DNA of 64,000 bases from Sutcliffiella horikoshii (GTDB lineage: Bacteria > Bacillota > Bacilli > Bacillales > Bacillaceae_I). The stretch spans positions 3,038,001 through 3,102,000 of the forward strand of contig NZ_CP020880.1 in assembly GCF_002157855.1 (NCBI RefSeq), in the 5' to 3' direction. Numbering within the stretch: the stretch's first letter is position 1; each line of letters opens with the position of its first letter. The translations under genes were made by a program, and so were the position numbers. Below the pieces are notes generated by a model. That model saw only the letters and a program-made list of their open reading frames with translations, was not told the origin of the DNA and ran no database searches. Below, piece by piece: positions 1 to 64,000 of the stretch.

Positions 1-1
1 T

Positions 2-295
2 CTGTCTCCTAAGTCCAACTCCGCCTATAAAGCATTAGACGAAGCATTGGCTGACATCAGAAAAGGACTTGTCGGCGAAGTTCCTGCCCATTTGAAGGAC
101 GCACATTATAAAGGTGCCTCCGCACTTGGCCGAGGCATTGAATATAAATATCCACATGACTACCCAAGCGGATGGGTAGCTCAGCAATACTTGCCCGACA
201 AATTGAAGCACAAATCCTATTATAAGCCCAAAGATACTAGTAAATTCGAATCAGCCCTTGGGCAAATATATGAAAAAACGAAGAAGAAAAGATAA
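2..295 (+). CDS. rarA: RarA (MgsA/WHIP-type AAA+ ATPase), C-terminal fragment
   Basis: The left edge of the window cuts this gene; the frame is open from base 2 and codes for the last 97 residues. The segment 'HYKGASALGRGIEYKYPHDY' followed by 'GWVAQQYLP' is the typical C-terminal helical domain of replication-associated recombination protein A (YrvN in B. subtilis), which acts at stalled or gapped replication forks. The ATPase core lies outside the window. Its position beside tcdA and aspS matches the B. subtilis order. A hairpin terminator overlaps the stop codon. Identification rests on family recognition of the C-terminus only. Confidence 0.88.
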   Translation: MSPKSNSAYKALDEALADIRKGLVGEVPAHLKDAHYKGASALGRGIEYKYPHDYPSGWVAQQYLPDKLKHKSYYKPKDTSKFESALGQIYEKTKKKR

Positions 296-322
296 GGGGA
301 ACTGTTTCTCCTTATTTTTTTT
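292..322 (+). terminator. rho-independent terminator after rarA
   Basis: ATAAGGGGA (292-300) pairs with TCTCCTTAT (307-315), followed by a T run to about 322. The stem includes the rarA stop codon. Confidence 0.8.
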
Positions 323-406
323 ATGTTAATCTAGCAAACTTTCGTATACTCTTTCGCTTTTCTGGAAAAGATGGTAGAAAACGACCGTTTTAAGGAGTGG
401 ATTTGA

Positions 407-1120
407 ATGAAAGTTAGACAAGATGCATGGTCTCACGAAGATGATCTATTACTTGCAGAGACTGTTTTACGATACATAAGAGATGGTGGCACCCAGCTTG
501 CTGCCTTTGAAGAAGTCGGAGATGCACTAAATCGCACATCAGCTGCATGTGGATTCAGGTGGAATGCAGAAGTGAGGAAAAAGTATGAACCTGCCGTCGC
601 CATAGCCAAGAAGCAACGAAAAGAGAAAAAGCGAGCGCAAGAAAAGATAGCAAAAATGCAACAAAAAAGCGAGTCAGCTCCAACAAAGAAAGCTACCAAT
701 CAACCATTGGAGATGGAATGGCTACCTGCACCTGCACCAAAAGTTGCTTCTGACGAAAAAGTCAGCCTGCCGTTTGAATATGATATGGAAGATGAAGAGT
801 ACGCACCACTTCCAGTGCGAAATGCAGCAACGACTTTTTCAGCACCGTCTGCTGCGTCTACTATTACCCTTGACGACTGCATTCACTTTTTGCAAAACTT
901 CCAACAAAACCAGAATTCCGATTATCGTTTGCAGTTGGAAAGTGATAGGCTTCTAAAAGAAAATCAATTGTTGAAGCAAAAAAATCAATCCCTTGAAAAG
1001 CAGCTTAAGAATTTAGAAGAACAACAAGTTGCGATAAACGAAGACTATGAAATGCTCGTCCAAATCATGGACCGTGCCAGAAGATTGACCGGCAGCAGCA
1101 TGCAGGATGAAGTGATGTAA
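407..1120 (+). CDS. rsfA: RsfA/YlbO-family prespore transcriptional regulator
   Basis: A 237-residue protein with an AAGGAG ribosome site (391-396) before the ATG. Residues 5-60 ('DAWSHEDDLLLAETVLRYIR', then a second helix pair ending 'SAACGFRWNAEVRK') form the Myb/SANT-like DNA-binding domain typical of the RsfA/YlbO family. A basic stretch follows at about residues 65-85, a low-complexity linker in the middle, and a leucine-zipper-like coiled coil at about 180-222. In B. subtilis RsfA is made in the forespore under sigma F and tunes sigma F and sigma G gene expression. I see no certain sporulation promoter here. The family is clear; the exact paralogue (RsfA or YlbO type) is not settled. 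Confidence 0.8.
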   Translation: MKVRQDAWSHEDDLLLAETVLRYIRDGGTQLAAFEEVGDALNRTSAACGFRWNAEVRKKYEPAVAIAKKQRKEKKRAQEKIAKMQQKSESAPTKKATNQPLEMEWLPAPAPKVASDEKVSLPFEYDMEDEEYAPLPVRNAATTFSAPSAASTITLDDCIHFLQNFQQNQNSDYRLQLESDRLLKENQLLKQKNQSLEKQLKNLEEQQVAINEDYEMLVQIMDRARRLTGSSMQDEVM

Positions 1121-1126
1121 AACTGT

Positions 1127-1166
1127 AAAGAAGGCCTCGTCACCGATTGACGAGGCCTTCTTTTTA
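1127..1166. terminator. bidirectional terminator between rsfA-like gene and tcdA
   Basis: AAGAAGGCCTCGTC (1128-1141) and GACGAGGCCTTCTT (1149-1162) form a perfect 14-bp stem with a 7-base loop, T-rich on the + side and A-rich upstream. It lies between two convergent genes and can serve both. Confidence 0.9.
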
Positions 1167-1934
1167 TTATTGTTGTCCACCAACACGCTGTATTTTTATA
1201 TCCTTTAATATATCATTGATGACATAACCACCAAGGATAAGTCCCGCTACTGAAGGAACGAATGCATTGGAGGAAGGTGGCATTTTTGCTTTACGAATTT
1301 CTGCATTATCATTACCGACCGTTTTCCGAACATCCTCACGAATGACAATTGGGCTCTCATCAGAGAATACTACTTTGATGCCTTTGTGAATCCCTTCTTT
1401 ACGAAGGCGAGTTCGGATGACTTTAGCGATAGGATCTGTGTGAGTTTTGGAGATGTCCGCCATTTTGAAACGGGTTGGATCCATCTTATTTGCCGCTCCC
1501 ATACTGGAAACCATCGGAATTTTGCGCTTTAGACACTCTTTCATTAAATGAATTTTATAGGAAATTGTATCTGATGCATCAATAACATAATCGAGGCCAT
1601 AGCTGAAGAACTCTTCGTACGTTTCTTCTGTATAGAACATTTTAAGTGCAATTACTTCACAGTCAGGATTGATGTCCTGGATTCGTGCTTTCATCAGGTC
1701 AGCTTTTGGTTGACCCACTGTGGACATAAGTGCATGAATCTGACGGTTAACATTTGTAATATCGACATCATCTTTATCTACTAAAATAAGGCGGCCAACG
1801 CCAGAACGTGCTAATGCTTCTGCTGAAAACGATCCTACTCCGCCTATTCCTAATACTGCAACCGTGCTATTTTTAAGGGTTTCTAAACCTTCTTTACCTA
1901 TAGCCAATTCGTTTCGTGAAAATTGGTGTAACAC
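1167..1934 (-). CDS. tcdA: tRNA threonylcarbamoyladenosine dehydratase TcdA
   Basis: A 255-residue E1-like enzyme that uses ATP to cyclise t6A to ct6A at position 37 of ANN-decoding tRNAs. The N-terminal nucleotide-binding motif 'GIGGVGSFSAEALARSGVG' is at about residues 30-48, followed by 'LVDKDDVDITNVNRQ'; 'DASDTISYK' and the C-terminal 'SNAFVPSVAGLILGGYVIND' are also typical of TcdA (YrvM) rather than ThiF or MoeB. The start is GTG at 1934, preceded by GGAG. It sits between rarA and the 6S RNA-aspS region, as in B. subtilis. Confidence 0.93.
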   Translation of the reverse strand: MLHQFSRNELAIGKEGLETLKNSTVAVLGIGGVGSFSAEALARSGVGRLILVDKDDVDITNVNRQIHALMSTVGQPKADLMKARIQDINPDCEVIALKMFYTEETYEEFFSYGLDYVIDASDTISYKIHLMKECLKRKIPMVSSMGAANKMDPTRFKMADISKTHTDPIAKVIRTRLRKEGIHKGIKVVFSDESPIVIREDVRKTVGNDNAEIRKAKMPPSSNAFVPSVAGLILGGYVINDILKDIKIQRVGGQQ

Positions 1935-2053
1935 TGCATATCAACTCCATTTATCGCTTGTTTCATTTTTAATGTCTTTTAAAGATTGTACCCGAAATCG
2001 AATATAACATACTTTGGGTGAAAAGCAAGTAGTCGGATAGGAATTTTTCTTTT

Positions 2054-2082
2054 TTACGAATTGGGTTTCAATGCCTTATAAT
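2054..2082 (+). promoter_or_regulatory. candidate sigma-A promoter for the sunset-domain gene
   Basis: A perfect TATAAT -10 hexamer (2077-2082) lies 17 bases after a weak -35 (TTACGA, 2054-2059). The -10 overlaps the first in-frame ATG (2081), so that ATG cannot be the translation start of this transcript and the downstream TTG at 2135 is preferred. Confidence 0.55.
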
Positions 2083-2134
2083 GAAGGGAATAGTAACTGA
2101 ATATTATTTTTTTATTGAAAGCGGGGAGTTTGTA

Positions 2135-2578
2135 TTGAAAAATCTATTAAAGGCCTTATCTTTCTTCTTAGTTATTGGCAGTGGTTTAGTAACAATCTTT
2201 CGCTTAAACAAAACGAATAAACAGTTAATGGCACGGGAAACAACTTCATTCCAGGTGAGACAGACGCTTGAAGCGATTGCTGCCACATTGCAGCAGACAC
2301 AAGAAAGTGAGCGTTCTACCCCGTCAGAAAGCAAGCAGCAAACATTAGAGCTTGCTGAAAGTGGAGATTCGAGCGCGATGACTTCGGAATTGGAAGTTGA
2401 GGAGAATAGTCAAGAAGCTCCCCAGGAAAAACCTTTAATAAAAGCTAACAAGAATGCTCGTGGTGAATATATTTATCATGTTCCGGGTGGTGTTTTCTAT
2501 AATCGGACGACTCCGGTGGAATGGTTTCATACGGAGGAAGAGGCGCAGGCAAAGGGCTACCGGAAGTCTGCGAGGTAA
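2135..2578 (+). CDS. small membrane-anchored sunset-domain protein
   Basis: A 147-residue protein of unknown role. I start it at TTG 2135, preceded by GGGGAG, because the earlier in-frame ATG (2081) overlaps the -10 box. Residues 1-25 ('NLLKALSFFLVIGSGLVTIF') form one membrane segment; a Gln/Ser/Glu-rich middle follows. The last 40 residues ('GEYIYHVPGGVFYNRTTPVEW' region, then 'EEAQAKGYRKS') match the short sunset domain often found at the C-terminus of secreted nucleases and cell-surface proteins. The domain probably faces outside the cell. A hairpin terminator follows. No function can be assigned beyond the domain. Confidence 0.7.
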   Translation: MKNLLKALSFFLVIGSGLVTIFRLNKTNKQLMARETTSFQVRQTLEAIAATLQQTQESERSTPSESKQQTLELAESGDSSAMTSELEVEENSQEAPQEKPLIKANKNARGEYIYHVPGGVFYNRTTPVEWFHTEEEAQAKGYRKSAR

Positions 2579-2592
2579 GGGTTAATTATCGT

Positions 2593-2627
2593 ACAACCTT
2601 CATTTTGCGTGAGGGTTGTTTTTTTGT
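2593..2627 (+). terminator. terminator of the sunset-domain gene
   Basis: ACAACCTTCA (2593-2602) pairs with TGAGGGTTGT (2610-2619) with one G-U pair, followed by seven T residues. Confidence 0.85.
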
Positions 2628-2654
2628 GTTCATTGAGGCATGCGAAGGTGAAAT

Positions 2655-2758
2655 GAGGACAGTGTTGGCGCAGTTTCACCTTCTCAGGGAGTCATACGCT
2701 ACCTACGAGGACAATGTTGATAGTTTTACACCTTCTCATGAAGTCATACACTAAGTTT
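2655..2758. repeat. two-copy 52-bp degenerate tandem repeat
   Basis: Two imperfect units, 2655-2706 and 2707-2758, share GAGGACARTGTTG, CACCTTCTCA and GTCATAC at identical offsets. The array lies in the convergent gap between the sunset-domain gene and the 6S RNA. No coding role is visible. Confidence 0.7.
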
Positions 2759-2771
2759 TAAGATCACTAAA

Positions 2772-2811
2772 AAAAACCGGTATCCCGCAATAATGCGAAA
2801 TACCGGTTTTT
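2772..2811 (-). terminator. terminator of 6S RNA
   Basis: CCGGTAT (2777-2783) pairs with ATACCGG (2800-2806), with an inner CGCA/TGCG stem. On the minus strand the hairpin is followed by a run of T. The + side is also T-rich, so it may act both ways. Confidence 0.85.
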
Positions 2812-2826
2812 GATTCGTATGTAGGC

Positions 2827-3013
2827 AAGTCCCAATCGTGCCGTCGTCGATGCCTTCGTTTTGATCCCCGCTCACAGCAGGTGGGTGCTCTGTTTCATGC
2901 ATATAGTAAGTCCTCACGAGGAAGGCATGTACGCAGCAACGAAAACTCTGAGCTCCCGTATAATCTATTGTTCGGTCAAAACAATAGGTTATACGACGAA
3001 CACATCAGGACTT
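2827..3013 (-). ncRNA. bsrA: 6S RNA (6S-1/BsrA type)
   Basis: About 187 nt between tcdA and aspS, the location of bsrA (ssrSA) in B. subtilis. On the minus strand it begins AAGTCCTGATGTGTT and ends with ATTGGGACTT, so the two ends close a stem. The interior carries conserved parts of the Bacillus 6S-1 RNA: ACGGGAGCTCAGAGTTTTCG, GTTGCTGCGT, the CTTACTATATGCATGAAACA segment and GGGGATCAAAACGAAGGCAT. 6S RNA mimics an open promoter, binds sigma-A RNA polymerase and lowers transcription in stationary phase; it is released by synthesis of a short product RNA. Boundaries are the mature ends judged by pairing. The upstream promoter would give a precursor about 10 nt longer at the 5' end. Confidence 0.93.
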
Positions 3014-3029
3014 GCGACTTCTTGAAGTA

Positions 3030-3059
3030 ATCTTAACACACGGGAGTATATATTTTCAA
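3030..3059 (-). promoter_or_regulatory. promoter of 6S RNA
   Basis: On the minus strand TTGAAA (3059-3054), an 18-base spacer and TAAGAT (3035-3030). The start would be near 3023, about ten bases before the mature 5' end, consistent with 5' trimming as known for B. subtilis 6S-1. It lies directly behind the aspS stop. Confidence 0.65.
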
Positions 3060-3079
3060 CTCTCACCGTATAGGAAAAT

Positions 3080-4855
3080 CTACTCTTTTTTGACAGCTAA
3101 CGACAAGTGTAACTCGTCTAATTGCCCACCGGCAACTGGACTTGGTGCTTCTGTCAGGATGCAGCTTGCACTTGCCGTTTTCGGGAATGCAATGGTGTCA
3201 CGTAGATTCGTTCTGCCTGCCAACAACATAACCAAACGGTCCAAACCAAGCGCGATTCCACCATGTGGAGGAGTTCCGTATTCGAATGCTTCAAGTAAGA
3301 AACCGAATTGCTCTGTTGCCTCTTCTTTACTGAAACCAAGTACTGCAAACATTTTTTCTTGGATATCACGTTCGTAAATACGCAATGAACCTCCGCCTAG
3401 CTCATAACCGTTCAATACTAAATCGTAGGCTTGAGCACGAACTTCACCTGGGTTTGTTTCCAGTAATGGAAGGTCTTCTCGAACCGGCATTGTGAATGGG
3501 TGGTGAGCGGCAAAGTAGCGGCCTGCTTCCTCATCGTACTCAAGTAATGGCCAGTCCGTTACCCATAAGAAGTTGAACTTGCTTTCGTCAATCAGACCAA
3601 GTTCTTTTCCAAGTTTTAAACGTAGAGCACCTAGAGCATCTGCAACAACAGATTTTTTATCTGCCACAAATAGGATCAAGTCCCCTTCTGCAGCATCTAA
3701 AGATTGGATGAATCCTTGTTGTTCTTCTTCATTGAAGAATTTTGCGATAGGACCTTTCAATCCTTCTGCTTCTACTTTTAACCAAGCTAGACCTTTTGCT
3801 CCGTAAACAGCAACAAATTCAGTCAATGCATCGATGTCTTTGCGGGAGTATTTGCTTGCCGCACCTTTTACATTAATGGCTTTTACTTGACCGCCATTAT
3901 TAACGGCTGCGCTGAATACTTTAAATCCGCAGTCAGCTACCTGCTCGGATAGATTCACAAGTTCCATTTCAAAGCGAGTGTCTGGCTTGTCGGAACCGTA
4001 TCTGTTCATGGCATCTTGATACGTAATACGCGGGAATGTTTCTGGTACATCCACATTCTTCGTATTTTTCATGACCATTCTCATCATGTCTTCCATCATG
4101 CCGATGATCTCTTCTTGTGATAAGAAAGAAGTCTCAATGTCGACTTGTGTGAATTCAGGCTGTCTGTCTGCACGAAGGTCTTCGTCACGGAAGCAACGAG
4201 CGATCTGATAATAGCGCTCCACACCGGAAACCATCAATAGTTGCTTGAAGATTTGCGGAGACTGTGGCAATGCGTAAAATTCACCTGGGTGTACACGGCT
4301 TGGTACTAGATAGTCGCGTGCACCTTCTGGCGTGCTTTTAGTCAAAATAGGCGTTTCCACTTCCATGAATTGCTGGTCATTCAGGAATTCACGGATGGAG
4401 CGTGTTACGTCATGACGCATTTTCAATGTATCAAACATAACCGGACGGCGAAGGTCCAAGTAACGGTATTTTAATCGAATGTCTTCATTTACTTCTGTCT
4501 TGCTGTCCAATACGAATGGTGGTGTTTTCGCAGCATTCAAAACCTCAATTGCCTCTGCCTGCACCTCGATTGCACCTGTTTTCAGGTTAGGGTTGACTGT
4601 TGCCTCGTCACGCGCAACCACTTTTCCTTTAATATATAAAACGTATTCGTTACGTACACTTTCTGCTGTTTTTAAAGCTTCTGCGGACACGTCTGGATTG
4701 AAGACAATCTGCACAAGTCCTGTACGGTCACGAAGGTCTAAGAAGATAAGCCCTCCAAGGTCACGGCGCTTTTGCACCCAGCCTTTTAACTCAATTGTTT
4801 CTCCGATGGATGATTGTGGGACTTCGCCACAGTTATATGTTCTACCTTGCATCAT
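3080..4855 (-). CDS. aspS: aspartyl-tRNA synthetase
   Basis: A 591-residue class II synthetase of bacterial type that charges tRNA-Asp. The N-terminal OB fold (about 1-110) binds the anticodon ('[19 protein letters not shown]'). Class II motif 2 is '[19 protein letters not shown]' (about residues 219-237) and motif 3 is '[15 protein letters not shown]' near the C-terminus. A GAD insertion domain at about 290-410 makes it the bacterial form. Its ATG follows the hisS stop with no gap, so the two are co-transcribed under the upstream T-box. A GGGGAG site lies inside the end of hisS. 6S RNA begins just downstream from its own promoter. Confidence 0.97.
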
Positions 4856-6136
4856 TTATCTCTCCCCACTTTTCTTTGCTGTTATGAATGCTACTGCATC
4901 TTCAAATGCAACTTCCTGTTGTTCGCCTGTTTCCATTTCTTTAATAGAGACGACGCCTTTTTCTAACTCATCATCACCAAATACGATGGTGTATTTTGCT
5001 TGCAGGCGGTCAGCTGCTTTGAACTGGGCTTTCATTTTTTTATCTTGGTAATCTTTTTCTGCTACAATTCCTGCTTTTCTAAGGTCGAAAAGTAATTTTA
5101 CTGCTGTTTCTTTCGCTTTGTCACCAAGCGCGACCACATAACAATCGATGGAATCTTCGAATGGAAACTTTACATTTTCTGCTTCCATAGCCGATATTAG
5201 ACGCTCAATGCTTAGTGCAAATCCGATACCAGGTGTTTCCGGCCCTCCGATTTCTTGGACAAGTCCGTTGTAGCGTCCTCCACCACATAGGGTTGTTATC
5301 GCACCGAAACCTTCAGACGTGCTCATGATCTCAAATGCTGTGTGATAATAGTAATCTAGTCCACGCACCAAGTTCGGATCAATTTCATATTGAATGCCTA
5401 GTGTGGAAAGATAAGCTACCACTTTATCAAAATAAACCTTGGATTCTTCATTCAAGTAATCCAATATAGATGGTGCTGTTGCCATCAACTCATGATCACG
5501 GTCTTTCTTACAATCAAGTATTCTGAGAGGGTTTTTTTCTAGACGTCCTTGGCAATCACCGCAGAACTCGTTGATTCTCGGTTGGAAGTGATTGATCAAC
5601 GCATCTCTGTGTGCTTGACGGCTTTCCTTGTCCCCTAAGCTGTTGATGACAACTTTTAAATTATTGAGCCCTAAGCTTTTATATAATTCCACTGCCAAAG
5701 CAATTACTTCTGCATCAATGGAAGGATCATTGCTTCCTAGTGCTTCGATTCCGAATTGTACAAACTGGCGGAAGCGCCCTGCCTGTGGACGTTCATAACG
5801 GAACATCTGGCCGATATAGTAGAGTTTTGTCGGTTGCGTCGGTGAACCGAACATTTTGTTATTTACGTAAGAACGCGCTACGGAAGCTGTTCCTTCCGGG
5901 CGAAGGGTAAGGCTTCTTCCACCACGGTCCTCAAATGTGTACATCTCCTTCTGCACCACATCGGTTGTATCCCCCACACCTCTTAAAAACAACTCCGTGC
6001 TCTCAAAAATCGGCGTCCGGATCTCCTTATAATTATATAACTCACAAATCTCCTTCGCCTTCGCCTCAATATACTGCCACTTCTCCACCGTACCAGGTAA
6101 AATATCCTGCGTACCACGCGGTATCTGAATCGCCAT
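4856..6136 (-). CDS. hisS: histidyl-tRNA synthetase
   Basis: A 426-residue class II synthetase for tRNA-His. Visible motifs are 'RGTQDILP' at the N-terminus, motif 2 '[13 protein letters not shown]' with '[12 protein letters not shown]', the histidine A/B loops '[11 protein letters not shown]' and '[15 protein letters not shown]', and motif 3 '[11 protein letters not shown]'. The C-terminal 90 residues are the anticodon-binding domain. The ATG is preceded by AAGGAGGA. It is the first gene of the hisS-aspS operon; a T-box leader and an unusual inverted repeat (6156-6209) separate it from the promoter. Confidence 0.97.
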
Positions 6137-6155
6137 TTACGGTTCCTCCTTCTAA

Positions 6156-6209
6156 AGGGGTCAGACCCCTCTTTCGTTATTTAAAGTGGTAAAGAGGGGT
6201 CTGACCCTC
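6156..6209. repeat. paired copies of the GGGGTCAGACCCC palindrome
   Basis: AGGGGTCAGACCCCTCTTT (6156-6174) and its near-perfect inverted copy (6191-6209) flank a 16-base loop. Each arm contains, or nearly contains, the 13-base palindrome GGGGTCAGACCCC, so either two small hairpins or one long stem can form. It sits in the hisS 5' leader between the T-box terminator and the ribosome site. Confidence 0.75.
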
Positions 6210-6246
6210 TCTACGTTAATTCGTTAAAGTAAATCACCTTTTTTAC

Positions 6247-6639
6247 ATATAAAAAACTCCCGTCCCTTGTTTATTAACTAAACAAGGGACGGGAGTTGTA
6301 TGTCCCGTGGTGCCACCCTAATTGAAGTAGTTTGAAGGCTTGGCATGTTAATTGAGATGCTTTTTGCCTTTGGTTACTTCCACTCAAGCAGTTAACGCCT
6401 GCAACGTCCATCTCCTAGTAGAGCATTTTCAAGGCTTGCGGCTTTAACCCAGCGGCAAACAAGTGAAATATTGCTTTTTCAGAGCGGATCCTACGGAGTG
6501 TTCATTCATTGAGTCATCAAGGGGAAATGCTTTCAGCCCAGGGCATTTCTTCTCTTTCCATGTGGTTCTCAACTACTGTTCTCCATCATCGGTATCTTGT
6601 ATTTTAGTCCATTAACGCGACTAGTTGTTATGTAAGATA
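6247..6639 (-). promoter_or_regulatory. T-box riboswitch leader of hisS-aspS
   Basis: A 390-nt leader on the minus strand. The T-box sequence AGGGTGGCACCACGGGA (6319-6303) lies just before the terminator hairpin, as in all T-box antiterminators. Stem I has GGAG/CTCC closing pairs, an internal loop containing ACAGTAG opposite ATGAATGAACA, and an apical part with AGAGA. Uncharged tRNA should pair with a specifier codon in that loop and with the T-box bulge, which favours read-through. A possible specifier is CAC (His) at 6500-6498, but the alignment is by eye. The element controls both synthetases. Confidence 0.9.
6250..6297 (-). terminator. T-box regulated terminator upstream of hisS
   Basis: On the minus strand AACTCCCGTCCCTTGTTT (6297-6280) pairs with AAACAAGGGACGGGAGTT (6272-6255), an 18-bp stem followed by a T run. 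The 5' arm overlaps the strand that would pair in the T-box antiterminator. Confidence 0.92.
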
Positions 6640-6645
6640 CTTGCT

Positions 6646-6675
6646 AGTATATATACTTTCAAATCTAATTGTCAA
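6646..6675 (-). promoter_or_regulatory. promoter of the hisS-aspS operon
   Basis: On the minus strand a consensus TTGACA (6675-6670), an 18-base spacer and TATACT (6651-6646) lie immediately upstream of the T-box leader. The start is expected near 6639. Confidence 0.8.
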
Positions 6676-6679
6676 GGCT

Positions 6680-6856
6680 TTATTGAATTCGATTCAATTG
6701 TTTTTTTAACGATTTCACATCACGCATTGTAATTCCGAACTCAGATGCCAATTCTACGTAGGTGGAATCCTTCTCTTTTTCAATGAAATCATGAAAACTT
6801 ACCCCAAATACATCTCTACTTCCATATGCACGATTATGTTTATCACTAAATTTCAT
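6680..6856 (-). CDS. small YrzK-like protein of unknown function
   Basis: A 58-residue protein between hisS and the amidase gene, the position of yrzK in B. subtilis. I start it at ATG 6856, where AAGGAG lies nine bases upstream; a longer frame extends to 6970 but lacks such a site. It reads 'MKFSDKHNRAYGSRDVFG', then a short helix, then 'YVELASEFGITMRDVKSLKK', which looks like one helix-turn-helix unit of a sigma-70 region 4 or DNA-binding type. It has no signal or membrane segment. Function unknown. Confidence 0.65.
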   Translation of the reverse strand: MKFSDKHNRAYGSRDVFGVSFHDFIEKEKDSTYVELASEFGITMRDVKSLKKQLNRIQ

Positions 6857-6990
6857 CTTTTTACGCTCCTTTTTTGCTACACTAGTATCTATCCTGTCCC
6901 TTTTTTGCCTGTTTCTTTCAAAAATAGCAGGAATTTTTTTCACTTTTGTAGAAAAAGAAAGTTTGATCAAAAAAATAAGGAGGACAAAAC

Positions 6991-8772
6991 TTGGTTCACA
7001 AAGTACATATTTTTCTTATTGCCCTTTTATTATTTTCTACCATTTTTTCTTTTTTAGATCCTTCCACCGTGCAGGCTAACAGAACGGTCGTTGTGGCAAC
7101 CGATGTATTGAACGTGAGGGAGACCCCGGATGCAAATGGCATCATCATTTCGAAAGTACAACGAGGTGAATCCTACCCGGTTGTAGACAGCCAGGGAGAA
7201 TGGTTGAAGATTCAAGTCACTTCCTCAAAGTCCGGATGGGTGGCGTCGTTTCTTGTCACCGAAAGCAGCGATGGTGCCCGTTCCACGGCATCAAGATCAA
7301 GCGAGGGTGCCAATGTACAAGTTCTAACCGATGACCTTCGTGTTCGCTCAGGACCTGGTACAAACTTTTCTGTAGTCGGTTTTCTTCATGCAAACGCGAC
7401 ATCCGTGCAATACCTAGAGGAAAATGAAAACTGGGTAAAAGTTCATTTCGACGGAGTAGAAGGTTGGGTCGCCAAAGAGTTTGTGACGATTCTGGCCAAA
7501 AAGAAGGAAGAACAACAGACTGAAACAGAAGAGTCAATCGAAGAAACCGAAGGACAAACTGCCACTATCACAACAGATGGGTTGAACATCAGGAGTGAAC
7601 CTTCTACACAAAGCGAGGTGCTGGGTACTTTATCAAGTGGTCAGCAAGTAGAAGTTCTTGCAATCCGTGGAGAATGGTTGAATATTTCTTTTAACGGGAC
7701 AGTCGGCTGGATACATAGTGATTATGCAAATATTAGCCAACCCTCATCTGATTCTGGCACACAAGGCTCAGGTTCACCAAAAACGGAGGCAACCATCAAA
7801 GTGGCAGGTCTGAATGTAAGAAGTGAACCAACTCTGAATGGAAAAGTATTGGAGCAACTACCACAGGGTACAACAGTCAGTATTATCAGCGAGAGAAACA
7901 ACTGGTGTGAAATACAATATGACAATGGCAAAACGGGCTGGATTGCTGGATGGTTTCTTGAAAAAAGCGGTGTATCATCACCAGCTCCATCCCAAAGCAG
8001 TGATGGAACCATTATAATCGTTGATGATGCCACCAATATCAGAAGTGCACCTTCCACCGATTCCAACGTGATATTACGTGCAGACGAAGGAGAAGAATTC
8101 TCTATTGTTGCTGTGGAAGACAACTGGTATAAAATAAAGCTTCATGACGGATCAGAAGGTTTTGTTGCTGGATGGATTGTTGCGACGAAAGGAAACGCGA
8201 CCAGCATAAAAAGAGCTGGTGCAGAACAATATTTAACTAATAAGGTAATTGTCATCGACCCTGGTCATGGTGGCCGAGATGTTGGAGCAATCGGTGCACA
8301 AGGAACCTTTGAAAAAGATCTAACACTTAGAACTTCCTTGCTTTTACAAGACAAATTGAAAGCTGCCGGTGCGACAGTTTACATGACTAGAATGTCTGAT
8401 ACTTCGGTTCCTTTACAATCTAGACCTCAAATGGCGAACTATCACGGTGCAGATGCCTTTCTAAGCATCCATTATGATAGTATTGATGATTCGAGCGTCA
8501 CTGGGACCACTACTTACTATTATGGCTCTTCAGATCAAGACCTGGCGGACAGTGTGCATTCTTCCCTAGTACAATTTACGAATCTACGAGACAGAGAAGT
8601 GCGCCAAGAAAACTACTTAGTATTAAGAGAAAGCATGCAACCTTCCCTGCTTTTAGAACTGGGATATATCAGTAACCGCGGAGAGGAAATTACCGTCCTT
8701 ACAGGTGATTTCCAAGAGCGGGCATCTACTGCAATTTATCAGGGATTGGCTCAATATTTTAGAGGGAATTAA
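6991..8772 (+). CDS. secreted N-acetylmuramoyl-L-alanine amidase with five SH3b domains
   Basis: A 593-residue exported cell-wall hydrolase (YrvJ-like). It starts at TTG with AAGGAGG seven bases upstream. A signal peptide covers residues 1-30. Five bacterial SH3 (SH3b/SH3_3) wall-binding repeats follow, each with the signature 'LNVR' or 'LNIRSEP' (about residues 31-92, 105-165, 187-247, 262-322, 338-400). The catalytic Amidase_3 domain fills about 415-593, with zinc ligands expected in 'VIDPGHGG', the glutamate of 'GTFEKDLTL' and the histidine of 'FLSIHYD', and the catalytic glutamate in 'LLLELGYISN'. It cleaves the bond between muramic acid and the stem peptide. A terminator follows. Confidence 0.93.
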   Translation: MVHKVHIFLIALLLFSTIFSFLDPSTVQANRTVVVATDVLNVRETPDANGIIISKVQRGESYPVVDSQGEWLKIQVTSSKSGWVASFLVTESSDGARSTASRSSEGANVQVLTDDLRVRSGPGTNFSVVGFLHANATSVQYLEENENWVKVHFDGVEGWVAKEFVTILAKKKEEQQTETEESIEETEGQTATITTDGLNIRSEPSTQSEVLGTLSSGQQVEVLAIRGEWLNISFNGTVGWIHSDYANISQPSSDSGTQGSGSPKTEATIKVAGLNVRSEPTLNGKVLEQLPQGTTVSIISERNNWCEIQYDNGKTGWIAGWFLEKSGVSSPAPSQSSDGTIIIVDDATNIRSAPSTDSNVILRADEGEEFSIVAVEDNWYKIKLHDGSEGFVAGWIVATKGNATSIKRAGAEQYLTNKVIVIDPGHGGRDVGAIGAQGTFEKDLTLRTSLLLQDKLKAAGATVYMTRMSDTSVPLQSRPQMANYHGADAFLSIHYDSIDDSSVTGTTTYYYGSSDQDLADSVHSSLVQFTNLRDREVRQENYLVLRESMQPSLLLELGYISNRGEEITVLTGDFQERASTAIYQGLAQYFRGN

Positions 8773-8793
8773 ACAGGTGTGAAAAATGAATGG

Positions 8794-8830
8794 AAGAGGA
8801 CCTTTGGATTTAGAGGTCCTCTTTTTTGTT
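8794..8830 (+). terminator. terminator of the amidase gene
   Basis: AAGAGGACCT (8794-8803) pairs with AGGTCCTCTT (8814-8823), followed by a T run. Confidence 0.88.
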
Positions 8831-8934
8831 ATTGTAACTTCTTCGGAGGTTATTGTGACTTTTAGAAAAGCTATTGTAACTTTTTCAAGGCTTATTGTGA
8901 CTTTTCGATCGGTTATTGTAACAATATTACAATT
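8830..8934. repeat. five-copy 21-bp tandem repeat
   Basis: TATTGTAAC or TATTGTGAC starts at exactly 8830, 8851, 8872, 8893 and 8914, so the period is 21 bp. TAAC and TGAC alternate, and most units continue CTTTT. The array lies in the convergent gap between the amidase gene and dtd. Because 21 is a multiple of three it creates short open frames on both strands, which I regard as spurious. The rest of the gap to 9010 shows nothing else I can name. Confidence 0.9.
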
Positions 8935-9010
8935 TGACCAACTCTCCTCCCCACCAGCCCACAAAAAAAGCCGGTCGCATACCTACTAAGGCACGTAACC
9001 AGCTTCAAAA

Positions 9011-9451
9011 TCATTTACTTTCCACAATTAACGTAACCGGTCCGTCATTGACGAAATCCACGTCCATCATAGCACCGAATCGACCAGTCTCAACCGTTAT
9101 ACCTTTTCCGCGCAACTCTTCGTTAAACGCTTCATAGATAGTTTCTGCGTGGTCGGGCCTTGCCGCGTCCATGAAATTAGGACGGCGCCCCTTTCGGCAG
9201 TCGCCATATAAGGTGAACTGAGAAACGGACAGTATTTGACCTTTCACGTCAAGTAATGAAAGATTCATTTTATCCTGCTCGTCTTCAAAAATACGGAGGT
9301 TTGCCACTTTTTCCGCAACATATGCTGCATCTTCCGTACTATCCTCATGCGTAACGCCAACGAGTAGCATCAATCCACGATCGATTTTTCCTACTACATC
9401 GCCGTCCACACGTACTTCTGCTCTTTTTGCTCTTTGCAAAACAACCCTCAT
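9011..9451 (-). CDS. dtd: D-aminoacyl-tRNA deacylase
   Basis: A 146-residue enzyme that hydrolyses D-aminoacyl-tRNAs, the usual length for the family. Diagnostic motifs are '[10 protein letters not shown]', '[19 protein letters not shown]' (about residues 74-92, containing the SQFTL signature) and the C-terminal '[18 protein letters not shown]' with the cross-subunit Gly-x-Met-like segment of the active site. It lies 20 bases downstream of relA and is probably co-transcribed with it, as in B. subtilis (yrvI). Confidence 0.96.
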
Positions 9452-9471
9452 TCTAACAAAACCTCACTAAC

Positions 9472-11670
9472 TTACTGCATTATTCTGCGTACAGCATAAA
9501 TATCGGAAATCTGTTTAATCCGCTCCACAACTTTATGCAAATGGTTGATATTATGAATCGCAATAGCCATGTGGATCGTTGCCATTTTATTTCGATCAGA
9601 ACGGCCGGAAACTGCTGTAATATCAGTCTTCGTCTCGTTAACCGCCTGCAACACTTCATTCAACAGGCCTCTGCGGTCGTAGCCTGTTATTTCTATTTCC
9701 ACATTGTACTCGCGGTTGTCTTTCACATCGCTTTCCCAGTCCACATCAATGAGTCGGTCGGTCGTGCCTTCCGCTTCAACGTTTGCACAGTCTGCACGGT
9801 GAACGGACACACCACGCCCTCTTGTGATGAAACCTACAATCTCATCCCCAGGTACAGGATTACAGCACTTAGAAAGGCGAACAAGCAAGCTGTCGATTCC
9901 TTGCACGACCACACCTGCGTCTTTGCGTTTTTTGACTGGTGCTGTTTTCTTTTTCTCGGCATTTTCCGTGATATCTGTGATTTGTTGTTCTTTATCACGC
10001 TGACGACGCTGCTTTTCAGTCAAACGGTTTGCCACTTGAAGCGCAGTGATTCCGTTATAGCCGACTGCGGCAAACATATCATCTGCAGTCATAAAGTTGA
10101 ACTTTTCCGAAACACGGTTAATGTTTTCTGAATTCAAGATTTCCTTCAGGTCAAAGTCCATTCCCTTGATTTCTTTTTCAACAAGGTCACGGCCTTTTTC
10201 CACATTTTCCTCACGACGTTGTTTCTTGAAAAACTGACGGATTCTATTCTTCGCCTGGGAAGTTTGAGCAAGCTTTAACCAGTCCTGACTTGGTCCGTAG
10301 GAATGCTTAGAAGTCAGAATCTCAATGATGTCACCAGTTTTCAATTTATAATCCAATGTAACCATCTTGCCGTTCACTTTGGCACCAATCGTTTTATTTC
10401 CGATCTCAGAGTGAATACGATAAGAGAAATCAATCGGCACAGATCCGCTAGGAAGCTCTATAACATCGCCTTTAGGTGTGAATACAAACACCATATCAGA
10501 GAAAAGGTCAATTTTTAACGACTCCATGAATTCTTCAGCATTTGTCGCATCATTTTGCCACTCGAGAATTTCGCGGAACCATGTTAATTTTTCCTCAAAA
10601 GATGCGCGGTCATCGGCTTCTTTGTCCTCTTTGTACGCCCAGTGTGCAGCAATTCCGTACTCTGCTATCTGATGCATGTCGCTTGTACGGATCTGCACTT
10701 CCAAAGGATCTCCCTTTGGTCCGATTACAGTTGTATGCAAGGACTGGTACATATTAGGCTTTGGCATGGCAATATAATCTTTGAAGCGGCCAGGCATCGG
10801 TTTCCAGCATGTGTGAATGATTCCAAGGACGGCATAACAGTCCTTAATGCTATTCACGATGATGCGGACAGCTAATAGATCGTAAATCTCGCTAAACTGC
10901 TTGTTCTGTTTAGCCATTTTACGATAGATGCTATATATATGCTTAGGGCGACCGGAAAGCTCCGCAGTAATTTCCACTTCTTCCAGACGGTCGTTTACTT
11001 CATTCATAACCTCGGAAATATACTCTTCACGCTCTGCTCGTTTTCGTTTCATCAGGTTAACGATTCGGTAGTATTGTTGTGGATTCAGATAACGTAAGGC
11101 TGTATCTTCAAGCTCCCACTTAATTTTACTGATTCCCAATCGATGGGCAAGCGGCGCAAAAATTTCAAGGGTTTCGTTTGAAATCCGGCGTTGCTTTTCT
11201 TGTGGAAGATGCTTTAAAGTCCTCATATTATGAAGTCGGTCTGCAAGCTTAATTAAAATGACACGGATATCCTGAGCCATTGCAACGAACATTTTTCGAT
11301 GGTTTTCCGCTTGTTGCTCTTCTTGGGACTTGTACTTAATTTTACCGAGTTTCGTCACACCGTCCACAAGCATAGCCACTTCGGCATTAAAGGCTTCCTT
11401 GATCTCCTCCAAGGTAACGGACGTATCTTCTACCACATCATGAAGAAACCCAGCCGCAATGGTGGATGGATCTAGATCAAGGTCCACAAGGATTCCTGCG
11501 ACCTGTATTGGATGTATGATATAAGGCTCACCGGATTTTCGATACTGTTCTGCATGAGCGTTTTTCGCAAACTCATACGCTCTTTCCAAAAAGGCAATGT
11601 CCTCACCCTTTAGATAGCGCCTCGCATTATCTATCACCTGGTCTGCAGTTAATACTTGCTCATTTGCCAT
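9472..11670 (-). CDS. relA: bifunctional (p)ppGpp synthetase/hydrolase (RelA/SpoT homologue)
   Basis: A 732-residue long RSH protein that makes (p)ppGpp on amino-acid starvation and hydrolyses it. The start is ATG 11670 ('MANEQVLT'), with AAGGTGA eight bases upstream; an in-frame GTG lies four codons earlier. The HD hydrolase domain has 'AAGFLHDVVEDT' (about residues 76-87); the synthetase domain has 'PNMYQSLHTTVIGPKGDPLE'; TGS ('VFVFTPKGDVIELPSGS', about 390-450), a conserved-cysteine region ('SKCCNPVPGDEIVGF') and a C-terminal ACT domain follow. The hydrolase motif is intact, so the protein should be bifunctional. A long leader precedes it. Confidence 0.96.
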   Translation of the reverse strand: MANEQVLTADQVIDNARRYLKGEDIAFLERAYEFAKNAHAEQYRKSGEPYIIHPIQVAGILVDLDLDPSTIAAGFLHDVVEDTSVTLEEIKEAFNAEVAMLVDGVTKLGKIKYKSQEEQQAENHRKMFVAMAQDIRVILIKLADRLHNMRTLKHLPQEKQRRISNETLEIFAPLAHRLGISKIKWELEDTALRYLNPQQYYRIVNLMKRKRAEREEYISEVMNEVNDRLEEVEITAELSGRPKHIYSIYRKMAKQNKQFSEIYDLLAVRIIVNSIKDCYAVLGIIHTCWKPMPGRFKDYIAMPKPNMYQSLHTTVIGPKGDPLEVQIRTSDMHQIAEYGIAAHWAYKEDKEADDRASFEEKLTWFREILEWQNDATNAEEFMESLKIDLFSDMVFVFTPKGDVIELPSGSVPIDFSYRIHSEIGNKTIGAKVNGKMVTLDYKLKTGDIIEILTSKHSYGPSQDWLKLAQTSQAKNRIRQFFKKQRREENVEKGRDLVEKEIKGMDFDLKEILNSENINRVSEKFNFMTADDMFAAVGYNGITALQVANRLTEKQRRQRDKEQQITDITENAEKKKTAPVKKRKDAGVVVQGIDSLLVRLSKCCNPVPGDEIVGFITRGRGVSVHRADCANVEAEGTTDRLIDVDWESDVKDNREYNVEIEITGYDRRGLLNEVLQAVNETKTDITAVSGRSDRNKMATIHMAIAIHNINHLHKVVERIKQISDIYAVRRIMQ

Positions 11671-11858
11671 ATTTCTACTCACCTTTTTGACTTTCTTTTT
11701 TTATTTTACTAGACGTATCCTATTAAAAAAGCGCAAGCGCCTATTATATTCATCTTAATTTCTTACCATTATGGACAGAAATCTTTCGTTCTTTACTTGA
11801 ATAGAACAAAAAAGTATATTGTTTTTATTATCGTGAAATTTTATGTAGATGTAAAGAG

Positions 11859-11887
11859 ATTATGAGGGAAAAATAAAGATTTGTCGA
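11859..11887 (-). promoter_or_regulatory. candidate relA promoter
   Basis: On the minus strand TCGACA (11887-11882), a 17-base spacer and CATAAT (11864-11859). The start near 11852 would give a leader of about 180 nt before relA. The leader contains a small GCGC/GCGC hairpin (about 11731-11741). The 11671-12006 gap shows no gene. Confidence 0.5.
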
Positions 11888-12006
11888 CAGATTTTTCAGG
11901 AATTGGTGTAAAAAATATACTTTTCTAATAAAAGCAGTCTTTTTACCTATCATTTCATTTTATTTATGTTAACAGGAAATAGTACTAGGCCCTTATCATT
12001 ATATAT

Positions 12007-12046
12007 GAAAAAAACTAGAGCAATCCGATTGCCCTAGTTCTTTTTT
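12007..12046 (-). terminator. terminator of apt
   Basis: On the minus strand AACTAGGGCAATCGG and its partner form a stem (AACTAG.GCAAT/ATTGC.CTAGTT, 12013-12039), with a T run after it. The other side is T-rich as well. Confidence 0.85.
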
Positions 12047-12050
12047 AAAA

Positions 12051-12563
12051 TTAGTATTTCATTAATGTAAGAATATCGAATCCGTCTAATTTGCTGCGTC
12101 CATCCAAGTAGGATAGCTCGATAAGGAATGCAATACCTGCAACTACTCCGCCAAGCTCTTCAACAAGCTTGATTGTCGCTTCGATTGTACCACCTGTAGC
12201 CAGTAGATCATCTGTAATCAAAACGCGTTGACCAGGCTTGATCGCATCTCTATGGATAGTCAGTACATCTTTACCGTACTCCAAACCGTATTCCACACGA
12301 GCTACTTCACGTGGAAGCTTTCCTTCTTTACGAACCGGCGCAAAGCCAACTCCTAAAGAATACGCTACCGGACAACCGATGATAAATCCACGTGCTTCCG
12401 GTCCAACAATTAGATCTACCTCTTTATCGCGAGCATATTCAACGATTTGGTCTGTTGCATAACGGTATGCATCACCATTGTCCATTAACGTTGTAATATC
12501 CTTGAACTGTATACCAGGTTTTGGCCAATCAGGAACGATTGTTACGAATTTCTTTAAATCCAT
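12051..12563 (-). CDS. apt: adenine phosphoribosyltransferase
   Basis: A 170-residue purine salvage enzyme converting adenine and PRPP to AMP. The PRPP-binding loop '[17 protein letters not shown]' (about residues 117-133) and the upstream '[20 protein letters not shown]' are diagnostic, and the length is typical. The ATG has a TAGGAGGA site. It follows recJ by 14 bases and probably shares its transcript; the terminator lies directly after it. Confidence 0.96.
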
Positions 12564-12577
12564 CTTCTATTTTCCTC

Positions 12578-14923
12578 CTATGAATGAACAGTGCATTGCT
12601 TGGTTAGATGCTGATCAAACCACACTTTTAATTGTTTATATGAAGAATATAAAAACAAGTTTTCAAGCATCACTTGCTGTTGCTTTTTACGATAAGTTGG
12701 AGACTCTTCAAAGTCCCTTTTTTTCGCTGCATGGTTTAATGCGATAAAACCCTTGTCTATTGTAACAAATTCTAAGTCAAAAAACACCTGTGATATGAAA
12801 TCTACCGTTTCTTTTGACCAGCCTCGATGCTTGGCAATATCTTCTGCATGTTTTCTAAGATCAAATGATCCTTTTTTGGCAAGTAATGCGTAAAACCATT
12901 TAAAGTGTTCCCTCGTCGGGATGGTAGAAAAGAAATGATTCTCCTTTTGATAGAAGGAAGCATAGATTCGCTCAGGTGTACTGGTTTGTAATAAAGTGGA
13001 CAGGTGCTCTTCCTCAGATGGAATATCAAGGATTACAACATACTTCCCTGTCAAATCCATATCAGCATTCTCTATAAACATACTTGCATATGGTCGTAAC
13101 TCATCATGGAGATTTATTTCTTCCAAAGTATTTTCATTAAAATATAGGATGTGGAGTTTTTCCTTATCTATTCCATTTAATGTTTGATTTAACTGTTTAA
13201 TGGAACGGATATCAAAAAGCTGCCAATCTGTCACTCTGATATCTTTTAAAAATAGTTGCGGCTTACGAAAATTGTTCCACTCATTTATAGAAAGCTCTCC
13301 TAAAACGTCAAGGGATGCCCCTGGAGAGACATGGTGATAGGTTTCCCCAAAGCCAAAACCTACGCAATCAAGGGAACTTCCTTCCTGTTCGATAACTAAT
13401 TTCAGGTGATTGCTTTTGTTTCCAATCTGACGAATTTGCTGTGGCAGTACACCTTTTACTAGCACTTTCGGTTTCGGATTGGCCACACCGAATGGGGCAA
13501 GCATTTCCAACTGCTCTATTGTAGCAAGTGTTACCTCACCCACCGTGCATTCGATATCCACTTCAGTAATAGGCGTAAAATCTTCTTCTGTCAGGATTTC
13601 TAATGCCTTTTGATTCATTCTTTGTCTGAGATCATTTACATCTTCTATTTTCACAGTCATCCCGGCTGCCATTGGATGTCCTCCAAAATGAGGCAAAATA
13701 TCCCGGCATTCCGAAAGGTTTTCAAAGAGATCAAAGCCTGCGATGGAACGGGCAGAACCTTTTGCCAACCCTTTATCCTCATCAAAGCTAAGTACGATGG
13801 TCGGTCTGTAAAAGCGATCCACAAGGCGTGATGCGACAATCCCGATCACTCCCGCATTCCAATTAGTTCCCTCCACAATAATAAAACCATTATCTTCAGG
13901 CGGGTATTTCTCTTCCACCTGTTGAATGGCTTCTTCGGTAATTTGGGTCACAATTTGCTGTCTCTCTTTGTTGTAACTTTCCATTTCCTCCGCAAGCATT
14001 TTGGCTTCTTCCAGATCATTTGTCATGAGAAGATGAACTGCCGGGTCTGCATTATCCAGGCGTCCCACCGCATTGATTCTCGGTCCGATCGAAAACCCTA
14101 CTGTCTCTTCTGTTACCGTATGCAATTCCACTCCGCATTTTTGAAGAAGCGCCTTCAGTCCGACACGTGTGGTCTGTTGCATCTTTTTGATACCTTTAGA
14201 CGCTAGTAATCTATTCTCGCCGACTAACGGGACCAAATCAGCAATAGTTCCGATGGCCGCCACATCAAGAAGGTGCTCCGGGTTTTTCCCTAGTAGTGCA
14301 TGTGCTACCTTGTAGGCAACCCCAACGCCAGCCAGATCATCAAATGGATAGGAGCATGTTTCTTTTTTAGGGTGAATGATTGCATAAGCATCAGGCAATT
14401 CGGGTCCTGGCTCATGGTGATCGGTGATGATAAGATCCACCCCTAGTTCTTTCGCCACTTTAGCCTCATAGAGGGCGGAGATTCCTGTGTCGACTGTGAT
14501 AATGACAGAATATCCGTTTTCTTTTGCTTGCTTGAAGGCATTTTCATTTGGTCCGTATCCTTCTGTAAAGCGGTTTGGGATATAAAAATCAACCAGTGCA
14601 CCGACTTCTCGCAAAGCAGTCACCATGACGGTGGTAGAGCTGACTCCATCTGCGTCATAGTCGCCAAACACAAGGATCTTCTCTTCTTTTGCAATCGCTT
14701 GATTTACTCTTTCTACAAGCTTGTCCATATCTTCCATTAAAAAAGGATCATGAAACTCTTGATCATTTGTATATAAAAATTCTTTTGCTGCATCTATCGT
14801 GTCAAACCCTCTGTTTACCAAAAGGGTAGCAATAAGAGGGGCAATATCCAAAGATTCTGCTAGTTGATCAACCAGCTCTGTATTCGATTCACTTACATTC
14901 CATCTCGATTTAGAAGCTAACAC
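12578..14923 (-). CDS. recJ: single-stranded-DNA-specific 5'-3' exonuclease RecJ
   Basis: A 781-residue Bacillus-type RecJ used in recombination and mismatch repair. It starts at GTG 14923 with GGGAGGA upstream. The DHH phosphoesterase core shows 'VFGDYDADGVSSTT' (motif I, about residues 81-94) and 'IITDHHEPGPELPDAYA' (motif III); the DHHA1 part carries 'SARSIAGFDLFENLSEC' and 'HFGGHPMAAGMTV'. An OB-fold region with 'LVIEQEGSSLDCVGFGFG' follows. The extra C-terminal 200 residues are the extension seen in Bacillales RecJ and absent from the E. coli form. Confidence 0.95.
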   Translation of the reverse strand: MLASKSRWNVSESNTELVDQLAESLDIAPLIATLLVNRGFDTIDAAKEFLYTNDQEFHDPFLMEDMDKLVERVNQAIAKEEKILVFGDYDADGVSSTTVMVTALREVGALVDFYIPNRFTEGYGPNENAFKQAKENGYSVIITVDTGISALYEAKVAKELGVDLIITDHHEPGPELPDAYAIIHPKKETCSYPFDDLAGVGVAYKVAHALLGKNPEHLLDVAAIGTIADLVPLVGENRLLASKGIKKMQQTTRVGLKALLQKCGVELHTVTEETVGFSIGPRINAVGRLDNADPAVHLLMTNDLEEAKMLAEEMESYNKERQQIVTQITEEAIQQVEEKYPPEDNGFIIVEGTNWNAGVIGIVASRLVDRFYRPTIVLSFDEDKGLAKGSARSIAGFDLFENLSECRDILPHFGGHPMAAGMTVKIEDVNDLRQRMNQKALEILTEEDFTPITEVDIECTVGEVTLATIEQLEMLAPFGVANPKPKVLVKGVLPQQIRQIGNKSNHLKLVIEQEGSSLDCVGFGFGETYHHVSPGASLDVLGELSINEWNNFRKPQLFLKDIRVTDWQLFDIRSIKQLNQTLNGIDKEKLHILYFNENTLEEINLHDELRPYASMFIENADMDLTGKYVVILDIPSEEEHLSTLLQTSTPERIYASFYQKENHFFSTIPTREHFKWFYALLAKKGSFDLRKHAEDIAKHRGWSKETVDFISQVFFDLEFVTIDKGFIALNHAAKKRDFEESPTYRKKQQQVMLENLFLYSSYKQLKVWFDQHLTKQCTVHS

Positions 14924-14990
14924 ACTAATTCCTCCCTTAGCCTATCTAATTATACAAGAGAGTTGTATTAGCTTCAATGGGTGTAAAAAA

Positions 14991-15088
14991 GGTACCTGAC
15001 CCCAAAAACAAGCATTGAAGATTCTTTCTACACACACTGCTGGGGTCTGGTACCGCCCTTAAGCTCTTGGTACCACCCTTAATCTCTT
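14991..15088. repeat. inverted and direct short repeats in recJ-lapA gap
   Basis: GGTACCTGACCCC (14991-15003) is nearly inverted at 15042-15054 (GGGGTCTGGTACC, one mismatch). A 20-base direct repeat, GGTACCRCCCTTAAKCTCTT, follows at 15049-15068 and 15069-15088. The GACCCC/GGGGTC core relates it to the palindromes at 6156 and 41588. Confidence 0.65.
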
Positions 15089-15101
15089 CTATACACTCAA
15101 C

Positions 15102-15132
15102 AAAAAAACACAGGTCCACTATCTCGACCTGC
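15102..15132 (-). terminator. terminator of the lapA-like gene
   Basis: GCAGGTC and GACCTG (15131-15126 with 15116-15111 on the minus strand) form the stem, and the gene's stop codon lies in the loop; a run of seven T follows on the minus strand. Confidence 0.75.
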
Positions 15133-15439
15133 GTCTCTCCCCAACTGAACCTAACGTATTTTCCTTATCCTCAACCACATGTTCGCCCGCAGCTGTTTCC
15201 CCAGAAACACCAACATGCTTCTGCTGCATCTGCCGTTTAACTTTGATCACCTGATAGATCCCGATAGACCCGGCAATCACAATACCCATCAAAGTCGAAA
15301 ATAAAATGACTAACACCAACGGCCATTCCGCTGTACCGAATAAGTAATTCACTTCGACAGGCGCTACATTCAATACCGCAAAAATGGCGACTACGATTGT
15401 GAAAAGAACACCTGCTAAAAGATACCATTGTGTCTTCAA
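15119..15439 (-). CDS. LapA-family small membrane protein (DUF1049)
   Basis: A 106-residue membrane protein with two hydrophobic segments, about residues 5-25 ('LLAGVLFTIVVAIFAVLNVA') and 40-62 ('LVLVILFSTLMGIVIAGSIG'), and a charged C-terminal tail. The spacing and the 'FAVLNVAPVEVNYLFG' motif between them match the lipopolysaccharide-assembly LapA/DUF1049 family, called YrvD in B. subtilis; in Gram-positives the role is unknown. The start is TTG 15439 with GGGGGAG upstream. The stop is inside the terminator stem-loop. Confidence 0.8.
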   Translation of the reverse strand: MKTQWYLLAGVLFTIVVAIFAVLNVAPVEVNYLFGTAEWPLVLVILFSTLMGIVIAGSIGIYQVIKVKRQMQQKHVGVSGETAAGEHVVEDKENTLGSVGERRRSR

Positions 15440-15460
15440 TTTAAACTCCCCCTTCTGAAA

Positions 15461-16351
15461 TTATTCATAGTATGGATTGATATGCACGAACACATCCTGA
15501 ACTTCTCTATTTTCAACGAGTTTCGCCTTCACGTTTTTACCTATTTTATGACCATCTTCCACCGTAATGTATGGATCAACGGAAATTTTTAAATCAATGA
15601 TGACATAGTGACCATGTTCCCTTGCATGAAGGCTGTCAATTTTCATCACACCAGGTACAGTTAAAACAACTTCACGAAATTCTTCTGTATCTTCCTCATG
15701 CATGACATGGTCCATCGTATTGTGAATAGATTCCGAACCAAGCTGCCAGGAAATCTTTATAATCATGATAGCTACCACTATCCCGGCAACCGGGTCAAGA
15801 TATACTAACCAATCAACTCCGATATACCCTCCCAAGACAGCACCGGCAATACCTATTAGAGCTGCGATGGAGGAGAAGACATCTGATCTATGTTCATATG
15901 CATTGACGATGATGGCGTCACTCTTTATTCTTTTTCCCAAATTGTACTTATATCGAAACATTATTTCTTTAACGATGATGGAAAAGACAACGACATAAAT
16001 AGCTAAAACTTTTGGTGCCTGGATTGGTTCAAAAAAAGCCTGAAAAGACGATTTACCAATTTCAAACCCGACAATCAATAAAAGAACCGCGACAATAATG
16101 GCAGCAATATTCTCCGCCTTGCCATGTCCATATGGATGATCTTCATCAGGTGGTTGCTTGGCTGCCCTTAAACCTATGTATACTGCCAAAGATCCTGCAA
16201 CATCAGATGCAGAGTGAACCGCGTCCGCAACAAGTGCCCGACTGTTGGCAACTACTCCAGCCCAAGCTTTTAATCCGGCCAATACAATGTTACCGACCAC
16301 CCCGACCAATGCTGCAAATTCGGCCTTCTTAAATCGCTCATTATGTTCCAT
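15461..16351 (-). CDS. cation diffusion facilitator family metal transporter
   Basis: A 296-residue CDF protein that exports divalent metal ions (Zn, Mn or Fe; substrate not readable here) by proton antiport. I start it at ATG 16351, where AGGGGTG lies just upstream. Six membrane helices fill residues 1-205, with the metal sites in 'LVADAVHSASDVAG' (helix II) and 'AYEHRSDVFSS' (helix V). The C-terminal 90 residues are the cytoplasmic metallochaperone-like domain with 'DSLHAREHGHYVIIDLKISVD'. It lies 21 bases upstream of the lapA-like gene. Confidence 0.92.
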   Translation of the reverse strand: MEHNERFKKAEFAALVGVVGNIVLAGLKAWAGVVANSRALVADAVHSASDVAGSLAVYIGLRAAKQPPDEDHPYGHGKAENIAAIIVAVLLLIVGFEIGKSSFQAFFEPIQAPKVLAIYVVVFSIIVKEIMFRYKYNLGKRIKSDAIIVNAYEHRSDVFSSIAALIGIAGAVLGGYIGVDWLVYLDPVAGIVVAIMIIKISWQLGSESIHNTMDHVMHEEDTEEFREVVLTVPGVMKIDSLHAREHGHYVIIDLKISVDPYITVEDGHKIGKNVKAKLVENREVQDVFVHINPYYE

Positions 16352-16423
16352 TACGACACCCCTTTGCATTCTCTACTTTCTATTGTACCCGAAATAAGGC
16401 AAATCCTTCTAAAAAACATAGAA

Positions 16424-16461
16424 ATAAAAATGTCACAGCGCATGTATCTTACGCTGTGACA
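16424..16461 (-). terminator. terminator of secDF
   Basis: TGTCACAGCG (16431-16440) pairs with CGCTGTGACA (16452-16461); the minus strand has a T run at 16430-16426. Confidence 0.9.
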
Positions 16462-16468
16462 ACTCTCA

Positions 16469-18718
16469 TTATACTTCTGGCTCCGGATCTTCTACAGAAG
16501 CTTTTTTAGGTCTACTAATTTGTTTGTATTTCCATTTCATCCATAGCTGTGCTGCAATGAATAAAGAAGAATACGTACCGACAATCAACCCTACCAATAA
16601 CGCGATGGAGAAGTTGGTAATCGACTCACTGCCGAAAATAAGCAAAGCGATAACCGCAATTACAACAGTCCCTACGGTATTGATAGATCTAACGAAGGTT
16701 TGTTGCAAACTCTTATTCACGATTTCTTCAAGGTCTTCATATGTTTTAACCCGCTTTTTCTTTTTCAGATTCTCACGGATTCGGTCAAACGTAACTATCG
16801 TATCATTGATCGAGTAACCGACAATGGTCAACAGGGCTGCAATGAAGGTGATATCCACTTCTAGTCTTGTTAAACTGAAGAACGATACAATAAAGAAAGC
16901 GTCATGGAACAATGCCACAATGGCAGCAAGTGCAAACATCCATTCAAATCGGATGGTTACATAGATGATGATTCCAACAGCCGCTATCAGAATGGCAAAG
17001 AAAGCATTCCTTGCAAGTTCTTGACCAACAGTTGGAGAAACCGTGCTAACACTTGGTTCCGAGCCGTATTTATTTTGCACATACTCTTTAACTTCCGCTA
17101 TCTCTGTTTGTGAAAAATCATCCACATATCTTGCAACAGCAATTTCATTATCATTTCCTGCAAGAACCACATCTTTTGGTTCTAAACCAATGGAAGCCAG
17201 TTCTTCTGTAATTTCCTCAGCTGTCAGGCTTGTCTCACTTAAAATTTCTACCCTTGTTCCACTAGCAAAATCAATTCCAAGGTTCAAGCGGAAGACAGCA
17301 AGCACTATAATCCCGGCAACAATCAAAGCACCTGAAAGCATAAAGAACTTTTTACGATGCTTCAAGAAATCCCAATTTTCAAATCGGTTAGGTGGCTCCG
17401 TATTTTCATCTGTCATATTGATATCAAGGATATCTTCTTTTTTCACACCGAATAGATGTGGTTTATTATTCATAAATCTGCTGTTCACCCACAGGCCAAG
17501 CAATAGTCTTGAACCAAAAACAGCGGTAATGAAGCTCAATAGGATACTCACAATCAACATCGTCGCAAATCCTTTAACAGAGCTTGTTCCATAAACGAAC
17601 ATAACACCTGCTGCAAGGAGCGTAGTCAAGTTGGCATCCAAAATGGTTGAAAACGAGTTTCTGCTTCCTGCACGGAAGGCAGACATGGCAGATCTGCCAA
17701 GTTTTAATTCTTCTTTAATTCGTTCATAGGTGATAATATTGGCATCAACTGCCATACCTACACCAAGTATCAACGCGGCAATACCAGGCAAGGTAAGTAC
17801 CCCATTCATCAATTCAAACACTAGCAGAATTAAGAATATATACGTACTCAAGGTGACAACCGCCACAAGGCCTGGCAAACGGTAGTATACAAGCATGAAA
17901 ATCAAGATAGCACTTACACCAATAATTCCTGCAAGAACCGTTTTCTGAAGTGCAGTTTCCCCGAATTTAGCACCTACAGACGTGGAATAGATTTCTTCCA
18001 ATTCAACAGGTAAGGACCCTGCTTTCAATAGCTCGGCAAGCTCTTTAGCAGATTCAATGGAAAAGTTCCCTGTAATCTGCACGTTTGTTTCATTTAATAC
18101 CTGTGTTACCTGGGCTGCGGAAAGATATTTAGGATCCTCTTTTCCAGCCTCGGCTTCATATGAATCCACACCTTCTTCAAAATCCAACCAAATAACCATC
18201 AGGTTGCGCCCAACACCCATATCGCGGACCTGACGGGTAATATCAGCAAATTCAGAAGCAGAACGAAGCGTCAGAGCCACACTTGGAGCGTTGTTTTGGT
18301 CAAAGGACTGACTTGCTCCCCCTTCTGCTAGTGCTGAACCATCCATTAGTAACTTGTCATCCACATCACGGAAGGATAATTTTGCTTCTGTGGATAGAAG
18401 TTCCCTTGCCTTGGACTGGTCTTCCACTCCGGCAAGCTGGACACGGATACGGTCATCGCCTTCGATTTGAATGTTCGGCTCACTAATCCCTAAAACGTTT
18501 ACCCTTTTATAAAGGGCACTGACCGTACTTACAAGCAAATCACGATCCACTTCACTATTTTCATTGATAGGTTTTACTTCATAGAGGACCTCAAAGCCCC
18601 CTTGAAGATCAAGACCAAGTTTAATATCTTTTGTAATTGGATTCGTAAACACTCCAATTGTGCTTCCAATTAGAATTAGAAGTAAAAAGAATGCTGCTAT
18701 CCGTCCTCTTTTGACCAT
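16469..18718 (-). CDS. secDF: fused protein translocase subunit SecDF
   Basis: A 749-residue natural fusion of SecD and SecF, as in B. subtilis, which uses proton flow to aid Sec export. I start it at ATG 18718 ('MVKRGRIAAFF'), preceded by GGAGGA; a longer GTG frame reads through that site. The SecD half begins with 'GLDLQGGFEVLYEV' and has the large periplasmic-type loop (about 40-270) and six helices with 'GVGMAVDANIITYERIKEEL'. The SecF half starts near residue 450, with 'LGIDFASGTRVE' and 'TIVGYSINDTIVTFDRIREN'. Twelve membrane helices in all. Confidence 0.96.
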   Translation of the reverse strand: MVKRGRIAAFFLLLILIGSTIGVFTNPITKDIKLGLDLQGGFEVLYEVKPINENSEVDRDLLVSTVSALYKRVNVLGISEPNIQIEGDDRIRVQLAGVEDQSKARELLSTEAKLSFRDVDDKLLMDGSALAEGGASQSFDQNNAPSVALTLRSASEFADITRQVRDMGVGRNLMVIWLDFEEGVDSYEAEAGKEDPKYLSAAQVTQVLNETNVQITGNFSIESAKELAELLKAGSLPVELEEIYSTSVGAKFGETALQKTVLAGIIGVSAILIFMLVYYRLPGLVAVVTLSTYIFLILLVFELMNGVLTLPGIAALILGVGMAVDANIITYERIKEELKLGRSAMSAFRAGSRNSFSTILDANLTTLLAAGVMFVYGTSSVKGFATMLIVSILLSFITAVFGSRLLLGLWVNSRFMNNKPHLFGVKKEDILDINMTDENTEPPNRFENWDFLKHRKKFFMLSGALIVAGIIVLAVFRLNLGIDFASGTRVEILSETSLTAEEITEELASIGLEPKDVVLAGNDNEIAVARYVDDFSQTEIAEVKEYVQNKYGSEPSVSTVSPTVGQELARNAFFAILIAAVGIIIYVTIRFEWMFALAAIVALFHDAFFIVSFFSLTRLEVDITFIAALLTIVGYSINDTIVTFDRIRENLKKKKRVKTYEDLEEIVNKSLQQTFVRSINTVGTVVIAVIALLIFGSESITNFSIALLVGLIVGTYSSLFIAAQLWMKWKYKQISRPKKASVEDPEPEV

Positions 18719-18894
18719 TCGTGAAAAATCCTCCTTCTGCACTTACAATCGATGAAATGTCTTCCGTTTTATGGACACTTGGCTTCTTACATGCTTCACG
18801 TAAAATTATGTAAAATAGTTAATTAAAGCCGTTGCAATGCCATCATGTACCATTATGATTCATCCATTAATGCCTGTCAATTTTTGCTGAAAAT

Positions 18895-19194
18895 TTAATC
18901 TTTTTGAGACGTGAAATAGTTTGGTGCTTTATACGCTTCGATGGTGATGTAACTCATATAGTCGGTGATCGATAAGCTGTACACATCATTGACCAGTTCA
19001 AACAGTCTTTTTGTTTCGGGGCGCTTCCATTTCTTTTTAGTCAAGCACTCCCACAATTCGTCCTCAGATACGGTGTCATAGCCGAAAAGCTGAAATTCCT
19101 CCAGCTTGCTCTGCAAAATCGGACCCAGGTCGTACCGGAAAAGGTCATAAGCATGTTCATTGGTTTCTTTTTTCATTGTTGATTGAACCCCCAT
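18895..19194 (-). CDS. comN: post-transcriptional regulator ComN (YrzD family)
   Basis: A small acidic cytoplasmic protein of 93-99 residues. 'YDLFRYDLGPILQSKLEEFQ', 'GYDTVSEDELWECLTKKKWK' and 'YMSYITIEAYK' match the ComN/YrzD family. In B. subtilis ComN is needed for comE late-competence expression after transcription and is placed at the poles and septum by the Min/DivIVA system. It lies between secDF and spoVB as in B. subtilis. Two starts are possible: ATG 19194, or ATG 19176 with GGGGGT upstream. The 18719-18894 gap contains no gene. Confidence 0.82.
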   Translation of the reverse strand: MGVQSTMKKETNEHAYDLFRYDLGPILQSKLEEFQLFGYDTVSEDELWECLTKKKWKRPETKRLFELVNDVYSLSITDYMSYITIEAYKAPNYFTSQKD

Positions 19195-19341
19195 TCAATT
19201 CACTCTCTCATTATAATGCTTATTTCTGATAACCTTCTTTCCTTTCCTAGCACCTTGATAATACTTGTCATGCTTGGCCCACTCTTGTGCATATAGATAA
19301 TTGTATATGATAAGTCAGTAATTGAGAAGGCAGGGAATGGC

Positions 19342-20898
19342 ATGACAAAGCAAACATTTTTAAGAGGGACCTTAATTTTAATTATTGCCGGTTTGATCAC
19401 AAGGGTGTTAGGGTTTGTCAACCGGATAGTGGTAGCAAGGTTTATCGGGGAAGAAGGCGTGGGACTTTACATGATGGCCGTTCCTACACTTGTACTGACG
19501 ATAACCATTACCCAACTTGGTTTGCCTGTTGCCATTTCCAAATTGGTAGCAGAGGCGGAAGCCCAAGGGAATCATAGGAAGATCAAAAAGATTTTGGTCG
19601 TATCCCTTGCCACGACTGGAGCACTAAGCATTATCTTCACTCCCGCCATGATTCTCCTCGCTCCTTACTTATCCAATAATCTATTTACAGATCCAAGAAC
19701 CTATTACCCATTGATGGCTATAGCACCTGTCGTTCCGATTATCGCCATCTCTTCTGTCCTACGCGGCTATTTCCAAGGAAGGCAGAATATGAAACCATCC
19801 GCCATTTCACAGGTCATTGAACAGGTGGTCAGGATTTCCTTAGTTGCTGCTTGTACAAAAGCATTGCTTCCATACGGAATCGAATATGCAGCAGCAGGCG
19901 CCATGCTTTCCGCAGTCGTTGGAGAACTGATGTCCTTGCTTTACATGCTCTTTGTTTTTAAAAATAAAAAATCTTTCCGTTTGCGTCGAAAGTTCTTTAA
20001 CTATGTTGGCGAAGGAAAAGAGACATTCCGTGATTTGATGCGGATTGCCCTTCCAACTACGGGAAGCAGAATGATTGGTTCAGTTGCTTGGTTTTTCGAA
20101 CCAATTGTCGTTGCCCAAAGCTTAGCTATTGCCGGTGTGGCAACTGCAATGGCCACCAAGCAGTACGGAGAGCTAGTAGGGTTTGCACTTCCATTGATGA
20201 TGCTGCCGTCCTTTATTACTTATTCCTTATCCACCGCCCTCGTTCCTGCCATAAGTGAAGCAGCTGCGAAAAAAAACAGTATTCTTATTGAACATCGCCT
20301 TCAACAAGCATTAAGGCTTTCCTTTGTTACAGGCGGACTCGCAGTGGTACTTCTTTTCGTATATGCGGAGCCTATCATGTTATTAATGTATGGCAGCAGC
20401 AAAGCGGCCATCTATATAAAAGTCATGGCCCCATTCTTTTTGTTCTATTATTTCCAAGGACCACTGCAGGCCACTTTGCAGGCATTGGACCTAGCAAAAG
20501 CAGCCATGATCAACAGCTTCATTGGCGCCGCAGTGAAAACAGCTGTTATCTTTGTTTTGGCCAGTAAGCCTGCCTTTGGGATTATGGGAGCGGCACTTGG
20601 GATTGTGATTGGAATGATGCTTGTTACCTTGTTGCATATGGCAACCATTATGAAGGCCCTTAACTACTCGCTGTATATCCGCGATTATGTAAAAAGCTTC
20701 ATTACCATGGGGATTTGTGTCATTGCAGGAATGTGGATGGTCGACCATTTCCTGCTGGGCCTTGGCGTGGGTCAACGGAGTGGATTGATGATTATCCTTA
20801 CATGCATTCTGTATTTGGTTCTATTATTGGTTTTGGGATTAGTAAAAAGGGAAGAACTTGCAAGGCTGCCATTCTTGAAAAAGTGGCTGGCGAGGTAG
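19342..20898 (+). CDS. spoVB: stage V sporulation protein B, MVF/PST-type flippase
   Basis: A 518-residue polytopic membrane protein with 13-14 hydrophobic helices, of the polysaccharide-transporter/MurJ-like superfamily. SpoVB is needed for spore cortex synthesis and is thought to move lipid-linked peptidoglycan precursor across the forespore outer membrane. The N-terminus 'FLRGTLILIIAGLITRVLGF' and 'RGYFQGRQNMKPSAISQVIEQ' are characteristic of SpoVB rather than the related YabM or YtgP. It is the only + strand gene between 9 and 21.7 kb and is followed by a hairpin. Confidence 0.92.
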   Translation: MTKQTFLRGTLILIIAGLITRVLGFVNRIVVARFIGEEGVGLYMMAVPTLVLTITITQLGLPVAISKLVAEAEAQGNHRKIKKILVVSLATTGALSIIFTPAMILLAPYLSNNLFTDPRTYYPLMAIAPVVPIIAISSVLRGYFQGRQNMKPSAISQVIEQVVRISLVAACTKALLPYGIEYAAAGAMLSAVVGELMSLLYMLFVFKNKKSFRLRRKFFNYVGEGKETFRDLMRIALPTTGSRMIGSVAWFFEPIVVAQSLAIAGVATAMATKQYGELVGFALPLMMLPSFITYSLSTALVPAISEAAAKKNSILIEHRLQQALRLSFVTGGLAVVLLFVYAEPIMLLMYGSSKAAIYIKVMAPFFLFYYFQGPLQATLQALDLAKAAMINSFIGAAVKTAVIFVLASKPAFGIMGAALGIVIGMMLVTLLHMATIMKALNYSLYIRDYVKSFITMGICVIAGMWMVDHFLLGLGVGQRSGLMIILTCILYLVLLLVLGLVKREELARLPFLKKWLAR

Positions 20899-20913
20899 CG
20901 GGGTTTACCGTTT

Positions 20914-20952
20914 GGGGTGTCTGGAACTCTCCGTTTCAGACACCCCCTTCCT
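20914..20952. terminator. terminator between spoVB and yrbG-like gene
   Basis: GGGGTGTCTG (20914-20923) pairs with CAGACACCCC (20937-20946) between convergent genes; the T tract is interrupted on the + side. Confidence 0.7.
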
Positions 20953-21615
20953 TTATTCATCCATTAAATCGATAAAAAACACTCCATTATCATAGCTGCA
21001 ATAGGAAATCTTTTGGATATCCTTGTAACCGAGTGATCTGAGCTGTTGCCTCAGCCATAGATTTGTTTTGCCAATCCGCTTTAAATGGTCTTCTTGAATA
21101 GCTCCGTCCATCACTAAAGGCAGATTCATCGAGGCCCCTTCTTCATCAGAATCCTCTTCCACCTTCTTTTTCTCAAACACCGATAGTTTTCCTGATGGTT
21201 CAAGAATGGCAAATTCTACATCAGCTACATTCTTCACGTTCTTTTCCCTGAGCTGGACAAGTAGGTCATCAAAGTTATATCGTTGTTTTTTCATTGCCTC
21301 TTCATCTATTTTTCCATTATTTATGATCACACTAGGTTTTCCATCAATCAAATCTCTGAATCGTTGGCTTTTTAGTGATACAAAGGCAAGCAGTATTTGA
21401 ATCCCCATTAACAAAAACATGGGAAGCAGCGAATGGATCAGTGGGTCTTTCGGATTTTCGATGGCCATGACAGCCATTTCGGCAATCATGATAAAGACGA
21501 CCAGGTCCAAGACACTCAATTCCCCTATTTCTCTTTTTCCCATCACACGGAAGATGAAAAGAATAAGGAAATATAGAAAAATCGTTCTTGCAATGATCAA
21601 TATGTATTCTTCCAA
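20953..21615 (-). CDS. DUF421-family membrane protein (YrbG/YetF-like)
   Basis: A 220-residue protein starting at TTG 21615 with a GGGGGCGGA site. Three N-terminal helices (about 5-75) carry the family motif 'FRVMGKREIGELSVLDLVVF'. Two cytoplasmic beta-rich DUF421 units follow, with 'DGKPSVIINNGKIDEEAMKK' and the repeat-like 'LPLVMDGAIQEDHLKRIGKT'. Relatives YetF, YrbG and YdfS are linked to the spore or to persistent membranes in B. subtilis, but the biochemical role is not clear. It points against spoVB. Confidence 0.85.
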   Translation of the reverse strand: MEEYILIIARTIFLYFLILFIFRVMGKREIGELSVLDLVVFIMIAEMAVMAIENPKDPLIHSLLPMFLLMGIQILLAFVSLKSQRFRDLIDGKPSVIINNGKIDEEAMKKQRYNFDDLLVQLREKNVKNVADVEFAILEPSGKLSVFEKKKVEEDSDEEGASMNLPLVMDGAIQEDHLKRIGKTNLWLRQQLRSLGYKDIQKISYCSYDNGVFFIDLMDE

Positions 21616-21747
21616 TGCATCCGCCCCCCATGAAAATAGACAATACTAGCTTTAGTTTCCACCCAAAAAATATTTATATTCTATAATGACTTTCTGGTGA
21701 ATATGCTTGTATTACTTAGCATGTACTATGAAAGGGGAAAAGTGCGC

Positions 21748-22137
21748 ATGGAATCAAAACGACTTGGTTTAGCTATCATGTATGGCTTGATTACCGTTTT
21801 TATGTTGGCAATCGTCATCAGTTTAATATTTTCCTTACTTTTGCGGTTCACGTCACTTCAAGAAACTAGTGTGGCATGGATCATTGTGACTTTATCATTT
21901 ATTACGCTGTTTATTGGTGGATTTATTTCCGGCGGGCGTGGAAAAGAAAAAGGGTGGCTGCTTGGCGGAGCAACAGGCGGTGCCTATACACTTGTCATTT
22001 TTCTTTTTCAGTACCTAGGAAATGACTCCTTGTTCACCATGCAGCAAATGTTATTTCATCTTGGATTTATCGGGATCGCCGCTCTTGGTGGGATTTTTGG
22101 AGTGAATGTTAGCGGTGGTTATACGTCAAAAGCCTGA
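21748..22137 (+). CDS. TIGR04086-family four-helix membrane protein (YrzE-like)
   Basis: A 129-residue membrane protein. I start it at ATG 21748 because AAAGGGGA lies nine bases before it; an upstream in-frame ATG (21697) has no site. Four helices are visible, separated by short loops including 'GGFISGGRGKEKGWLLGGATGG', a glycine-rich stretch typical of the YrzE/TIGR04086 group. The gene position between yrbG and yajC is that of yrzE in B. subtilis. Function unknown. Confidence 0.8.
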   Translation: MESKRLGLAIMYGLITVFMLAIVISLIFSLLLRFTSLQETSVAWIIVTLSFITLFIGGFISGGRGKEKGWLLGGATGGAYTLVIFLFQYLGNDSLFTMQQMLFHLGFIGIAALGGIFGVNVSGGYTSKA

Positions 22138-22140
22138 TAG

Positions 22141-22182
22141 AAAAAAGAGCATGAACCCACCTTAGGGAACATGCTCTTTAAT
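22141..22182. terminator. bidirectional terminator between yrzE-like gene and yajC
   Basis: AAAAAAGAGCATG (22141-22153) pairs with CATGCTCTTT (22170-22179), with A and T tracts serving both convergent genes. Confidence 0.9.
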
Positions 22183-22184
22183 CA

Positions 22185-22448
22185 TTAGTCTTGAACTACA
22201 TCTCTAACCGCTTGGCGGTCGTATGTAAGACGAGATCCGTCTCCTGCTTTGATGACAATCTTGTCCTCATCCAATGCATCCACGATACCGTGTAATCCAC
22301 CGATTGTAACAACTTTGTCCCCTTTTTGCAGGCTAGTCTGCATTTCACGAACTTGCTTTTGACGCTTTTGTTGTGGGCGAATTAACAAGAAGTAGAAAAT
22401 AGCAAACATTAATACTAAAGGTAAAATAGCACCAGCCATTCCTTCCAT
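22185..22448 (-). CDS. yajC: preprotein translocase subunit YajC
   Basis: An 87-residue single-span membrane protein (YrbF in B. subtilis) that associates with SecDF. One helix covers residues 6-24, followed by the typical 'LIRPQQKRQKQVREMQTSLQ' and 'GDKVVTIGGLHGIVDALDED'. The ATG has AAGGAGG upstream. It ends the tgt-yajC unit; secDF is located 4 kb away in the same orientation. Confidence 0.95.
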   Translation of the reverse strand: MEGMAGAILPLVLMFAIFYFLLIRPQQKRQKQVREMQTSLQKGDKVVTIGGLHGIVDALDEDKIVIKAGDGSRLTYDRQAVRDVVQD

Positions 22449-22492
22449 GTTGTAACGCCTCCTTTCTCATCAGTCATGTATGGGAAGAGATT

Positions 22493-23864
<1,372 letters not shown>

Positions 23865-23902
23865 AGGGGCCCTTTATTACAAAGAAACAGCCTCTTTCAT
23901 TT

Positions 23903-24931
23903 TTATAAAATAAGCATGGCGTCGCCGAAGCTGAAGAAGCGGTATCGTTCTTTGACGGCTTCTTCGTAGGCGTGCATGACGTTTTCACGGCCGGCAAGGG
24001 CGCTGACTAGCATGATTAGGGTTGATTTTGGCAGGTGGAAGTTGGTGATCATGCCATCAATGGCCGCAAACTTGTAACCTGGGTATATGAATATGTTTGT
24101 CCAACCGCTCGCCTCTTTAAACTCTCCATGATCACGTGCAATCGTTTCGAGCGTTCGTGTGGAAGTAGTGCCGACTGTGATGATTCTTCCGCCATTGCTG
24201 CGAACATCATTCAAAAGTCTCGCCGTTCCTTCTGACATCTGGTAAAACTCTGCATGCATATCATGTTCTTCTACGGAATCCACGCTCACTGGGCGGAATG
24301 TTCCAAGTCCTACGTGAAGGGTAATGAAAGCAGTATGTACGCCTTTATCCTTCAGTGCGTCAAGCAGTTCTTCTGTAAAATGGAGACCCGCAGTCGGTGC
24401 TGCAGCAGAACCAGTTTCTCTTGCAAAGACAGTTTGATAGCGGTCTCGATCTTCTAATTGTTCTTTGATATATGGAGGCAAGGGCATTTCTCCCAAACTA
24501 TCTAACACTTCATAGAAAATACCTTCATAGCGAAAATCAAGTTTTCTTCCGCCATGCTCGCTTTCGCCGGTGCAAATGGCAGTTAAACGGCCATCACCAA
24601 AGGAGACCACCGTTCCTTCTTTTACACGTTTGGCAGGCTTGATGAGCGTTTCCCATGTATCGCCTTCCAATTGTTTCAGTAATAGTACTTCAATTTTTGC
24701 TCCTGTTTCACTTTTGACGCCAAAGAGTCTGGCTGGCAATACTCTTGTATCGTTCAGAACGAGGCAATCGCCTTCTTTAACGTAGTCGAGTATGGAACGG
24801 AAAGTAGGTTCGTGTGTTAGGTTGCCTGTTTGTTTGTTGAGTACCATTAGGCGTGATGCTTCTCTTTGTTCTAGTGGTGTTTGTGCGATTAGTTCTTCTG
24901 GTAAGTGGAAATCAAATAAATCTATCTTCAT
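23903..24931 (-). CDS. queA: S-adenosylmethionine:tRNA ribosyltransferase-isomerase QueA
   Basis: A 342-residue enzyme that adds the ribosyl part of SAM to preQ1-tRNA to give epoxyqueuosine. The N-terminus '[20 protein letters not shown]', '[18 protein letters not shown]', '[17 protein letters not shown]' and the C-terminal '[19 protein letters not shown]' are all family signatures, and the length is typical. An AAAGGTGA site precedes the ATG. It pairs functionally with tgt downstream; a repeat island of about 400 bp separates it from the ruv genes upstream. Confidence 0.97.
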
Positions 24932-24973
24932 AGTGTCACCTTTTCTTGTTTGCTTTCTTAGAGTCTGGTTGAC

Positions 24974-25328
24974 TCCTGTATCCTTGCGTTCCAGGTGTTC
25001 GCTTATCCAGAGGACGGGGCTCGCGCCTCCTCACTTCGTTGTAAGCCACTGAAAATATCACTAATTTAATATATTGTTATGACACCGCTGTTGATTTCCG
25101 CAAAGGGCTTCGCTTTCCTAGGGGCACTGCTGGAGCCTCCTCTGCAAGCCTGCGGGGTCTCCACCTAGCGCTATCTCCCTCAGGAGTCTTCGCCTTTTGC
25201 TCCAATCAACAGCTAGAGATTACAGGCACATGATATTTCAGTTTCTCAGTGGCTTCCTTCGTTGTGTGCTCTCAACCAACTGTTACTCCCCCGCTGGAGT
25301 CTCACACCTTGCACTCCAGTCTACAGGT
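24974..25328. repeat. GC-rich dispersed repeat (copy 2), split by an insertion
   Basis: The left part (24974-25042) matches the start of copy 1 (CCTGTA..CGTTCCAGGTGTTCGC, then GCCTCCTCACTTCGTTG). The right part (25266-25328) matches its end (GGAGTCTCACACCTTGCACT, then CCAGTCTACAGG). A 214-bp MITE-like insert separates them at CTTCGTTGT. This explains the whole 24932-25338 gap between queA and the DUF2905 gene. Confidence 0.7.
25043..25256. mobile_element. MITE-like insertion nested in the repeat
   Basis: A 214-bp non-coding insert with imperfect terminal inverted repeats: the left end is AAGCCACTGAAAATATCA, and the right end read inverted is GAAGCCACTGAGAAACTGAA followed by ATATCA. It is flanked by a direct repeat CTTCGTTGT (25034-25042 and 25257-25265) that looks like an 8-9 bp target duplication. 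Its middle (25087-25213) is a second inverted unit, GCTGTTGATT...AATCAACAGC, related to 50579-50662. No transposase is encoded, so it would need one in trans. Confidence 0.6.
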
Positions 25329-25338
25329 GGAATCTATT

Positions 25339-25536
25339 TTATCTAAATCGGCCGATGAAATAAAATATTAGACTGAGTACGATGCTGATGATGATGGAGG
25401 TTACGATTGGGAAGAAGAATGTTACGTTCCCTTTTTTGACGACGATGTCTCCTGGGATTTTTCCGACTACTTGCCAGAGGAATCCGACGATTAAAAGTAC
25501 TGCTCCAGCTACCATCAGCATTTTAGGCAGTTCCAT
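25339..25536 (-). CDS. DUF2905 small membrane protein
   Basis: A 65-residue protein with two membrane helices (residues 5-22 and 42-62) separated by '[20 protein letters not shown]', the DUF2905 signature. It overlaps the end of ruvB by 14 bases and has its own ribosome site (GGAGGTG) inside ruvB, so it is translationally linked to it. A homologue (yrzS) occupies the same spot in B. subtilis. Function unknown. Confidence 0.85.
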
Positions 25537-26536
25537 TATTGTTTGGCACCTCCATATTGAAATGACGGTACACCAGTTCTGTCACTACCCGGCCTCGGGG
25601 AGTACGTTGCAAAAATCCAATCTGAAGAAGGTATGGTTCATACACATCTTCAATGGTATGGGATTCTTCCCCGATGGTTGCTGCAATCGTATCCACGCCA
25701 ACCGGACCACCACGGAATTTTTCGATGATGCCCATCAAGAGTTTATGGTCGATATGATCTAACCCAAGTTTATCAACCTGCAAGCGATCTAACGCCTCTT
25801 TTGCAAGCGAAGCACTAATGGTATCTTTTCCTAAAACTTGGGCAAAATCCCTTACCCTTCGTAATAGTCGATTGGCGATACGAGGGGTTCCCCTTGCTCT
25901 TCTGCTTATCTCTGTGGCTGCGTCTAGTTCTAGTCCAATCTCTAGGATTTGTGCAGTGCGCAAACAGATTTCTGTTAATTGCTCTTCGTTATAATATTCC
26001 AGCCTGCTCAGTACCCCAAAACGGTCCCTTAAAGGTGCCGTCAATAAGCCCACTCTTGTGGTAGCCCCAACAAGCGTGAAAGGAGGAAGATCCAGACGAA
26101 CAGACTTTGAAGTTGGTCCTTTTCCTATCACGATATCTAAACAATAGTCCTCCATGGCAGGATAAAGAACTTCTTCTATGGACCGATGAAGACGGTGAAT
26201 TTCATCGATAAAAAGAACATCACCCGGTTCTAAGGCAGACAAAATGGCGGCAAGATCTCCTGGCCGCTCGATAGCAGGTCCCGCTGTGGTGCGAAGCTGA
26301 ACTCCCATCTCATTGGCTATGATGGCTGCAAGCGTCGTTTTCCCCAGTCCTGGAGGGCCATAAAGCAATACATGATCCAATGTTTCCTGGCGCATTTTTG
26401 CCGCTTGGATGAATACTTCCAGGTTTTCCTTCACTTTATCCTGGCCAATGTATTGTTGCAGGGTTTGAGGCCGTAAGCTATATTCTAAAGAATGCTCCTC
26501 TAAGGTTGCATCCTGCGATACCATGCGATCGTCCAT
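25523..26536 (-). CDS. ruvB: Holliday junction branch migration helicase RuvB
   Basis: A 337-residue AAA+ motor that drives branch migration with RuvA. Walker A is '[12 protein letters not shown]' (about residues 59-70), Walker B '[13 protein letters not shown]', sensor 1 '[12 protein letters not shown]', and the C-terminal winged helix contains '[16 protein letters not shown]'. Length and motifs are standard. It follows ruvA by 43 bases in the same direction. Confidence 0.97.
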
Positions 26537-26579
26537 TATGTGGTTCCCCCTTTCTTAAGAATCTGTTTCAAGTCCCATA

Positions 26580-27191
26580 TTATTTTAACAGCAGTTGCAA
26601 TGCCCTTTTTACATATTGGTCTGTAGAAAGATCTTCCTTTTGCAGGGCGGGAACGATCTTTTTAATTTCCCGTTCGCCATATCCTAGTACCTTCAATGCT
26701 TCCAACGCCTCTTCCAAAGCAGAGCTGCTTGCTCCCGGGACACTAACTTCCACATCAGGCTGAAACAGATCTGGAAAGGCACTTGGAACAAGGTCGTTCA
26801 GTTTTCCTTTTAAATCTAGTATGATCTGTCTTGCAGTTTTTTTCCCTACACCAGGGAATTTCACAAGGAATTTTTCATCCTCATTTTCTATGGCATGGAC
26901 CACCTGTGCGGGCTGACCCGATGCTAAAATGGCAAGTGCTCCTTTTGGACCGATGCCTGTAACGTTCAAAAGCTTCATAAATAAATTCTTATCTTCTCTT
27001 GTTTTGAAACCATATAGGGCCAAAATATCTTCCCTGACATGCTGATATGTATAAATGGTCACTTCTTTGTCGCGGTCGACCTGATAAATGAAAGGATTTG
27101 GTGCATTCACCTGATAGCCCACTCCCATCACTTCCACCACAACATATTCCGGTGACACGTATTCGACAAAACCTCTAATAAAATCGATCAA
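26580..27191 (-). CDS. ruvA: Holliday junction DNA-binding protein RuvA
   Basis: A 203-residue protein that binds four-way junctions and loads RuvB. Domain I is the N-terminal OB fold ('[20 protein letters not shown]'); domain II has two helix-hairpin-helix motifs ('[19 protein letters not shown]' and '[19 protein letters not shown]'); domain III, which touches RuvB, is the last 50 residues ('[20 protein letters not shown]'). It starts with TTG 27191. RuvC is not encoded nearby, as in other Firmicutes, which use RecU. Confidence 0.97.
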
Positions 27192-27324
27192 CGTAAAAAT
27201 ACTCCCCTTTTCGTTCAGCTTCTACTCTTCATTTTACCATGAATAGAAGAAACAATCGGCTCAAAAGAAAAAGATAGCATATTTTAGTACAATTGTTAAG
27301 GTATTTTACCTTGTCTTGAATCAA

Positions 27325-27360
27325 CGCGAAAAACAGACCAGCAGAACGCCGGCCTGTTTA
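27325..27360 (-). terminator. terminator of bofC
   Basis: On the minus strand AAACAGGCCGGC (27359-27348) pairs with its partner at 27342-27331, followed by a T run (TTTTT to 27326). The stem overlaps the bofC stop codon. Confidence 0.85.
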
Positions 27361-27924
27361 TTGTTTTTTGGTCGTATAAGGCTTGAAAGTCTCAAGTACA
27401 TGTACATATTCATCTTTGGTCCCCACTTTAATTCCACCCTTTAATTGCTCGTGCTGGTGGCTTTCGAGTTTTCCTACATCAATCTGGAAAAAAGATTGGA
27501 TGATCTTAGATGCCTCTGTTGGCTTTCCTTCATAGATGGTAAGGATTCCCTCTTCTGAGATTCCAAAGTACCCATTGGATTTCAATAGTGGTGATATGTC
27601 ATCGATGTATTGTTGGAACACAACTTGTTCCCCGTCCAGGTCAATAACTTGCCAGTCTTCGTATTGAGCCCAAAAGTCCTCCATTGCCCACACGGTCTGG
27701 TCCACAATCTCCTCACTTACTTCACCATCCAAGTAAATCCGCTCCAACACTACCTTCAATGTTAATGGGCCGTTTACTTCAAACGCATCTTCCAATACTT
27801 CTTCATCCACATATTCATTCTCATCTGCTGCACCTTCATAAGTGGCAAACGTATAAAGCAATCCAGTTGCGGCAACGAACACAACTACCAGAAGGATCCA
27901 CTTTTTAAGTATGATGGGTTTCAT
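27358..27924 (-). CDS. bofC: forespore regulator BofC
   Basis: A 188-residue protein with an N-terminal hydrophobic segment (residues 9-27), placing the rest in the intermembrane space. 'LTLKVVLERIYLDGEVSEE' and 'QVVFQQYIDDISPLLKSNGY' followed by 'FGISEEGILTIYEGKP' match BofC. In B. subtilis BofC is made in the forespore and restrains the SpoIVB protease, so that sigma K is activated on time. The substrate complex, SpoIVFA/SpoIVFB, is encoded at 44.3-46.0 kb of this window. Position next to ruvA is conserved. Confidence 0.92.
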   Translation of the reverse strand: MKPIILKKWILLVVVFVAATGLLYTFATYEGAADENEYVDEEVLEDAFEVNGPLTLKVVLERIYLDGEVSEEIVDQTVWAMEDFWAQYEDWQVIDLDGEQVVFQQYIDDISPLLKSNGYFGISEEGILTIYEGKPTEASKIIQSFFQIDVGKLESHQHEQLKGGIKVGTKDEYVHVLETFKPYTTKKQ

Positions 27925-28052
27925 TGTTACATTGCCCCCTCACATTCTCATTAGTTTTATTTCTATTCCAATATTTAATTGTTCTTATCTTTTTTTAGTT
28001 TGACCATATTTAGGAATATTAACCATGAGTATTAGGGAAATTTTAAACAAAG

Positions 28053-28081
28053 AAAAAACAGCCCCCAGTTATAGAGGCTGC
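28053..28081 (-). terminator. terminator of the coxA-like gene
   Basis: CAGCC (28059-28063) and GGCTG (28076-28080) form a short stem; the minus strand carries six T directly after it. Confidence 0.75.
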
Positions 28082-28091
28082 TCCTGAAAAG

Positions 28092-28844
28092 TTATCTTGG
28101 CATGGTGCGATAAATACCACGCATCGTTTGATCTAGATCTTGCAAATGCCATTCCCCATTACGCAAGTCATTGTCCACACTTCTTACTGTACTGTAAACA
28201 CTTGCATCAATTGCAACGCGCAACTCTTTATTTTTCAAAAGAGGTTTGACTGCATCGCGCACCTCACGTTTTAGTTGACGGGCATCCTCTGTCCCATTGT
28301 CGGGATTTACCGCAACAAGAACATCATCCCCATTGATTAAAACACGGGCATCATCGACTCCATCCACCTTCGAAGCACGTTTTACGATTCGATCTGCCAG
28401 TTTTCCATCATAATTGTTGTAATAGGATGGATTCCCAACATTCTCGATTCCGTTAAGATGTCCATGATAATTCTTGTCTGTACGGCTGTAATGTGGAGTA
28501 TCATATCCGATATCCATCATACCGCCATTATTACGGTTTGTTGCATTTCTGACTCCATTATCTTTGTTACGTCTTACTCTGTTTTCGTCATAGACAACAG
28601 AACGGTCCAAGATTTCATTCAAAGGACCATCATTATCTTCCAGAAGACGGGCATTGCCTCTTTCTTCCGGTTCGCGACGTGTACGGTCATTGTTTACATA
28701 AGGATTGTGTTCGCTTGTATAATACCCAATAGGTCTTGTTTCCTCATAATACCTATTGTCTGTTGCACTTTCCTTTTGGCCGCATCCTGTTAGACCGCCA
28801 ACTAAAAGTGCCGCAGAGGTTACAGTGAATAGTGACTTCCTCAA
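28092..28844 (-). CDS. coxA: YhcN/YlaJ-family spore lipoprotein, CoxA-like
   Basis: A 250-residue lipoprotein. The signal peptide ends at the lipobox 'LTGC' (Cys 21), so the mature protein should be lipid-anchored. A basic, Asn/Arg-rich low-complexity region (about 25-150) precedes the YhcN/YlaJ domain at about 150-225 ('DRIVKRASKVDGVDDARVLI', then 'DDVLVAVNPD'). The B. subtilis relative next to safA is CoxA (YrbB), a cortex-associated spore protein; here nadE and a CotS-like gene lie between. It starts at TTG 28844. Its ribosome site can be masked by a stem-loop. Confidence 0.82.
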   Translation of the reverse strand: MRKSLFTVTSAALLVGGLTGCGQKESATDNRYYEETRPIGYYTSEHNPYVNNDRTRREPEERGNARLLEDNDGPLNEILDRSVVYDENRVRRNKDNGVRNATNRNNGGMMDIGYDTPHYSRTDKNYHGHLNGIENVGNPSYYNNYDGKLADRIVKRASKVDGVDDARVLINGDDVLVAVNPDNGTEDARQLKREVRDAVKPLLKNKELRVAIDASVYSTVRSVDNDLRNGEWHLQDLDQTMRGIYRTMPR

Positions 28845-28851
28845 TGTAAAA

Positions 28852-28915
28852 ACCCCCTAACGAGTCAGTTGAGTACTATAGATGTACTCTCCATTAGGGT
28901 GACAAGTTAAGGGGT
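28852..28915 (-). promoter_or_regulatory. stem-loop covering the coxA-like ribosome site
   Basis: On the minus strand ACCCCTTAA (28915-28907) can pair with TTAGGGGGT (28860-28852), which holds the likely Shine-Dalgarno bases just before the TTG start at 28844. An inner GAGTAC/GTACTC stem (28889-28884 with 28876-28871) sits in the loop. The T run after it means the same hairpin could also be the nadE terminator. Confidence 0.5.
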
Positions 28916-28944
28916 GTTTTATTTTGTTAGTTCTCTCCAAGCTT

Positions 28945-29685
28945 TTAAAATTTTGGAGGACCGTATGCCAATTGACGTTTATGTTCTGTGCGTTTATGCA
29001 TTCTATCAATGATTTGCTTATCTTTTTCGGGAATTTCTTCACCCTTCAGATAGCTATCAATCATATTGTAAGTTGTACCCATTTCATTTTCATCTGTTTG
29101 GCCCTCCCAAAGTCCTGCACTTGGCGGCTTATTAATGATGCTGTCCGGTACTCCAAGAACTTTCGCCATTTCACGAACTTCGCCTTTGGTGAAATTCACT
29201 AATGGAACAAGATCTACTCCACCGTCTCCGTATTTGGTAAAATAGCCAGTATGCCATTCTGCAGCATTATCTGTTCCTACAACCAAATAACCATAGTTGT
29301 TGGCCACTGCATAAAGGGTCGTCATACGAAGGCGTGCACGTGTATTTGCATCACCAAGTCGGGATGTTTCCTCGTTCCACTCGCCTTTTTCCTTTAACTG
29401 TTTTTCCATTGCTGAGAAAAGCACAGTATGTGTCTCAGAAAGATCGATAGTCGTATGGGAAATCCCACAACTTTCGATAACCTCTAGCGCGTACTCCTGA
29501 TCTTTCGGGTCACTTTTACAAGGCATAATGACACCAAGGGAATCTTCAGGGAATGCTCGTTTGATTAGATGGGCGACAACTGCGGAATCGATTCCTCCAC
29601 TTACTCCAACAATTGCTCCATTCAGTCCAGAATCTTTTACTTTTTCTTGTATCCATTGTACCAACTTGGCAATTTTTTCTTCCAT
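28945..29685 (-). CDS. nadE: ammonia-dependent NAD+ synthetase
   Basis: A 246-residue enzyme that amidates nicotinate adenine dinucleotide to NAD+ with ATP. I start it at ATG 29685 with GGAGGG upstream; an earlier in-frame start overlaps the preceding gene. The ATP pyrophosphatase loop is 'GVSGGIDSAVVAHL' (about residues 31-44), and the deamido-NAD site is 'VVGTDNAAEWHTGYFTKYGD'; 'KPPSAGLWEGQTDENEMG' is also diagnostic. No glutaminase domain is present. It is the last step of the pathway begun by nadA-C-B 3 kb away, but it sits with spore genes and not in the nad operon. Confidence 0.93.
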   Translation of the reverse strand: MEEKIAKLVQWIQEKVKDSGLNGAIVGVSGGIDSAVVAHLIKRAFPEDSLGVIMPCKSDPKDQEYALEVIESCGISHTTIDLSETHTVLFSAMEKQLKEKGEWNEETSRLGDANTRARLRMTTLYAVANNYGYLVVGTDNAAEWHTGYFTKYGDGGVDLVPLVNFTKGEVREMAKVLGVPDSIINKPPSAGLWEGQTDENEMGTTYNMIDSYLKGEEIPEKDKQIIDRMHKRTEHKRQLAYGPPKF

Positions 29686-29717
29686 TACGTATTCTTCCCT
29701 CCATTTAGCAATATTGA

Positions 29718-30692
29718 TTATTGTATCAGATTGTTGTAATTCGTCAAAAATTGTTTGCGCAATTCCCAAGTAGAAATGAAGTAGGAAAGATTGGCAAAGC
29801 TGTTTGGCATCCTTTCATCGCCGATTGATTTTGAAAAATGATTCCCTTCTCGTAAAATGTCCATTGGAAAAGACAGAGCCGTTCTGAACCACGGATGGTC
29901 TTTGCCCATATCAATTAGTTTGGAATGAATCTGAAACAAGCTACCATTCCATTTTATAAAAGGAAGAATTCTGCTTGCATATTGAACAAAATCCCATTCC
30001 GCACTTCCAACTGAAAGCAGGTCATAATCAATTAAATACACTTTATTATCTGCAGCTCTAATGAAATTATGACTTGCCACATCACCATGAAGAACCACTT
30101 CGTCTGATTCCACATATTCTTTTGCAAGCGAGTTCAAGGAAAGATGACTATAGTATACAATTTCACTAATTACATGAGGGTTAAACCATTTTGTTAATAT
30201 TGGGCCATGACTTTCGAAAATACGAAGCCGATTTTGCCATTTCGCAACCGTGTTTTCCTTTGGAAGATCAAGTGGAAGGTTTGATAGGATCGTTTTGCTG
30301 TGATGATGAAATTTTTGCAGAGTAAGCAGTCCATCTTCTCGGTCCTTTTCCTTTGAAAAACTGAACTTTCTCTTAGGGGAAATATACTTTAACAGAACCC
30401 AAACTATCCCTTGTTCATTAAGAAGGAATGAACCGTCTGAAAATTTCTCGTACATAAGTCCCGTATGAAATCCGCTCTTATGTAAAAGTTGGCTAAAACG
30501 GATGATGGAGTCTAGATTATCTGGTTCCGTATAACCCTTTAAAATATACAAACCTTCTTCTGTAAGGATTTTATAGAGATTAGGTTTTACTTTAGTGTAG
30601 GAATGGATGATGAGCTTTGTTTCCTCGGACAGACGAAAGAAAAGACGATTTCGATTGAAATCGTCTCTAAAGATCGGATGATCAGTTTTCAT
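29718..30692 (-). CDS. CotS-like spore coat-associated kinase-fold protein
   Basis: A 324-residue protein of the aminoglycoside phosphotransferase/CotS-YsxE-YutH fold. The start is ATG 30692 or the ATG one codon earlier; both overlap the end of safA, and the longer frame upstream lies antisense-free but inside safA. The kinase core shows 'VVLHGDVASHNFIRAADNKV' (catalytic HGD, with N in place) and 'YLIDYDLLSVGSAEWDFVQY' (metal-binding aspartate). The N-terminal lobe has 'LYILKGYTEPDN' with the expected lysine. Overlap with safA and its fold suggest a coat-related role in sporulation. Confidence 0.78.
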   Translation of the reverse strand: MKTDHPIFRDDFNRNRLFFRLSEETKLIIHSYTKVKPNLYKILTEEGLYILKGYTEPDNLDSIIRFSQLLHKSGFHTGLMYEKFSDGSFLLNEQGIVWVLLKYISPKRKFSFSKEKDREDGLLTLQKFHHHSKTILSNLPLDLPKENTVAKWQNRLRIFESHGPILTKWFNPHVISEIVYYSHLSLNSLAKEYVESDEVVLHGDVASHNFIRAADNKVYLIDYDLLSVGSAEWDFVQYASRILPFIKWNGSLFQIHSKLIDMGKDHPWFRTALSFPMDILREGNHFSKSIGDERMPNSFANLSYFISTWELRKQFLTNYNNLIQ

Positions 30693-32196
30693 CATCAATT
30701 TCCGGACCTTCAAAATCTGAACCTTCATTTCGTTCTTCATTTGATACACCGTACCCATAACCTTGAGGATTGTAATAGCCCGGAGCAATAGGATAGCCAT
30801 AAGGTGCATAACCATAAGGTACATCATTTCGATAACCTTGAGGTGCTCCACAACCACAATCTCCACCGGAGCTAGCTCCTGCGACTTGTTGCTGTTGTTG
30901 GTCACCATCCATTTGTCCGAATCCCGAACCTGGAGAAACTGGCCCCATCGGATAGCATGGATAGCCTCCCATTGGTCCCATAGGCATTCCTTGTGGCATC
31001 ATTTGTGGCATACCCATTCCTTGCATTCCTGGCATCATCTGTGGCATGCCCATTCCTTGCATCCCTGGCATCATCTGTGGCATACCCATTCCTTGCATCC
31101 CATTTTGAGCCATTTGGTCTTGAACACCCATTACCGCACTTTCCATTTCTTCATTGCTCATGTTCGGCATTTGCCCCATCTGTTGCAGTTGTTGCATTTG
31201 CTGCATCATTTGCTGTTGCATTTGACCGTAATCCACATCAGGAGATTCTTCACCTTGTTGAACTCCCATTACTTGTGATCCATCCATCCCTTGCATCCCC
31301 GGCATACCCATTTTTTGCATTCCTGGCATCATCCCTGGCATGCCCATTCCTTGCATCCCTGGCATCATTCCTGGCATGCCCATTCCTTGCATTCCTGGCA
31401 TCATCCCTGGCATACCCATTCCTTGCATCCCCGGCATCATCTGTGGCATACCCATTCCTTGCATTCCTGGCATCATTCCTGGCATGCCCATTCCTGGTCC
31501 GCCCCAACCTGGTCCCCATCCATGGTGATGGTGATGATGTTTAGGAGGATATGGAGGGCACAATCCGCTTCCTGGCAATACAGGCGATACAGGATAGCAT
31601 TCTTCCATTGCCGGTTGTTGCACACCCATCACTTGTTCCGGACTTTCAGGACTCTCCTCTTTTGGTTTTGGTATGTTCACTGGCATGTTCTCATTTGACA
31701 TGCCAAGATTCGGCATATTCACATTTGGCATCTTTATGTTAGGCATTTTCGCATTTGGCATTTTAATGTTCGGCATCTTCGGCATTTTTTCATTAGGCTG
31801 CTTGTGAGGAACATTAACCGTCAAATAATTATTTACATCCACTTCAGGAAAATACGGCTTTAATTGCGGCATTTTCGGTTTATATGGAGTTTTTTGAGCT
31901 TCTTTTACTGGTTGCTCTTTCACCGCAGGCTTTTTCGGCATCTCCTTATAAGGATGCTGCGCTTTAGGCGCCTGTACTCCCATTACTTGCTTTGGTGCTT
32001 CTTTCGTCACACCCATCACTTGGCTTTCTTTCTTGACAGGTACCCCTGCCATCGGCACTTTTATTTTCATTCCAGGCATAATCATGTCAGGATTGCTTAA
32101 TTGTGAATTCGATTTCTTTAGTTCTTCGAAATTCACATTGTATTTCTGGGCAATCTTCCACAATGTATCCCCTTTTTGGACAATATGGATTTTCAA
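30682..32196 (-). CDS. safA: spore coat assembly protein SafA
   Basis: A 504-residue spore morphogenetic protein. The start is TTG 32196 ('MKIHIVQKGDTLWKIAQKYN'), with AAGGAGGG seven bases upstream. A LysM domain occupies residues 1-50 and should bind cortex peptidoglycan. The rest is low complexity: a Lys/Pro-rich stretch, a 'KMPNIKMPNAKMPNIKMP' run, a His-rich segment ('KHHHHHHGWGPGWGG'), two arrays of a 12-residue Met/Gly/Pro repeat, and a Cys/Gly/Tyr-rich tail. The pentad VMGVQ (or VMGVT) occurs five times. SafA organises the inner coat in B. subtilis with SpoVID. Confidence 0.92.
   Translation of the reverse strand: MKIHIVQKGDTLWKIAQKYNVNFEELKKSNSQLSNPDMIMPGMKIKVPMAGVPVKKESQVMGVTKEAPKQVMGVQAPKAQHPYKEMPKKPAVKEQPVKEAQKTPYKPKMPQLKPYFPEVDVNNYLTVNVPHKQPNEKMPKMPNIKMPNAKMPNIKMPNVNMPNLGMSNENMPVNIPKPKEESPESPEQVMGVQQPAMEECYPVSPVLPGSGLCPPYPPKHHHHHHGWGPGWGGPGMGMPGMMPGMQGMGMPQMMPGMQGMGMPGMMPGMQGMGMPGMMPGMQGMGMPGMMPGMQKMGMPGMQGMDGSQVMGVQQGEESPDVDYGQMQQQMMQQMQQLQQMGQMPNMSNEEMESAVMGVQDQMAQNGMQGMGMPQMMPGMQGMGMPQMMPGMQGMGMPQMMPQGMPMGPMGGYPCYPMGPVSPGSGFGQMDGDQQQQQVAGASSGGDCGCGAPQGYRNDVPYGYAPYGYPIAPGYYNPQGYGYGVSNEERNEGSDFEGPEIDDEN
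30991..31098. repeat. 36-bp repeat array in safA, second block
   Basis: About three units of 36 bp (TTGCAT at 31021, 31057 and 31093), coding on the minus strand for MGMPQMMPGMQG-type repeats. A degenerate unit lies at the C-terminal side. Confidence 0.85.
31315..31494. repeat. 36-bp repeat array in safA, first block
   Basis: Five units of exactly 36 bp (TTGCAT at 31315, 31351, 31387, 31423 and 31459) coding for 12-residue repeats MGMPGMMPGMQG on the minus strand. Near-identity of units suggests recent expansion or homogenisation. Confidence 0.92.
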
Positions 32197-32298
32197 GGAT
32201 TTTCCCTCCTTAGCAAAGTCTTTACAGTCTATGAGTTGTGTAGGCATTTTGCCACTATTCTTCAACTCAACTTATGCGTCAAAAGGGGAGTTTATGAT

Positions 32299-32380
32299 AA
32301 AAAACATGGACACCGCAGGGAAAAAAAGATTTTTTCCTAGGGAAAAATAAATTTTTCACGGCGGTGCCCATTTTTTATGT
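32299..32380. terminator. large hairpin between nadA and safA
   Basis: ATGGACACCGC (32306-32316) pairs with GCGGTGCCCAT (32361-32371) with one mismatch; an inner GGAAAAAA/TTTTTTCC hairpin is at 32319-32337. On the minus strand a T run (32304-32299) follows the stem, consistent with termination of nadA transcripts. Confidence 0.65.
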
Positions 32381-32390
32381 TTTTTTAGGA

Positions 32391-33494
32391 TTAAGCGTGT
32401 TCAAGCATTTTGTTTAGTGCGGATATTGCTTGTTGTGCTACATCTTGTTCGACTTGAATTCTATTGATAGTTTCACCGTTTTCGATGGATTCAAGCGCCC
32501 ATAGTAGGTGAGGGAGGTCGATCCGGTTCATGGTAAGGCATGGACACATGTTTGGATTCAGGGAAACGATTTCTTTGTCTGGATGTTGTTGGATGATTCT
32601 GTTTACGAGGTTCATCTCTGTCCCGATTGCCCATTGACTGCCGGCTTCTGCTTTTTCGATTGTTTCGATGATATATTTTGTGCTTCCAGCCAAATCACTT
32701 TTTTGCACCACTTCCCACGTACACTCCGGATGCACGAGAATCTTCATCTCAGGTTTATCTCTTCTAAGTTGCTCAATATTGCCAAGCGTGAATTTTTCAT
32801 GAACAGAACAATGCCCTTTCCAAAGAATCACTTTCACATTGGAAGGATCACCATCATATTCCAGTTCATCTGTTATCGGATTCCAAACTGCCATTTCTTC
32901 AAGTGGAACGCCTAAATCATAAGCAGTGTTTCTGCCAAGGTGTTGATCTGGCAAGAATAAGATTCTTTCTTTTTGCGTAAATGCCCATTCTACCATTTTA
33001 TGTGCATTGGAAGAAGTAACAGTGGCCCCTCCCCTTTTTCCGCAAAATGCCTTAATGGCTGCGGTAGAATTCACATAAGTTAATGGCAGCATACTGTCCC
33101 CAAAAACCTTTTCAAGCTTTTCCCATGCACGCTCTGTTTGATGAATATCTGCCATGTCCGCCATCGAACAGCCTGCCCTCATATCCGGCAATATCACCAC
33201 TTGACTTTCATTCGTCAAAATATCTGCCGTCTCGGCCATAAAATGCACGCCGCAAAAAACGATAAAGCTTGCTGTCGTTTCTGCTGCGGCTTGTGCAAGT
33301 TGCAAGGAATCCCCTGTCGCATCAGCAAATTCAATGACTTCATCTTTTTGATAATGATGGCCGGGAATAAACAGATCCTCTCCAAGCTTCTCTTTTATTT
33401 CTTTCACCCTAGCTCTCATCTCATCTGTCGTCATATCACGATATTTAGAAGGCAACAGCCCGGTATCTTTTTTCACCATATCTAGTATATTCAT
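32391..33494 (-). CDS. nadA: quinolinate synthase NadA
   Basis: A 367-residue 4Fe-4S enzyme that condenses iminoaspartate with dihydroxyacetone phosphate to quinolinate. I start it at ATG 33494 with AAAGGAG upstream. Candidate cluster cysteines lie in '[15 protein letters not shown]', '[10 protein letters not shown]' and '[19 protein letters not shown]'. The length is that of the long Bacillus form. It lies five bases after nadC, as the third gene of the nadB-nadC-nadA operon. The nearby NifS-like protein is expected to supply its sulfur. Confidence 0.96.
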
Positions 33495-33498
33495 CCTG

Positions 33499-34341
33499 TT
33501 AAACTCCTTTCGCCCCAACGTTAAAACTGATATCTAGTGATTTTGCTGAGTGGGTAAGCAACCCTAATGAAATATAATCAACACCAGTGTCCCTATAAGA
33601 GGCAATGTTAGTAAGGTTGATGCCTCCCGAAGCCTCTGTTAGGATGTGTTTTGGTACATGCTGAATGAAGTCTTTTATTTCATCTGGTGTCCGGTTATCA
33701 AACATAATGACGTCTGCACCCACTTCCACAGCTTCCTCTACCTGGGCCAAGGATTCCGTTTCCACCTCGATTTTGACCATATGACCGACTTTTTCCCGCA
33801 CACGTTGAACGGCGTTTGTGATGCTCCCCGCAAACTCGATATGGTTATCCTTAATCATCACGCCATCATACAATCCAAAGCGGTGATTATAGCCACCTCC
33901 ACAGGTAACAGCGTATTTTTCCAACATCCTTAATCCCGGAGTTGTTTTTCTTGTATCACAGATTTTTGTATGATTGCTAGCAAGTGCTGAAACGGCAGCA
34001 GCAGTCAGCGTCGCAATTCCACTCATACGCTGTGTCAAATTCAGGGTCACTCTTTCTGCACCAAGTAACGCCCGCATTTTCCCCTCTGCTTTTGCAATCT
34101 CTTCCCCTTTTTCCAATGTGTCTCCATCTTTTTTGAAAACAGTCACTTGAATTTCCGGATCGAGTAAACGCATGGCTTCATGGATAATCTGTTCTCCGAC
34201 AAAAATACCGTTTTCTTTTGCTATAAAAGTTCCGGACCCTGTTTCATTTTCAGCAAACAGTGCTTCAGAAGTTAAATCTTTTTCACCGATATCCTCTTTA
34301 TAAAAATGACGCAGCATCTCTTGCAGCATGATTGTATTCAT
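33499..34341 (-). CDS. nadC: nicotinate-nucleotide pyrophosphorylase (carboxylating)
   Basis: A 280-residue quinolinate phosphoribosyltransferase. Family signatures are '[16 protein letters not shown]', '[18 protein letters not shown]', '[20 protein letters not shown]' and '[20 protein letters not shown]'. It overlaps the end of nadB by 44 bases, with its own AAAGGAG site inside nadB, so translation is coupled. Confidence 0.97.
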
Positions 34342-35929
34342 CTATTTCTTTCTCCTTTCCCAATGCGCTTCCTTCCTTTTGAACATGCAAAATCCGGACC
34401 TGTCGCCAAGATTCTTTTGCTACAGGAAAGTCTGAACGAAAATGAGCTCCTCGACTTTCCTTTCGTTGCAGGGCAGCTTCTGTAATCAGATAGCATAATT
34501 GAAGCATGTGAATGGTTTCTATATCTTCGACTCTTAATATATCTGTAAGATGGTTAATCGCCTGGCAGTAAGGTTGGAAGAGTTTGAGCCATTCCTTTAA
34601 CTCAACTAACCCTTCCTCATGACGGACAATTCCTGCATGCTTCATCATCATGTGTTGAATTTCTTCTTTTGATGGAAGTGGCACGGCCCGCTGCAGAAGA
34701 ATATCCATATCCATTTTCTCCGTAGCGTTTATTTTCCAGAGAAATTGATGAGTTACTATTTTTTCATTTAAAAGATGATCCGCAAGAGCCTTAGAAAAAA
34801 CGATGGTCTCAAGCAAAGAGTTACTTGCTAATCGATTTGCTCCATGCACCCCATTGCAGGCAGCCTCTCCAACAGCGTACAACCCTTTTAGCGATGTTTC
34901 TCCATGAACACTTGTATAAATACCGCCCATATAAAAGTGAGCTCCCGGCACTACCGGAATGAGATTAGCCTTTAAATCGATACCGTGCTTTGTACATAGT
35001 TTGGTGATGGCAGGAAATCTTGTTTGGAAATGATCCACTTTAGATATATTCAGGTATACTTTTTCACCATTGTCGAGCTCCTGAAAAATGGCCCGTGACA
35101 CAACATCTCTTGGTGCGAGGTCCTTAAATGGATGTACATTTTCCATAAACCTGTGAGCTTTTCCATTTTGAAGAAATGCCCCTTCCCCACGTACTGCTTC
35201 CGAAACAAGCCCGACCGCTTTTCCGTCTATACAAAGCATCGTTGGGTGAAATTGCATAAATTCTAAATCTGTTAGAGTCGCTCCTGCTTGATAAGCAAGC
35301 GACAAAGCCATACCAGTGATGCTTTCATTATTGGATGTATAAGGATAAAGGGATCCCGCTCCACCCGTTGCCAAGATCACTTTATCTGCAAAATAATCGG
35401 TCCGTTGCCCGTTGGAATTGAATGTTTGCACGCCGCAGCAATGGTCATTTTGGACATGCAACTTGATAACGGTTTCATGTTCCACCATGAGTACTTTTTT
35501 AGACAGCCTCGATTGAAGCCACTCCATCAATTCCTTGCCTGTCTGATCTCCACCGGCGTGAAGAATTCTTCTTTTGGAATGGGCACCTTCCATGCCAAGG
35601 GAATATTCACCCAGACCGTCCCGATCAAACTGCATCCCATTTTGAATCAATGCTTGCAGCTCGCCTGGCCCACATTTTGTAAGCAGTTCTACCGCATCTT
35701 CTTCATTGTGATAACACCCGGCGACCATGGTATCTTCGTAATGCAATTGCCAAGAATCTGTATGTTCGATGGCACAAGCAACTCCTCCTTGTGCAAGAAA
35801 AGAATTATTATCATTTTTACTAGACTTTGTGAAAATAATCACATTCATATGCTCACTTAAATAATTTGCAGTCAACAAAGCGGATAGTCCGCTACCAACT
35901 ACAATGACATCTCGCTGTAAACTAGACAC
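34298..35929 (-). CDS. nadB: L-aspartate oxidase NadB
   Basis: A 543-residue flavoprotein oxidising L-aspartate to iminoaspartate, the first step of NAD synthesis. The FAD-binding N-terminus is 'VIVVGSGLSALLTANYLSEH'; 'SFLAQGGVACAI', 'EFMQFHPTML', 'GAHFYMGGIYTSVHGETSLK' and 'GVHGANRLASNSLLE' are succinate dehydrogenase/NadB family motifs. The start is GTG 35929, seven bases after AGGAGG. It is the first gene of the operon, transcribed from the divergent promoter region with the NiaR operator. Confidence 0.96.
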   Translation of the reverse strand: MSSLQRDVIVVGSGLSALLTANYLSEHMNVIIFTKSSKNDNNSFLAQGGVACAIEHTDSWQLHYEDTMVAGCYHNEEDAVELLTKCGPGELQALIQNGMQFDRDGLGEYSLGMEGAHSKRRILHAGGDQTGKELMEWLQSRLSKKVLMVEHETVIKLHVQNDHCCGVQTFNSNGQRTDYFADKVILATGGAGSLYPYTSNNESITGMALSLAYQAGATLTDLEFMQFHPTMLCIDGKAVGLVSEAVRGEGAFLQNGKAHRFMENVHPFKDLAPRDVVSRAIFQELDNGEKVYLNISKVDHFQTRFPAITKLCTKHGIDLKANLIPVVPGAHFYMGGIYTSVHGETSLKGLYAVGEAACNGVHGANRLASNSLLETIVFSKALADHLLNEKIVTHQFLWKINATEKMDMDILLQRAVPLPSKEEIQHMMMKHAGIVRHEEGLVELKEWLKLFQPYCQAINHLTDILRVEDIETIHMLQLCYLITEAALQRKESRGAHFRSDFPVAKESWRQVRILHVQKEGSALGKEKEIDEYNHAARDAASFL

Positions 35930-35952
35930 AAAAAAACCTCCTGTGTATATAA

Positions 35953-35995
35953 GTGTCTTGACACCTATATTTACATATTTCTATACTAATGACAA
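35953..35995. promoter_or_regulatory. divergent nadB / nifS promoters with NiaR-type operator
   Basis: GTGTC-TT-GACAC (35953-35964) is a palindrome of the form expected for the NiaR (YrxA) repressor. On the + strand TTGACA (35958-35963), 18 bases and TATACT (35982-35987) form the nifS promoter. On the minus strand TTGTCA (35995-35990), 17 bases and AAATAT (35972-35967) form the nadB promoter. The operator overlaps the + strand -35 and the start region of the minus transcript, so one repressor can shut both. Confidence 0.75.
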
Positions 35996-36062
35996 GAGAT
36001 TTTTTACAAGACCGAGAGTTTGCTAGTTTTAGCAGTCTATTTAGGGGAAGGAGTTTTCAAAC

Positions 36063-37205
36063 ATGATATATCTCGATTACGCAGCTACTACCCCAATGAG
36101 CAATGAAGCCTTGGAGGCCTACCAACATGTGGCACGCAATTATTATGGAAACAGCAGCAGTTTACACGACACAGGCACCACCGCCTCTGACCTGCTCGAA
36201 ACCTGCAGAGGCGAGCTTGCAAGGATAATTTCAGGAAAAAAGGAAGGCATTTATTTTACAAGCGGTGGAAGTGAGGCAAACTTTCTGGCCATACGCTCGC
36301 TTTTAAAAGGATGCGGGCATAAAGGAAAACACATCATTACCACCGCAACTGAGCACGCTTCCATTCATTCCCTTTGCAAGTCATTAGAGAAAGAGGGCTA
36401 TGAAGTGACGTGGCTGCCAGTAGACTCTAATGGAATTATTGCACTTTCTCAATTAAAAGCAGCATTGAGGAAGGACACTTGCCTTGTCTCCATCCACCAT
36501 GCCAATTCTGAGACGGGAATCTTGCAGCCCCTTGAAGCGATCGGCGGACTCCTAAAGGAGAAAAATATCCACTTTCATAGCGATTGTGTCCAGACATTTG
36601 GTAAAATACCAATAGACGTGGAGAAGCTCCACCTAACCAGCATCTCGATATCCTCCCATAAAATTTACGGACCAAAGGGTGTCGGGGCGTTATTTATCAA
36701 TCCAAAAGCTTCGTGGAAATCCGTATATGAAGGCGCGAGTCACGAAAAAGGGATGCGTCCCGGTACGGTAGACGTCCCAGGAATCGCTTCTTTTCTAACC
36801 GCCGCCCAACAAATGGAGTCCTCCATGCAGGATCTAAAAGAAAAATATGAAACGATGCGAATTCATTTTTTAAGACTGATTCAGCAATCTTGGCTGCCTA
36901 TAGTAGTAGAAGGAGAGAATGTACAAGGTCTGCCACATATCCTTGGCCTAAGATTACCCGGGATAGAGGGACAGCATGTGATGCTAGAATGCAATCGAAA
37001 AGGCATTGCCATCTCTACAGGAAGCGCGTGTCAAATGGGATCCCAATCTCCATCAAGAACCATGATTGCCACCGGAAAGACACCGGATGAAGCACGTGAA
37101 TTTGTTCGCCTTTCATTTGGAAAACAAACCACCATCAGAGACCTTGAATTAGCTGTCGAGGCTCTTAAAGAAATTATAGAAGAACGGATAAAAAGGAGCG
37201 GCTAA
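36063..37205 (+). CDS. nifS: NifS-like cysteine desulfurase of the NAD locus
   Basis: A 380-residue PLP enzyme that takes sulfur from cysteine. The PLP lysine is in 'SISSHKIYGPKGVGALF' (about residue 200), the sulfur-carrying cysteine in 'AISTGSACQMGSQSPS' (about residue 325), and the N-terminus 'MIYLDYAATTPMSNEALEAY' is typical. Divergence from nadB and linkage to nadR identify it as the form (NifS/NadS) that matures the NadA iron-sulfur cluster, not the housekeeping SufS or IscS. GGAAGGAG precedes the ATG. Confidence 0.95.
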   Translation: MIYLDYAATTPMSNEALEAYQHVARNYYGNSSSLHDTGTTASDLLETCRGELARIISGKKEGIYFTSGGSEANFLAIRSLLKGCGHKGKHIITTATEHASIHSLCKSLEKEGYEVTWLPVDSNGIIALSQLKAALRKDTCLVSIHHANSETGILQPLEAIGGLLKEKNIHFHSDCVQTFGKIPIDVEKLHLTSISISSHKIYGPKGVGALFINPKASWKSVYEGASHEKGMRPGTVDVPGIASFLTAAQQMESSMQDLKEKYETMRIHFLRLIQQSWLPIVVEGENVQGLPHILGLRLPGIEGQHVMLECNRKGIAISTGSACQMGSQSPSRTMIATGKTPDEAREFVRLSFGKQTTIRDLELAVEALKEIIEERIKRSG

Positions 37206-37208
37206 CAT

Positions 37209-37745
37209 ATGACGCAAGAAAAGAAAGTACTTGGAGAAGAACGACGCAATCTCCTTTTGCACTGGCTGCAAACGGAAGACAAGCCACTGACCGGCGGAGA
37301 ATTAGCAGGGCGGACGAATGTTAGCAGACAAGTCATCGTCCAGGACATCTCCCTTTTAAAAGCAAAAAACGAACCGATCCTTGCAACAAGCCAAGGCTAC
37401 GTCTATATGAAACCTTTCGGCGAACAGGTAAAAAAAGAGCGAATCATCGTGTCTTTCCATGAGCCGCACAGGACGAAAGAAGAACTTTATATCCTAGTCG
37501 ACCACGGCGTGACAGTAAAGGACGTGCGAATCGAGCATCCTGTTTACGGAGATTTGAACGCGTCAGTCATGGTGTCAAGCCGCGCGGAAGTGGATGCTTT
37601 TATCCGAAAAATAAAGCAGACGAATGCTTCATACTTGTCTCAATTGACAGACGGAACGCATTTGCATACGATTGAGGCGGATTCTGAGGAAAAGCTGGAT
37701 GCGGCGTGTGCGGCATTGAAGGAAGCTGGGATGGTGGTGGAGTAG
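37209..37745 (+). CDS. nadR: NiaR (YrxA) transcriptional repressor of NAD biosynthesis
   Basis: A 178-residue nicotinic-acid-sensing repressor. The N-terminal winged helix shows 'RRNLLLHWLQ', 'LTGGELAGRTNVSRQVIVQD'. The C-terminal 3H domain (about 75-178) carries its three conserved histidines in 'SFHEPHRTKEELYILVDHG', 'VRIEHPVYGDLNA' and 'LTDGTHLHTIEADSE'. It lies three bases after nifS and should repress nadBCA and its own operon through the palindrome at 35953. It is unrelated to the enterobacterial protein also called NadR. Confidence 0.94.
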   Translation: MTQEKKVLGEERRNLLLHWLQTEDKPLTGGELAGRTNVSRQVIVQDISLLKAKNEPILATSQGYVYMKPFGEQVKKERIIVSFHEPHRTKEELYILVDHGVTVKDVRIEHPVYGDLNASVMVSSRAEVDAFIRKIKQTNASYLSQLTDGTHLHTIEADSEEKLDAACAALKEAGMVVE

Positions 37746-37756
37746 GGTGGGGAGCG

Positions 37757-38125
37757 GGTTTCTATGTTACCGTTTGGCCGGGGGGCGGAGTGGTTTTGGG
37801 CTTTGAGAGGGCCTCTCTGTTACCGTTTGGCCGGGGACGGGGTGGTTTTGGGCTTTGAGACGGCCTCTCTGTTACCGTTTGGACGGGGGCGGGGTGGGTT
37901 CGGGCTTTGAGAGGGCTTCTCTGTTACCGTTTGTCGAAGCGCGTGACGAGTTCGGGCGGAGAGAAAAGTTTCTATTAGACTTTTCAACTGCTTTTTAATC
38001 GGCTTCGGGCGGAGAGAACCCTTCTATTAGACTTTTCCTCCTGCTTCCTAACCGCTTCGGGCGTATAGAACCGTTCTATTAGACCTTTCCTCCTGCTTCC
38101 TACCGGCTTCGGGCGTATAGAATGC
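37757..38125. repeat. about seven-copy 52-bp tandem array
   Basis: GTTACCGTTT occurs at 37766, 37819, 37871 and 37923; CTATTAGAC follows at 37972, 38024 and 38076; the spacing within each series is 52 or 53. TTCGGGCKK(A) marks the unit start throughout. The first half is G-rich (GGCCGGGGACGGGGTGG), the second half C/T-rich (CTTTTCCTCCTGCTTCC), so the array seems to be two diverged sub-families of one unit. It fills most of the 37746-38208 gap between convergent nadR and pheA. There are no spacers as in CRISPR. Confidence 0.88.
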
Positions 38126-38153
38126 CCGCAAACAAAAAAAGCAGAAAAACCTC

Positions 38154-38202
38154 CCAAAGGTGCCCCTTACTTCAGCACCCCTAGAAGGGTTTTCCAAACA
38201 AA
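38154..38202 (-). terminator. terminator of pheA
   Basis: On the minus strand AAAACCCTTCTAGGGGTGC pairs imperfectly with GGCACCTTTGGGAGGTTTT, with a T run following. The stem is interrupted by small loops. Confidence 0.6.
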
Positions 38203-38208
38203 ACAACA

Positions 38209-39069
38209 TTACCTCAATAAATAACTATTGTATCTCCCCAACACTTTCACCGAACACCCCAACGCCTCCAGCTCCTCAATGGCTGGCGGTATCAATGGAT
38301 GCTCCACTTCCTCATTAATATCAATAATGAAAAAATAGTTACCCAAACCCGTTTTCATTGGGCGGGATTCGATTTTCGACAGGTTCAGCTTTCTCCATGC
38401 AAATACAGATAAAACTTGGTGAAGAGCACCAGATTGATCCGTGGGAAGCGACACCATCATTGTTGTCTTTTTCCCAATATTGTCGTGCTCTTCATTATGT
38501 AGCATCACTTTCTCATCACGATGCAGGATGATAAACTTGGTGTGATTGTTATCATAGTCGTGGATATTTTCCTGCAACACACATAGGTTATATTCTTTCG
38601 CTGCAAGCGAATTGGCAATACAGGCTGCCTTTTTAGAAAGTCTGTGATCAGAGATTAGTTTTGCTGCAGCGGCAGTGGAGGAAGTGGTTTCATACACTGC
38701 GTTAGGATATTTTTTATGTAAGAATTTATGGCACTGGGCAATCGCATGGGAATGTGAATAGATCACTTCCAGCTCTCCGCCATTTTTTATATGATTGGGA
38801 TGCACTAATAAATGCTGGCTAATTGGAATGGTCAGCTCCCCTACAATCGGCAAGGGACAATCGTGAATGAGGTAATCAAGCGTCACATTGACTGACCCTT
38901 CAATTGCGTTCTCAAGCGGGACAACCGCCATGTCGACCTTGCCCTCTAATACTGCATCCATGCATTCAGGAATGGTGGAAAATGCCTTTTTAAAAGACTC
39001 TGGAAAAAACTTTGTTACCGCCATGTCAGTAAAAGTTGCCTTCGGTCCTAAAAATCCAATTCTTGTCAT
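38209..39069 (-). CDS. pheA: prephenate dehydratase
   Basis: A 286-residue enzyme converting prephenate to phenylpyruvate in phenylalanine synthesis. The catalytic part spans about 1-180 ('MTRIGFLGPKATFTDMAV', 'VPLENAIEGSVNVTLDYL', 'TSSTAAAAKLISD', 'NNHTKFIILHRDE'). A C-terminal ACT domain contains the phenylalanine-binding 'LSKIESRPMKTGLGNYFF' (ESRP motif), so feedback inhibition by phenylalanine is expected. It follows pheB by 56 bases. Confidence 0.96.
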   Translation of the reverse strand: MTRIGFLGPKATFTDMAVTKFFPESFKKAFSTIPECMDAVLEGKVDMAVVPLENAIEGSVNVTLDYLIHDCPLPIVGELTIPISQHLLVHPNHIKNGGELEVIYSHSHAIAQCHKFLHKKYPNAVYETTSSTAAAAKLISDHRLSKKAACIANSLAAKEYNLCVLQENIHDYDNNHTKFIILHRDEKVMLHNEEHDNIGKKTTMMVSLPTDQSGALHQVLSVFAWRKLNLSKIESRPMKTGLGNYFFIIDINEEVEHPLIPPAIEELEALGCSVKVLGRYNSYLLR

Positions 39070-39125
39070 GCTCTCTACTCCCCTATCTCCACTATGCTTC
39101 CTTAGGGTCGCACTTGTTCTAAAAC

Positions 39126-39569
39126 TTAAGCGCCTGTCCCTAAGATCTCTACTTTATCTACAAATTCTAATCGCTTCAGCATCGAAAGTAAAGCGTTGAT
39201 ATCACCTTTTAATCCAGACATATCAAGCGAAAGGGTCACATTTGCCTTCCCTTGTAACGGGATAGTCTGGTGAATGGTCAATACATTGCAGCCGACCGTT
39301 GCTACGGTTGCAAGCAATTGCGATAAGGCGCCTGTTTGATCTTCCAGGTGAAAAAATAAAGTCATGATTTTTTCTTTTACCATGGTGTGAAACGGAAAAA
39401 CGGTATCGCGATATTTGTAAAAAGCACTGCGGCTGAGGTCTACCTTTTGTACCGCTTCAGCAATGGAATCTACTTTCCCGCGTGCAAGCATTTCTTTTAC
39501 TTCAATCGACTTTTTCATCGCTTCTGGCAGGACATCCTCGCGCACTAAAAAGAACTTCTCCTCTAACAT
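39126..39569 (-). CDS. pheB: ACT domain-containing protein PheB
   Basis: A 147-residue protein annotated PheB in Bacillus, although its biochemical role is not settled. The N-terminal 65 residues resemble a small helix-turn-helix ('[20 protein letters not shown]', then '[12 protein letters not shown]'), and the last 75 residues are an ACT domain ('[20 protein letters not shown]'). This pattern suggests an amino-acid-sensing regulator, perhaps of phenylalanine synthesis. It is placed between obg and pheA, as in B. subtilis. Confidence 0.9.
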
Positions 39570-39638
39570 CGGATTTCTCTCCTTTTTTTCGTATATGTAA
39601 AGAAGAGAGGATAAAATGAATTATCCCCTCTGGCCAAT

Positions 39639-40922
39639 CTATTCAACAAATTCGAATTCGTATTTCAGTAGACGAACGATGTCGCCGTCTTTTGCACCGC
39701 GAGCACGCAATTCTTCATCTACTCCTAAACCACGAAGTTGACGCGCAAAACGTTTGATGGACTCTTCATGGTTGAAGTTTGTCATGATAAACAGTTTTTC
39801 AAGTTTTTCACCTGAAAGTACAAAGGCACCATCCGGATCACGTGTAATCATGAATGGAAGTTCTTCCGCCTCGTGCTTGTAAACCACACGTTGCTCAATT
39901 GCTTCCTCTTCATATAATGGATATTCAGGAGCTGTTTCAAGTTCGTCTGCCACCGCATATAAAAGGTCACGAAGACCGCTGCGAGTTAGAGCAGAGATAG
40001 GGAAGACTTTCACATCTTCGCCAAGCTGCTCCTTGAATTTTTCAAGATTTTCTTCTGCATCAGGCATGTCCATTTTGTTTGCTACAACAAGTTGAGCACG
40101 CTCTGTCAGACGCATATTATATTCTTTCAACTCTGCATTAATTGTTAGGTAATCCTCATACGGATCGCGACCTTCCAATCCGCCCATATCGACCACATGG
40201 ATGATAACCCTTGTACGCTCGATGTGGCGCAGGAATTGATGTCCTAGTCCCACACCTTCATGTGCACCTTGAATCAATCCCGGTAGATCCGCCATAACAA
40301 AGCTTCGGCTGTCTTCGGTTTCAACTACACCAAGGTTAGGTACGATAGTCGTGAAATGGTATTCAGCAATTTTCGGTTTTGCTGCAGAAACAACTGATAA
40401 AAGAGTTGATTTTCCTACACTTGGGAAGCCAACAAGACCGACGTCCGCAAGCACTTTTAACTCAAGAACCACATAGCGCTCTTGACCAGGTTCCCCGTTC
40501 TCAGCAACTTCTGGAGCCGGGTTTCTAGGCGTTGCAAAACGTGAGTTACCGCGACCACCGCGGCCACCCTTTGCTACAACATATTGCTGACCGTGCTCTG
40601 TTAAATCAGCCAATGTTTCTTTTGTATCGTCATCCATTACGACAGTTCCCGGTGGAACCTTTACAATCATGGCTTCCGAGTTTCTTCCGTGCTGGTTTTT
40701 GGACATTCCGTGTTCTCCACGAGTCGCTTTAAAGTGACGTTTGTAACGGAAATCCATCAGTGTGCGCAATCCTTCTTCTACTTGAAGAATGACGTCCGCT
40801 CCTTTTCCCCCATCACCGCCGGCTGGTCCACCATCCGGTACATATTTCTCACGACGAAAGGCAACCATTCCGTTCCCACCGTCGCCACCTTTTACATAAA
40901 TCTTGACCTGATCGACAAACAT
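39639..40922 (-). CDS. obg: GTPase Obg (CgtA)
   Basis: A 427-residue essential GTPase tied to 50S ribosome assembly, the stringent response and, in B. subtilis, sporulation initiation. Three domains are visible: the glycine-rich Obg fold (1-158, '[20 protein letters not shown]'), the G domain (about 159-330; G1 '[10 protein letters not shown]', G3 '[12 protein letters not shown]', G4 'NKMD') and the OCT domain (about 345-425). It follows spo0B by 55 bases; a small hairpin (about 40947-40966) lies between them. Confidence 0.97.
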
Positions 40923-40977
40923 TGATTACTCACTCCGATATGTCAAAAGGTAAAAAATAACCTTTTGCGTTCATTTT

Positions 40978-41508
40978 TTAAAGCTTGTAAGACACTTGAA
41001 TGGAACTCTGCTCAGGATGTATTTCTTGTCCAATCACTAAGAAACCATCCGGCTGTGCTTGCAGCCACTCCGTTAAAAAGTTTGTATCTTCTAGTATTCC
41101 ATTTATATCAAAAAAGAAACGAATTTCCGCTTCTTCTATATGCAAACTTAAAAACAAATGGTTATCTGCTTTTTTGTTTACCGCATTTTCCAGGTCGGTA
41201 AACAAAGAAGAAATCCATTTGCACAATAGCTTATCCGCTTTTGACAGATTTACAGGCTCTCCGATTACTTCGTATTCCAGCGAAAATAGTCTCGGCTCCC
41301 AATGGAACGTAATCAGATATTCCGCAAATGCAGGGGCTTGTAAATTCGTCAAGTTGGATTCGTGATTGGCTTCCAGCACAATCTCCTCTATCAAATTATT
41401 CACTCGCTCCAAGCGTCCAAGCGACAAATTCGCCTTAATCAACTGAATGCGATTAAGCCAATCATGCCTCGAATGACGCAACACATCCAACGTCCCTCTA
41501 TTTCTCAT
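40978..41508 (-). CDS. spo0B: sporulation initiation phosphotransferase Spo0B
   Basis: A 176-residue phosphorelay protein passing phosphate from Spo0F to Spo0A. The phosphoacceptor helix 'DVLRHSRHDWLNRIQLIKAN' (about residues 8-27) has the active histidine followed by Asp, as in all Spo0B proteins; the remainder is a degenerate histidine-kinase ATPase fold. AGGAG precedes the ATG. The spo0B-obg pairing is conserved in Bacillaceae. Confidence 0.9.
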   Translation of the reverse strand: MRNRGTLDVLRHSRHDWLNRIQLIKANLSLGRLERVNNLIEEIVLEANHESNLTNLQAPAFAEYLITFHWEPRLFSLEYEVIGEPVNLSKADKLLCKWISSLFTDLENAVNKKADNHLFLSLHIEEAEIRFFFDINGILEDTNFLTEWLQAQPDGFLVIGQEIHPEQSSIQVSYKL

Positions 41509-41587
41509 AATACCGTACTCCTAGTCCCAACATTAATTCCAATACCTTCTTAACTATGTCGATTATAGCATAAAAAAAGAAGAAAAG

Positions 41588-41600
41588 GGGGTCAGACCCC
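41588..41600. repeat. GGGGTCAGACCCC palindrome
   Basis: An exact copy of the 13-base palindrome also present in the hisS leader. A second short hairpin (TAAAGG/CCTTTA, 41601-41620) follows. It lies upstream of spo0B and downstream of the rpmA terminator. Confidence 0.8.
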
Positions 41601-41701
41601 TAAAGGATTTTAGACCTTTATGTCGAAGGGGAACCAAAGCACTAAATCAAATTCGCTTATAACACTTATAACGCTAATTATTGCTGATAATCACTTGCAT
41701 T

Positions 41702-41733
41702 AAAAAAACTCTAACCTAAACATAGGCTAGAGT
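41702..41733 (-). terminator. terminator of the rplU-prp-rpmA operon
   Basis: On the minus strand ACTCTAGCCTA (41733-41723) pairs with TAGGTTAGAGT (41718-41708), followed by seven T. Confidence 0.9.
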
Positions 41734-41743
41734 TCCTTTGGAA

Positions 41744-42034
41744 TTATGCTTCTTGAGCAACAGGATATACGCTAACTTGTTTGCGGTCACGGCCTAGGCG
41801 CTCGAAACGAACGATTCCGTCAACCTTCGCGAACAATGTATCGTCGCCACCACGTCCAACGTTTGCTCCTGGGTAAATTTTAGTACCGCGTTGACGGTAT
41901 AAAATAGAACCACCAGAAACTTGTTGACCGTCTGCACGCTTAGCGCCAAGACGCTTGGACTGAGAGTCACGACCGTTTTTAGTAGAACCTACTCCCTTTT
42001 TGGAAGCAAAGAACTGAAGATCTAATCTTAACAT
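41744..42034 (-). CDS. rpmA: 50S ribosomal protein L27
   Basis: A 96-residue ribosomal protein at the peptidyl-transferase centre. The start is ATG 42034 with TAGGAGG upstream. The N-terminus is '[20 protein letters not shown]': the leading nine residues up to FF are removed by Prp before assembly, as in Firmicutes. '[20 protein letters not shown]' is the conserved core. Confidence 0.98.
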
Positions 42035-42046
42035 GTATTCCACCTC

Positions 42047-42373
42047 CTACTTAGAAATGGTTATATAATTTCCATAGTCACGTTCAATCGTCTCTAAAGA
42101 CACAACCATACCTTCTAGCAACAGTTGTACTTTCTCATGTGTCGACTCATCCAAGTTGGATGGGACCGAACATTTTAAAAATCCATCTGCCCCTTGCTCA
42201 ATATCAGGAGTGACATGACATAATGACATGACCGCGTTCACCGCACCGAAAGATACGGCTGAAACACCGGCACACACAATGTCTGCACCCTTTTTGGCAA
42301 AGTTAGCATGTCCAGTTATGGTAAACGATTGGATCAGCTTGTGATCGTCTCGCTTAATTGTAACTTTAATCAT
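42047..42373 (-). CDS. prp: ribosomal-processing cysteine protease Prp
   Basis: A 108-residue protease (YsxB) that trims the N-terminus of L27. The catalytic His is in 'FTITGHANFAKKGADIVCAG' (about residue 22) and the catalytic Cys in the same segment (about 34). It lies between rplU and rpmA, the invariant order, with 15 and 12 base gaps. Confidence 0.95.
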   Translation of the reverse strand: MIKVTIKRDDHKLIQSFTITGHANFAKKGADIVCAGVSAVSFGAVNAVMSLCHVTPDIEQGADGFLKCSVPSNLDESTHEKVQLLLEGMVVSLETIERDYGNYITISK

Positions 42374-42388
42374 CCGATCACCTTTAAA

Positions 42389-42697
42389 TTACAGGTTGAT
42401 TGCATCAACAGTAACTTTTGTGTAAGGTTGACGATGACCTTGTTTTTTACGGTAGTTTTTCTTCGCTTTGTACTTGAATACAGTAAGCTTCTTCGCACGA
42501 CCTTGTTTTTCAACTTTAGCCGTTACAGTTGCTCCCGCTACTAGTGGGCTACCGACTTTAACATCGTCGCCACCAACGAAAAGAACCTTGTCGAAAGTTA
42601 CTACATCTCCAGCAGCACCATCAAGTTTTTCGATGTAGATCGATTGACCTGCTTCAACCTTGATTTGCTTACCACCTGTTTCAATAATTGCGTACAT
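42389..42697 (-). CDS. rplU: 50S ribosomal protein L21
   Basis: A 102-residue ribosomal protein, the standard length, starting at ATG 42697 ('[20 protein letters not shown]') after GGAGGTG. The C-terminal '[20 protein letters not shown]' is the conserved RNA-binding tail. It is first in the rplU-prp-rpmA operon and is preceded by an L21 leader RNA. Confidence 0.98.
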
Positions 42698-42699
42698 TC

Positions 42700-42816
42700 T
42701 CTTGCACCTCCTCAATAGACTCAGACTCGCCAGTATCAGGTATATGTAACGAATTCACGCTCATATTTAACGGAACCTGGACTGCGCGGTTGTAGCACGG
42801 GTGCTACAAACTAACA
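42700..42816 (-). promoter_or_regulatory. L21 leader RNA of rplU
   Basis: A leader of about 115 nt with a perfect hairpin TTTGTAGCAC..GTGCTACAA (42812-42792 region), then CCGCGCAGTCCAGGTTCCGT and GGCGAGTCTGAGTC before the ribosome site. This matches the Firmicutes L21 leader, proposed to bind L21 and repress its own operon. Boundaries are set by the promoter and the ribosome site. Confidence 0.82.
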
Positions 42817-42822
42817 AAGAAC

Positions 42823-42852
42823 ATCTTAGCATATTCCAAACCCTTATGTCAA
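42823..42852 (-). promoter_or_regulatory. promoter of the rplU operon
   Basis: On the minus strand a consensus TTGACA (42852-42847), an 18-base spacer and TAAGAT (42828-42823). Transcription would start near 42816, at the head of the L21 leader. Confidence 0.8.
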
Positions 42853-42859
42853 TAAGGTT

Positions 42860-44311
42860 TCACAGCGTTTTTATCCTTTCTTTCGCATCCTCGACAGATC
42901 CGGCAAAACGTATTTCAAAACGTGGAACTCCTTCTTTTTTTATAAAATAAATCTGAAGACCACATCTCCCTATTATATCAGGCAACCCCATCAGTTTGTC
43001 CACCACTTCCGAACTTGCTTCCACAACAACTGCTTCCATATCGCTTCCTTTAAACTCCAACAGTTCCCGTTCTAATTGATAGGTGACAGTGTCCAATGAA
43101 AATACCACACCTTTCCCATCGCATGGCGAACAAGGTTGCAACAACATCTTCGTCAACGGCTCCCGAACTTTCTTGCGCGTTAACTGCAACAGATTTAATT
43201 CCGTAAACCCAATCACTCTGACATGGAAGCGATCTTTCCGAGCCGCGTCCTTCACCTTGCGCAACACCTGCTCCCGCTCACCATCACTCGCCATATCAAT
43301 AAAATCAACAATAATGATCCCACCGATCTGCCTTAACCGAAGCTGTCTGGCAATCTCGACTGCAGCCTCTAAGTTGGTTTTCAACACAGTCTCTTGCAGG
43401 CCGGTCTTGCCTATGTATTTCCCGGTATTGACATCAATGACCGTCATCGCTTCGGTATGTTCGATAATGATATACCCTCCGCTCGGCAGCCACACAATTC
43501 GCTTTAAAGCTTTTTCTAGTTCCTGCTCCATCCCTCTTCTTTTAAAGATGCCTTCTTTACCTTGATAAAAACGAACAGGATAGCCTTTCTTTTTCAAAAT
43601 CTGCGAAGTCCCAGCATCATCCACCTCTATCAGGCTCACCTCGGCAGGCGGGATTTCCCGAATTATTTTCGATAAAAAATAATCCTCTTCATGAGCAAGG
43701 GAAGGTATCTTGACTGCCGCATCTTGTTTCTCCTGCACCTCAAGGAACTGTCGCTGCAACTCAAGCAGTTCCGCTTCGACCACTTCGGAGGCAACATGCT
43801 CGCTTGCTGTTCGTAAAATAACTCCTTCATCCGAAGTCAGCCACTCTTGCAAAAGACTGCGCCATTCCTTCCTTTTAGCATCTGACATTTTCTTGGAAAT
43901 GGCTTTATATTTCCCGTAAGGCTGGTACACAATATGTGTTCCTGGAAACTCAAGGAGACTGGTCAGCTTGGCACCCTTCGTTCCCTCGCCTTCCTTCACC
44001 ACCTGCACGAGAATTGCTTCTCCCTGGTGGACGAAATGGGAAATCCCCTTTTGCTCCTTTTCCGCTTTAGAAAGCGCGGATGTCTGATAAGAACATAAAT
44101 GGTCGCGATGAAGATATCCTGGCTTCTTTTGCCCAAAATCAACAAAAGCGGCTTGCATGCCTGGCAGGACATTCACAACGCGACCAATATAAATATTCCC
44201 TTCTATCGGATGCGTTGTCGGCCGATCAATCAGCAGCTCGACAATTTTATCATCCTCTTTTATCGCGACTCTTTTTTCCGTCGCCTTCATATCCATAATT
44301 AACTCTATCAA
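42860..44311 (-). CDS. rng: Rne/Rng-family ribonuclease (RNase G-like)
   Basis: A 483-residue endoribonuclease of the RNase E/G catalytic type. The S1 RNA-binding insert is at about 35-120 ('GNIYIGRVVNVLPGMQAAFV', 'DFGQKKPGYLHRDH'); the catalytic magnesium site has 'TEAMTVIDVNTGKYIGKT' and 'GGIIIVDFIDMASDGEREQV'; the zinc-link 'PCSPCDGKGVVFS' follows. The long C-terminal scaffold of RNase E is absent, so it is RNase G-like. B. subtilis lacks this enzyme and uses RNase Y, but many other Bacillaceae have it at this site. TTG 44311 after GAGG is the likely start. Confidence 0.9.
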   Translation of the reverse strand: MIELIMDMKATEKRVAIKEDDKIVELLIDRPTTHPIEGNIYIGRVVNVLPGMQAAFVDFGQKKPGYLHRDHLCSYQTSALSKAEKEQKGISHFVHQGEAILVQVVKEGEGTKGAKLTSLLEFPGTHIVYQPYGKYKAISKKMSDAKRKEWRSLLQEWLTSDEGVILRTASEHVASEVVEAELLELQRQFLEVQEKQDAAVKIPSLAHEEDYFLSKIIREIPPAEVSLIEVDDAGTSQILKKKGYPVRFYQGKEGIFKRRGMEQELEKALKRIVWLPSGGYIIIEHTEAMTVIDVNTGKYIGKTGLQETVLKTNLEAAVEIARQLRLRQIGGIIIVDFIDMASDGEREQVLRKVKDAARKDRFHVRVIGFTELNLLQLTRKKVREPLTKMLLQPCSPCDGKGVVFSLDTVTYQLERELLEFKGSDMEAVVVEASSEVVDKLMGLPDIIGRCGLQIYFIKKEGVPRFEIRFAGSVEDAKERIKTL

Positions 44312-44337
44312 TGAATTAGCCTCAGCTTTCGAAGTGA

Positions 44338-45207
44338 TTAGTATGAATACAGGATATCTCCTATATCAATTGTCGTCAACTTCTCCTTGAAATAAGCATG
44401 AAGCAGTTCATTTTCATCAAGTGGCGGCTGTTTGTCCTTCCCCTTCATTACAATGATATTGTGCTTGCAGTCTCGCTTAAACTTCTGAAGCACCTGATGA
44501 ATCTTTTCTTTTTCATCCACGACAATCGGCGTTATGGTAGAAAACGTAGAATTCTTTCCATAATAACGCTCCATCAAAAAACGCATAAAGACAAAGTGCC
44601 GCTGCTTCCACTCTGTATATAAGGAAAAAAACAAGAACACGGTGATAATCCATATATTAATGTGCAACGGATCAATGACCAGATAGGTTGCACAAAAAAG
44701 TGCTAGGAAAACAAAAGAAGCTTGCAATGTTCGCTCATGCGCCTGTGCAAATGCAGACGTGCGACTGAACAACAACCCCATGATTTTCCCTCCGTCCAGA
44801 GGCCATATCGGCAAAAGGTTCACAAGGAAAATCATTATATTAAGTGTAAAAAACATTTCCCACATGCCTGCCGAAAGATAGCCCAGCTTAAAAAGAAGAA
44901 ACCCTCCTGCTGAAAGCCATACATGCTGTAATGGACCAGCTAGCGTCACTATTAATTCCTCTTTTAACGGACGGTTGCCATGCTCCTCCATTTCAGCAAC
45001 CCCGCCAAACGGCAGCAACAAAATCTGTTTGATGCGCCAGTTGTAATGCGTCGCCGCAACTCCATGGCCCAATTCATGAATAAATACGATAAAAAACAAG
45101 ATAAGTAGCTCCCGGAAATTTGCCGTTAAAATGGCCAACCCGGCGAGAAACCACATCAGTGGATGTACATGAACCTTCTGTAATAGCCTCAGCCATTTAT
45201 TATTCAA
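44338..45207 (-). CDS. spoIVFB: pro-sigma-K processing metalloprotease SpoIVFB
   Basis: A 289-residue intramembrane site-2 protease that cleaves pro-sigma K in the mother cell. The zinc motif is 'FIVFIHELGHGVAA' (HExxH at about residue 43), and the third ligand is in 'INLLPIWPLDGGKIMGLL', both in membrane segments. A CBS-like cytoplasmic domain covers about 220-289. It overlaps spoIVFA by eight bases. BofC, which tunes the timing of its activation, is encoded at 27.4 kb. Confidence 0.95.
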   Translation of the reverse strand: MNNKWLRLLQKVHVHPLMWFLAGLAILTANFRELLILFFIVFIHELGHGVAATHYNWRIKQILLLPFGGVAEMEEHGNRPLKEELIVTLAGPLQHVWLSAGGFLLFKLGYLSAGMWEMFFTLNIMIFLVNLLPIWPLDGGKIMGLLFSRTSAFAQAHERTLQASFVFLALFCATYLVIDPLHINIWIITVFLFFSLYTEWKQRHFVFMRFLMERYYGKNSTFSTITPIVVDEKEKIHQVLQKFKRDCKHNIIVMKGKDKQPPLDENELLHAYFKEKLTTIDIGDILYSY

Positions 45208-45982
45208 ATGAGATCACCTGCATAGGGTCGATAAATTCATTGTCTTTTTGGATGGCAAAATAAAACATCCCCTTTGAACCATCCTCAAGCATCGTCGTTT
45301 TTCCAAGGACATCGCCTGTTTCAATAAAATCAAAAAGCTTCACTTCCACTTCACCAAGCTGCCCATACCACGTATAGCTATCATCAGGATGTTGGATGAT
45401 GATTGTCTTGCCGGTATCCTCCCTGTTTCCCACAAACGACACAAACCCACCGTTCATGGCCTCCACATTGGAATGAGCCATCGTTTCCACCATCACACCT
45501 TGCCCGTTTGCCTCAAAGCTTTCGAAAACTCGTCCAGACGCCGGAATGACGTAATCATCTGCATTGACATTAGGCTGCTCTGTATTTTTCGGCAATGGCA
45601 ATAATGCCAACGACTTTCCGAATTTATCCTCATACCAAGTAGTAAACGCTGCAAACTGGAAGCTGTGCTCCATTGTTTCTGAAACAAACTGCCGTGGCTT
45701 TTCAAAAGTACTCGCAGGATTTTGGAACATAATGGCCACCACCAGCACAAGAATCGCCGAAGCCAAAATCTTAAACAGGAAAAGCTCCTTGTTGAACAAC
45801 GGATGCCCCCCACCTCCATCAGGTCCCCCTTCATAAGAGGTGTAACTAGAACCACCATACCTTTCCTCATCACGCACCAACTGCTGCGTGGACCCTATGT
45901 TACTTCGTTTCGGCAACTGATTCTGCCGCTGCCGTCTTCTCTTTGCGGCCCTTCTTCTTATTTCCGCTATCCGATCATTCAT
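45200..45982 (-). CDS. spoIVFA: stage IV sporulation protein FA (SpoIVFA)
   Basis: A 260-residue membrane protein that holds SpoIVFB inactive until SpoIVB cuts it. The basic N-terminus (residues 1-70) is cytoplasmic, one helix lies at about 70-86 ('LFKILASAILVLVVAIMF'), and the C-terminal region has an M23/LytM-like fold ('GFVSFVGNREDTGKTIIIQH'). It lacks a full LytM zinc set, as expected for a non-catalytic member. It is followed by spoIVFB. Confidence 0.92.
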   Translation of the reverse strand: MNDRIAEIRRRAAKRRRQRQNQLPKRSNIGSTQQLVRDEERYGGSSYTSYEGGPDGGGGHPLFNKELFLFKILASAILVLVVAIMFQNPASTFEKPRQFVSETMEHSFQFAAFTTWYEDKFGKSLALLPLPKNTEQPNVNADDYVIPASGRVFESFEANGQGVMVETMAHSNVEAMNGGFVSFVGNREDTGKTIIIQHPDDSYTWYGQLGEVEVKLFDFIETGDVLGKTTMLEDGSKGMFYFAIQKDNEFIDPMQVISFE

Positions 45983-46056
45983 ACAAACACCCTTCCCGCA
46001 AATAGGTTTGTACCATTTTATGACTTGTCCCGGGAGGATATGACGGGGGGATTGTG

Positions 46057-46092
46057 CAAAAAGAAAAACTTTCCCAGTGAAGAGAAAGTTTA
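46057..46092 (-). terminator. terminator of the two-gene prepilin unit
   Basis: On the minus strand AAACTTTC (46091-46084) pairs with GAAAGTTT (46073-46066), followed by a T run. It overlaps the end of the gene. Confidence 0.85.
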
Positions 46093-47025
46093 ATTGTATT
46101 CTGTGTTATTAACTTTGATACTTCCGTTACCTTTTTTATTAGGTTTTTTTATAAACATCGCATTTCCCTGAATGTCGATGAGACCATTTCCTTTTAGACT
46201 AACATTGTTATGGAAGTCAGCCGCTCCATTAACAAGAATTTCATTGCTTCCCCCAATATCAATACTATTATTAAATACTCCAGATCCCTCTATTAATAGA
46301 TAACCTTTAGGGGAACCTTTTAGATCAACTGTCCCATTAATTACAATAGAACCGTAAACTTCCAACTTCGCTTGTGCTTTTATATCAATGTGTTCATTTA
46401 TTACGAAGCTACCTTTTAAAATGCAGTGATCTTTTGCTTTCAATGTAATCGTACCGTTCTTTTTTTTATTTAATAAACATGATAGCCCCTCATTTTCAGT
46501 AGGAGGTACTGGTGGGTCTGGATTTGGATTTGGATCTGGGCTTGGGTCTGGATCTGTATCCGGGTTTGAGTTATCTTTGTTCGATGAATTTTTTATTTGA
46601 AATACTTCTTCTTCTTCAAACACCTGATTATCAACAATTGCTCTACTTGTATATTTAATAATATAGTAACCATTCTCCTCTGTAATGGAGCTATAGCCAA
46701 CCTGATACGACAGCTTATTGGATTCTGAAGGTAATACTAATGGTTCTGTTTCATCAACAGTAGACAATTTATCTTTAATGTCCCCTAATGATAAACTCGT
46801 CTCTCCACCGATTTCACCTATTTTACTATTTATTTCATTCCGAAAATAATGTTTCCCCATATCAATTAAGTTTTCTGATTGAATTAACACCTCTGACTTA
46901 TTATTTTGCAAGGTGCTATTCATCACAGCGCTCGCTAAAACCGGCGCCATCAATCCAACAACAACAATTATTAGCAATACCATTAGAAGGGTGTAGCCAG
47001 ATTCATTTTTCATTAATGGTTTCAA
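46090..47025 (-). CDS. PilX/GspK-like prepilin with C-terminal beta-helix module
   Basis: A 311-residue protein starting at TTG 47025 with AAAGGGGG upstream. The class III leader is 'MKPLMKNESG' followed by 'YTLLMVLLIIVVVGLMAPVL'. Glu at mature position 5 is replaced by Met, as in tip pilins of the GspK/PilX group. A helical pilin stem runs to about residue 65, a small domain to 145, and an Asp/Pro repeat linker ('PDTDPDPSPDPNPNPDPPVP') to 178. The rest (about 185-305) is a series of short Gly/Asn/Val strands such as 'GYLLIEGSGVFNNSIDIGGS', resembling a bactofilin-like right-handed beta-helix. Two Cys bracket its start. AT-rich relative to neighbours. Confidence 0.75.
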   Translation of the reverse strand: MKPLMKNESGYTLLMVLLIIVVVGLMAPVLASAVMNSTLQNNKSEVLIQSENLIDMGKHYFRNEINSKIGEIGGETSLSLGDIKDKLSTVDETEPLVLPSESNKLSYQVGYSSITEENGYYIIKYTSRAIVDNQVFEEEEVFQIKNSSNKDNSNPDTDPDPSPDPNPNPDPPVPPTENEGLSCLLNKKKNGTITLKAKDHCILKGSFVINEHIDIKAQAKLEVYGSIVINGTVDLKGSPKGYLLIEGSGVFNNSIDIGGSNEILVNGAADFHNNVSLKGNGLIDIQGNAMFIKKPNKKGNGSIKVNNTEYN

Positions 47026-47041
47026 TTGTAAATTCCCCCTT

Positions 47042-47527
47042 TTATTCCCCTATATTTATATAGTGAAAGGTATCATAGATAAATCGTTCTTTATCGTTTG
47101 TTAAAGAATGACTAATTTTAATATGTAATCGATATAAATCGAGAGAATTTTCATTAGTATTCTGGCAAATATTGATGTAAGTAAAATATTTTCTATTATT
47201 CATTTCTGTAACTAGTCTATTTGGGTCCTGAGAATCTGTAGTGAAATTTAATTCATCAGCTAAGAAGGAACTAATTGAAAGTGGATTTTGACAGGAGTAA
47301 TTAATATTAGGCGTACTTTCTAATAGGTCTATTATACTACTATTTTCCACATTGTACAAAATAGATTCTGCAACATTCATTCCTGTTAAGTTATCTTCTT
47401 CACGAATAGAATGTAGAAGCGCTTGTGAAAAAAAGCTCAAGAATGATAGAATAATAATACTAAGTATCACAATGGATAATAATACCTCTAATAATGTAAA
47501 GCCTTTTTCTTCATTTATATTTTTCAA
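47042..47527 (-). CDS. PilV/GspI-like minor prepilin
   Basis: A 161-residue protein starting at TTG 47527. The leader 'NINEEKG' precedes 'FTLLEVLLSIVILSIIILSF', a perfect class III site with Phe1 and Glu5, so ComC (58.6 kb) should process it. 'TGMNVAESILYNVENSSI' after the stem resembles the PilV/GspI family. It contains two Cys that may form the usual pilin disulfide. The gap to the PilX-like gene is 16 bases, so the two are one unit, divergent from the PilW-like gene. The leader lacks a strong ribosome site. Confidence 0.75.
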   Translation of the reverse strand: MKNINEEKGFTLLEVLLSIVILSIIILSFLSFFSQALLHSIREEDNLTGMNVAESILYNVENSSIIDLLESTPNINYSCQNPLSISSFLADELNFTTDSQDPNRLVTEMNNRKYFTYINICQNTNENSLDLYRLHIKISHSLTNDKERFIYDTFHYINIGE

Positions 47528-47598
47528 TTGTACCTACCTACTTTTCTACTATTAAAACACATAAGTTTAATTTTATCCCATAAGAAGATGGTGAGAAT

Positions 47599-48876
47599 AT
47601 GACTAAAAAAAATTTATTAAACGAACAAGGCATTACCTTAATTGAGTTACTTGCAACTATCGTAATAAGCTCATTAATTATTGGCCTGGTTACAAATGTG
47701 TTCATTTCCGCTTCTAAGCAAAATGAACTAGTAACTAATCATAATTCACTGAGACAAGAAGCTAATCTTATTATTAGCAAATTAAGACAAATTCATCAAG
47801 CAGAATCTTATACTTTGTGTTACGAATCTAATAATCAGTTCTATTTTGATAAGCAGTTTACCAATAAAATTACATCTGATCAATTTTACTTTTCTGATGT
47901 ATTAATTGATAATTCTAGTACGTCTATTACTAGTAATGGGCAGTGCATAGAAAATGTAGACGTACTTTCACCACTATTAGTTAAATTCACATTACAAAAC
48001 TTAGACGGTCAAACTTACGATATGAATACTGTTATTAATCGTTTAAACCCAATTACAGCTGTTGAAACACCACCTTTGGAAGAGGAAGAAGAAGTCATTA
48101 TTGATGAAGATTCTGGTAATTACACCGACTCACCATCTAGATGTACATATGAAGGTAATACTAGAACTAATGACTCAACGTTTGCACCGACATGGGGAAC
48201 AAAGTGTCAAATCACAAAAGTAAAGAATGGTAGTTTCATGTTAAACAATAATGTTACAGTTTTCGAAAGTACTGAAATAAATGTAGACCATAATCTTATT
48301 GCAAAGCTGCCTTATACAATGCAACATCAATCAAACTTAAATGTTGGAAAGAGCGCAAAGTTCTACGATGCTATTAAACTTCTATCTGATTCTGTAATGT
48401 ATATATCTCAAAATCTCGAAGCATTAAAAGATATTCGGTTGGACAATAATTCAAATATCATAGTAGAAAGAGACGCTAAAATTGAAGGGTTAGAAACTTA
48501 TACTAATACAAACTTTGATATTGGCGGTGACTTTCTCGCTGACAAACAAGTTAAGCTAGAGAATCAATCGACCATATCAATAGGTGGAAATGCACAAATT
48601 GAGGGTGACTTAGAGATTAAAGGTAAAGGCAATGTTTCTGTTCTTGGAAATTATCATTCTAGAGGCATGACAAAACTCCAAGATACAGCGTTATTGCAAA
48701 TTTATGGAGATGCTACTTTCGAATCGCCTATATCTTTAATTGGCGGAAATAGTGGAAAGGTATGTGTGAAAGGAGAAGCCATCTTTTCCTCCTCACAAGA
48801 CCGCAGTAAAGTTTCCTATGCTTCTTCTTGCGAAGGGCAACCTAATGGTACAATTTTCGTATTAAATAATCAGTAA
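47599..48876 (+). CDS. PilW/GspJ-like prepilin with large beta-helix module
   Basis: A 425-residue protein with leader 'LLNEQG' followed by 'ITLIELLATIVISSLIIGLV', a proper class III site with Glu5. The pilin head extends to about residue 155, an acidic linker ('TPPLEEEEEVIIDEDSGNY') to 176, then Cys residues and, from about 205 to 410, a long run of short beta strands ('FDIGGDFLADKQVKLENQST', 'GDLEIKGKGNVSVLGNYHSR') like the beta-helix of the PilX-like protein across the divergent gap. Two further Cys lie near the end. A GATGGTGAG site precedes the ATG. The product would be an exceptionally long pilin. Confidence 0.75.
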   Translation: MTKKNLLNEQGITLIELLATIVISSLIIGLVTNVFISASKQNELVTNHNSLRQEANLIISKLRQIHQAESYTLCYESNNQFYFDKQFTNKITSDQFYFSDVLIDNSSTSITSNGQCIENVDVLSPLLVKFTLQNLDGQTYDMNTVINRLNPITAVETPPLEEEEEVIIDEDSGNYTDSPSRCTYEGNTRTNDSTFAPTWGTKCQITKVKNGSFMLNNNVTVFESTEINVDHNLIAKLPYTMQHQSNLNVGKSAKFYDAIKLLSDSVMYISQNLEALKDIRLDNNSNIIVERDAKIEGLETYTNTNFDIGGDFLADKQVKLENQSTISIGGNAQIEGDLEIKGKGNVSVLGNYHSRGMTKLQDTALLQIYGDATFESPISLIGGNSGKVCVKGEAIFSSSQDRSKVSYASSCEGQPNGTIFVLNNQ

Positions 48877-48919
48877 AAAAAGCGGAAGGGAAATTTGCAT
48901 TTTCCCTTACCGCTTTTTT
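48877..48919. terminator. bidirectional terminator between the PilW-like gene and minD
   Basis: AAAAAAAGCGG and CCGCTTTTTTA enclose an AGGGAAAA/TTTTCCCT inner stem. It separates two convergent genes. Confidence 0.9.
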
Positions 48920-48923
48920 ATTT

Positions 48924-49724
48924 TTACCGTACACCAAAGAATTTTTTAATTTTAAACATAACTCCCTTGTTCTCATCTTCAAGGGATTGAAGCGGAACGG
49001 ATTCCCCAAGGATTCGCCTTGCAATGTTGCGATATGCAATGGACGCTCTACTTGTAGTATCCATGACGATCGGTTCACCGCTGTTGGACGCGCGGATGAC
49101 ACTGTCGTCATCTGCTACGATTCCAATGATATCGATTGCCAAAATGGATACAATTTCATCTACATCCAGCATCTCACCGTTTTTCACCATGTGGTTTCGG
49201 ATACGGTTAACTACAAGTCTTGGTGGTTCCATGTTTTCTTCTTTTTCAAGCAGGCCGATAATTCGGTCTGCGTCTCTAACGGAGGAAACTTCAGGTGTGG
49301 TCACGACAATGGCTCTGTCTGCGCCTGCGATGGCGTTTTGGAAGCCTTGTTCGATTCCTGCAGGACAATCTATAATAATATAATCATAGTCTTGTTTTAA
49401 CTCTGCAACTAGTTTCTTCATCTGTTCAGGCTTTACTGCCGACTTGTCACTTGTTTGAGCGGCCGGCAGAAGCTTTAAGCATTCAAAGCGTTTATCATTG
49501 ATTAAAGCCTGGTGCGTTTTACAACGTCCTTCGATTACGTCCACCAGGTCATAGATAATACGATTTTCAAGCCCCATGACAACATCTAAGTTCCTTAACC
49601 CAATATCTGTATCTACTAAACATACTCTTTTTCCTTGTAAGGCAAGAGCCGTTCCGATATTTGCAGAAGTTGTTGTCTTGCCGACTCCACCTTTACCAGA
49701 AGTAATTACGATAGCCTCTCCCAC
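48924..49724 (-). CDS. minD: septum site-determining protein MinD
   Basis: A 266-residue ParA-like ATPase that places MinC at the poles and keeps division away from them. The deviant Walker A is 'VITSGKGGVGKTTTSANIGT' at the N-terminus, with 'VDTDIGLRNLDVVMGLENRI' and 'IIDCPAGIEQGF'. The last residues 'GVMFKIKKFFGVR' form the amphipathic membrane-targeting helix. It follows minC by three bases, the usual order. Confidence 0.97.
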   Translation of the reverse strand: MGEAIVITSGKGGVGKTTTSANIGTALALQGKRVCLVDTDIGLRNLDVVMGLENRIIYDLVDVIEGRCKTHQALINDKRFECLKLLPAAQTSDKSAVKPEQMKKLVAELKQDYDYIIIDCPAGIEQGFQNAIAGADRAIVVTTPEVSSVRDADRIIGLLEKEENMEPPRLVVNRIRNHMVKNGEMLDVDEIVSILAIDIIGIVADDDSVIRASNSGEPIVMDTTSRASIAYRNIARRILGESVPLQSLEDENKGVMFKIKKFFGVR

Positions 49725-49727
49725 TTG

Positions 49728-50414
49728 TTACATTCTCCTTTCAAGCCGTGTTAACATCGGTCTTAGTTGTGAAAGCAATTGTAAGCGGTCTATGACAATT
49801 TGATCTGAATCATTTATATAGGCGCACTCCATTTCACTGCTTCCTTCTAGTTGCTCACTTAAATCTGGAGCGCGGTTTATCGTGTTATCGATAGAAAGCA
49901 AGGTTGGTTTCATCAAGCTCGCTGCAATGACGGCATCTTTTTTGCCTTGAAGCCCTGCATATGCGCTGCCGCGTAATGCGCCAAGGACAAAGACATTGCC
50001 GCCTGCCTTCACTGTTCCACCAGGATTGACATCGCCGATGAGGAGAAGGTCGCCCTCTACCTCCAGCACTTGTCCTGAACGGATCATCCGTGCAACGGGA
50101 ACGATTTCTGATTCCTTTTTCCACTGAATGGCCTGTTCTTTTGTGACGACATTGCTTTCGATGTCTTCCACGATAAAGTTTTTCTTGCTTCGTATTACAT
50201 CTCGCAGTTTTTCTTGCTGCTTATTGGTTAGAAAACGATTCCCGACCTTTAATCGTACTCCAAGGAGCGGGGTTTCGTCTGGATTGCTATTCGACGTTAA
50301 TTTTGCTTCTATTTCAGCTAAAAGCTCTTGAAATGAGCATGTATCATCGAGATGCAGGGTTAGCCCCTCTTTTGTGCCCTTAATGGTTACATACTGTTGT
50401 TTTTGTCTATTCAC
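49728..50414 (-). CDS. minC: septum site-determining protein MinC
   Basis: A 228-residue FtsZ assembly inhibitor. I start it at GTG 50414 ('[20 protein letters not shown]') with GAGGTGA upstream; a longer ATG frame (50447) lacks a site, and the chosen length fits B. subtilis MinC. The N-terminal domain (1-100) acts on FtsZ; the C-terminal beta-helix (about 115-215) shows '[20 protein letters not shown]' and binds MinD. Confidence 0.95.
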
Positions 50415-50578
50415 GACGTTCACCTCAACAAGTATATAATTCGACATCGTCCTTCTATTTCCTTTTTCCTATACTCATAAAATAAAAAAAGATTGCTAGA
50501 ATTAGTATGTAATGGAAAAGCCCGTCCCTTTAACAGGGATTGGGCTTAATTAAACTTTAAAGATCCTCTTAAAACGCC

Positions 50579-50662
50579 GCTGTTGATTTCCACACCAGGC
50601 TTCGCCTGCGGGGTCTCAACATTGTCGCTACTCCCCCTCAGCCTTTCGTTCCAATCAACAGC
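50579..50662. repeat. GCTGTTGATT / AATCAACAGC inverted intergenic element
   Basis: An 84-bp element between minC and mreD that begins GCTGTTGATTTCC and ends TTCCAATCAACAGC, with GGCTTCGCCTGCGGGGTCTC inside. It has the same ends and core as the middle of the MITE-like insert at 25087-25213, but is shorter. Confidence 0.75.
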
Positions 50663-50691
50663 TGGTAATCTCATTTAACATTAAAATCTAA

Positions 50692-51216
50692 TTACGTTAA
50701 CTCATCTTTCTGCTCGATTGCTAGGCGTTCCATGAAAAGTTTGATTGGGAAGAGCAGAAGCAATGCGATGACGGCATTAAAGACGAGTGTTGGTACCATG
50801 CGTATGGATAGGAATTCGGAATGTGTCAGCTCGGTGGTTCCGATAAGTGAGTGAATACCAAATACGAGATGCTCTGTAATGGAGATGGACACCAACACCA
50901 TTAGAAATGAGATCAAGTAGTTTGTATTCACAAAACGTAAAATACTAGACACGATATATACCGATATCCCGAAAGCAAACAAATAGACACCTAGTATTTC
51001 AGTGTAGACTACATCATACAAAAAGCCGAAAAGCATCGCGCAGATTAAGCCAACATACGGACTTGTATAGATGGCACACAGTGCGATGACAATGAGCATG
51101 TACCGTGGCACGATAATCCAATCTTCATTGAAACTATGCAGACCAAAGAAGTCGACACTCATACTTTCTAGGATAAACAAGAAAAGAAGCAGGGCTGGTA
51201 AGACGTATTTTCTCAC
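50692..51216 (-). CDS. mreD: rod shape-determining protein MreD
   Basis: A 174-residue integral membrane protein with about five helices, part of the elongation complex with MreB and MreC. 'MRKYVLPALLLFLFILESMS' and 'LICAMLFGFLYDVVYTEILG' are family motifs. It overlaps mreC by four bases and is the last gene of the mreBCD unit; a dispersed repeat separates it from minC. Confidence 0.94.
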   Translation of the reverse strand: MRKYVLPALLLFLFILESMSVDFFGLHSFNEDWIIVPRYMLIVIALCAIYTSPYVGLICAMLFGFLYDVVYTEILGVYLFAFGISVYIVSSILRFVNTNYLISFLMVLVSISITEHLVFGIHSLIGTTELTHSEFLSIRMVPTLVFNAVIALLLLFPIKLFMERLAIEQKDELT

Positions 51217-52112
51217 TCAGAGCCCCCCTCTTCATCTTCAGATGCTTCTTCTTCAGATTCGACTGGTTCATCACCTGATATTAGTGTTCGCTTAACGATC
51301 ATCACTTGGTTGATGTCATAGAAATCAGCTGCAGGCTTCACATAGGCCATTTGCGTTAATCCATACTCATCTGCTACTACTTCCGTTACTTCCCCAATCA
51401 TCAATCCTTCAGGGAATACACCACCAAGACCTGAAGATAGGACAGTTTCCCCTTCTTTTACTTCTGCTTGGTGAGGAATCCGTTTTAATAACAGGGCACC
51501 TTTTTCTTCATCATATCCTTCAATCAATCCGAAGATATCTTCTTCTCCTTGTATGTAGGCAGAGATTCGATTCTTAGGATCCAATGAACTTAACAATTGC
51601 ACAGTGGAAGTGAAAGCATTGGCCTGCTTTATTTTACCAATCAGTCCGCCCGATGTGATGACGGCCATGTCTTTTTCCACGCCATTTTGCTTACCCTTAT
51701 TCACTGTAATCTGTTCGACCCATTGGTCTGGGTTTCTGCCGATGACAGTGGCTGGTTTTGGTTCATAATCGCTCAGTGAATCGAGCTCTCCGATCACTTC
51801 ACGGAATTCTTCATTTTCTTGTTCTAGCTTTTGGACTTTTGTTTCTAAGAGAGCATATTCTTCTAGTCTAGCACGTAGCAGTTTATTCTCTTCATACGTA
51901 TCCTTTAGATATCCTACATTATCAAAGAAACCCGCGACAACATGTGCGGGTCTATAAAAGATAGATTGGACAAAACCTGTCGAGTCCTTGACGAACTGTT
52001 CAGGCCATGTCAAATCGTCCCGTTCTTTTAAAGAGAAACCAATCAATGCCACTAGAAAAATTAAGCTCACCAACAAAATAATCAACCTTTTATTGAGGAA
52101 AAATTGTGGCAT
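51213..52112 (-). CDS. mreC: rod shape-determining protein MreC
   Basis: A 299-residue protein with a cytoplasmic start, one helix (about 9-24), a coiled coil (about 65-105) and an extracellular beta domain ('PATVIGRNPDQWVEQITVNK', 'GLGGVFPEGLMIGEV'). It links MreB to the wall synthesis enzymes. The C-terminal tail is strongly acidic (Glu/Asp/Ser-rich), longer than in many relatives. Confidence 0.96.
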   Translation of the reverse strand: MPQFFLNKRLIILLVSLIFLVALIGFSLKERDDLTWPEQFVKDSTGFVQSIFYRPAHVVAGFFDNVGYLKDTYEENKLLRARLEEYALLETKVQKLEQENEEFREVIGELDSLSDYEPKPATVIGRNPDQWVEQITVNKGKQNGVEKDMAVITSGGLIGKIKQANAFTSTVQLLSSLDPKNRISAYIQGEEDIFGLIEGYDEEKGALLLKRIPHQAEVKEGETVLSSGLGGVFPEGLMIGEVTEVVADEYGLTQMAYVKPAADFYDINQVMIVKRTLISGDEPVESEEEASEDEEGGSE

Positions 52113-52126
52113 GACTTAACACCTAC

Positions 52127-53143
52127 TTAGCGATAATCTCTTGATTTCTTTTTAAACTCATCAATATAATCCAATGCTTTCCCTGTTCCGATAGCAACAC
52201 AATCCAATGGATTTTCAGCAATAATGACCGGCATTTTTGTTTCTTCACTGATTACTTTATCTAGGTTGCGAAGTAATGCTCCGCCACCTGTAAGGACAAT
52301 TCCACGGTCCATAATATCAGATGCTAATTCTGGTGGAGTGCGTTCTAATGTTGCTTTTACAGAGTCTACAATGGCAGTTACTGTATCCTTTAACGCTTCT
52401 CCCACTTCTTTAGCAGTAATTTCTACCGTTTTTGGCAAGCCTGTTAACAGGTCACGTCCACGGATATCCATTGGTTCAATGCCCTCTGGGTCTCCTGCAG
52501 AACCAACTTCAAGCTTTAATGCTTCCGCTGTGCGCTCCCCGATCATCAAGTTGTAGTTTTTACGGATATAAGCGATGATTGCATCATCCATTTCATCCCC
52601 GGCAACACGGATAGACTGGCTGGTAACAATTCCACCTAAGGAAATGATCGCAACTTCTGTCGTACCGCCACCGATATCAACGACCATGCTTCCTGTTGGT
52701 TCCCAAACTGGAAGATTGGCACCAATTGCTGCTGCAAAAGGCTCTTCGATTGGGTATGCGTCACGCGCACCTGCTTGACGAGTCGCATCGATTACCGCTC
52801 TTTCTTCAACCGCTGTGATTCCGGATGGTACACATACCATCACATAAGGCTTGCGGGAGAAGGAGCTTTTGTTTTTTAACGCTTGTTTAATATAATATTT
52901 CATCATCGTTGCCGTTGTTTCGTAGTCCGCAATAACTCCGTCTTTCATCGGACGTAATGCGACAACATTCCCCGGCGTACGACCGATCATGTTCTTTGCG
53001 TCGTTCCCGACCGCTACAATGGATCTTGTGTCGGTTTGCAGCGCCACAACCGACGGCTCACGCACAACAATCCCTTTTCCTTTAATAAAAACTAATGTAT
53101 TGGCTGTTCCCAAGTCAATACCAAGATCTCTCGTTCCAAACAT
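52127..53143 (-). CDS. mreB: actin-like cytoskeletal protein MreB
   Basis: A 338-residue bacterial actin that directs lateral wall synthesis. The phosphate 1 motif is '[20 protein letters not shown]'; phosphate 2 '[20 protein letters not shown]'; the adenosine motif '[20 protein letters not shown]'. It is the first gene of mreBCD; radC and maf lie upstream. The 53144-53336 gap probably holds its promoter; I see a good TATAAT-like box but no convincing -35. Confidence 0.97.
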
Positions 53144-53336
53144 ATAAGTGTATCTCCCTTTCTGATACTAATGCGTAATAGTGGTAAATGAAAAGTGATT
53201 AAACGGACGAAGCATGCCCATATATTTTCATCAACATGTGGATAAAGTTTATTGTAGAAATTTGATGAATTAAGAAGGTTGTCCTTCCAAACTCATGAGT
53301 AATATTATAGCGTAGGATGTCAAAAAAGCATAGTAC

Positions 53337-54035
53337 TTACACGTAGCCTTTTTCTTTCAAACTGATGAATTTCTGATCACCGATGATTAAATGGTCCAAA
53401 AGCTCTATACCGATAAGCTTTCCACATTCACTCAGTCGTTTCGTCACATCTATGTCCTCACGACTTGGTGCCGGGTCACCTGATGGATGATTATGGATAC
53501 AAATGAACGACGCGGCTGACCGCCTGAAAGCTTCCTTGAACACCTCGCGCGGATGGACGATGCTCGCATTCAAGCTCCCAATGAAGACAGTCTGTTGATG
53601 AAGAACCTGATTTTTCGTATTTAAGTAGAGGCAGACAAAATGCTCTTGTGATAAAAAGCGCATGTCTTCCATGACAAAATTCGCTGCATCTTCAGGCGAT
53701 CGTATGACATACCTGTCCTCATATTGCAACCGGTGAATTCTTCGCCCAAGCTCCACCGCTGCCATTAATTGAACAGCCTTTACCTTCCCAATACCCTTTG
53801 TATCCGTAATCTCTTCAATGGAAGCGTCCTTTAACAATCGTAGCCCTTCAAAGTTAACCAATAACTTGTTTGCAAGCTGCAAGACCGATTCTTCTTTCGA
53901 ACCTGTACGAAGCAGGATTGCTAGAAGTTCATGGTTGGACAGGCTTTTGGGCCCATCCTGAATCATTCTTTCTCTTGGCCGTTGATCTTCTGGATAATCT
54001 TTAATCATCAGTGCAGTGGTTTTAGTGGACTCCAA
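53337..54035 (-). CDS. radC: RadC-family JAB1/MPN metallo-hydrolase-like protein
   Basis: A 232-residue protein (YsxA). A UPF0758 N-terminal helix-hairpin-helix domain ('NHELLAILLRTGSKEESVLQ', 'GIGKVKAVQLMAAVELGRRI') precedes the JAB domain (about 110-232), where the zinc motif 'HNHPSGDPAPSREDI' is intact. The historical DNA repair role is doubtful and the substrate is unknown. Order maf-radC-mreB is conserved. Confidence 0.94.
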   Translation of the reverse strand: MESTKTTALMIKDYPEDQRPRERMIQDGPKSLSNHELLAILLRTGSKEESVLQLANKLLVNFEGLRLLKDASIEEITDTKGIGKVKAVQLMAAVELGRRIHRLQYEDRYVIRSPEDAANFVMEDMRFLSQEHFVCLYLNTKNQVLHQQTVFIGSLNASIVHPREVFKEAFRRSAASFICIHNHPSGDPAPSREDIDVTKRLSECGKLIGIELLDHLIIGDQKFISLKEKGYV

Positions 54036-54084
54036 TTCTTTTTTCCTCCCCTTTAAATAGATGGAGGGTCATGCAACGGCCAAT

Positions 54085-54642
54085 TTATTGAAAACTTTTC
54101 AATTCACGAACCGTTCTTGAAAGCGGAAGCCCCACAATAGAAAAGTAATCCCCTTTTATTTCTTTTACAAAAAGAGCTCCTACTTCTTGAATACCATAAG
54201 AACCTGCCTTATCCATCGGTTCTCCTGATTGAATGTAGAAATTAATGTCTTCATCTGTCAGTTCCCAAAATGTAACAGATGTCTTTTCATAAAAAGTTAC
54301 TTCTTTTTCCTGACTGAGAATAGCCACCCCACTGATGACATGGTGTGTGTTTCCACTTAACGTTCGCAATGTGGCTCTTGCCTCATCTTCATTTTCAGGT
54401 TTCCCTAGCACTTTATCGCCAAGGACAACAATCGTATCAGAACCGATAACAATAGCGTCTTGATTTTCTTGGAAAACACTCTGAGCTTTTTGATGGGCAA
54501 GAGAAGTGGCGATTTCTTCTGGTGTTAATTCTGGGTCAAAGGTTTCTTCAATGTTGCTTACCTTTATTGTAAATGGGAGATGTACTTGTTGGAGAAGTTC
54601 CTTTCTTCTGGGGGATCCTGAGGCTAAAATAAGAGGTTTCAT
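54085..54642 (-). CDS. maf: Maf nucleotide pyrophosphatase
   Basis: A 185-residue house-cleaning enzyme hydrolysing dTTP/UTP or modified nucleotides. The N-terminal 'LILASGSPRRKELLQQVHLP' and 'VIGSDTIVVLGDKVLGKPEN' are diagnostic. The dTTP/UTP-type is suggested by 'KAGSYGIQEVGALFVKEIKG', with the expected 'G-DYFSIVGLPLSRT' following. It is linked to mre and radC. Confidence 0.95.
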   Translation of the reverse strand: MKPLILASGSPRRKELLQQVHLPFTIKVSNIEETFDPELTPEEIATSLAHQKAQSVFQENQDAIVIGSDTIVVLGDKVLGKPENEDEARATLRTLSGNTHHVISGVAILSQEKEVTFYEKTSVTFWELTDEDINFYIQSGEPMDKAGSYGIQEVGALFVKEIKGDYFSIVGLPLSRTVRELKSFQ

Positions 54643-54761
54643 GTTTTATCACCTTCCGCTAGTAGTCAAAAATTTTCGAGAGATACAGGTTAATCCTATC
54701 ATAAAAAATCTTGTAAGAACAAATATCTTATAGCGTTTTGAAAAGATTGTTTTTTGAGCAG

Positions 54762-54794
54762 AAAAAAAGCCCCAAAATCTGATTTTGAGACTTT
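54762..54794 (-). terminator. terminator downstream of spoIIB
   Basis: On the minus strand AAAGTCTCAAAAT and ATTTTGGGGCTTT form a stem with a 3-base loop and a T run. A GC-rich repeat lies between it and the spoIIB stop, so it would end spoIIB or read-through transcripts. Confidence 0.75.
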
Positions 54795-54814
54795 CCATTT
54801 AAGTTTAACGTTAC

Positions 54815-54930
54815 TTTCCGCTGCAGTCACTTGCTTTCCGCGGGCTGTCCGGGAGCCTCCCGGCTTCGCCTGCGGGGTCTCCCCTGTCCCTTCCTCCCGC
54901 AGGAGTCAAGTGACTTTCGCTCCAATCCAC
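54815..54930. repeat. GC-rich dispersed intergenic repeat (copy 3)
   Basis: A 116-bp copy with TTTCCGCTGCAGTCACTTGC at one end and CAAGTGACTTTCGCTCCAA at the other, and CTTTCCGCGGGCTGTCCGGG, CTTCGCCTGCGGGGTCTCCC and TTCCTCCCGCAGGAGTC inside. AGTCACTTG and CAAGTGACT are inverted. It adjoins the spoIIB stop codon. Confidence 0.8.
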
Positions 54931-54937
54931 TTATCTT

Positions 54938-56056
54938 TTAATATAAAAACGCTGTCGCGTCTAATAGTTTCTGTTGGGCATTCCATAAAGTTTCTGCGCT
55001 ATTGGATTCTTGGTATGCCTTGATATCTTCGAAAGCACCAGCAAGTGATGTTTTCCATCCTTTTGTTGCGTCCGTTAGGTCTGCCTCTTTAATGGCTGCC
55101 ACTTTTTCAAAGGAAGCATTTAGGCTTTCCACGGTAGCGCTGTCTAGAGAGCTTCCTTGAAGAAGTTGAGCTGTCGCCACTGTTAATTGACTGTAAAGCA
55201 CTTGTCCTTCTTGCAATAATAGCGTGTCCTGCTCTGTAAGGGAGTCTATTGTTTTTTCAGATAAAGTCAGTTCTTTTGCAAAAGGTTCAAATCCTTTTGC
55301 TTGGACACCCGTTGCAATTTGTTTCATTCCATCTACACTATGCCCTACCGCCATCAAGACAAATGTAGGTTCTGATCCGACTGCGACTGCAGGAAAACCG
55401 GCAGCTTTCAATCTGTCCATTTCCGCATTGGCGCCGTCCTTTGTGGTAAAAGCACCTGCTTGAAGAACGGATATACTTTGGGCAGGTATCGTAGCAGTTC
55501 CATCTCCTTTGACTGGTGCAGGGGTCTCTTGTGTGTCAGTTGTTTCTGTTGTTGCCGGGGTTGCTGCCGGTACTGAAGGATTCACTGGTGATTCTGACAT
55601 GTTCATGACACCAAGAATGAGAAACCCGAGACATGTTCCAATACCAATTGCCATACCAATGGAAACTAACAACTGTTTAGAGAAGGATGGAGGGACTAAT
55701 TTTTTCTTTTTTCCAAACGGGGCTGGCCGCACTTTGGAACTTTTTCCTTTTTCCTTGTTCATCTGGCGGAGATCTTCAATATAAGAGGGCTTAGTTGAAG
55801 TATCTTTACTGGATTTTGTTTTTTCTGGTGTTTCTTCTGGAAGGACCCATTCAAATTCTTCTTCTTTTTTCTCAGCTGCTGCTGCGGATTCATCCACAAT
55901 AATAATTGGCAGTTCCTCTTCTTTGAGATCTTCCTTTACCGGGATCTCTTTTTGATGAGGTTGGACACTTTCCTTTCTATTCTTTTTCTTCTTTTTGCCG
56001 TGGCCGTATGAGCTTTCTTTTCCGTTAATTTTTATTTTCAGCTGGTGATTGTCCAC
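54938..56056 (-). CDS. spoIIB: SpoIIB, SPOR-domain sporulation protein
   Basis: A 372-residue protein of engulfment. I start it at GTG 56056 ('MDNHQLKIKINGKESSYGHG') with GGAGGTG upstream. A long charged cytoplasmic part (1-140) is followed by one helix at about 143-163 ('LLVSIGMAIGIGTCLGFLIL'). A Thr/Pro-rich linker then leads to a SPOR peptidoglycan-binding domain (about 195-265, 'VLQAGAFTTKDGANAEMDRL'). SpoIIB localises to the septum and speeds engulfment. Its neighbour in B. subtilis is also comC. Confidence 0.88.
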   Translation of the reverse strand: MDNHQLKIKINGKESSYGHGKKKKKNRKESVQPHQKEIPVKEDLKEEELPIIIVDESAAAAEKKEEEFEWVLPEETPEKTKSSKDTSTKPSYIEDLRQMNKEKGKSSKVRPAPFGKKKKLVPPSFSKQLLVSIGMAIGIGTCLGFLILGVMNMSESPVNPSVPAATPATTETTDTQETPAPVKGDGTATIPAQSISVLQAGAFTTKDGANAEMDRLKAAGFPAVAVGSEPTFVLMAVGHSVDGMKQIATGVQAKGFEPFAKELTLSEKTIDSLTEQDTLLLQEGQVLYSQLTVATAQLLQGSSLDSATVESLNASFEKVAAIKEADLTDATKGWKTSLAGAFEDIKAYQESNSAETLWNAQQKLLDATAFLY

Positions 56057-56124
56057 TTTTCCCACCTCCGGGTACATTTGACAATTTTTGTCTTAGTCAG
56101 ATTTGTTTCATCCTATCATAGGCC

Positions 56125-56160
56125 AAAAAAAAAAGAACAAGACTTTTGTCGTCTTGTCCT
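56125..56160 (-). terminator. strong terminator of the type IV pilus operon
   Basis: On the minus strand GGACAAGAC (56159-56151) pairs with GTCTTGTTC (56143-56135), followed by ten T. It cleanly separates the pilus operon from spoIIB. Confidence 0.92.
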
Positions 56161-56221
56161 AATTCTTTTCCGACACTTTCTTTGAAGGTCTTTTTATTTC
56201 GACCATTTCCACGGAAATAAT

Positions 56222-56932
56222 TTAGTCATTGTCGATAAATGGATTTACCCGGTTCCCAGGTTCAGGAACGGATAAAGGCGGAAGTTCCTCGATTAAATCC
56301 TCCAACTCTGGATGGTAGAAAGCTGAAAGAGTAACGGAATACGTTAATGGTTGCAGTTCCTGTTCGGTTGAAGTCACTTCCGGCTGACCAGTGAAGCTCA
56401 CTGATTCAACTTGGGTAATTCTAGTTAAACTTTCCAAAGAAGTTAAAAAAGCAGAGAGGTCTTCATAAGTTTCCGATTCAACAGACAGGTTGACCGTCAC
56501 TTTTTTTAACCCTTCAGGAAGGTAAGCTTCTTCTTGCACTGTCCCTTCCTCTTCATCATGCATCGTCTCATATTCTTCTAGAGTAGTTGTTGCAGGGACA
56601 AATTCCCCTTCCCCAAAAGACATATTGACAATCGTACTCTCAGACAGCACTTCTGCTTTCTCCAATTCCAAGATGAGCTGTTCTAAAAAAGGGGTAACCG
56701 GAATCTTACGCTGTAATTCTACCGTTGTATTTCCATTAGCCTGCGCGGTTTCTTCTTGTTGCTCTAACACTTGAATAAGCTGCTCTTCAATTGCTTTTTC
56801 TTGTTGAAGCTGTTCAGCCCGAACTTCCTTTGGTGCATAGGATAAATAATAGAAGCCTGCAATTCCTAATACAATGAGGAGAACACAGGTGCTTAAAAGA
56901 ACATAATGTTTTCGCTCTAGTTCAATCATCAT
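56222..56932 (-). CDS. pilO: PilO-like type IV pilus alignment protein
   Basis: A 236-residue bitopic membrane protein. A short cytoplasmic start leads to one helix (about 9-30, 'YVLLSTCVLLIVLGIAGFYY'), a coiled coil (about 35-65) and a ferredoxin-like extracellular domain ('VTVNLSVESETYEDLSAFLT', 'LESLTRITQVESVSFTG'), the architecture of PilO. Sequence identity to Gram-negative PilO is low; the call rests on architecture and gene order pilM-pilN-pilO. It overlaps pilN by four bases. Confidence 0.85.
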   Translation of the reverse strand: MMIELERKHYVLLSTCVLLIVLGIAGFYYLSYAPKEVRAEQLQQEKAIEEQLIQVLEQQEETAQANGNTTVELQRKIPVTPFLEQLILELEKAEVLSESTIVNMSFGEGEFVPATTTLEEYETMHDEEEGTVQEEAYLPEGLKKVTVNLSVESETYEDLSAFLTSLESLTRITQVESVSFTGQPEVTSTEQELQPLTYSVTLSAFYHPELEDLIEELPPLSVPEPGNRVNPFIDND

Positions 56933-57582
56933 AGTTCTTCGCCTCCATCCTCATCGGTTTCGGTATCAGTCTCTGTCTCCGTACCGTCCTCTGCTTCTTC
57001 CTCTTCTAATTCATCCATTGCCTGAAATGCAGCCTTGTCAAAACCAAGTGTGTATTGACCTACATACCTAGGTAATACATTCACTGTTTCTTCGTCCCCG
57101 ACTTCAACAGTAGAAATAGATGAAAGATCGATAGAATGATATTGAGGAGATTCATTTAAATGATAGAGAAAGTAAGCTGCATCTCTTGATTCGTCAAACT
57201 GAACAGAAAGATTTAGAAGCCCTGTTTCATCATAAGAAAAACTTTGAATGAAACCGCGTTCTGGCAACAACCTAATTAGATCTTGCATGACCGGAACCAT
57301 TTCCAGCGGATACTCCTCTGCCCATGCTACCGTATCTTCCAATCGCTGCGCGGAAGAAGAATTTTGCGGACGGTTCATCGCCTCTTCTTTTGCCATCCTT
57401 AATTGCTGCACCATCTCGAGATCCTGTTCAGCCGTTTCGACATCATTATTTATCATATTAGAAAAAGTAAAAAGAATGATTGCCACAAACAATAGGAAAA
57501 AGGCACAAATGCCATACACAAGAGGTGTGGTGATATTTCGTGATTTTCTCTTTGGTAATAAGTCGATATCAACTAGCATCAT
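56929..57582 (-). CDS. pilN: PilN-like type IV pilus assembly protein
   Basis: A 217-residue protein with the cytoplasmic PilM-binding peptide at the N-terminus ('VDIDLLPKRKSR', the Gram-positive version of the INLLP motif), one helix (about 20-45), a coiled coil (45-75) and a PilN/GspL-like domain ('LIRLLPERGFIQSFSYDETG'). The last 25 residues are Glu/Asp/Thr-rich. It overlaps both pilM and pilO by four bases, indicating a stoichiometric membrane complex. Confidence 0.87.
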   Translation of the reverse strand: MMLVDIDLLPKRKSRNITTPLVYGICAFFLLFVAIILFTFSNMINNDVETAEQDLEMVQQLRMAKEEAMNRPQNSSSAQRLEDTVAWAEEYPLEMVPVMQDLIRLLPERGFIQSFSYDETGLLNLSVQFDESRDAAYFLYHLNESPQYHSIDLSSISTVEVGDEETVNVLPRYVGQYTLGFDKAAFQAMDELEEEEAEDGTETETDTETDEDGGEEL

Positions 57583-58562
57583 TGCACCTCTTTTAATGCC
57601 AACCCTAAAGAATAGTAGTATTTCGGGTCAACCGTATCTTGGTCTTGTGTATAAACATCCTGCTCAAACGTATCTACTTTTACTGAAATCTTTTCTCTCA
57701 GCTTTGATAATATTAAAGGAAGGTTAGGATGATCGCCATGAAGGAGTATTCGATTAATTTCTTCATTTCCTTGATTCAAGGAGTAACGGAAGAAACTCAT
57801 GATACGCTCCACTTCTACGATAAAATCCTCTAAAAACACATTGAATTGAACAATATCCCCAGCCCACTCTAACTGCGTATTGCTAACCGATACTTCCCAA
57901 ACCTTCATATCTTGCGGAAAGGCCACGGTCCTCATAAACACAGGAACATGATTCACGAAGATGCTCAGAGTAATACAGCTCACGTCAAAATGAACGACTA
58001 ATAAATGATCCTGTTCATTACGCTGACCAAATTCATAATAAAGGCGATACAGACAAAGCGCGGAAACATCTGCTGCAGCCGGCTTAAGTTTACTTTCTTC
58101 GAGTAAGTTGGACATCTGTGTTACCACTTCTTCAGGAGAAGCAAAGAGCACAAGCTCCGTCTTTTCCGAGCGATGAAGAACATGAACATCAAATACCGGA
58201 TCCTCAAAAGGTAAGTGAATGGTGGAACCTAACTCCAAATACAAGTGACCAATGATCTCATCGTCCATAATGTTAGACGGGATGGTCAATTTTCGAGTGA
58301 CGACGTATTGATCTGGCACGACAAAGCGAACATGCTTGCGTTTCAGTCCCCAGTCTTCCACACATTCCCCTAAAATTAGACGAAATATATTTTCATCGAC
58401 AATCTTTCCATCACGGACAATATTTGGCGGCAAAAATCGCTCATTTGTACGTTTAACAGTGAGAGGATCTAAACTCTTCAACTCTACCATTCGAATAACA
58501 TGGTCACGGACAATAATATTTATGAAGTTGTTTTGCTTTGGTTGCAGAAACGAAAATTCCAT
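57579..58562 (-). CDS. pilM: PilM, actin-like type IV pilus assembly ATPase
   Basis: A 327-residue FtsA-like protein. 'FINIIVRDHVIRMVELKSLD' at the start and 'KRKHVRFVVPDQYVVTRKLT' are typical; the middle has 'LVVHFDVSCITLSIFVNHVP' where other PilM have the phosphate 2 loop, here lacking several glycines. It should recruit PilN on the cytoplasmic side. AAGGAG precedes the ATG. The variant nucleotide loop means ATP binding should not be assumed. Confidence 0.87.
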   Translation of the reverse strand: MEFSFLQPKQNNFINIIVRDHVIRMVELKSLDPLTVKRTNERFLPPNIVRDGKIVDENIFRLILGECVEDWGLKRKHVRFVVPDQYVVTRKLTIPSNIMDDEIIGHLYLELGSTIHLPFEDPVFDVHVLHRSEKTELVLFASPEEVVTQMSNLLEESKLKPAAADVSALCLYRLYYEFGQRNEQDHLLVVHFDVSCITLSIFVNHVPVFMRTVAFPQDMKVWEVSVSNTQLEWAGDIVQFNVFLEDFIVEVERIMSFFRYSLNQGNEEINRILLHGDHPNLPLILSKLREKISVKVDTFEQDVYTQDQDTVDPKYYYSLGLALKEVQ

Positions 58563-58596
58563 CCAGAAAGCTCCTTATGTAAGATGAGATGATTTA

Positions 58597-59349
58597 CTAG
58601 AAGAGTAAGCTAAAATACCAATGAAGTATCTGTTCCCCTTTAAAATAAGTGATAAGTGCTGCCAGTGCGATAGAAGGTGCAAAAGGGAAAGGGACACCTC
58701 TTTTTACTTTTCCCAACAGCATTCCGATAAGTGCCGCAATCATGCCGATGAGAGAGGAAAGGAAAAATGTTAGAATCACAAGTTCCCATCCTAAAACAAA
58801 ACCCAAAACAGCGAATAGCTTTACGTCCCCTCCACCCATACCACCTTTAGAGATAACGGCAACTAAAAATGGGATAAGGAACCCTACCGCCATTCCAATC
58901 AGATGGTCTGGTATTGTTTGGAACGGAATGAAGATGCGTTCGATAATAAACAATCCTAAGAAAAACAGCAGAATCTTATTTGGGATAATCATATAATGCA
59001 AGTCTGATATAACAATGATGATGAGCAACGAAATGAACGTCCAAGCAACAATCAGTTCGTAGGTCCATCCCATCATAAGCGGAGCTAGGACAAATAGCAT
59101 AGCCGTCAAAAGCTCGAATAATGGATAAATAGGAGACACGGACTTTTGACAGTGCCGACATCTCCCTTTAAGAAATACATATGAAAGGACGGGAACTAAA
59201 TCTAGCCCCGTCAATTTGGTCTTACAATTCGTACAATGTGATCTAGGTGTGACTATTGACTCACCCTTTGGAATCCGTAGGCCGACTACGTTGTAGAAGG
59301 AGCCTAGGAGGAGGGCTGAAATTATTATATATAGATATATATTTATCAT
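58597..59349 (-). CDS. comC: prepilin peptidase ComC/PilD (A24A)
   Basis: A 250-residue membrane protease that cuts and N-methylates prepilins. The zinc-type cysteines are in 'SHCTNCKTKLTGLD' and 'LKGRCRHCQKSVSP', so this is the bifunctional long form. The catalytic aspartates lie in 'IIVISDLHYMIIPNKI' and 'KGGMGGGDVKLFAVLGFVLG'. In B. subtilis comC stands alone for competence; here it lies inside a complete pilus operon and should process the major pilin at 59.4 kb and the three prepilins at 46-49 kb. Its own ribosome site is weak. Confidence 0.95.
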   Translation of the reverse strand: MINIYLYIIISALLLGSFYNVVGLRIPKGESIVTPRSHCTNCKTKLTGLDLVPVLSYVFLKGRCRHCQKSVSPIYPLFELLTAMLFVLAPLMMGWTYELIVAWTFISLLIIIVISDLHYMIIPNKILLFFLGLFIIERIFIPFQTIPDHLIGMAVGFLIPFLVAVISKGGMGGGDVKLFAVLGFVLGWELVILTFFLSSLIGMIAALIGMLLGKVKRGVPFPFAPSIALAALITYFKGEQILHWYFSLLF

Positions 59350-59384
59350 AACGATGTTACAGGGGATTAGCCTTTATAAATCCC

Positions 59385-59798
59385 TTATACTTCATCATCT
59401 TCATCCTCATCAACTACTGGTTTCCCATTTTCGTCAAGAGTAATTGGGTCTCCACCTGTACGAGTAACAGTTACTCCAGTAACTTTATTATCTGCATCAA
59501 ATGTTACACTTACAGTATATTTACCATCATCAAAGTTTTCTAAGTAATTTGCTAAGTCATCTTGGTCTACAGGACTTGTTAATGAAGTTACTGAATCATC
59601 CAATAATGCTAAGCGTGTAGCATTCATTGCTTGTTGGCCCACAGCGATTTGTGCATCCTTTCTACTGTTTTCAATAATATTCCCTATACTCGGTATAGCA
59701 ATCGCAGCGATAATCCCCAAAATAACAACAACAGCAAGTAATTCGATCAATGTTAGTCCTTTTTCGTTCCGAAGCATATTTCTACATTTTTGTAACAT
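59385..59798 (-). CDS. major type IV prepilin
   Basis: A 137-residue pilin with a short leader ending 'MLRNEKG' and the mature start 'LTLIELLAVVVILGIIAAIA' (Glu5 present), followed by the classic 'IPSIGNIIENSRKDAQIAVG'. The head is small (about 90 residues) without cysteines and ends in a strongly acidic tail ('VVDEDEDDEV'). Position between pilC and comC and abundance-type promoter support major pilin. It differs from ComGC, which is encoded in the comG operon elsewhere. A small GGGATT/AATCCC hairpin (59362-59383) follows. Confidence 0.88.
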   Translation of the reverse strand: MLQKCRNMLRNEKGLTLIELLAVVVILGIIAAIAIPSIGNIIENSRKDAQIAVGQQAMNATRLALLDDSVTSLTSPVDQDDLANYLENFDDGKYTVSVTFDADNKVTGVTVTRTGGDPITLDENGKPVVDEDEDDEV

Positions 59799-59848
59799 CG
59801 TAATTTTCCTCCCTAATTGGAAATATGTAGTATTTATTTCTATTTATA

Positions 59849-59877
59849 ATTCTATTATACTATCTTTCAAATTTCAA
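59849..59877 (-). promoter_or_regulatory. internal promoter for the major pilin
   Basis: On the minus strand TTGAAA (59877-59872), a 17-base spacer and TAGAAT (59854-59849), each five of six consensus bases. It lies in the only sizeable gap (59799-59894) of the pilus operon and would boost pilin over the assembly genes. Confidence 0.6.
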
Positions 59878-59894
59878 TAAGATTTTACACGTTT

Positions 59895-61103
59895 CTACAT
59901 TTGAATGTGGTTAAAAATATCGAACATTGGAACTAGAATAGATGTGACTATAGTCCCTACTATGACAGCGAGTACTACAATCATTAATGGCTCTATTAAA
60001 CTTTTTAATCTGTCGGTTGCGTAGTCTACTTCTTTTTCATAGAACTCGGCGATTTTATCGAGCATCGAATCAAGTGATCCTGTGCTTTCTCCAATCGTAA
60101 TCATCTGCGTAACAAGCGGCGGGAACGCCCAATGGTCTTTCATGGGACCTGTTAGGGACTCCCCTTTTTCTAGTTCTATTTTACTAGCAGCTAGAACGCG
60201 TGCAATAACTTCGTTCTCGACAATTTTCTCCACAATGGAGATGGCCTGCAGGATCGGCACCGAACTGGAAAATAAGGAACTGAGTGTCCTTGTTAACCTA
60301 GCAATAACCGCCTTCTGTAACAGCGGCCCGAATATAGGAATGCGCAGTAATGCATAGTCAATGTAGTACTTTGTCTGCTTCTGCTTATTCATCGCCATCA
60401 GTCCCATGACGATAGCTAAAACAATTAATAGAAACAGCCACCAAAAACTCTGCATCCATTCACTCGCCCCAAGGACGAATCTCGTAATCAACGGCAAGTC
60501 GGCTCCAAAATCGCTAAACATCGCAACGAATGTCGGTACTACCCCTACAAGTAAAAAGATAACAACGCCAATGGCGATAACCCCGAGCACTAACGGATAG
60601 GTTAATGCTGACACGATCTTTTGCCTTGTCTCGTTTTGCTTTTCAAACTGTGTGGCAAGGCGGTCTAACGTATCATCTAACGCCCCACTTGCTTCCCCGG
60701 CTTTGATCATGTTGATAAACATAGTAGAAAAGACTTTTGGATGCTTGGCTGCTGCTTCTGATAACGGATTGCCTTGCTTCATCTCTTCTTCTACATCAAA
60801 TAGCACTCGTTTTAACGCTTTACTGGATGTTTGTTGTGCAAGAACATTTGTCGCATCTACCACTGAAATCCCTGCACGGATCAAGGTAGAAAATTGGCGT
60901 AGGAAGATGACAAAGTCACGAAGTTTGACTGGATTCCCGATGGTAATTTCCTTTGTGAAAATGGATTCGGGAACTTCCTCCAGATTCATTACGCGAATTC
61001 CTTTTTCTTTTAGCATCACAAACGCTTCCCGGCGAGAGCTGCTTGTGATGCTTCCTGTTTGCTTGCCGGCTGTATTTCTGCCGGTATACGTGAACCTAGG
61101 CAT
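59895..61103 (-). CDS. pilC: PilC platform protein (type II secretion F family)
   Basis: A 402-residue inner-membrane platform protein with two T2SSF domains (about 68-190 and 271-393) and three helices at about 170, 215 and 375. Motifs 'VIFLRQFSTLIRAGISVVDA', 'MIKAGEASGALDDTLDRLA' and the second-copy 'MITIGESTGSLDSMLDKIAE' are standard. It couples the ATPases PilB and PilT to pilin insertion. It overlaps pilT by eight bases. Confidence 0.95.
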   Translation of the reverse strand: MPRFTYTGRNTAGKQTGSITSSSRREAFVMLKEKGIRVMNLEEVPESIFTKEITIGNPVKLRDFVIFLRQFSTLIRAGISVVDATNVLAQQTSSKALKRVLFDVEEEMKQGNPLSEAAAKHPKVFSTMFINMIKAGEASGALDDTLDRLATQFEKQNETRQKIVSALTYPLVLGVIAIGVVIFLLVGVVPTFVAMFSDFGADLPLITRFVLGASEWMQSFWWLFLLIVLAIVMGLMAMNKQKQTKYYIDYALLRIPIFGPLLQKAVIARLTRTLSSLFSSSVPILQAISIVEKIVENEVIARVLAASKIELEKGESLTGPMKDHWAFPPLVTQMITIGESTGSLDSMLDKIAEFYEKEVDYATDRLKSLIEPLMIVVLAVIVGTIVTSILVPMFDIFNHIQM

Positions 61104-62148
61104 GATGCATCGACTCCTGTAGGAAGCTTTCGGCTGACAGTCTGCTTATGTCGCCCTGCTGGATGAGCCTTTTGATGCTCATATCAAGTGTGTGCATCCC
61201 TTGGGCCTTGCTGGTCTGCATCACGTTTTGAATTTGATGAATCTTTTCGTTGCGGATAAGATTAGCCACTGCCGGTGTATTGACTAAAATCTCGGTGGCC
61301 ACTTTTCTTCCCTGTCTATCAATGGTTGGAAAAAGTCGTTGTGAAACGATGGAAACCAACACTGAAGCAAGCTGAATACGAATCTGAGCTTGCTGCGGAC
61401 CAGGAAACACATCAATGATACGGTCAATAGTAGATGGTGCACTTGTCGTATGTAGAGTACCTAAAACCAGATGACCTGTTTCTGCTGCTGTAATCGCTGT
61501 TTGAATCGTTTCTAAATCACGTAATTCCCCTACCAGAATGATATCTGGATCCTGACGCAGTGAAGCTCGTAAACCCGATGCAAAGCTTCCCGTATCAATA
61601 CCAACCTCACGTTGATCAATCATACATTGATTATGGCGATGCAAATATTCAATCGGATCTTCGAGTGTGATGATATGTTTTTTCTGTGTTCTGTTCATGA
61701 AATCAATCATTGATGCCAGCGTGGTAGATTTACCACTTCCTGTCGGGCCGGTTACGAGAATCAACCCTTGAGGTTTATCCATTAAAGATTGAAGTATCGA
61801 TGGCAGTTGCAGCTCTTCCAAAGAAGGAATCCTTGTCGGTATAATTCGTATCGCTATCGCTACAGAGTTTCGTTGTCTATATGCATTAACACGAAAGCGT
61901 GAGATACCCGGAACACTGTAGGAAAAATCCAATTCCCCCCGTTCCTCAAAGCGTTCCAACATAAATTCAGGAATCATTTGCTTTGCAAGGGTTTCGGTGT
62001 CTTCAGGAGTCAGAGTGTCTTCTCCGTATCGCTTCAGCTCTCCATTAATACGGAAAACAGGTGGCACTCCGACAGAAAGGTGAATGTCGGATGCCTTGAA
62101 TTCATATGCGGCATGTAGCCAACTATTAATTTTTTCAATCATGGTCAT
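61096..62148 (-). CDS. pilT: PilT retraction ATPase
   Basis: A 350-residue hexameric ATPase that powers pilus retraction, hence twitching or DNA/surface pulling. Motifs are 'GEDTLTPEDTETLAKQMIPE', Walker A 'VTGPTGSGKSTTLASMI', Asp box near 'TLEDPIEYLH', Walker B 'DIILVGELRDLETIQTAITA', His box 'GHLVLGTLHTTSAPSTIDRI' and the PilT-specific AIRNLIRE-like 'VANLIRNEKIHQIQ'. Presence of this motif separates it from ComGA and PilB, so the pilus should be retractile. Confidence 0.95.
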   Translation of the reverse strand: MTMIEKINSWLHAAYEFKASDIHLSVGVPPVFRINGELKRYGEDTLTPEDTETLAKQMIPEFMLERFEERGELDFSYSVPGISRFRVNAYRQRNSVAIAIRIIPTRIPSLEELQLPSILQSLMDKPQGLILVTGPTGSGKSTTLASMIDFMNRTQKKHIITLEDPIEYLHRHNQCMIDQREVGIDTGSFASGLRASLRQDPDIILVGELRDLETIQTAITAAETGHLVLGTLHTTSAPSTIDRIIDVFPGPQQAQIRIQLASVLVSIVSQRLFPTIDRQGRKVATEILVNTPAVANLIRNEKIHQIQNVMQTSKAQGMHTLDMSIKRLIQQGDISRLSAESFLQESMHHA

Positions 62149-62152
62149 TCAC

Positions 62153-63829
62153 CTACTCCGATAAAGCGACACGCAATATTTCCTCTGTTGTCGTTAATCC
62201 CATTTTTACTTTTTCTAATCCATCGTCTATTAAAAAAACGGTATCTTGTTCATACGCCAGTTCACGAATGTTTGAAACGGATTCGTTGTTCATGATCATT
62301 TTCTTCATTTTGTCATTGATGACTAACAGCTCATGGATGGCAAGACGTCCTTTGTAGCCTGTCATATTGCACGTTCCGCAGCCTTTTCCACGCGGTACCT
62401 TTTCGACAGTCAAACCCCGTTTTGCGAAAATTTCAATCTCCCTTGCTGTTGGCTCCTCCATTTTTGAACAATCACGGCATACTTTCCTGACCAAACGCTG
62501 AGCAAGCACACCATTGATGGATGATGCCACAAGGAATGGCTCTACCTTCATATCAATCAATCTCGTGATAGTACTGATTGAATCATTGGTATGTAAGGTG
62601 CTTAATACTAGGTGTCCTGTTAAGGAAGCACGAATGGCCACTTCTGCTGTCTCTCTGTCACGAATCTCCCCTACCATGATCACATTGGGATCTTGACGGA
62701 GAATAGCACGGAGTCCCTTGGCAAAGGTCATTCCAACATTGGTATTCACTTGAATCTGATTGATTCCCTCCAGCTGGTACTCAACAGGATCTTCGACGGT
62801 AATGATGTTGATTTCTTCACTGTTCAAGTGATTTAACGCTGCATAGAGCGTCGAGGATTTTCCGGAACCAGTCGGACCAGTAATCAGGATAATACCGGTC
62901 GGGCGATGAATTAGATCCATGAACCGCTCGTTGTTCTTTTTATTGAACCCTAACTGAGAAATGTCGTTTAAAGCGCTGCTCATATCGAGAATACGCATTA
63001 CAATCTTCTCTCCGAAAACGGTAGGCAATGTAGATACACGAACATCGACCGGATGAAAATCAATATTCGTTTTGATTCTCCCGTCCTGCGGTACGCGGTG
63101 TTCAGTAATATCCATTTTTCCAAGTATCTTGATTCTTGCTATCAATACGTTTTGCGTGTGTTTTGGTAAAGTCCTTTCGGTTCGAAGCACACCGTCAATA
63201 CGGTAGCGCACCACTACTTTTGTTTCATGAGGATCGATATGAATATCACTTGCTCTTTGCTGAACCGCATTTTGAAGAAGCTGATTTACAATCCGTACAA
63301 TGGGAGAATCATCTTCTGTGATACCCTCTTCCTGCACCTTCATCTCTACATTTGGTTCAAAACCATCCAATAGCTCGTCCATGGAGTCGGTTGTTTCATA
63401 ATATTTATTGATGGAACGGAGAATGTCATCCTTTGTTGCAATTACAGGCTCCACTTCAAATCCTGTGGATAAACGCAAGTCATCCATAGCAAAGAAATCC
63501 ATCGGATCTGCCATTGCGACAAAGAGCTTATCCTGTTCCTTTTTCAATGGAATGATTAGGTTTCTTTTCGCAAAGTCCTTGGAGATTAAGTGGATCAGTT
63601 TTTCATCAAGCGGATAACGATACAAGCTGACATGCGGTATCCCTAATTGGAATTCCAATACCTCAATTAGTTGCTGTTCGGTGATATATCCTTTTTGAAG
63701 CAGGACATCTCCAATTTTTTGTTCACGAGTTTTTTCTTTTAATGCGCTTTGCAATTGACTTTCTGTGATGATCCCGGCATCAACTAGCAGGTCACCAAGT
63801 CTTTTTCTGATTTGTACCATTGGATTCAT
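62153..63829 (-). CDS. pilB: PilB extension ATPase (GspE family)
   Basis: A 558-residue ATPase that powers pilus assembly. The N-terminal T2SSE_N/MshEN-like domain (1-150; 'GDVLLQKGYITEQQLIEVLE') may bind c-di-GMP in relatives. The catalytic part has 'QRASDIHIDPHETKVVVRYR', Walker A 'ITGPTGSGKSSTLYAALN', Walker B 'NVIMVGEIRDRETAEVAIRA' and a Cys4 zinc motif ('RKVCRDCSKMEE', 'CGTCNMTGYKGR'). It lies four bases before pilT. An in-frame N-terminal domain makes it longer than ComGA. Confidence 0.95.
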   Translation of the reverse strand: MNPMVQIRKRLGDLLVDAGIITESQLQSALKEKTREQKIGDVLLQKGYITEQQLIEVLEFQLGIPHVSLYRYPLDEKLIHLISKDFAKRNLIIPLKKEQDKLFVAMADPMDFFAMDDLRLSTGFEVEPVIATKDDILRSINKYYETTDSMDELLDGFEPNVEMKVQEEGITEDDSPIVRIVNQLLQNAVQQRASDIHIDPHETKVVVRYRIDGVLRTERTLPKHTQNVLIARIKILGKMDITEHRVPQDGRIKTNIDFHPVDVRVSTLPTVFGEKIVMRILDMSSALNDISQLGFNKKNNERFMDLIHRPTGIILITGPTGSGKSSTLYAALNHLNSEEINIITVEDPVEYQLEGINQIQVNTNVGMTFAKGLRAILRQDPNVIMVGEIRDRETAEVAIRASLTGHLVLSTLHTNDSISTITRLIDMKVEPFLVASSINGVLAQRLVRKVCRDCSKMEEPTAREIEIFAKRGLTVEKVPRGKGCGTCNMTGYKGRLAIHELLVINDKMKKMIMNNESVSNIRELAYEQDTVFLIDDGLEKVKMGLTTTEEILRVALSE

Positions 63830-63842
63830 CCTTTTGTGTCAC

Positions 63843-64000
63843 TTATTTGCCGATATAGCCACTGCCAGTTCCCGGTTCTTCGTTGTAATCATCGTTCGCA
63901 TTCCCGTTTCCTAATCCTGTGTTATTGTTGTTCGTGCCATCTGTGTTGGTATCATTATTCGAATTCGTCCCACCGGTGTTATTATTTTGGTTTCCGGTTG
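63843..64000 (-). CDS. C-terminus of an Asn/Gly-rich protein, partial
   Basis: The minus-strand frame is open from the right edge to a TAA at 63845-63843 and codes for at least 51 residues rich in Asn, Gly, Thr and Asp (e.g. 'NTDGTNNNNTGLGNGNAN'), ending 'GTGSGYIGK'. Such tails occur on secreted or surface proteins. It lies 13 bases upstream of pilB in the same direction and so is likely the preceding gene of the pilus operon. The domain part is outside the window and no function can be read. Confidence 0.6.
   Translation of the reverse strand, partial: TGNQNNNTGGTNSNNDTNTDGTNNNNTGLGNGNANDDYNEEPGTGSGYIGK

Follow-up and report, generated by a model that had tools for sequence, protein, structure and literature searches.

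Described systems

A beta-solenoid on a pilin has been described for ComZ of Thermus thermophilus, a GspK-like protein without Glu5 that belongs to a Gram-negative competence pilus and is argued to sit at the pilus tip; its solenoid of ~380 residues is inserted before the last pilin strand (PMC6561018). In Streptococcus sanguinis, the pilins PilB and PilC consist of a pilin module followed by C-terminal vWA/lectin modules (PMC8179133, PMC9934059), and in the authors' model of the three-pilin set these bulky modules fit only at the tip, with K-type subunits lacking Glu5 capping I/J/K complexes (PMC9934059). A compilation of 264 modular-pilin architectures names ComZ as a solenoid module and describes GspK as having an inserted alpha domain, GspI and GspJ as not modular (PMC8179133); the word bactofilin is absent from its main text. 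Beta-helices, in this case cellulose-binding, are also found in the tapirins of Caldicellulosiruptor, in the description of which (in the parts consulted) no pilin part is mentioned (PMC7142884). A survey of Gram-positive pili, which notes that the pil operon of Bacillus sp. NRRL B-14911 'may be the first report', uses no beta-helix term in the portion consulted (PMC3244431), and at title and abstract level no report of beta-helical minor pilins in Bacillaceae was found in the non-subscription literature.

The locus considered here, an island encoding the prepilins PilX, PilV and PilW, combines traits of these systems as they are described in the cited texts. PilX resembles ComZ in being GspK-like, in the absence of Glu5 and in its predicted solenoid-type module; unlike in ComZ, the helix is C-terminal (after the sheet and a linker), occurs on one or both of two pilins, and stands in the setting of a monoderm PilB/PilT pilus. 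A pilin with a C-terminal module, a set of three pilins and a monoderm type IV pilus are shared with S. sanguinis, although the modules are predicted beta-helices instead of vWA/lectin modules. As in the GspI/GspJ/GspK set (PilV/PilW/PilX), three prepilin genes are linked and the K-type member lacks Glu5, whereas C-terminal helices are carried by the J- and K-like members and the insert of GspK is alpha. The beta-helix itself is common to the tapirins, but sits here on pilins. A preliminary description of the locus had proposed a new design for a Gram-positive type IV pilus. As a general claim this does not hold, given the beta-solenoid on the GspK-like tip pilin ComZ (PMC6561018) and the modular tip pilins of S. 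sanguinis (PMC8179133, PMC9934059).

The island and the pilus machine

The window, a stretch of 64,000 nucleotides from a genome of the genus Sutcliffiella, contains the three prepilin genes between spoIVFA and minD:

45200-45982, minus strand: spoIVFA, island flank
46066..46091, minus strand: terminator-like hairpin at the PilX stop (pattern match only)
46090..47025, minus strand: PilX-like (GspK-like) prepilin, 311 aa, predicted C-terminal beta-helix (ORF list, AlphaFold2)
47042..47527, minus strand: PilV-like (GspI-like) prepilin, 161 aa, no extra module
47599..48876, plus strand: PilW-like (GspJ-like) prepilin, 425 aa, predicted C-terminal beta-helix
48886..48908, both strands: terminator-like hairpin in the PilW-minD gap (pattern match only)
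48924-49724, minus strand: minD, island flank

The open reading frames confirm three minor-pilin-like genes at 46090..48876 in two divergent units, as initially described. The genes for PilX and PilV lie 16 bp apart on the minus strand, and PilW diverges from PilV across a gap of 71 bp; with terminator-like pattern matches after both PilX and PilW, the island has the appearance of two insulated units. The GC content of the island is 32%; that of the window is 42%, and the genes spoIVFA, minD and minC have 43-46%. A low value is also found outside the island in pilA (36%). The island is present in the named relatives Sutcliffiella horikoshii, S. deserti and 'Bacillus horikoshii'. In five related loci (L024, L029, L030, L031, L037) pilW and minD are separated by an ORF of ~322-332 aa, absent in the window, which resembles a glycerophosphodiester phosphodiesterase.

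The only pilT-bearing type IV pilus system of this genome is encoded in the same window by the operon pilB-T-C-A-D-M-N-O (63829 to 56222, minus strand):

59895..63829, minus strand: pilC, pilT and pilB, type IVa pilus machine (NCBIfam)
59385..59798, minus strand: PilA, major pilin candidate (N_methyl 31 bits, over the cut-off)
58597..59349, minus strand: prepilin peptidase PilD/ComC (A24_N_bact and Peptidase_A24 over the cut-off)
56222..58562, minus strand: pilM, pilN and pilO-like genes (PilM and PilN over the cut-off)

PilT exceeds its cut-off; the matches of PilB (634.9 versus 675.65) and PilC/GspF (376.6 versus 424) are strong but under the equivalog cut-offs, and that of PilO is weak (17.7 bits, cut-off 22). 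At its N-terminus, PilB (62153-63829) matches a motif for the binding of c-di-GMP (NF053729) with 63.6 bits (cut-off 38). The gene following pilO (54938-56077) encodes a 379-aa protein with one membrane segment and no NCBIfam match, which in the related loci examined adjoins the pil operon or maf. A distant PilB-like ATPase is found elsewhere in the genome (C1:1442137).

All three island proteins possess the class III leader noted in the preliminary description, that is, a cleavage site after Gly (G/YTLLM, G/FTLLE and G/ITLIE) followed by a hydrophobic N-terminal helix. PilV is a clear prepilin (Pfam N_methyl 28.4 bits, cut-off 21.2), and its matches to the ComGE/PilV/GspI models of NCBIfam are all under their cut-offs. 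PilW is borderline, with 19.4 bits for N_methyl (cut-off 21.2) and, for TIGR02532 (cut-off 16.3), 13.5 bits in the protein scan and 17.8 bits in the genome search. For PilX there is no Pfam match at E <= 1, and it is a putative prepilin according to its sequence pattern and AlphaFold2 model; its start codon is TTG, or an internal ATG. The mature position 5 of PilX is M, L, I or A and never Glu in 8 of 8 aligned sequences, corresponding to the absence of Glu5 in tip subunits of the GspK/PilX type. The assignment of the three proteins as minor pilins of GspI/J/K type (PilV = I, PilW = J, PilX = K) is supported.

Predicted beta-helix modules of PilX and PilW

Both long pilins are composed of a pilin module, a linker and a C-terminal module:

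46588..46998, minus strand: PilX pilin module, residues 10-146 (long helix 8-68, sheet 96-146)
46495..46578, minus strand: PilX Asp/Pro linker, residues 150-177 (disordered, pLDDT < 50)
46111..46485, minus strand: PilX beta-helix module, residues 181-305 (AlphaFold2; motif statistics)
47629..48054, plus strand: PilW pilin module, residues 11-152 (Cys 74 and Cys 116 invariant in 8 island sequences)
48064..48123, plus strand: PilW Glu-rich linker, residues 156-175 (sequence)
48142..48873, plus strand: PilW C-terminal module, residues 182-425 (beta-helix modelled at ~287-400)

The AlphaFold2 model of PilX, built on an 11-row alignment, gives the order pilin module, disordered Asp/Pro linker and beta-helix, and thereby the second folded module that defines a modular pilin. 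The helix (block pLDDT 82-93) comprises ~6 coils of 20-22 residues each, and Cys 183 and Cys 201 are invariant in the 8 island sequences. The model of PilW was computed from a single sequence and shows regular coils at ~287-400 (pLDDT 66-88 for the blocks of 301-400, 78-88 for 311-380); residues 176-280 are below 50. PilW has the architecture of a modular pilin by virtue of this C-terminal module, its pilin head being poorly modelled. In all 8 island sequences, four Cys residues of the module (182, 203, 389 and 411) are invariant. PilX 178-311 contains 8 copies of a strand-turn motif versus 1.7 expected (p 0.0001), and PilW 176-425 contains 7 versus 1.8 expected (p 0.0008), with no excess in the pilin parts or in PilV, and the hydrophobicity of both C-terminal parts repeats at lag 20 (p 0.002). 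The preliminary description had read both proteins as ending in a beta-helix after an Asp/Pro (PilX) or Glu-rich (PilW) linker, had called for structure prediction, and had named a model without beta-helix as the outcome against it. The linkers are present in sequence, AlphaFold2 models a helix for each protein, and the motif excess is greater than chance.

The term 'bactofilin-like', used in the same description, stands with respect to the predicted fold but not with respect to family membership: against PF04519, PilW scores 13.7 bits (cut-off 27.9) and PilX gives no match. Bactofilins are cytoplasmic, cytoskeletal proteins without a pilin leader, whereas the modules of PilX and PilW are fused to a prepilin leader and would therefore be exported. 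Two bactofilin matches elsewhere in the genome are both under the cut-off. The fold neighbours of the modelled helices are antigen 43, bactofilin and tapirin, the C-terminal domain of the latter being the best VIA match of PilW; the usable matches come from VIA realignment only, as a direct Foldseek search with the two models gave no match at E <= 0.001. Profile searches against PDB sequences returned weak matches to geopilin N-termini and chance matches only.

Minor-pilin sets within the genus

A pilB gene, a PilW-like match and a minor-pilin set are found in 16 of 16 Sutcliffiella genomes, although in layout I the PilW-like match is weak and was settled by neighbour genes. The sets occur in three layouts. 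In layout I (5 of 16 genomes: G003, G010, G011, G013, G015) V-W-X adjoins pilB, W has 214-227 aa, and X (572-626 aa) carries a long C-terminal module; a scan of two of these PilX proteins gave for one a carbohydrate-binding match exactly at the cut-off. Layout II (8 of 16, including the window) is the spoIVFA-minD island with modules on both X and W. In layout III (3 of 16: G002, G009, G014) X is short (168-177 aa) and without module, and W (451-525 aa) carries one; the set of G014 and part of that of G009 are at the spoIVFA-minD site, with W of G009 on a different contig. No minor-pilin set was found next to pilB in the 8 island genomes or in G014, and in G000 and G007 the set is missing from between its layout I neighbours, which lie close to one another. 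The co-occurrence with pilB expected in the preliminary description is observed in all 8 island genomes; the 8 genomes with other layouts possess pilB as well.

Between pilB and the minor-pilin site we note a VanW-like gene (L039:5844-7334, 25.1 bits, cut-off 27) and a small membrane-protein gene (L039:7382-7687), both retained in G000 and G007, which have lost the minor pilins there. G016, a genome from a related genus, carries V-W-X twice (L051/L054), at spoIVFA-minD and next to pilB. A separate comG-like prepilin cluster is found in 15 of 16 genomes, with none seen in G001 (80% complete). Single additional prepilin-like matches that belong to none of the pil, comG or minor-pilin loci occur in G003, G005, G006, G010 and G012 (e.g. 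G005:C12:318283).

Exchange of the cassette between species

The tree of the island, based on pilin modules, conflicts with the tree of seven flanking proteins. The flanking proteins unite G000, G005, G006, G007 and G012 in one clade (100/100, 97-98% identity), whereas the island tree, which has long branches for G016, G008 and G001, groups G000, G007 and G004 (100/100). The island rejects the flank clade (AU p 2e-95), and the flanks reject G000+G004+G007 (p 0.0001). Synonymous distances agree with this conflict: between G004 and G007, dS is 0.57-1.45 for the flanks versus 0.18-0.49 for the island, which has been shared recently; between G000 and G007 it is 0.11-0.53 versus 0.92-3.7, and the island has been replaced. 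The cassette thus moves between species. The PilW helix has a separate history in some genome pairs. For G005-G006, dS is 0.26 for the pilin part of PilW, 1.73 for its helix and 1.1 for both parts of PilX, and for G006-G012 it is 0.57 for the PilW pilin part versus 1.75 for the helix, so that the cassette itself appears mosaic; the contrast is absent in G005-G012 (0.81 versus 0.65). The dN/dS of the island is 0.03-0.27, indicating that every part is constrained by purifying selection. No positive selection was seen on the helix, all finite dN/dS values being < 0.3; two dS comparisons gave no finite value.

Distribution in the order

Among 397 genomes of the order, pilT is found in 264 and a profile denoted A1 matches 286, many of the matches having 145-165 aa; A1 seems to match Com pilins too, hence the two counts are no clean co-occurrence test. 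A single-sequence PilW search of the genome contigs gave no match; a profile search gave 28 loci, some of them chance-like. An earlier set of 40 loci is the top of the PilW match list and biased towards helix-bearing PilW. We also considered a small, rule-based sample of 28 families, drawn from those with a listed pilT match, each represented by the first such match and leaving out the family of the window, in which 8 of the 28 loci came from previously collected stretches, prepilins were recognized by our own pattern, and some loci were settled by reading.

In this sample, 27 of 28 families have a long (316-734 aa) J- or K-like pilin within a prepilin set. The set is near pilT in 26 families and elsewhere in G131; in G194 none is near pilT. 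The C-terminal parts of 22 of the 27 long pilins pass a solenoid motif test (p < 0.05), which is not specific, as 9 of 79 other ORFs of at least 300 aa (10 loci) also pass and 5 of the 27 long pilins fail. These frequencies speak against the island as a one-off new design. The long member is W in G117, G133 and G131 and X in the remaining families. W and X are both long also outside the genus, in L115, L116 and L119, where both pass the motif test, and in L127 and L129, where one of the two does. Pfam matches at E <= 0.1 among 29 long pilins (the 27 and the two of the window) are Bactofilin in 8 (best 1.7e-6), DUF7305 in 3 and pAdhesive_15 in 2. Whether PilB/PilT pili across this order of Bacilli are generally tipped by beta-helical spikes on the J-like pilin, the K-like pilin or both, with hot-swappable tips that pass from one species to another as complete V-W-X sets, or even as just the PilW helix, and equip an unchanged machine for new binding, we regard as an even question.

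Sets with long PilX may be accompanied by a protein of ~670-1510 aa with VWA signature, e.g. L026:12277-15258, the only case in which VWA and Big_2 were confirmed by Pfam; others are in L033, L034, L036, L073, L076, L079, L126, L153, L156, L157 and L165. A VWA protein adjoins 14 of 48 triads with long X and short W, compared to 0 of 33 triads with long W (Fisher p 0.0005), in counts that rest on a regular expression, mix the family sample with the 40 loci, and include related, non-independent loci (one region is represented twice, as L075 and L153, and the single VWA gene of L126 is counted for both triads). Within the genus, full-length relatives occur in 4 of 16 genomes, all of layout I, with partial ones in G015 and G006; the genome of the window has no full-length relative. 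The VWA protein might be a PilY1-like partner in monoderms that is dispensed with by the types with a W module. Another protein (L138:6297-8669, 790 aa) between two minor-pilin sets has a lipoprotein-like start, beta-helix-looking repeats and Big_2.

Proposed function

We consider it more likely than not that the island encodes the minor-pilin tip complex of the pilT-bearing pilus, that it is an exchanged cassette, and that the helices are presented adhesive modules. PilD would cleave the prepilins PilV, PilW and PilX, which would assemble first as a cap, with PilX (no Glu5) on top, under which PilC and PilB would polymerize PilA. A flexible linker would join both PilX and PilW to a beta-helix that may be capped by disulfides, so that the pilus would end in two rod-like modules; these may be binding domains, probably for polysaccharide or another surface, and exchange of the V-W-X cassette together with the separate history of the PilW helix would retarget the tip. 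Complex formation, tip position, disulfides, adhesion and type of ligand are parts of this scheme that we infer. The start of the filament by V, W and X and the display of two helices at its tip are proposed by analogy; for the helices, a binding role is favoured because of the fold neighbours tapirin and antigen 43, the borderline carbohydrate-binding match in layout I and the pattern of cassette exchange.

The island might instead be part of the Com pilus or of a pseudopilus distinct from the PilB/PilT machine. Its units are its own and start ~7 kb past the end of the pil operon, the ComGE model matches PilV weakly (25.7 bits, cut-off 49), and the genome also encodes the distant PilB-like ATPase; but the separate comG-like clusters, the V-W-X sets adjoining pilB in 5 of 16 genomes and those close to pilT in 26 of the 28 families make this highly improbable. 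Within the PilB/PilT pilus, the helices could, as has been suggested for ComZ, form or dock to a tip-located DNA receptor, and the pilus would serve DNA capture. We regard this as unlikely: the comG-like pilin cluster exists alongside, monoderm Com pili are described to bind DNA via ComGD-ComGF (PMC12153270), and the net charge of the PilW helix is zero or negative in 7 of the 8 genomes having it (+2 in G005). In addition, the ComZ solenoid is inserted in the pilin sheet whereas the module here is C-terminal, and the alignment with ComZ has an rmsd of 23 A across two domains.

Self-association of the helices in the manner of antigen 43 or bactofilin, joining tips or cells and leading to aggregation, is suggested by resemblance of fold only; the variation between species is uninformative on contacts within a strain, and we give this reading a rather small chance. 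Still less probable are docking or mechanical parts, such as a wall-piercing spike or a platform for the secreted VWA protein. In favour, some of the longest PilX types adjoin that protein (in the non-independent triads counted above), but the genome of the window lacks this relative and the modules are short. With a rise per beta-helix coil of ~0.48 nm, ~6 coils of PilX amount to ~3 nm, and 10-12 coils of PilW to ~5-6 nm if its whole C-terminal part is helical. The Gram-positive wall is far thicker than 3-6 nm. The modules are thus too short to span it, and the wall-penetrating tip contemplated in the preliminary description is unlikely.

If the island is indeed the adhesive tip complex of the PilB/PilT pilus, it concerns a structure of which little is known outside S. 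sanguinis, namely the tips of Gram-positive type IV pili and the way such filaments are retargeted. Judging from scores under the cut-offs of current family models, pilus-tip adhesins of this type are probably missed in annotation. The natural variants, in which K, J or both carry the long module, at alternative loci and with very different tips in close species, allow a direct test of how tip sequence relates to the recognition of surfaces.
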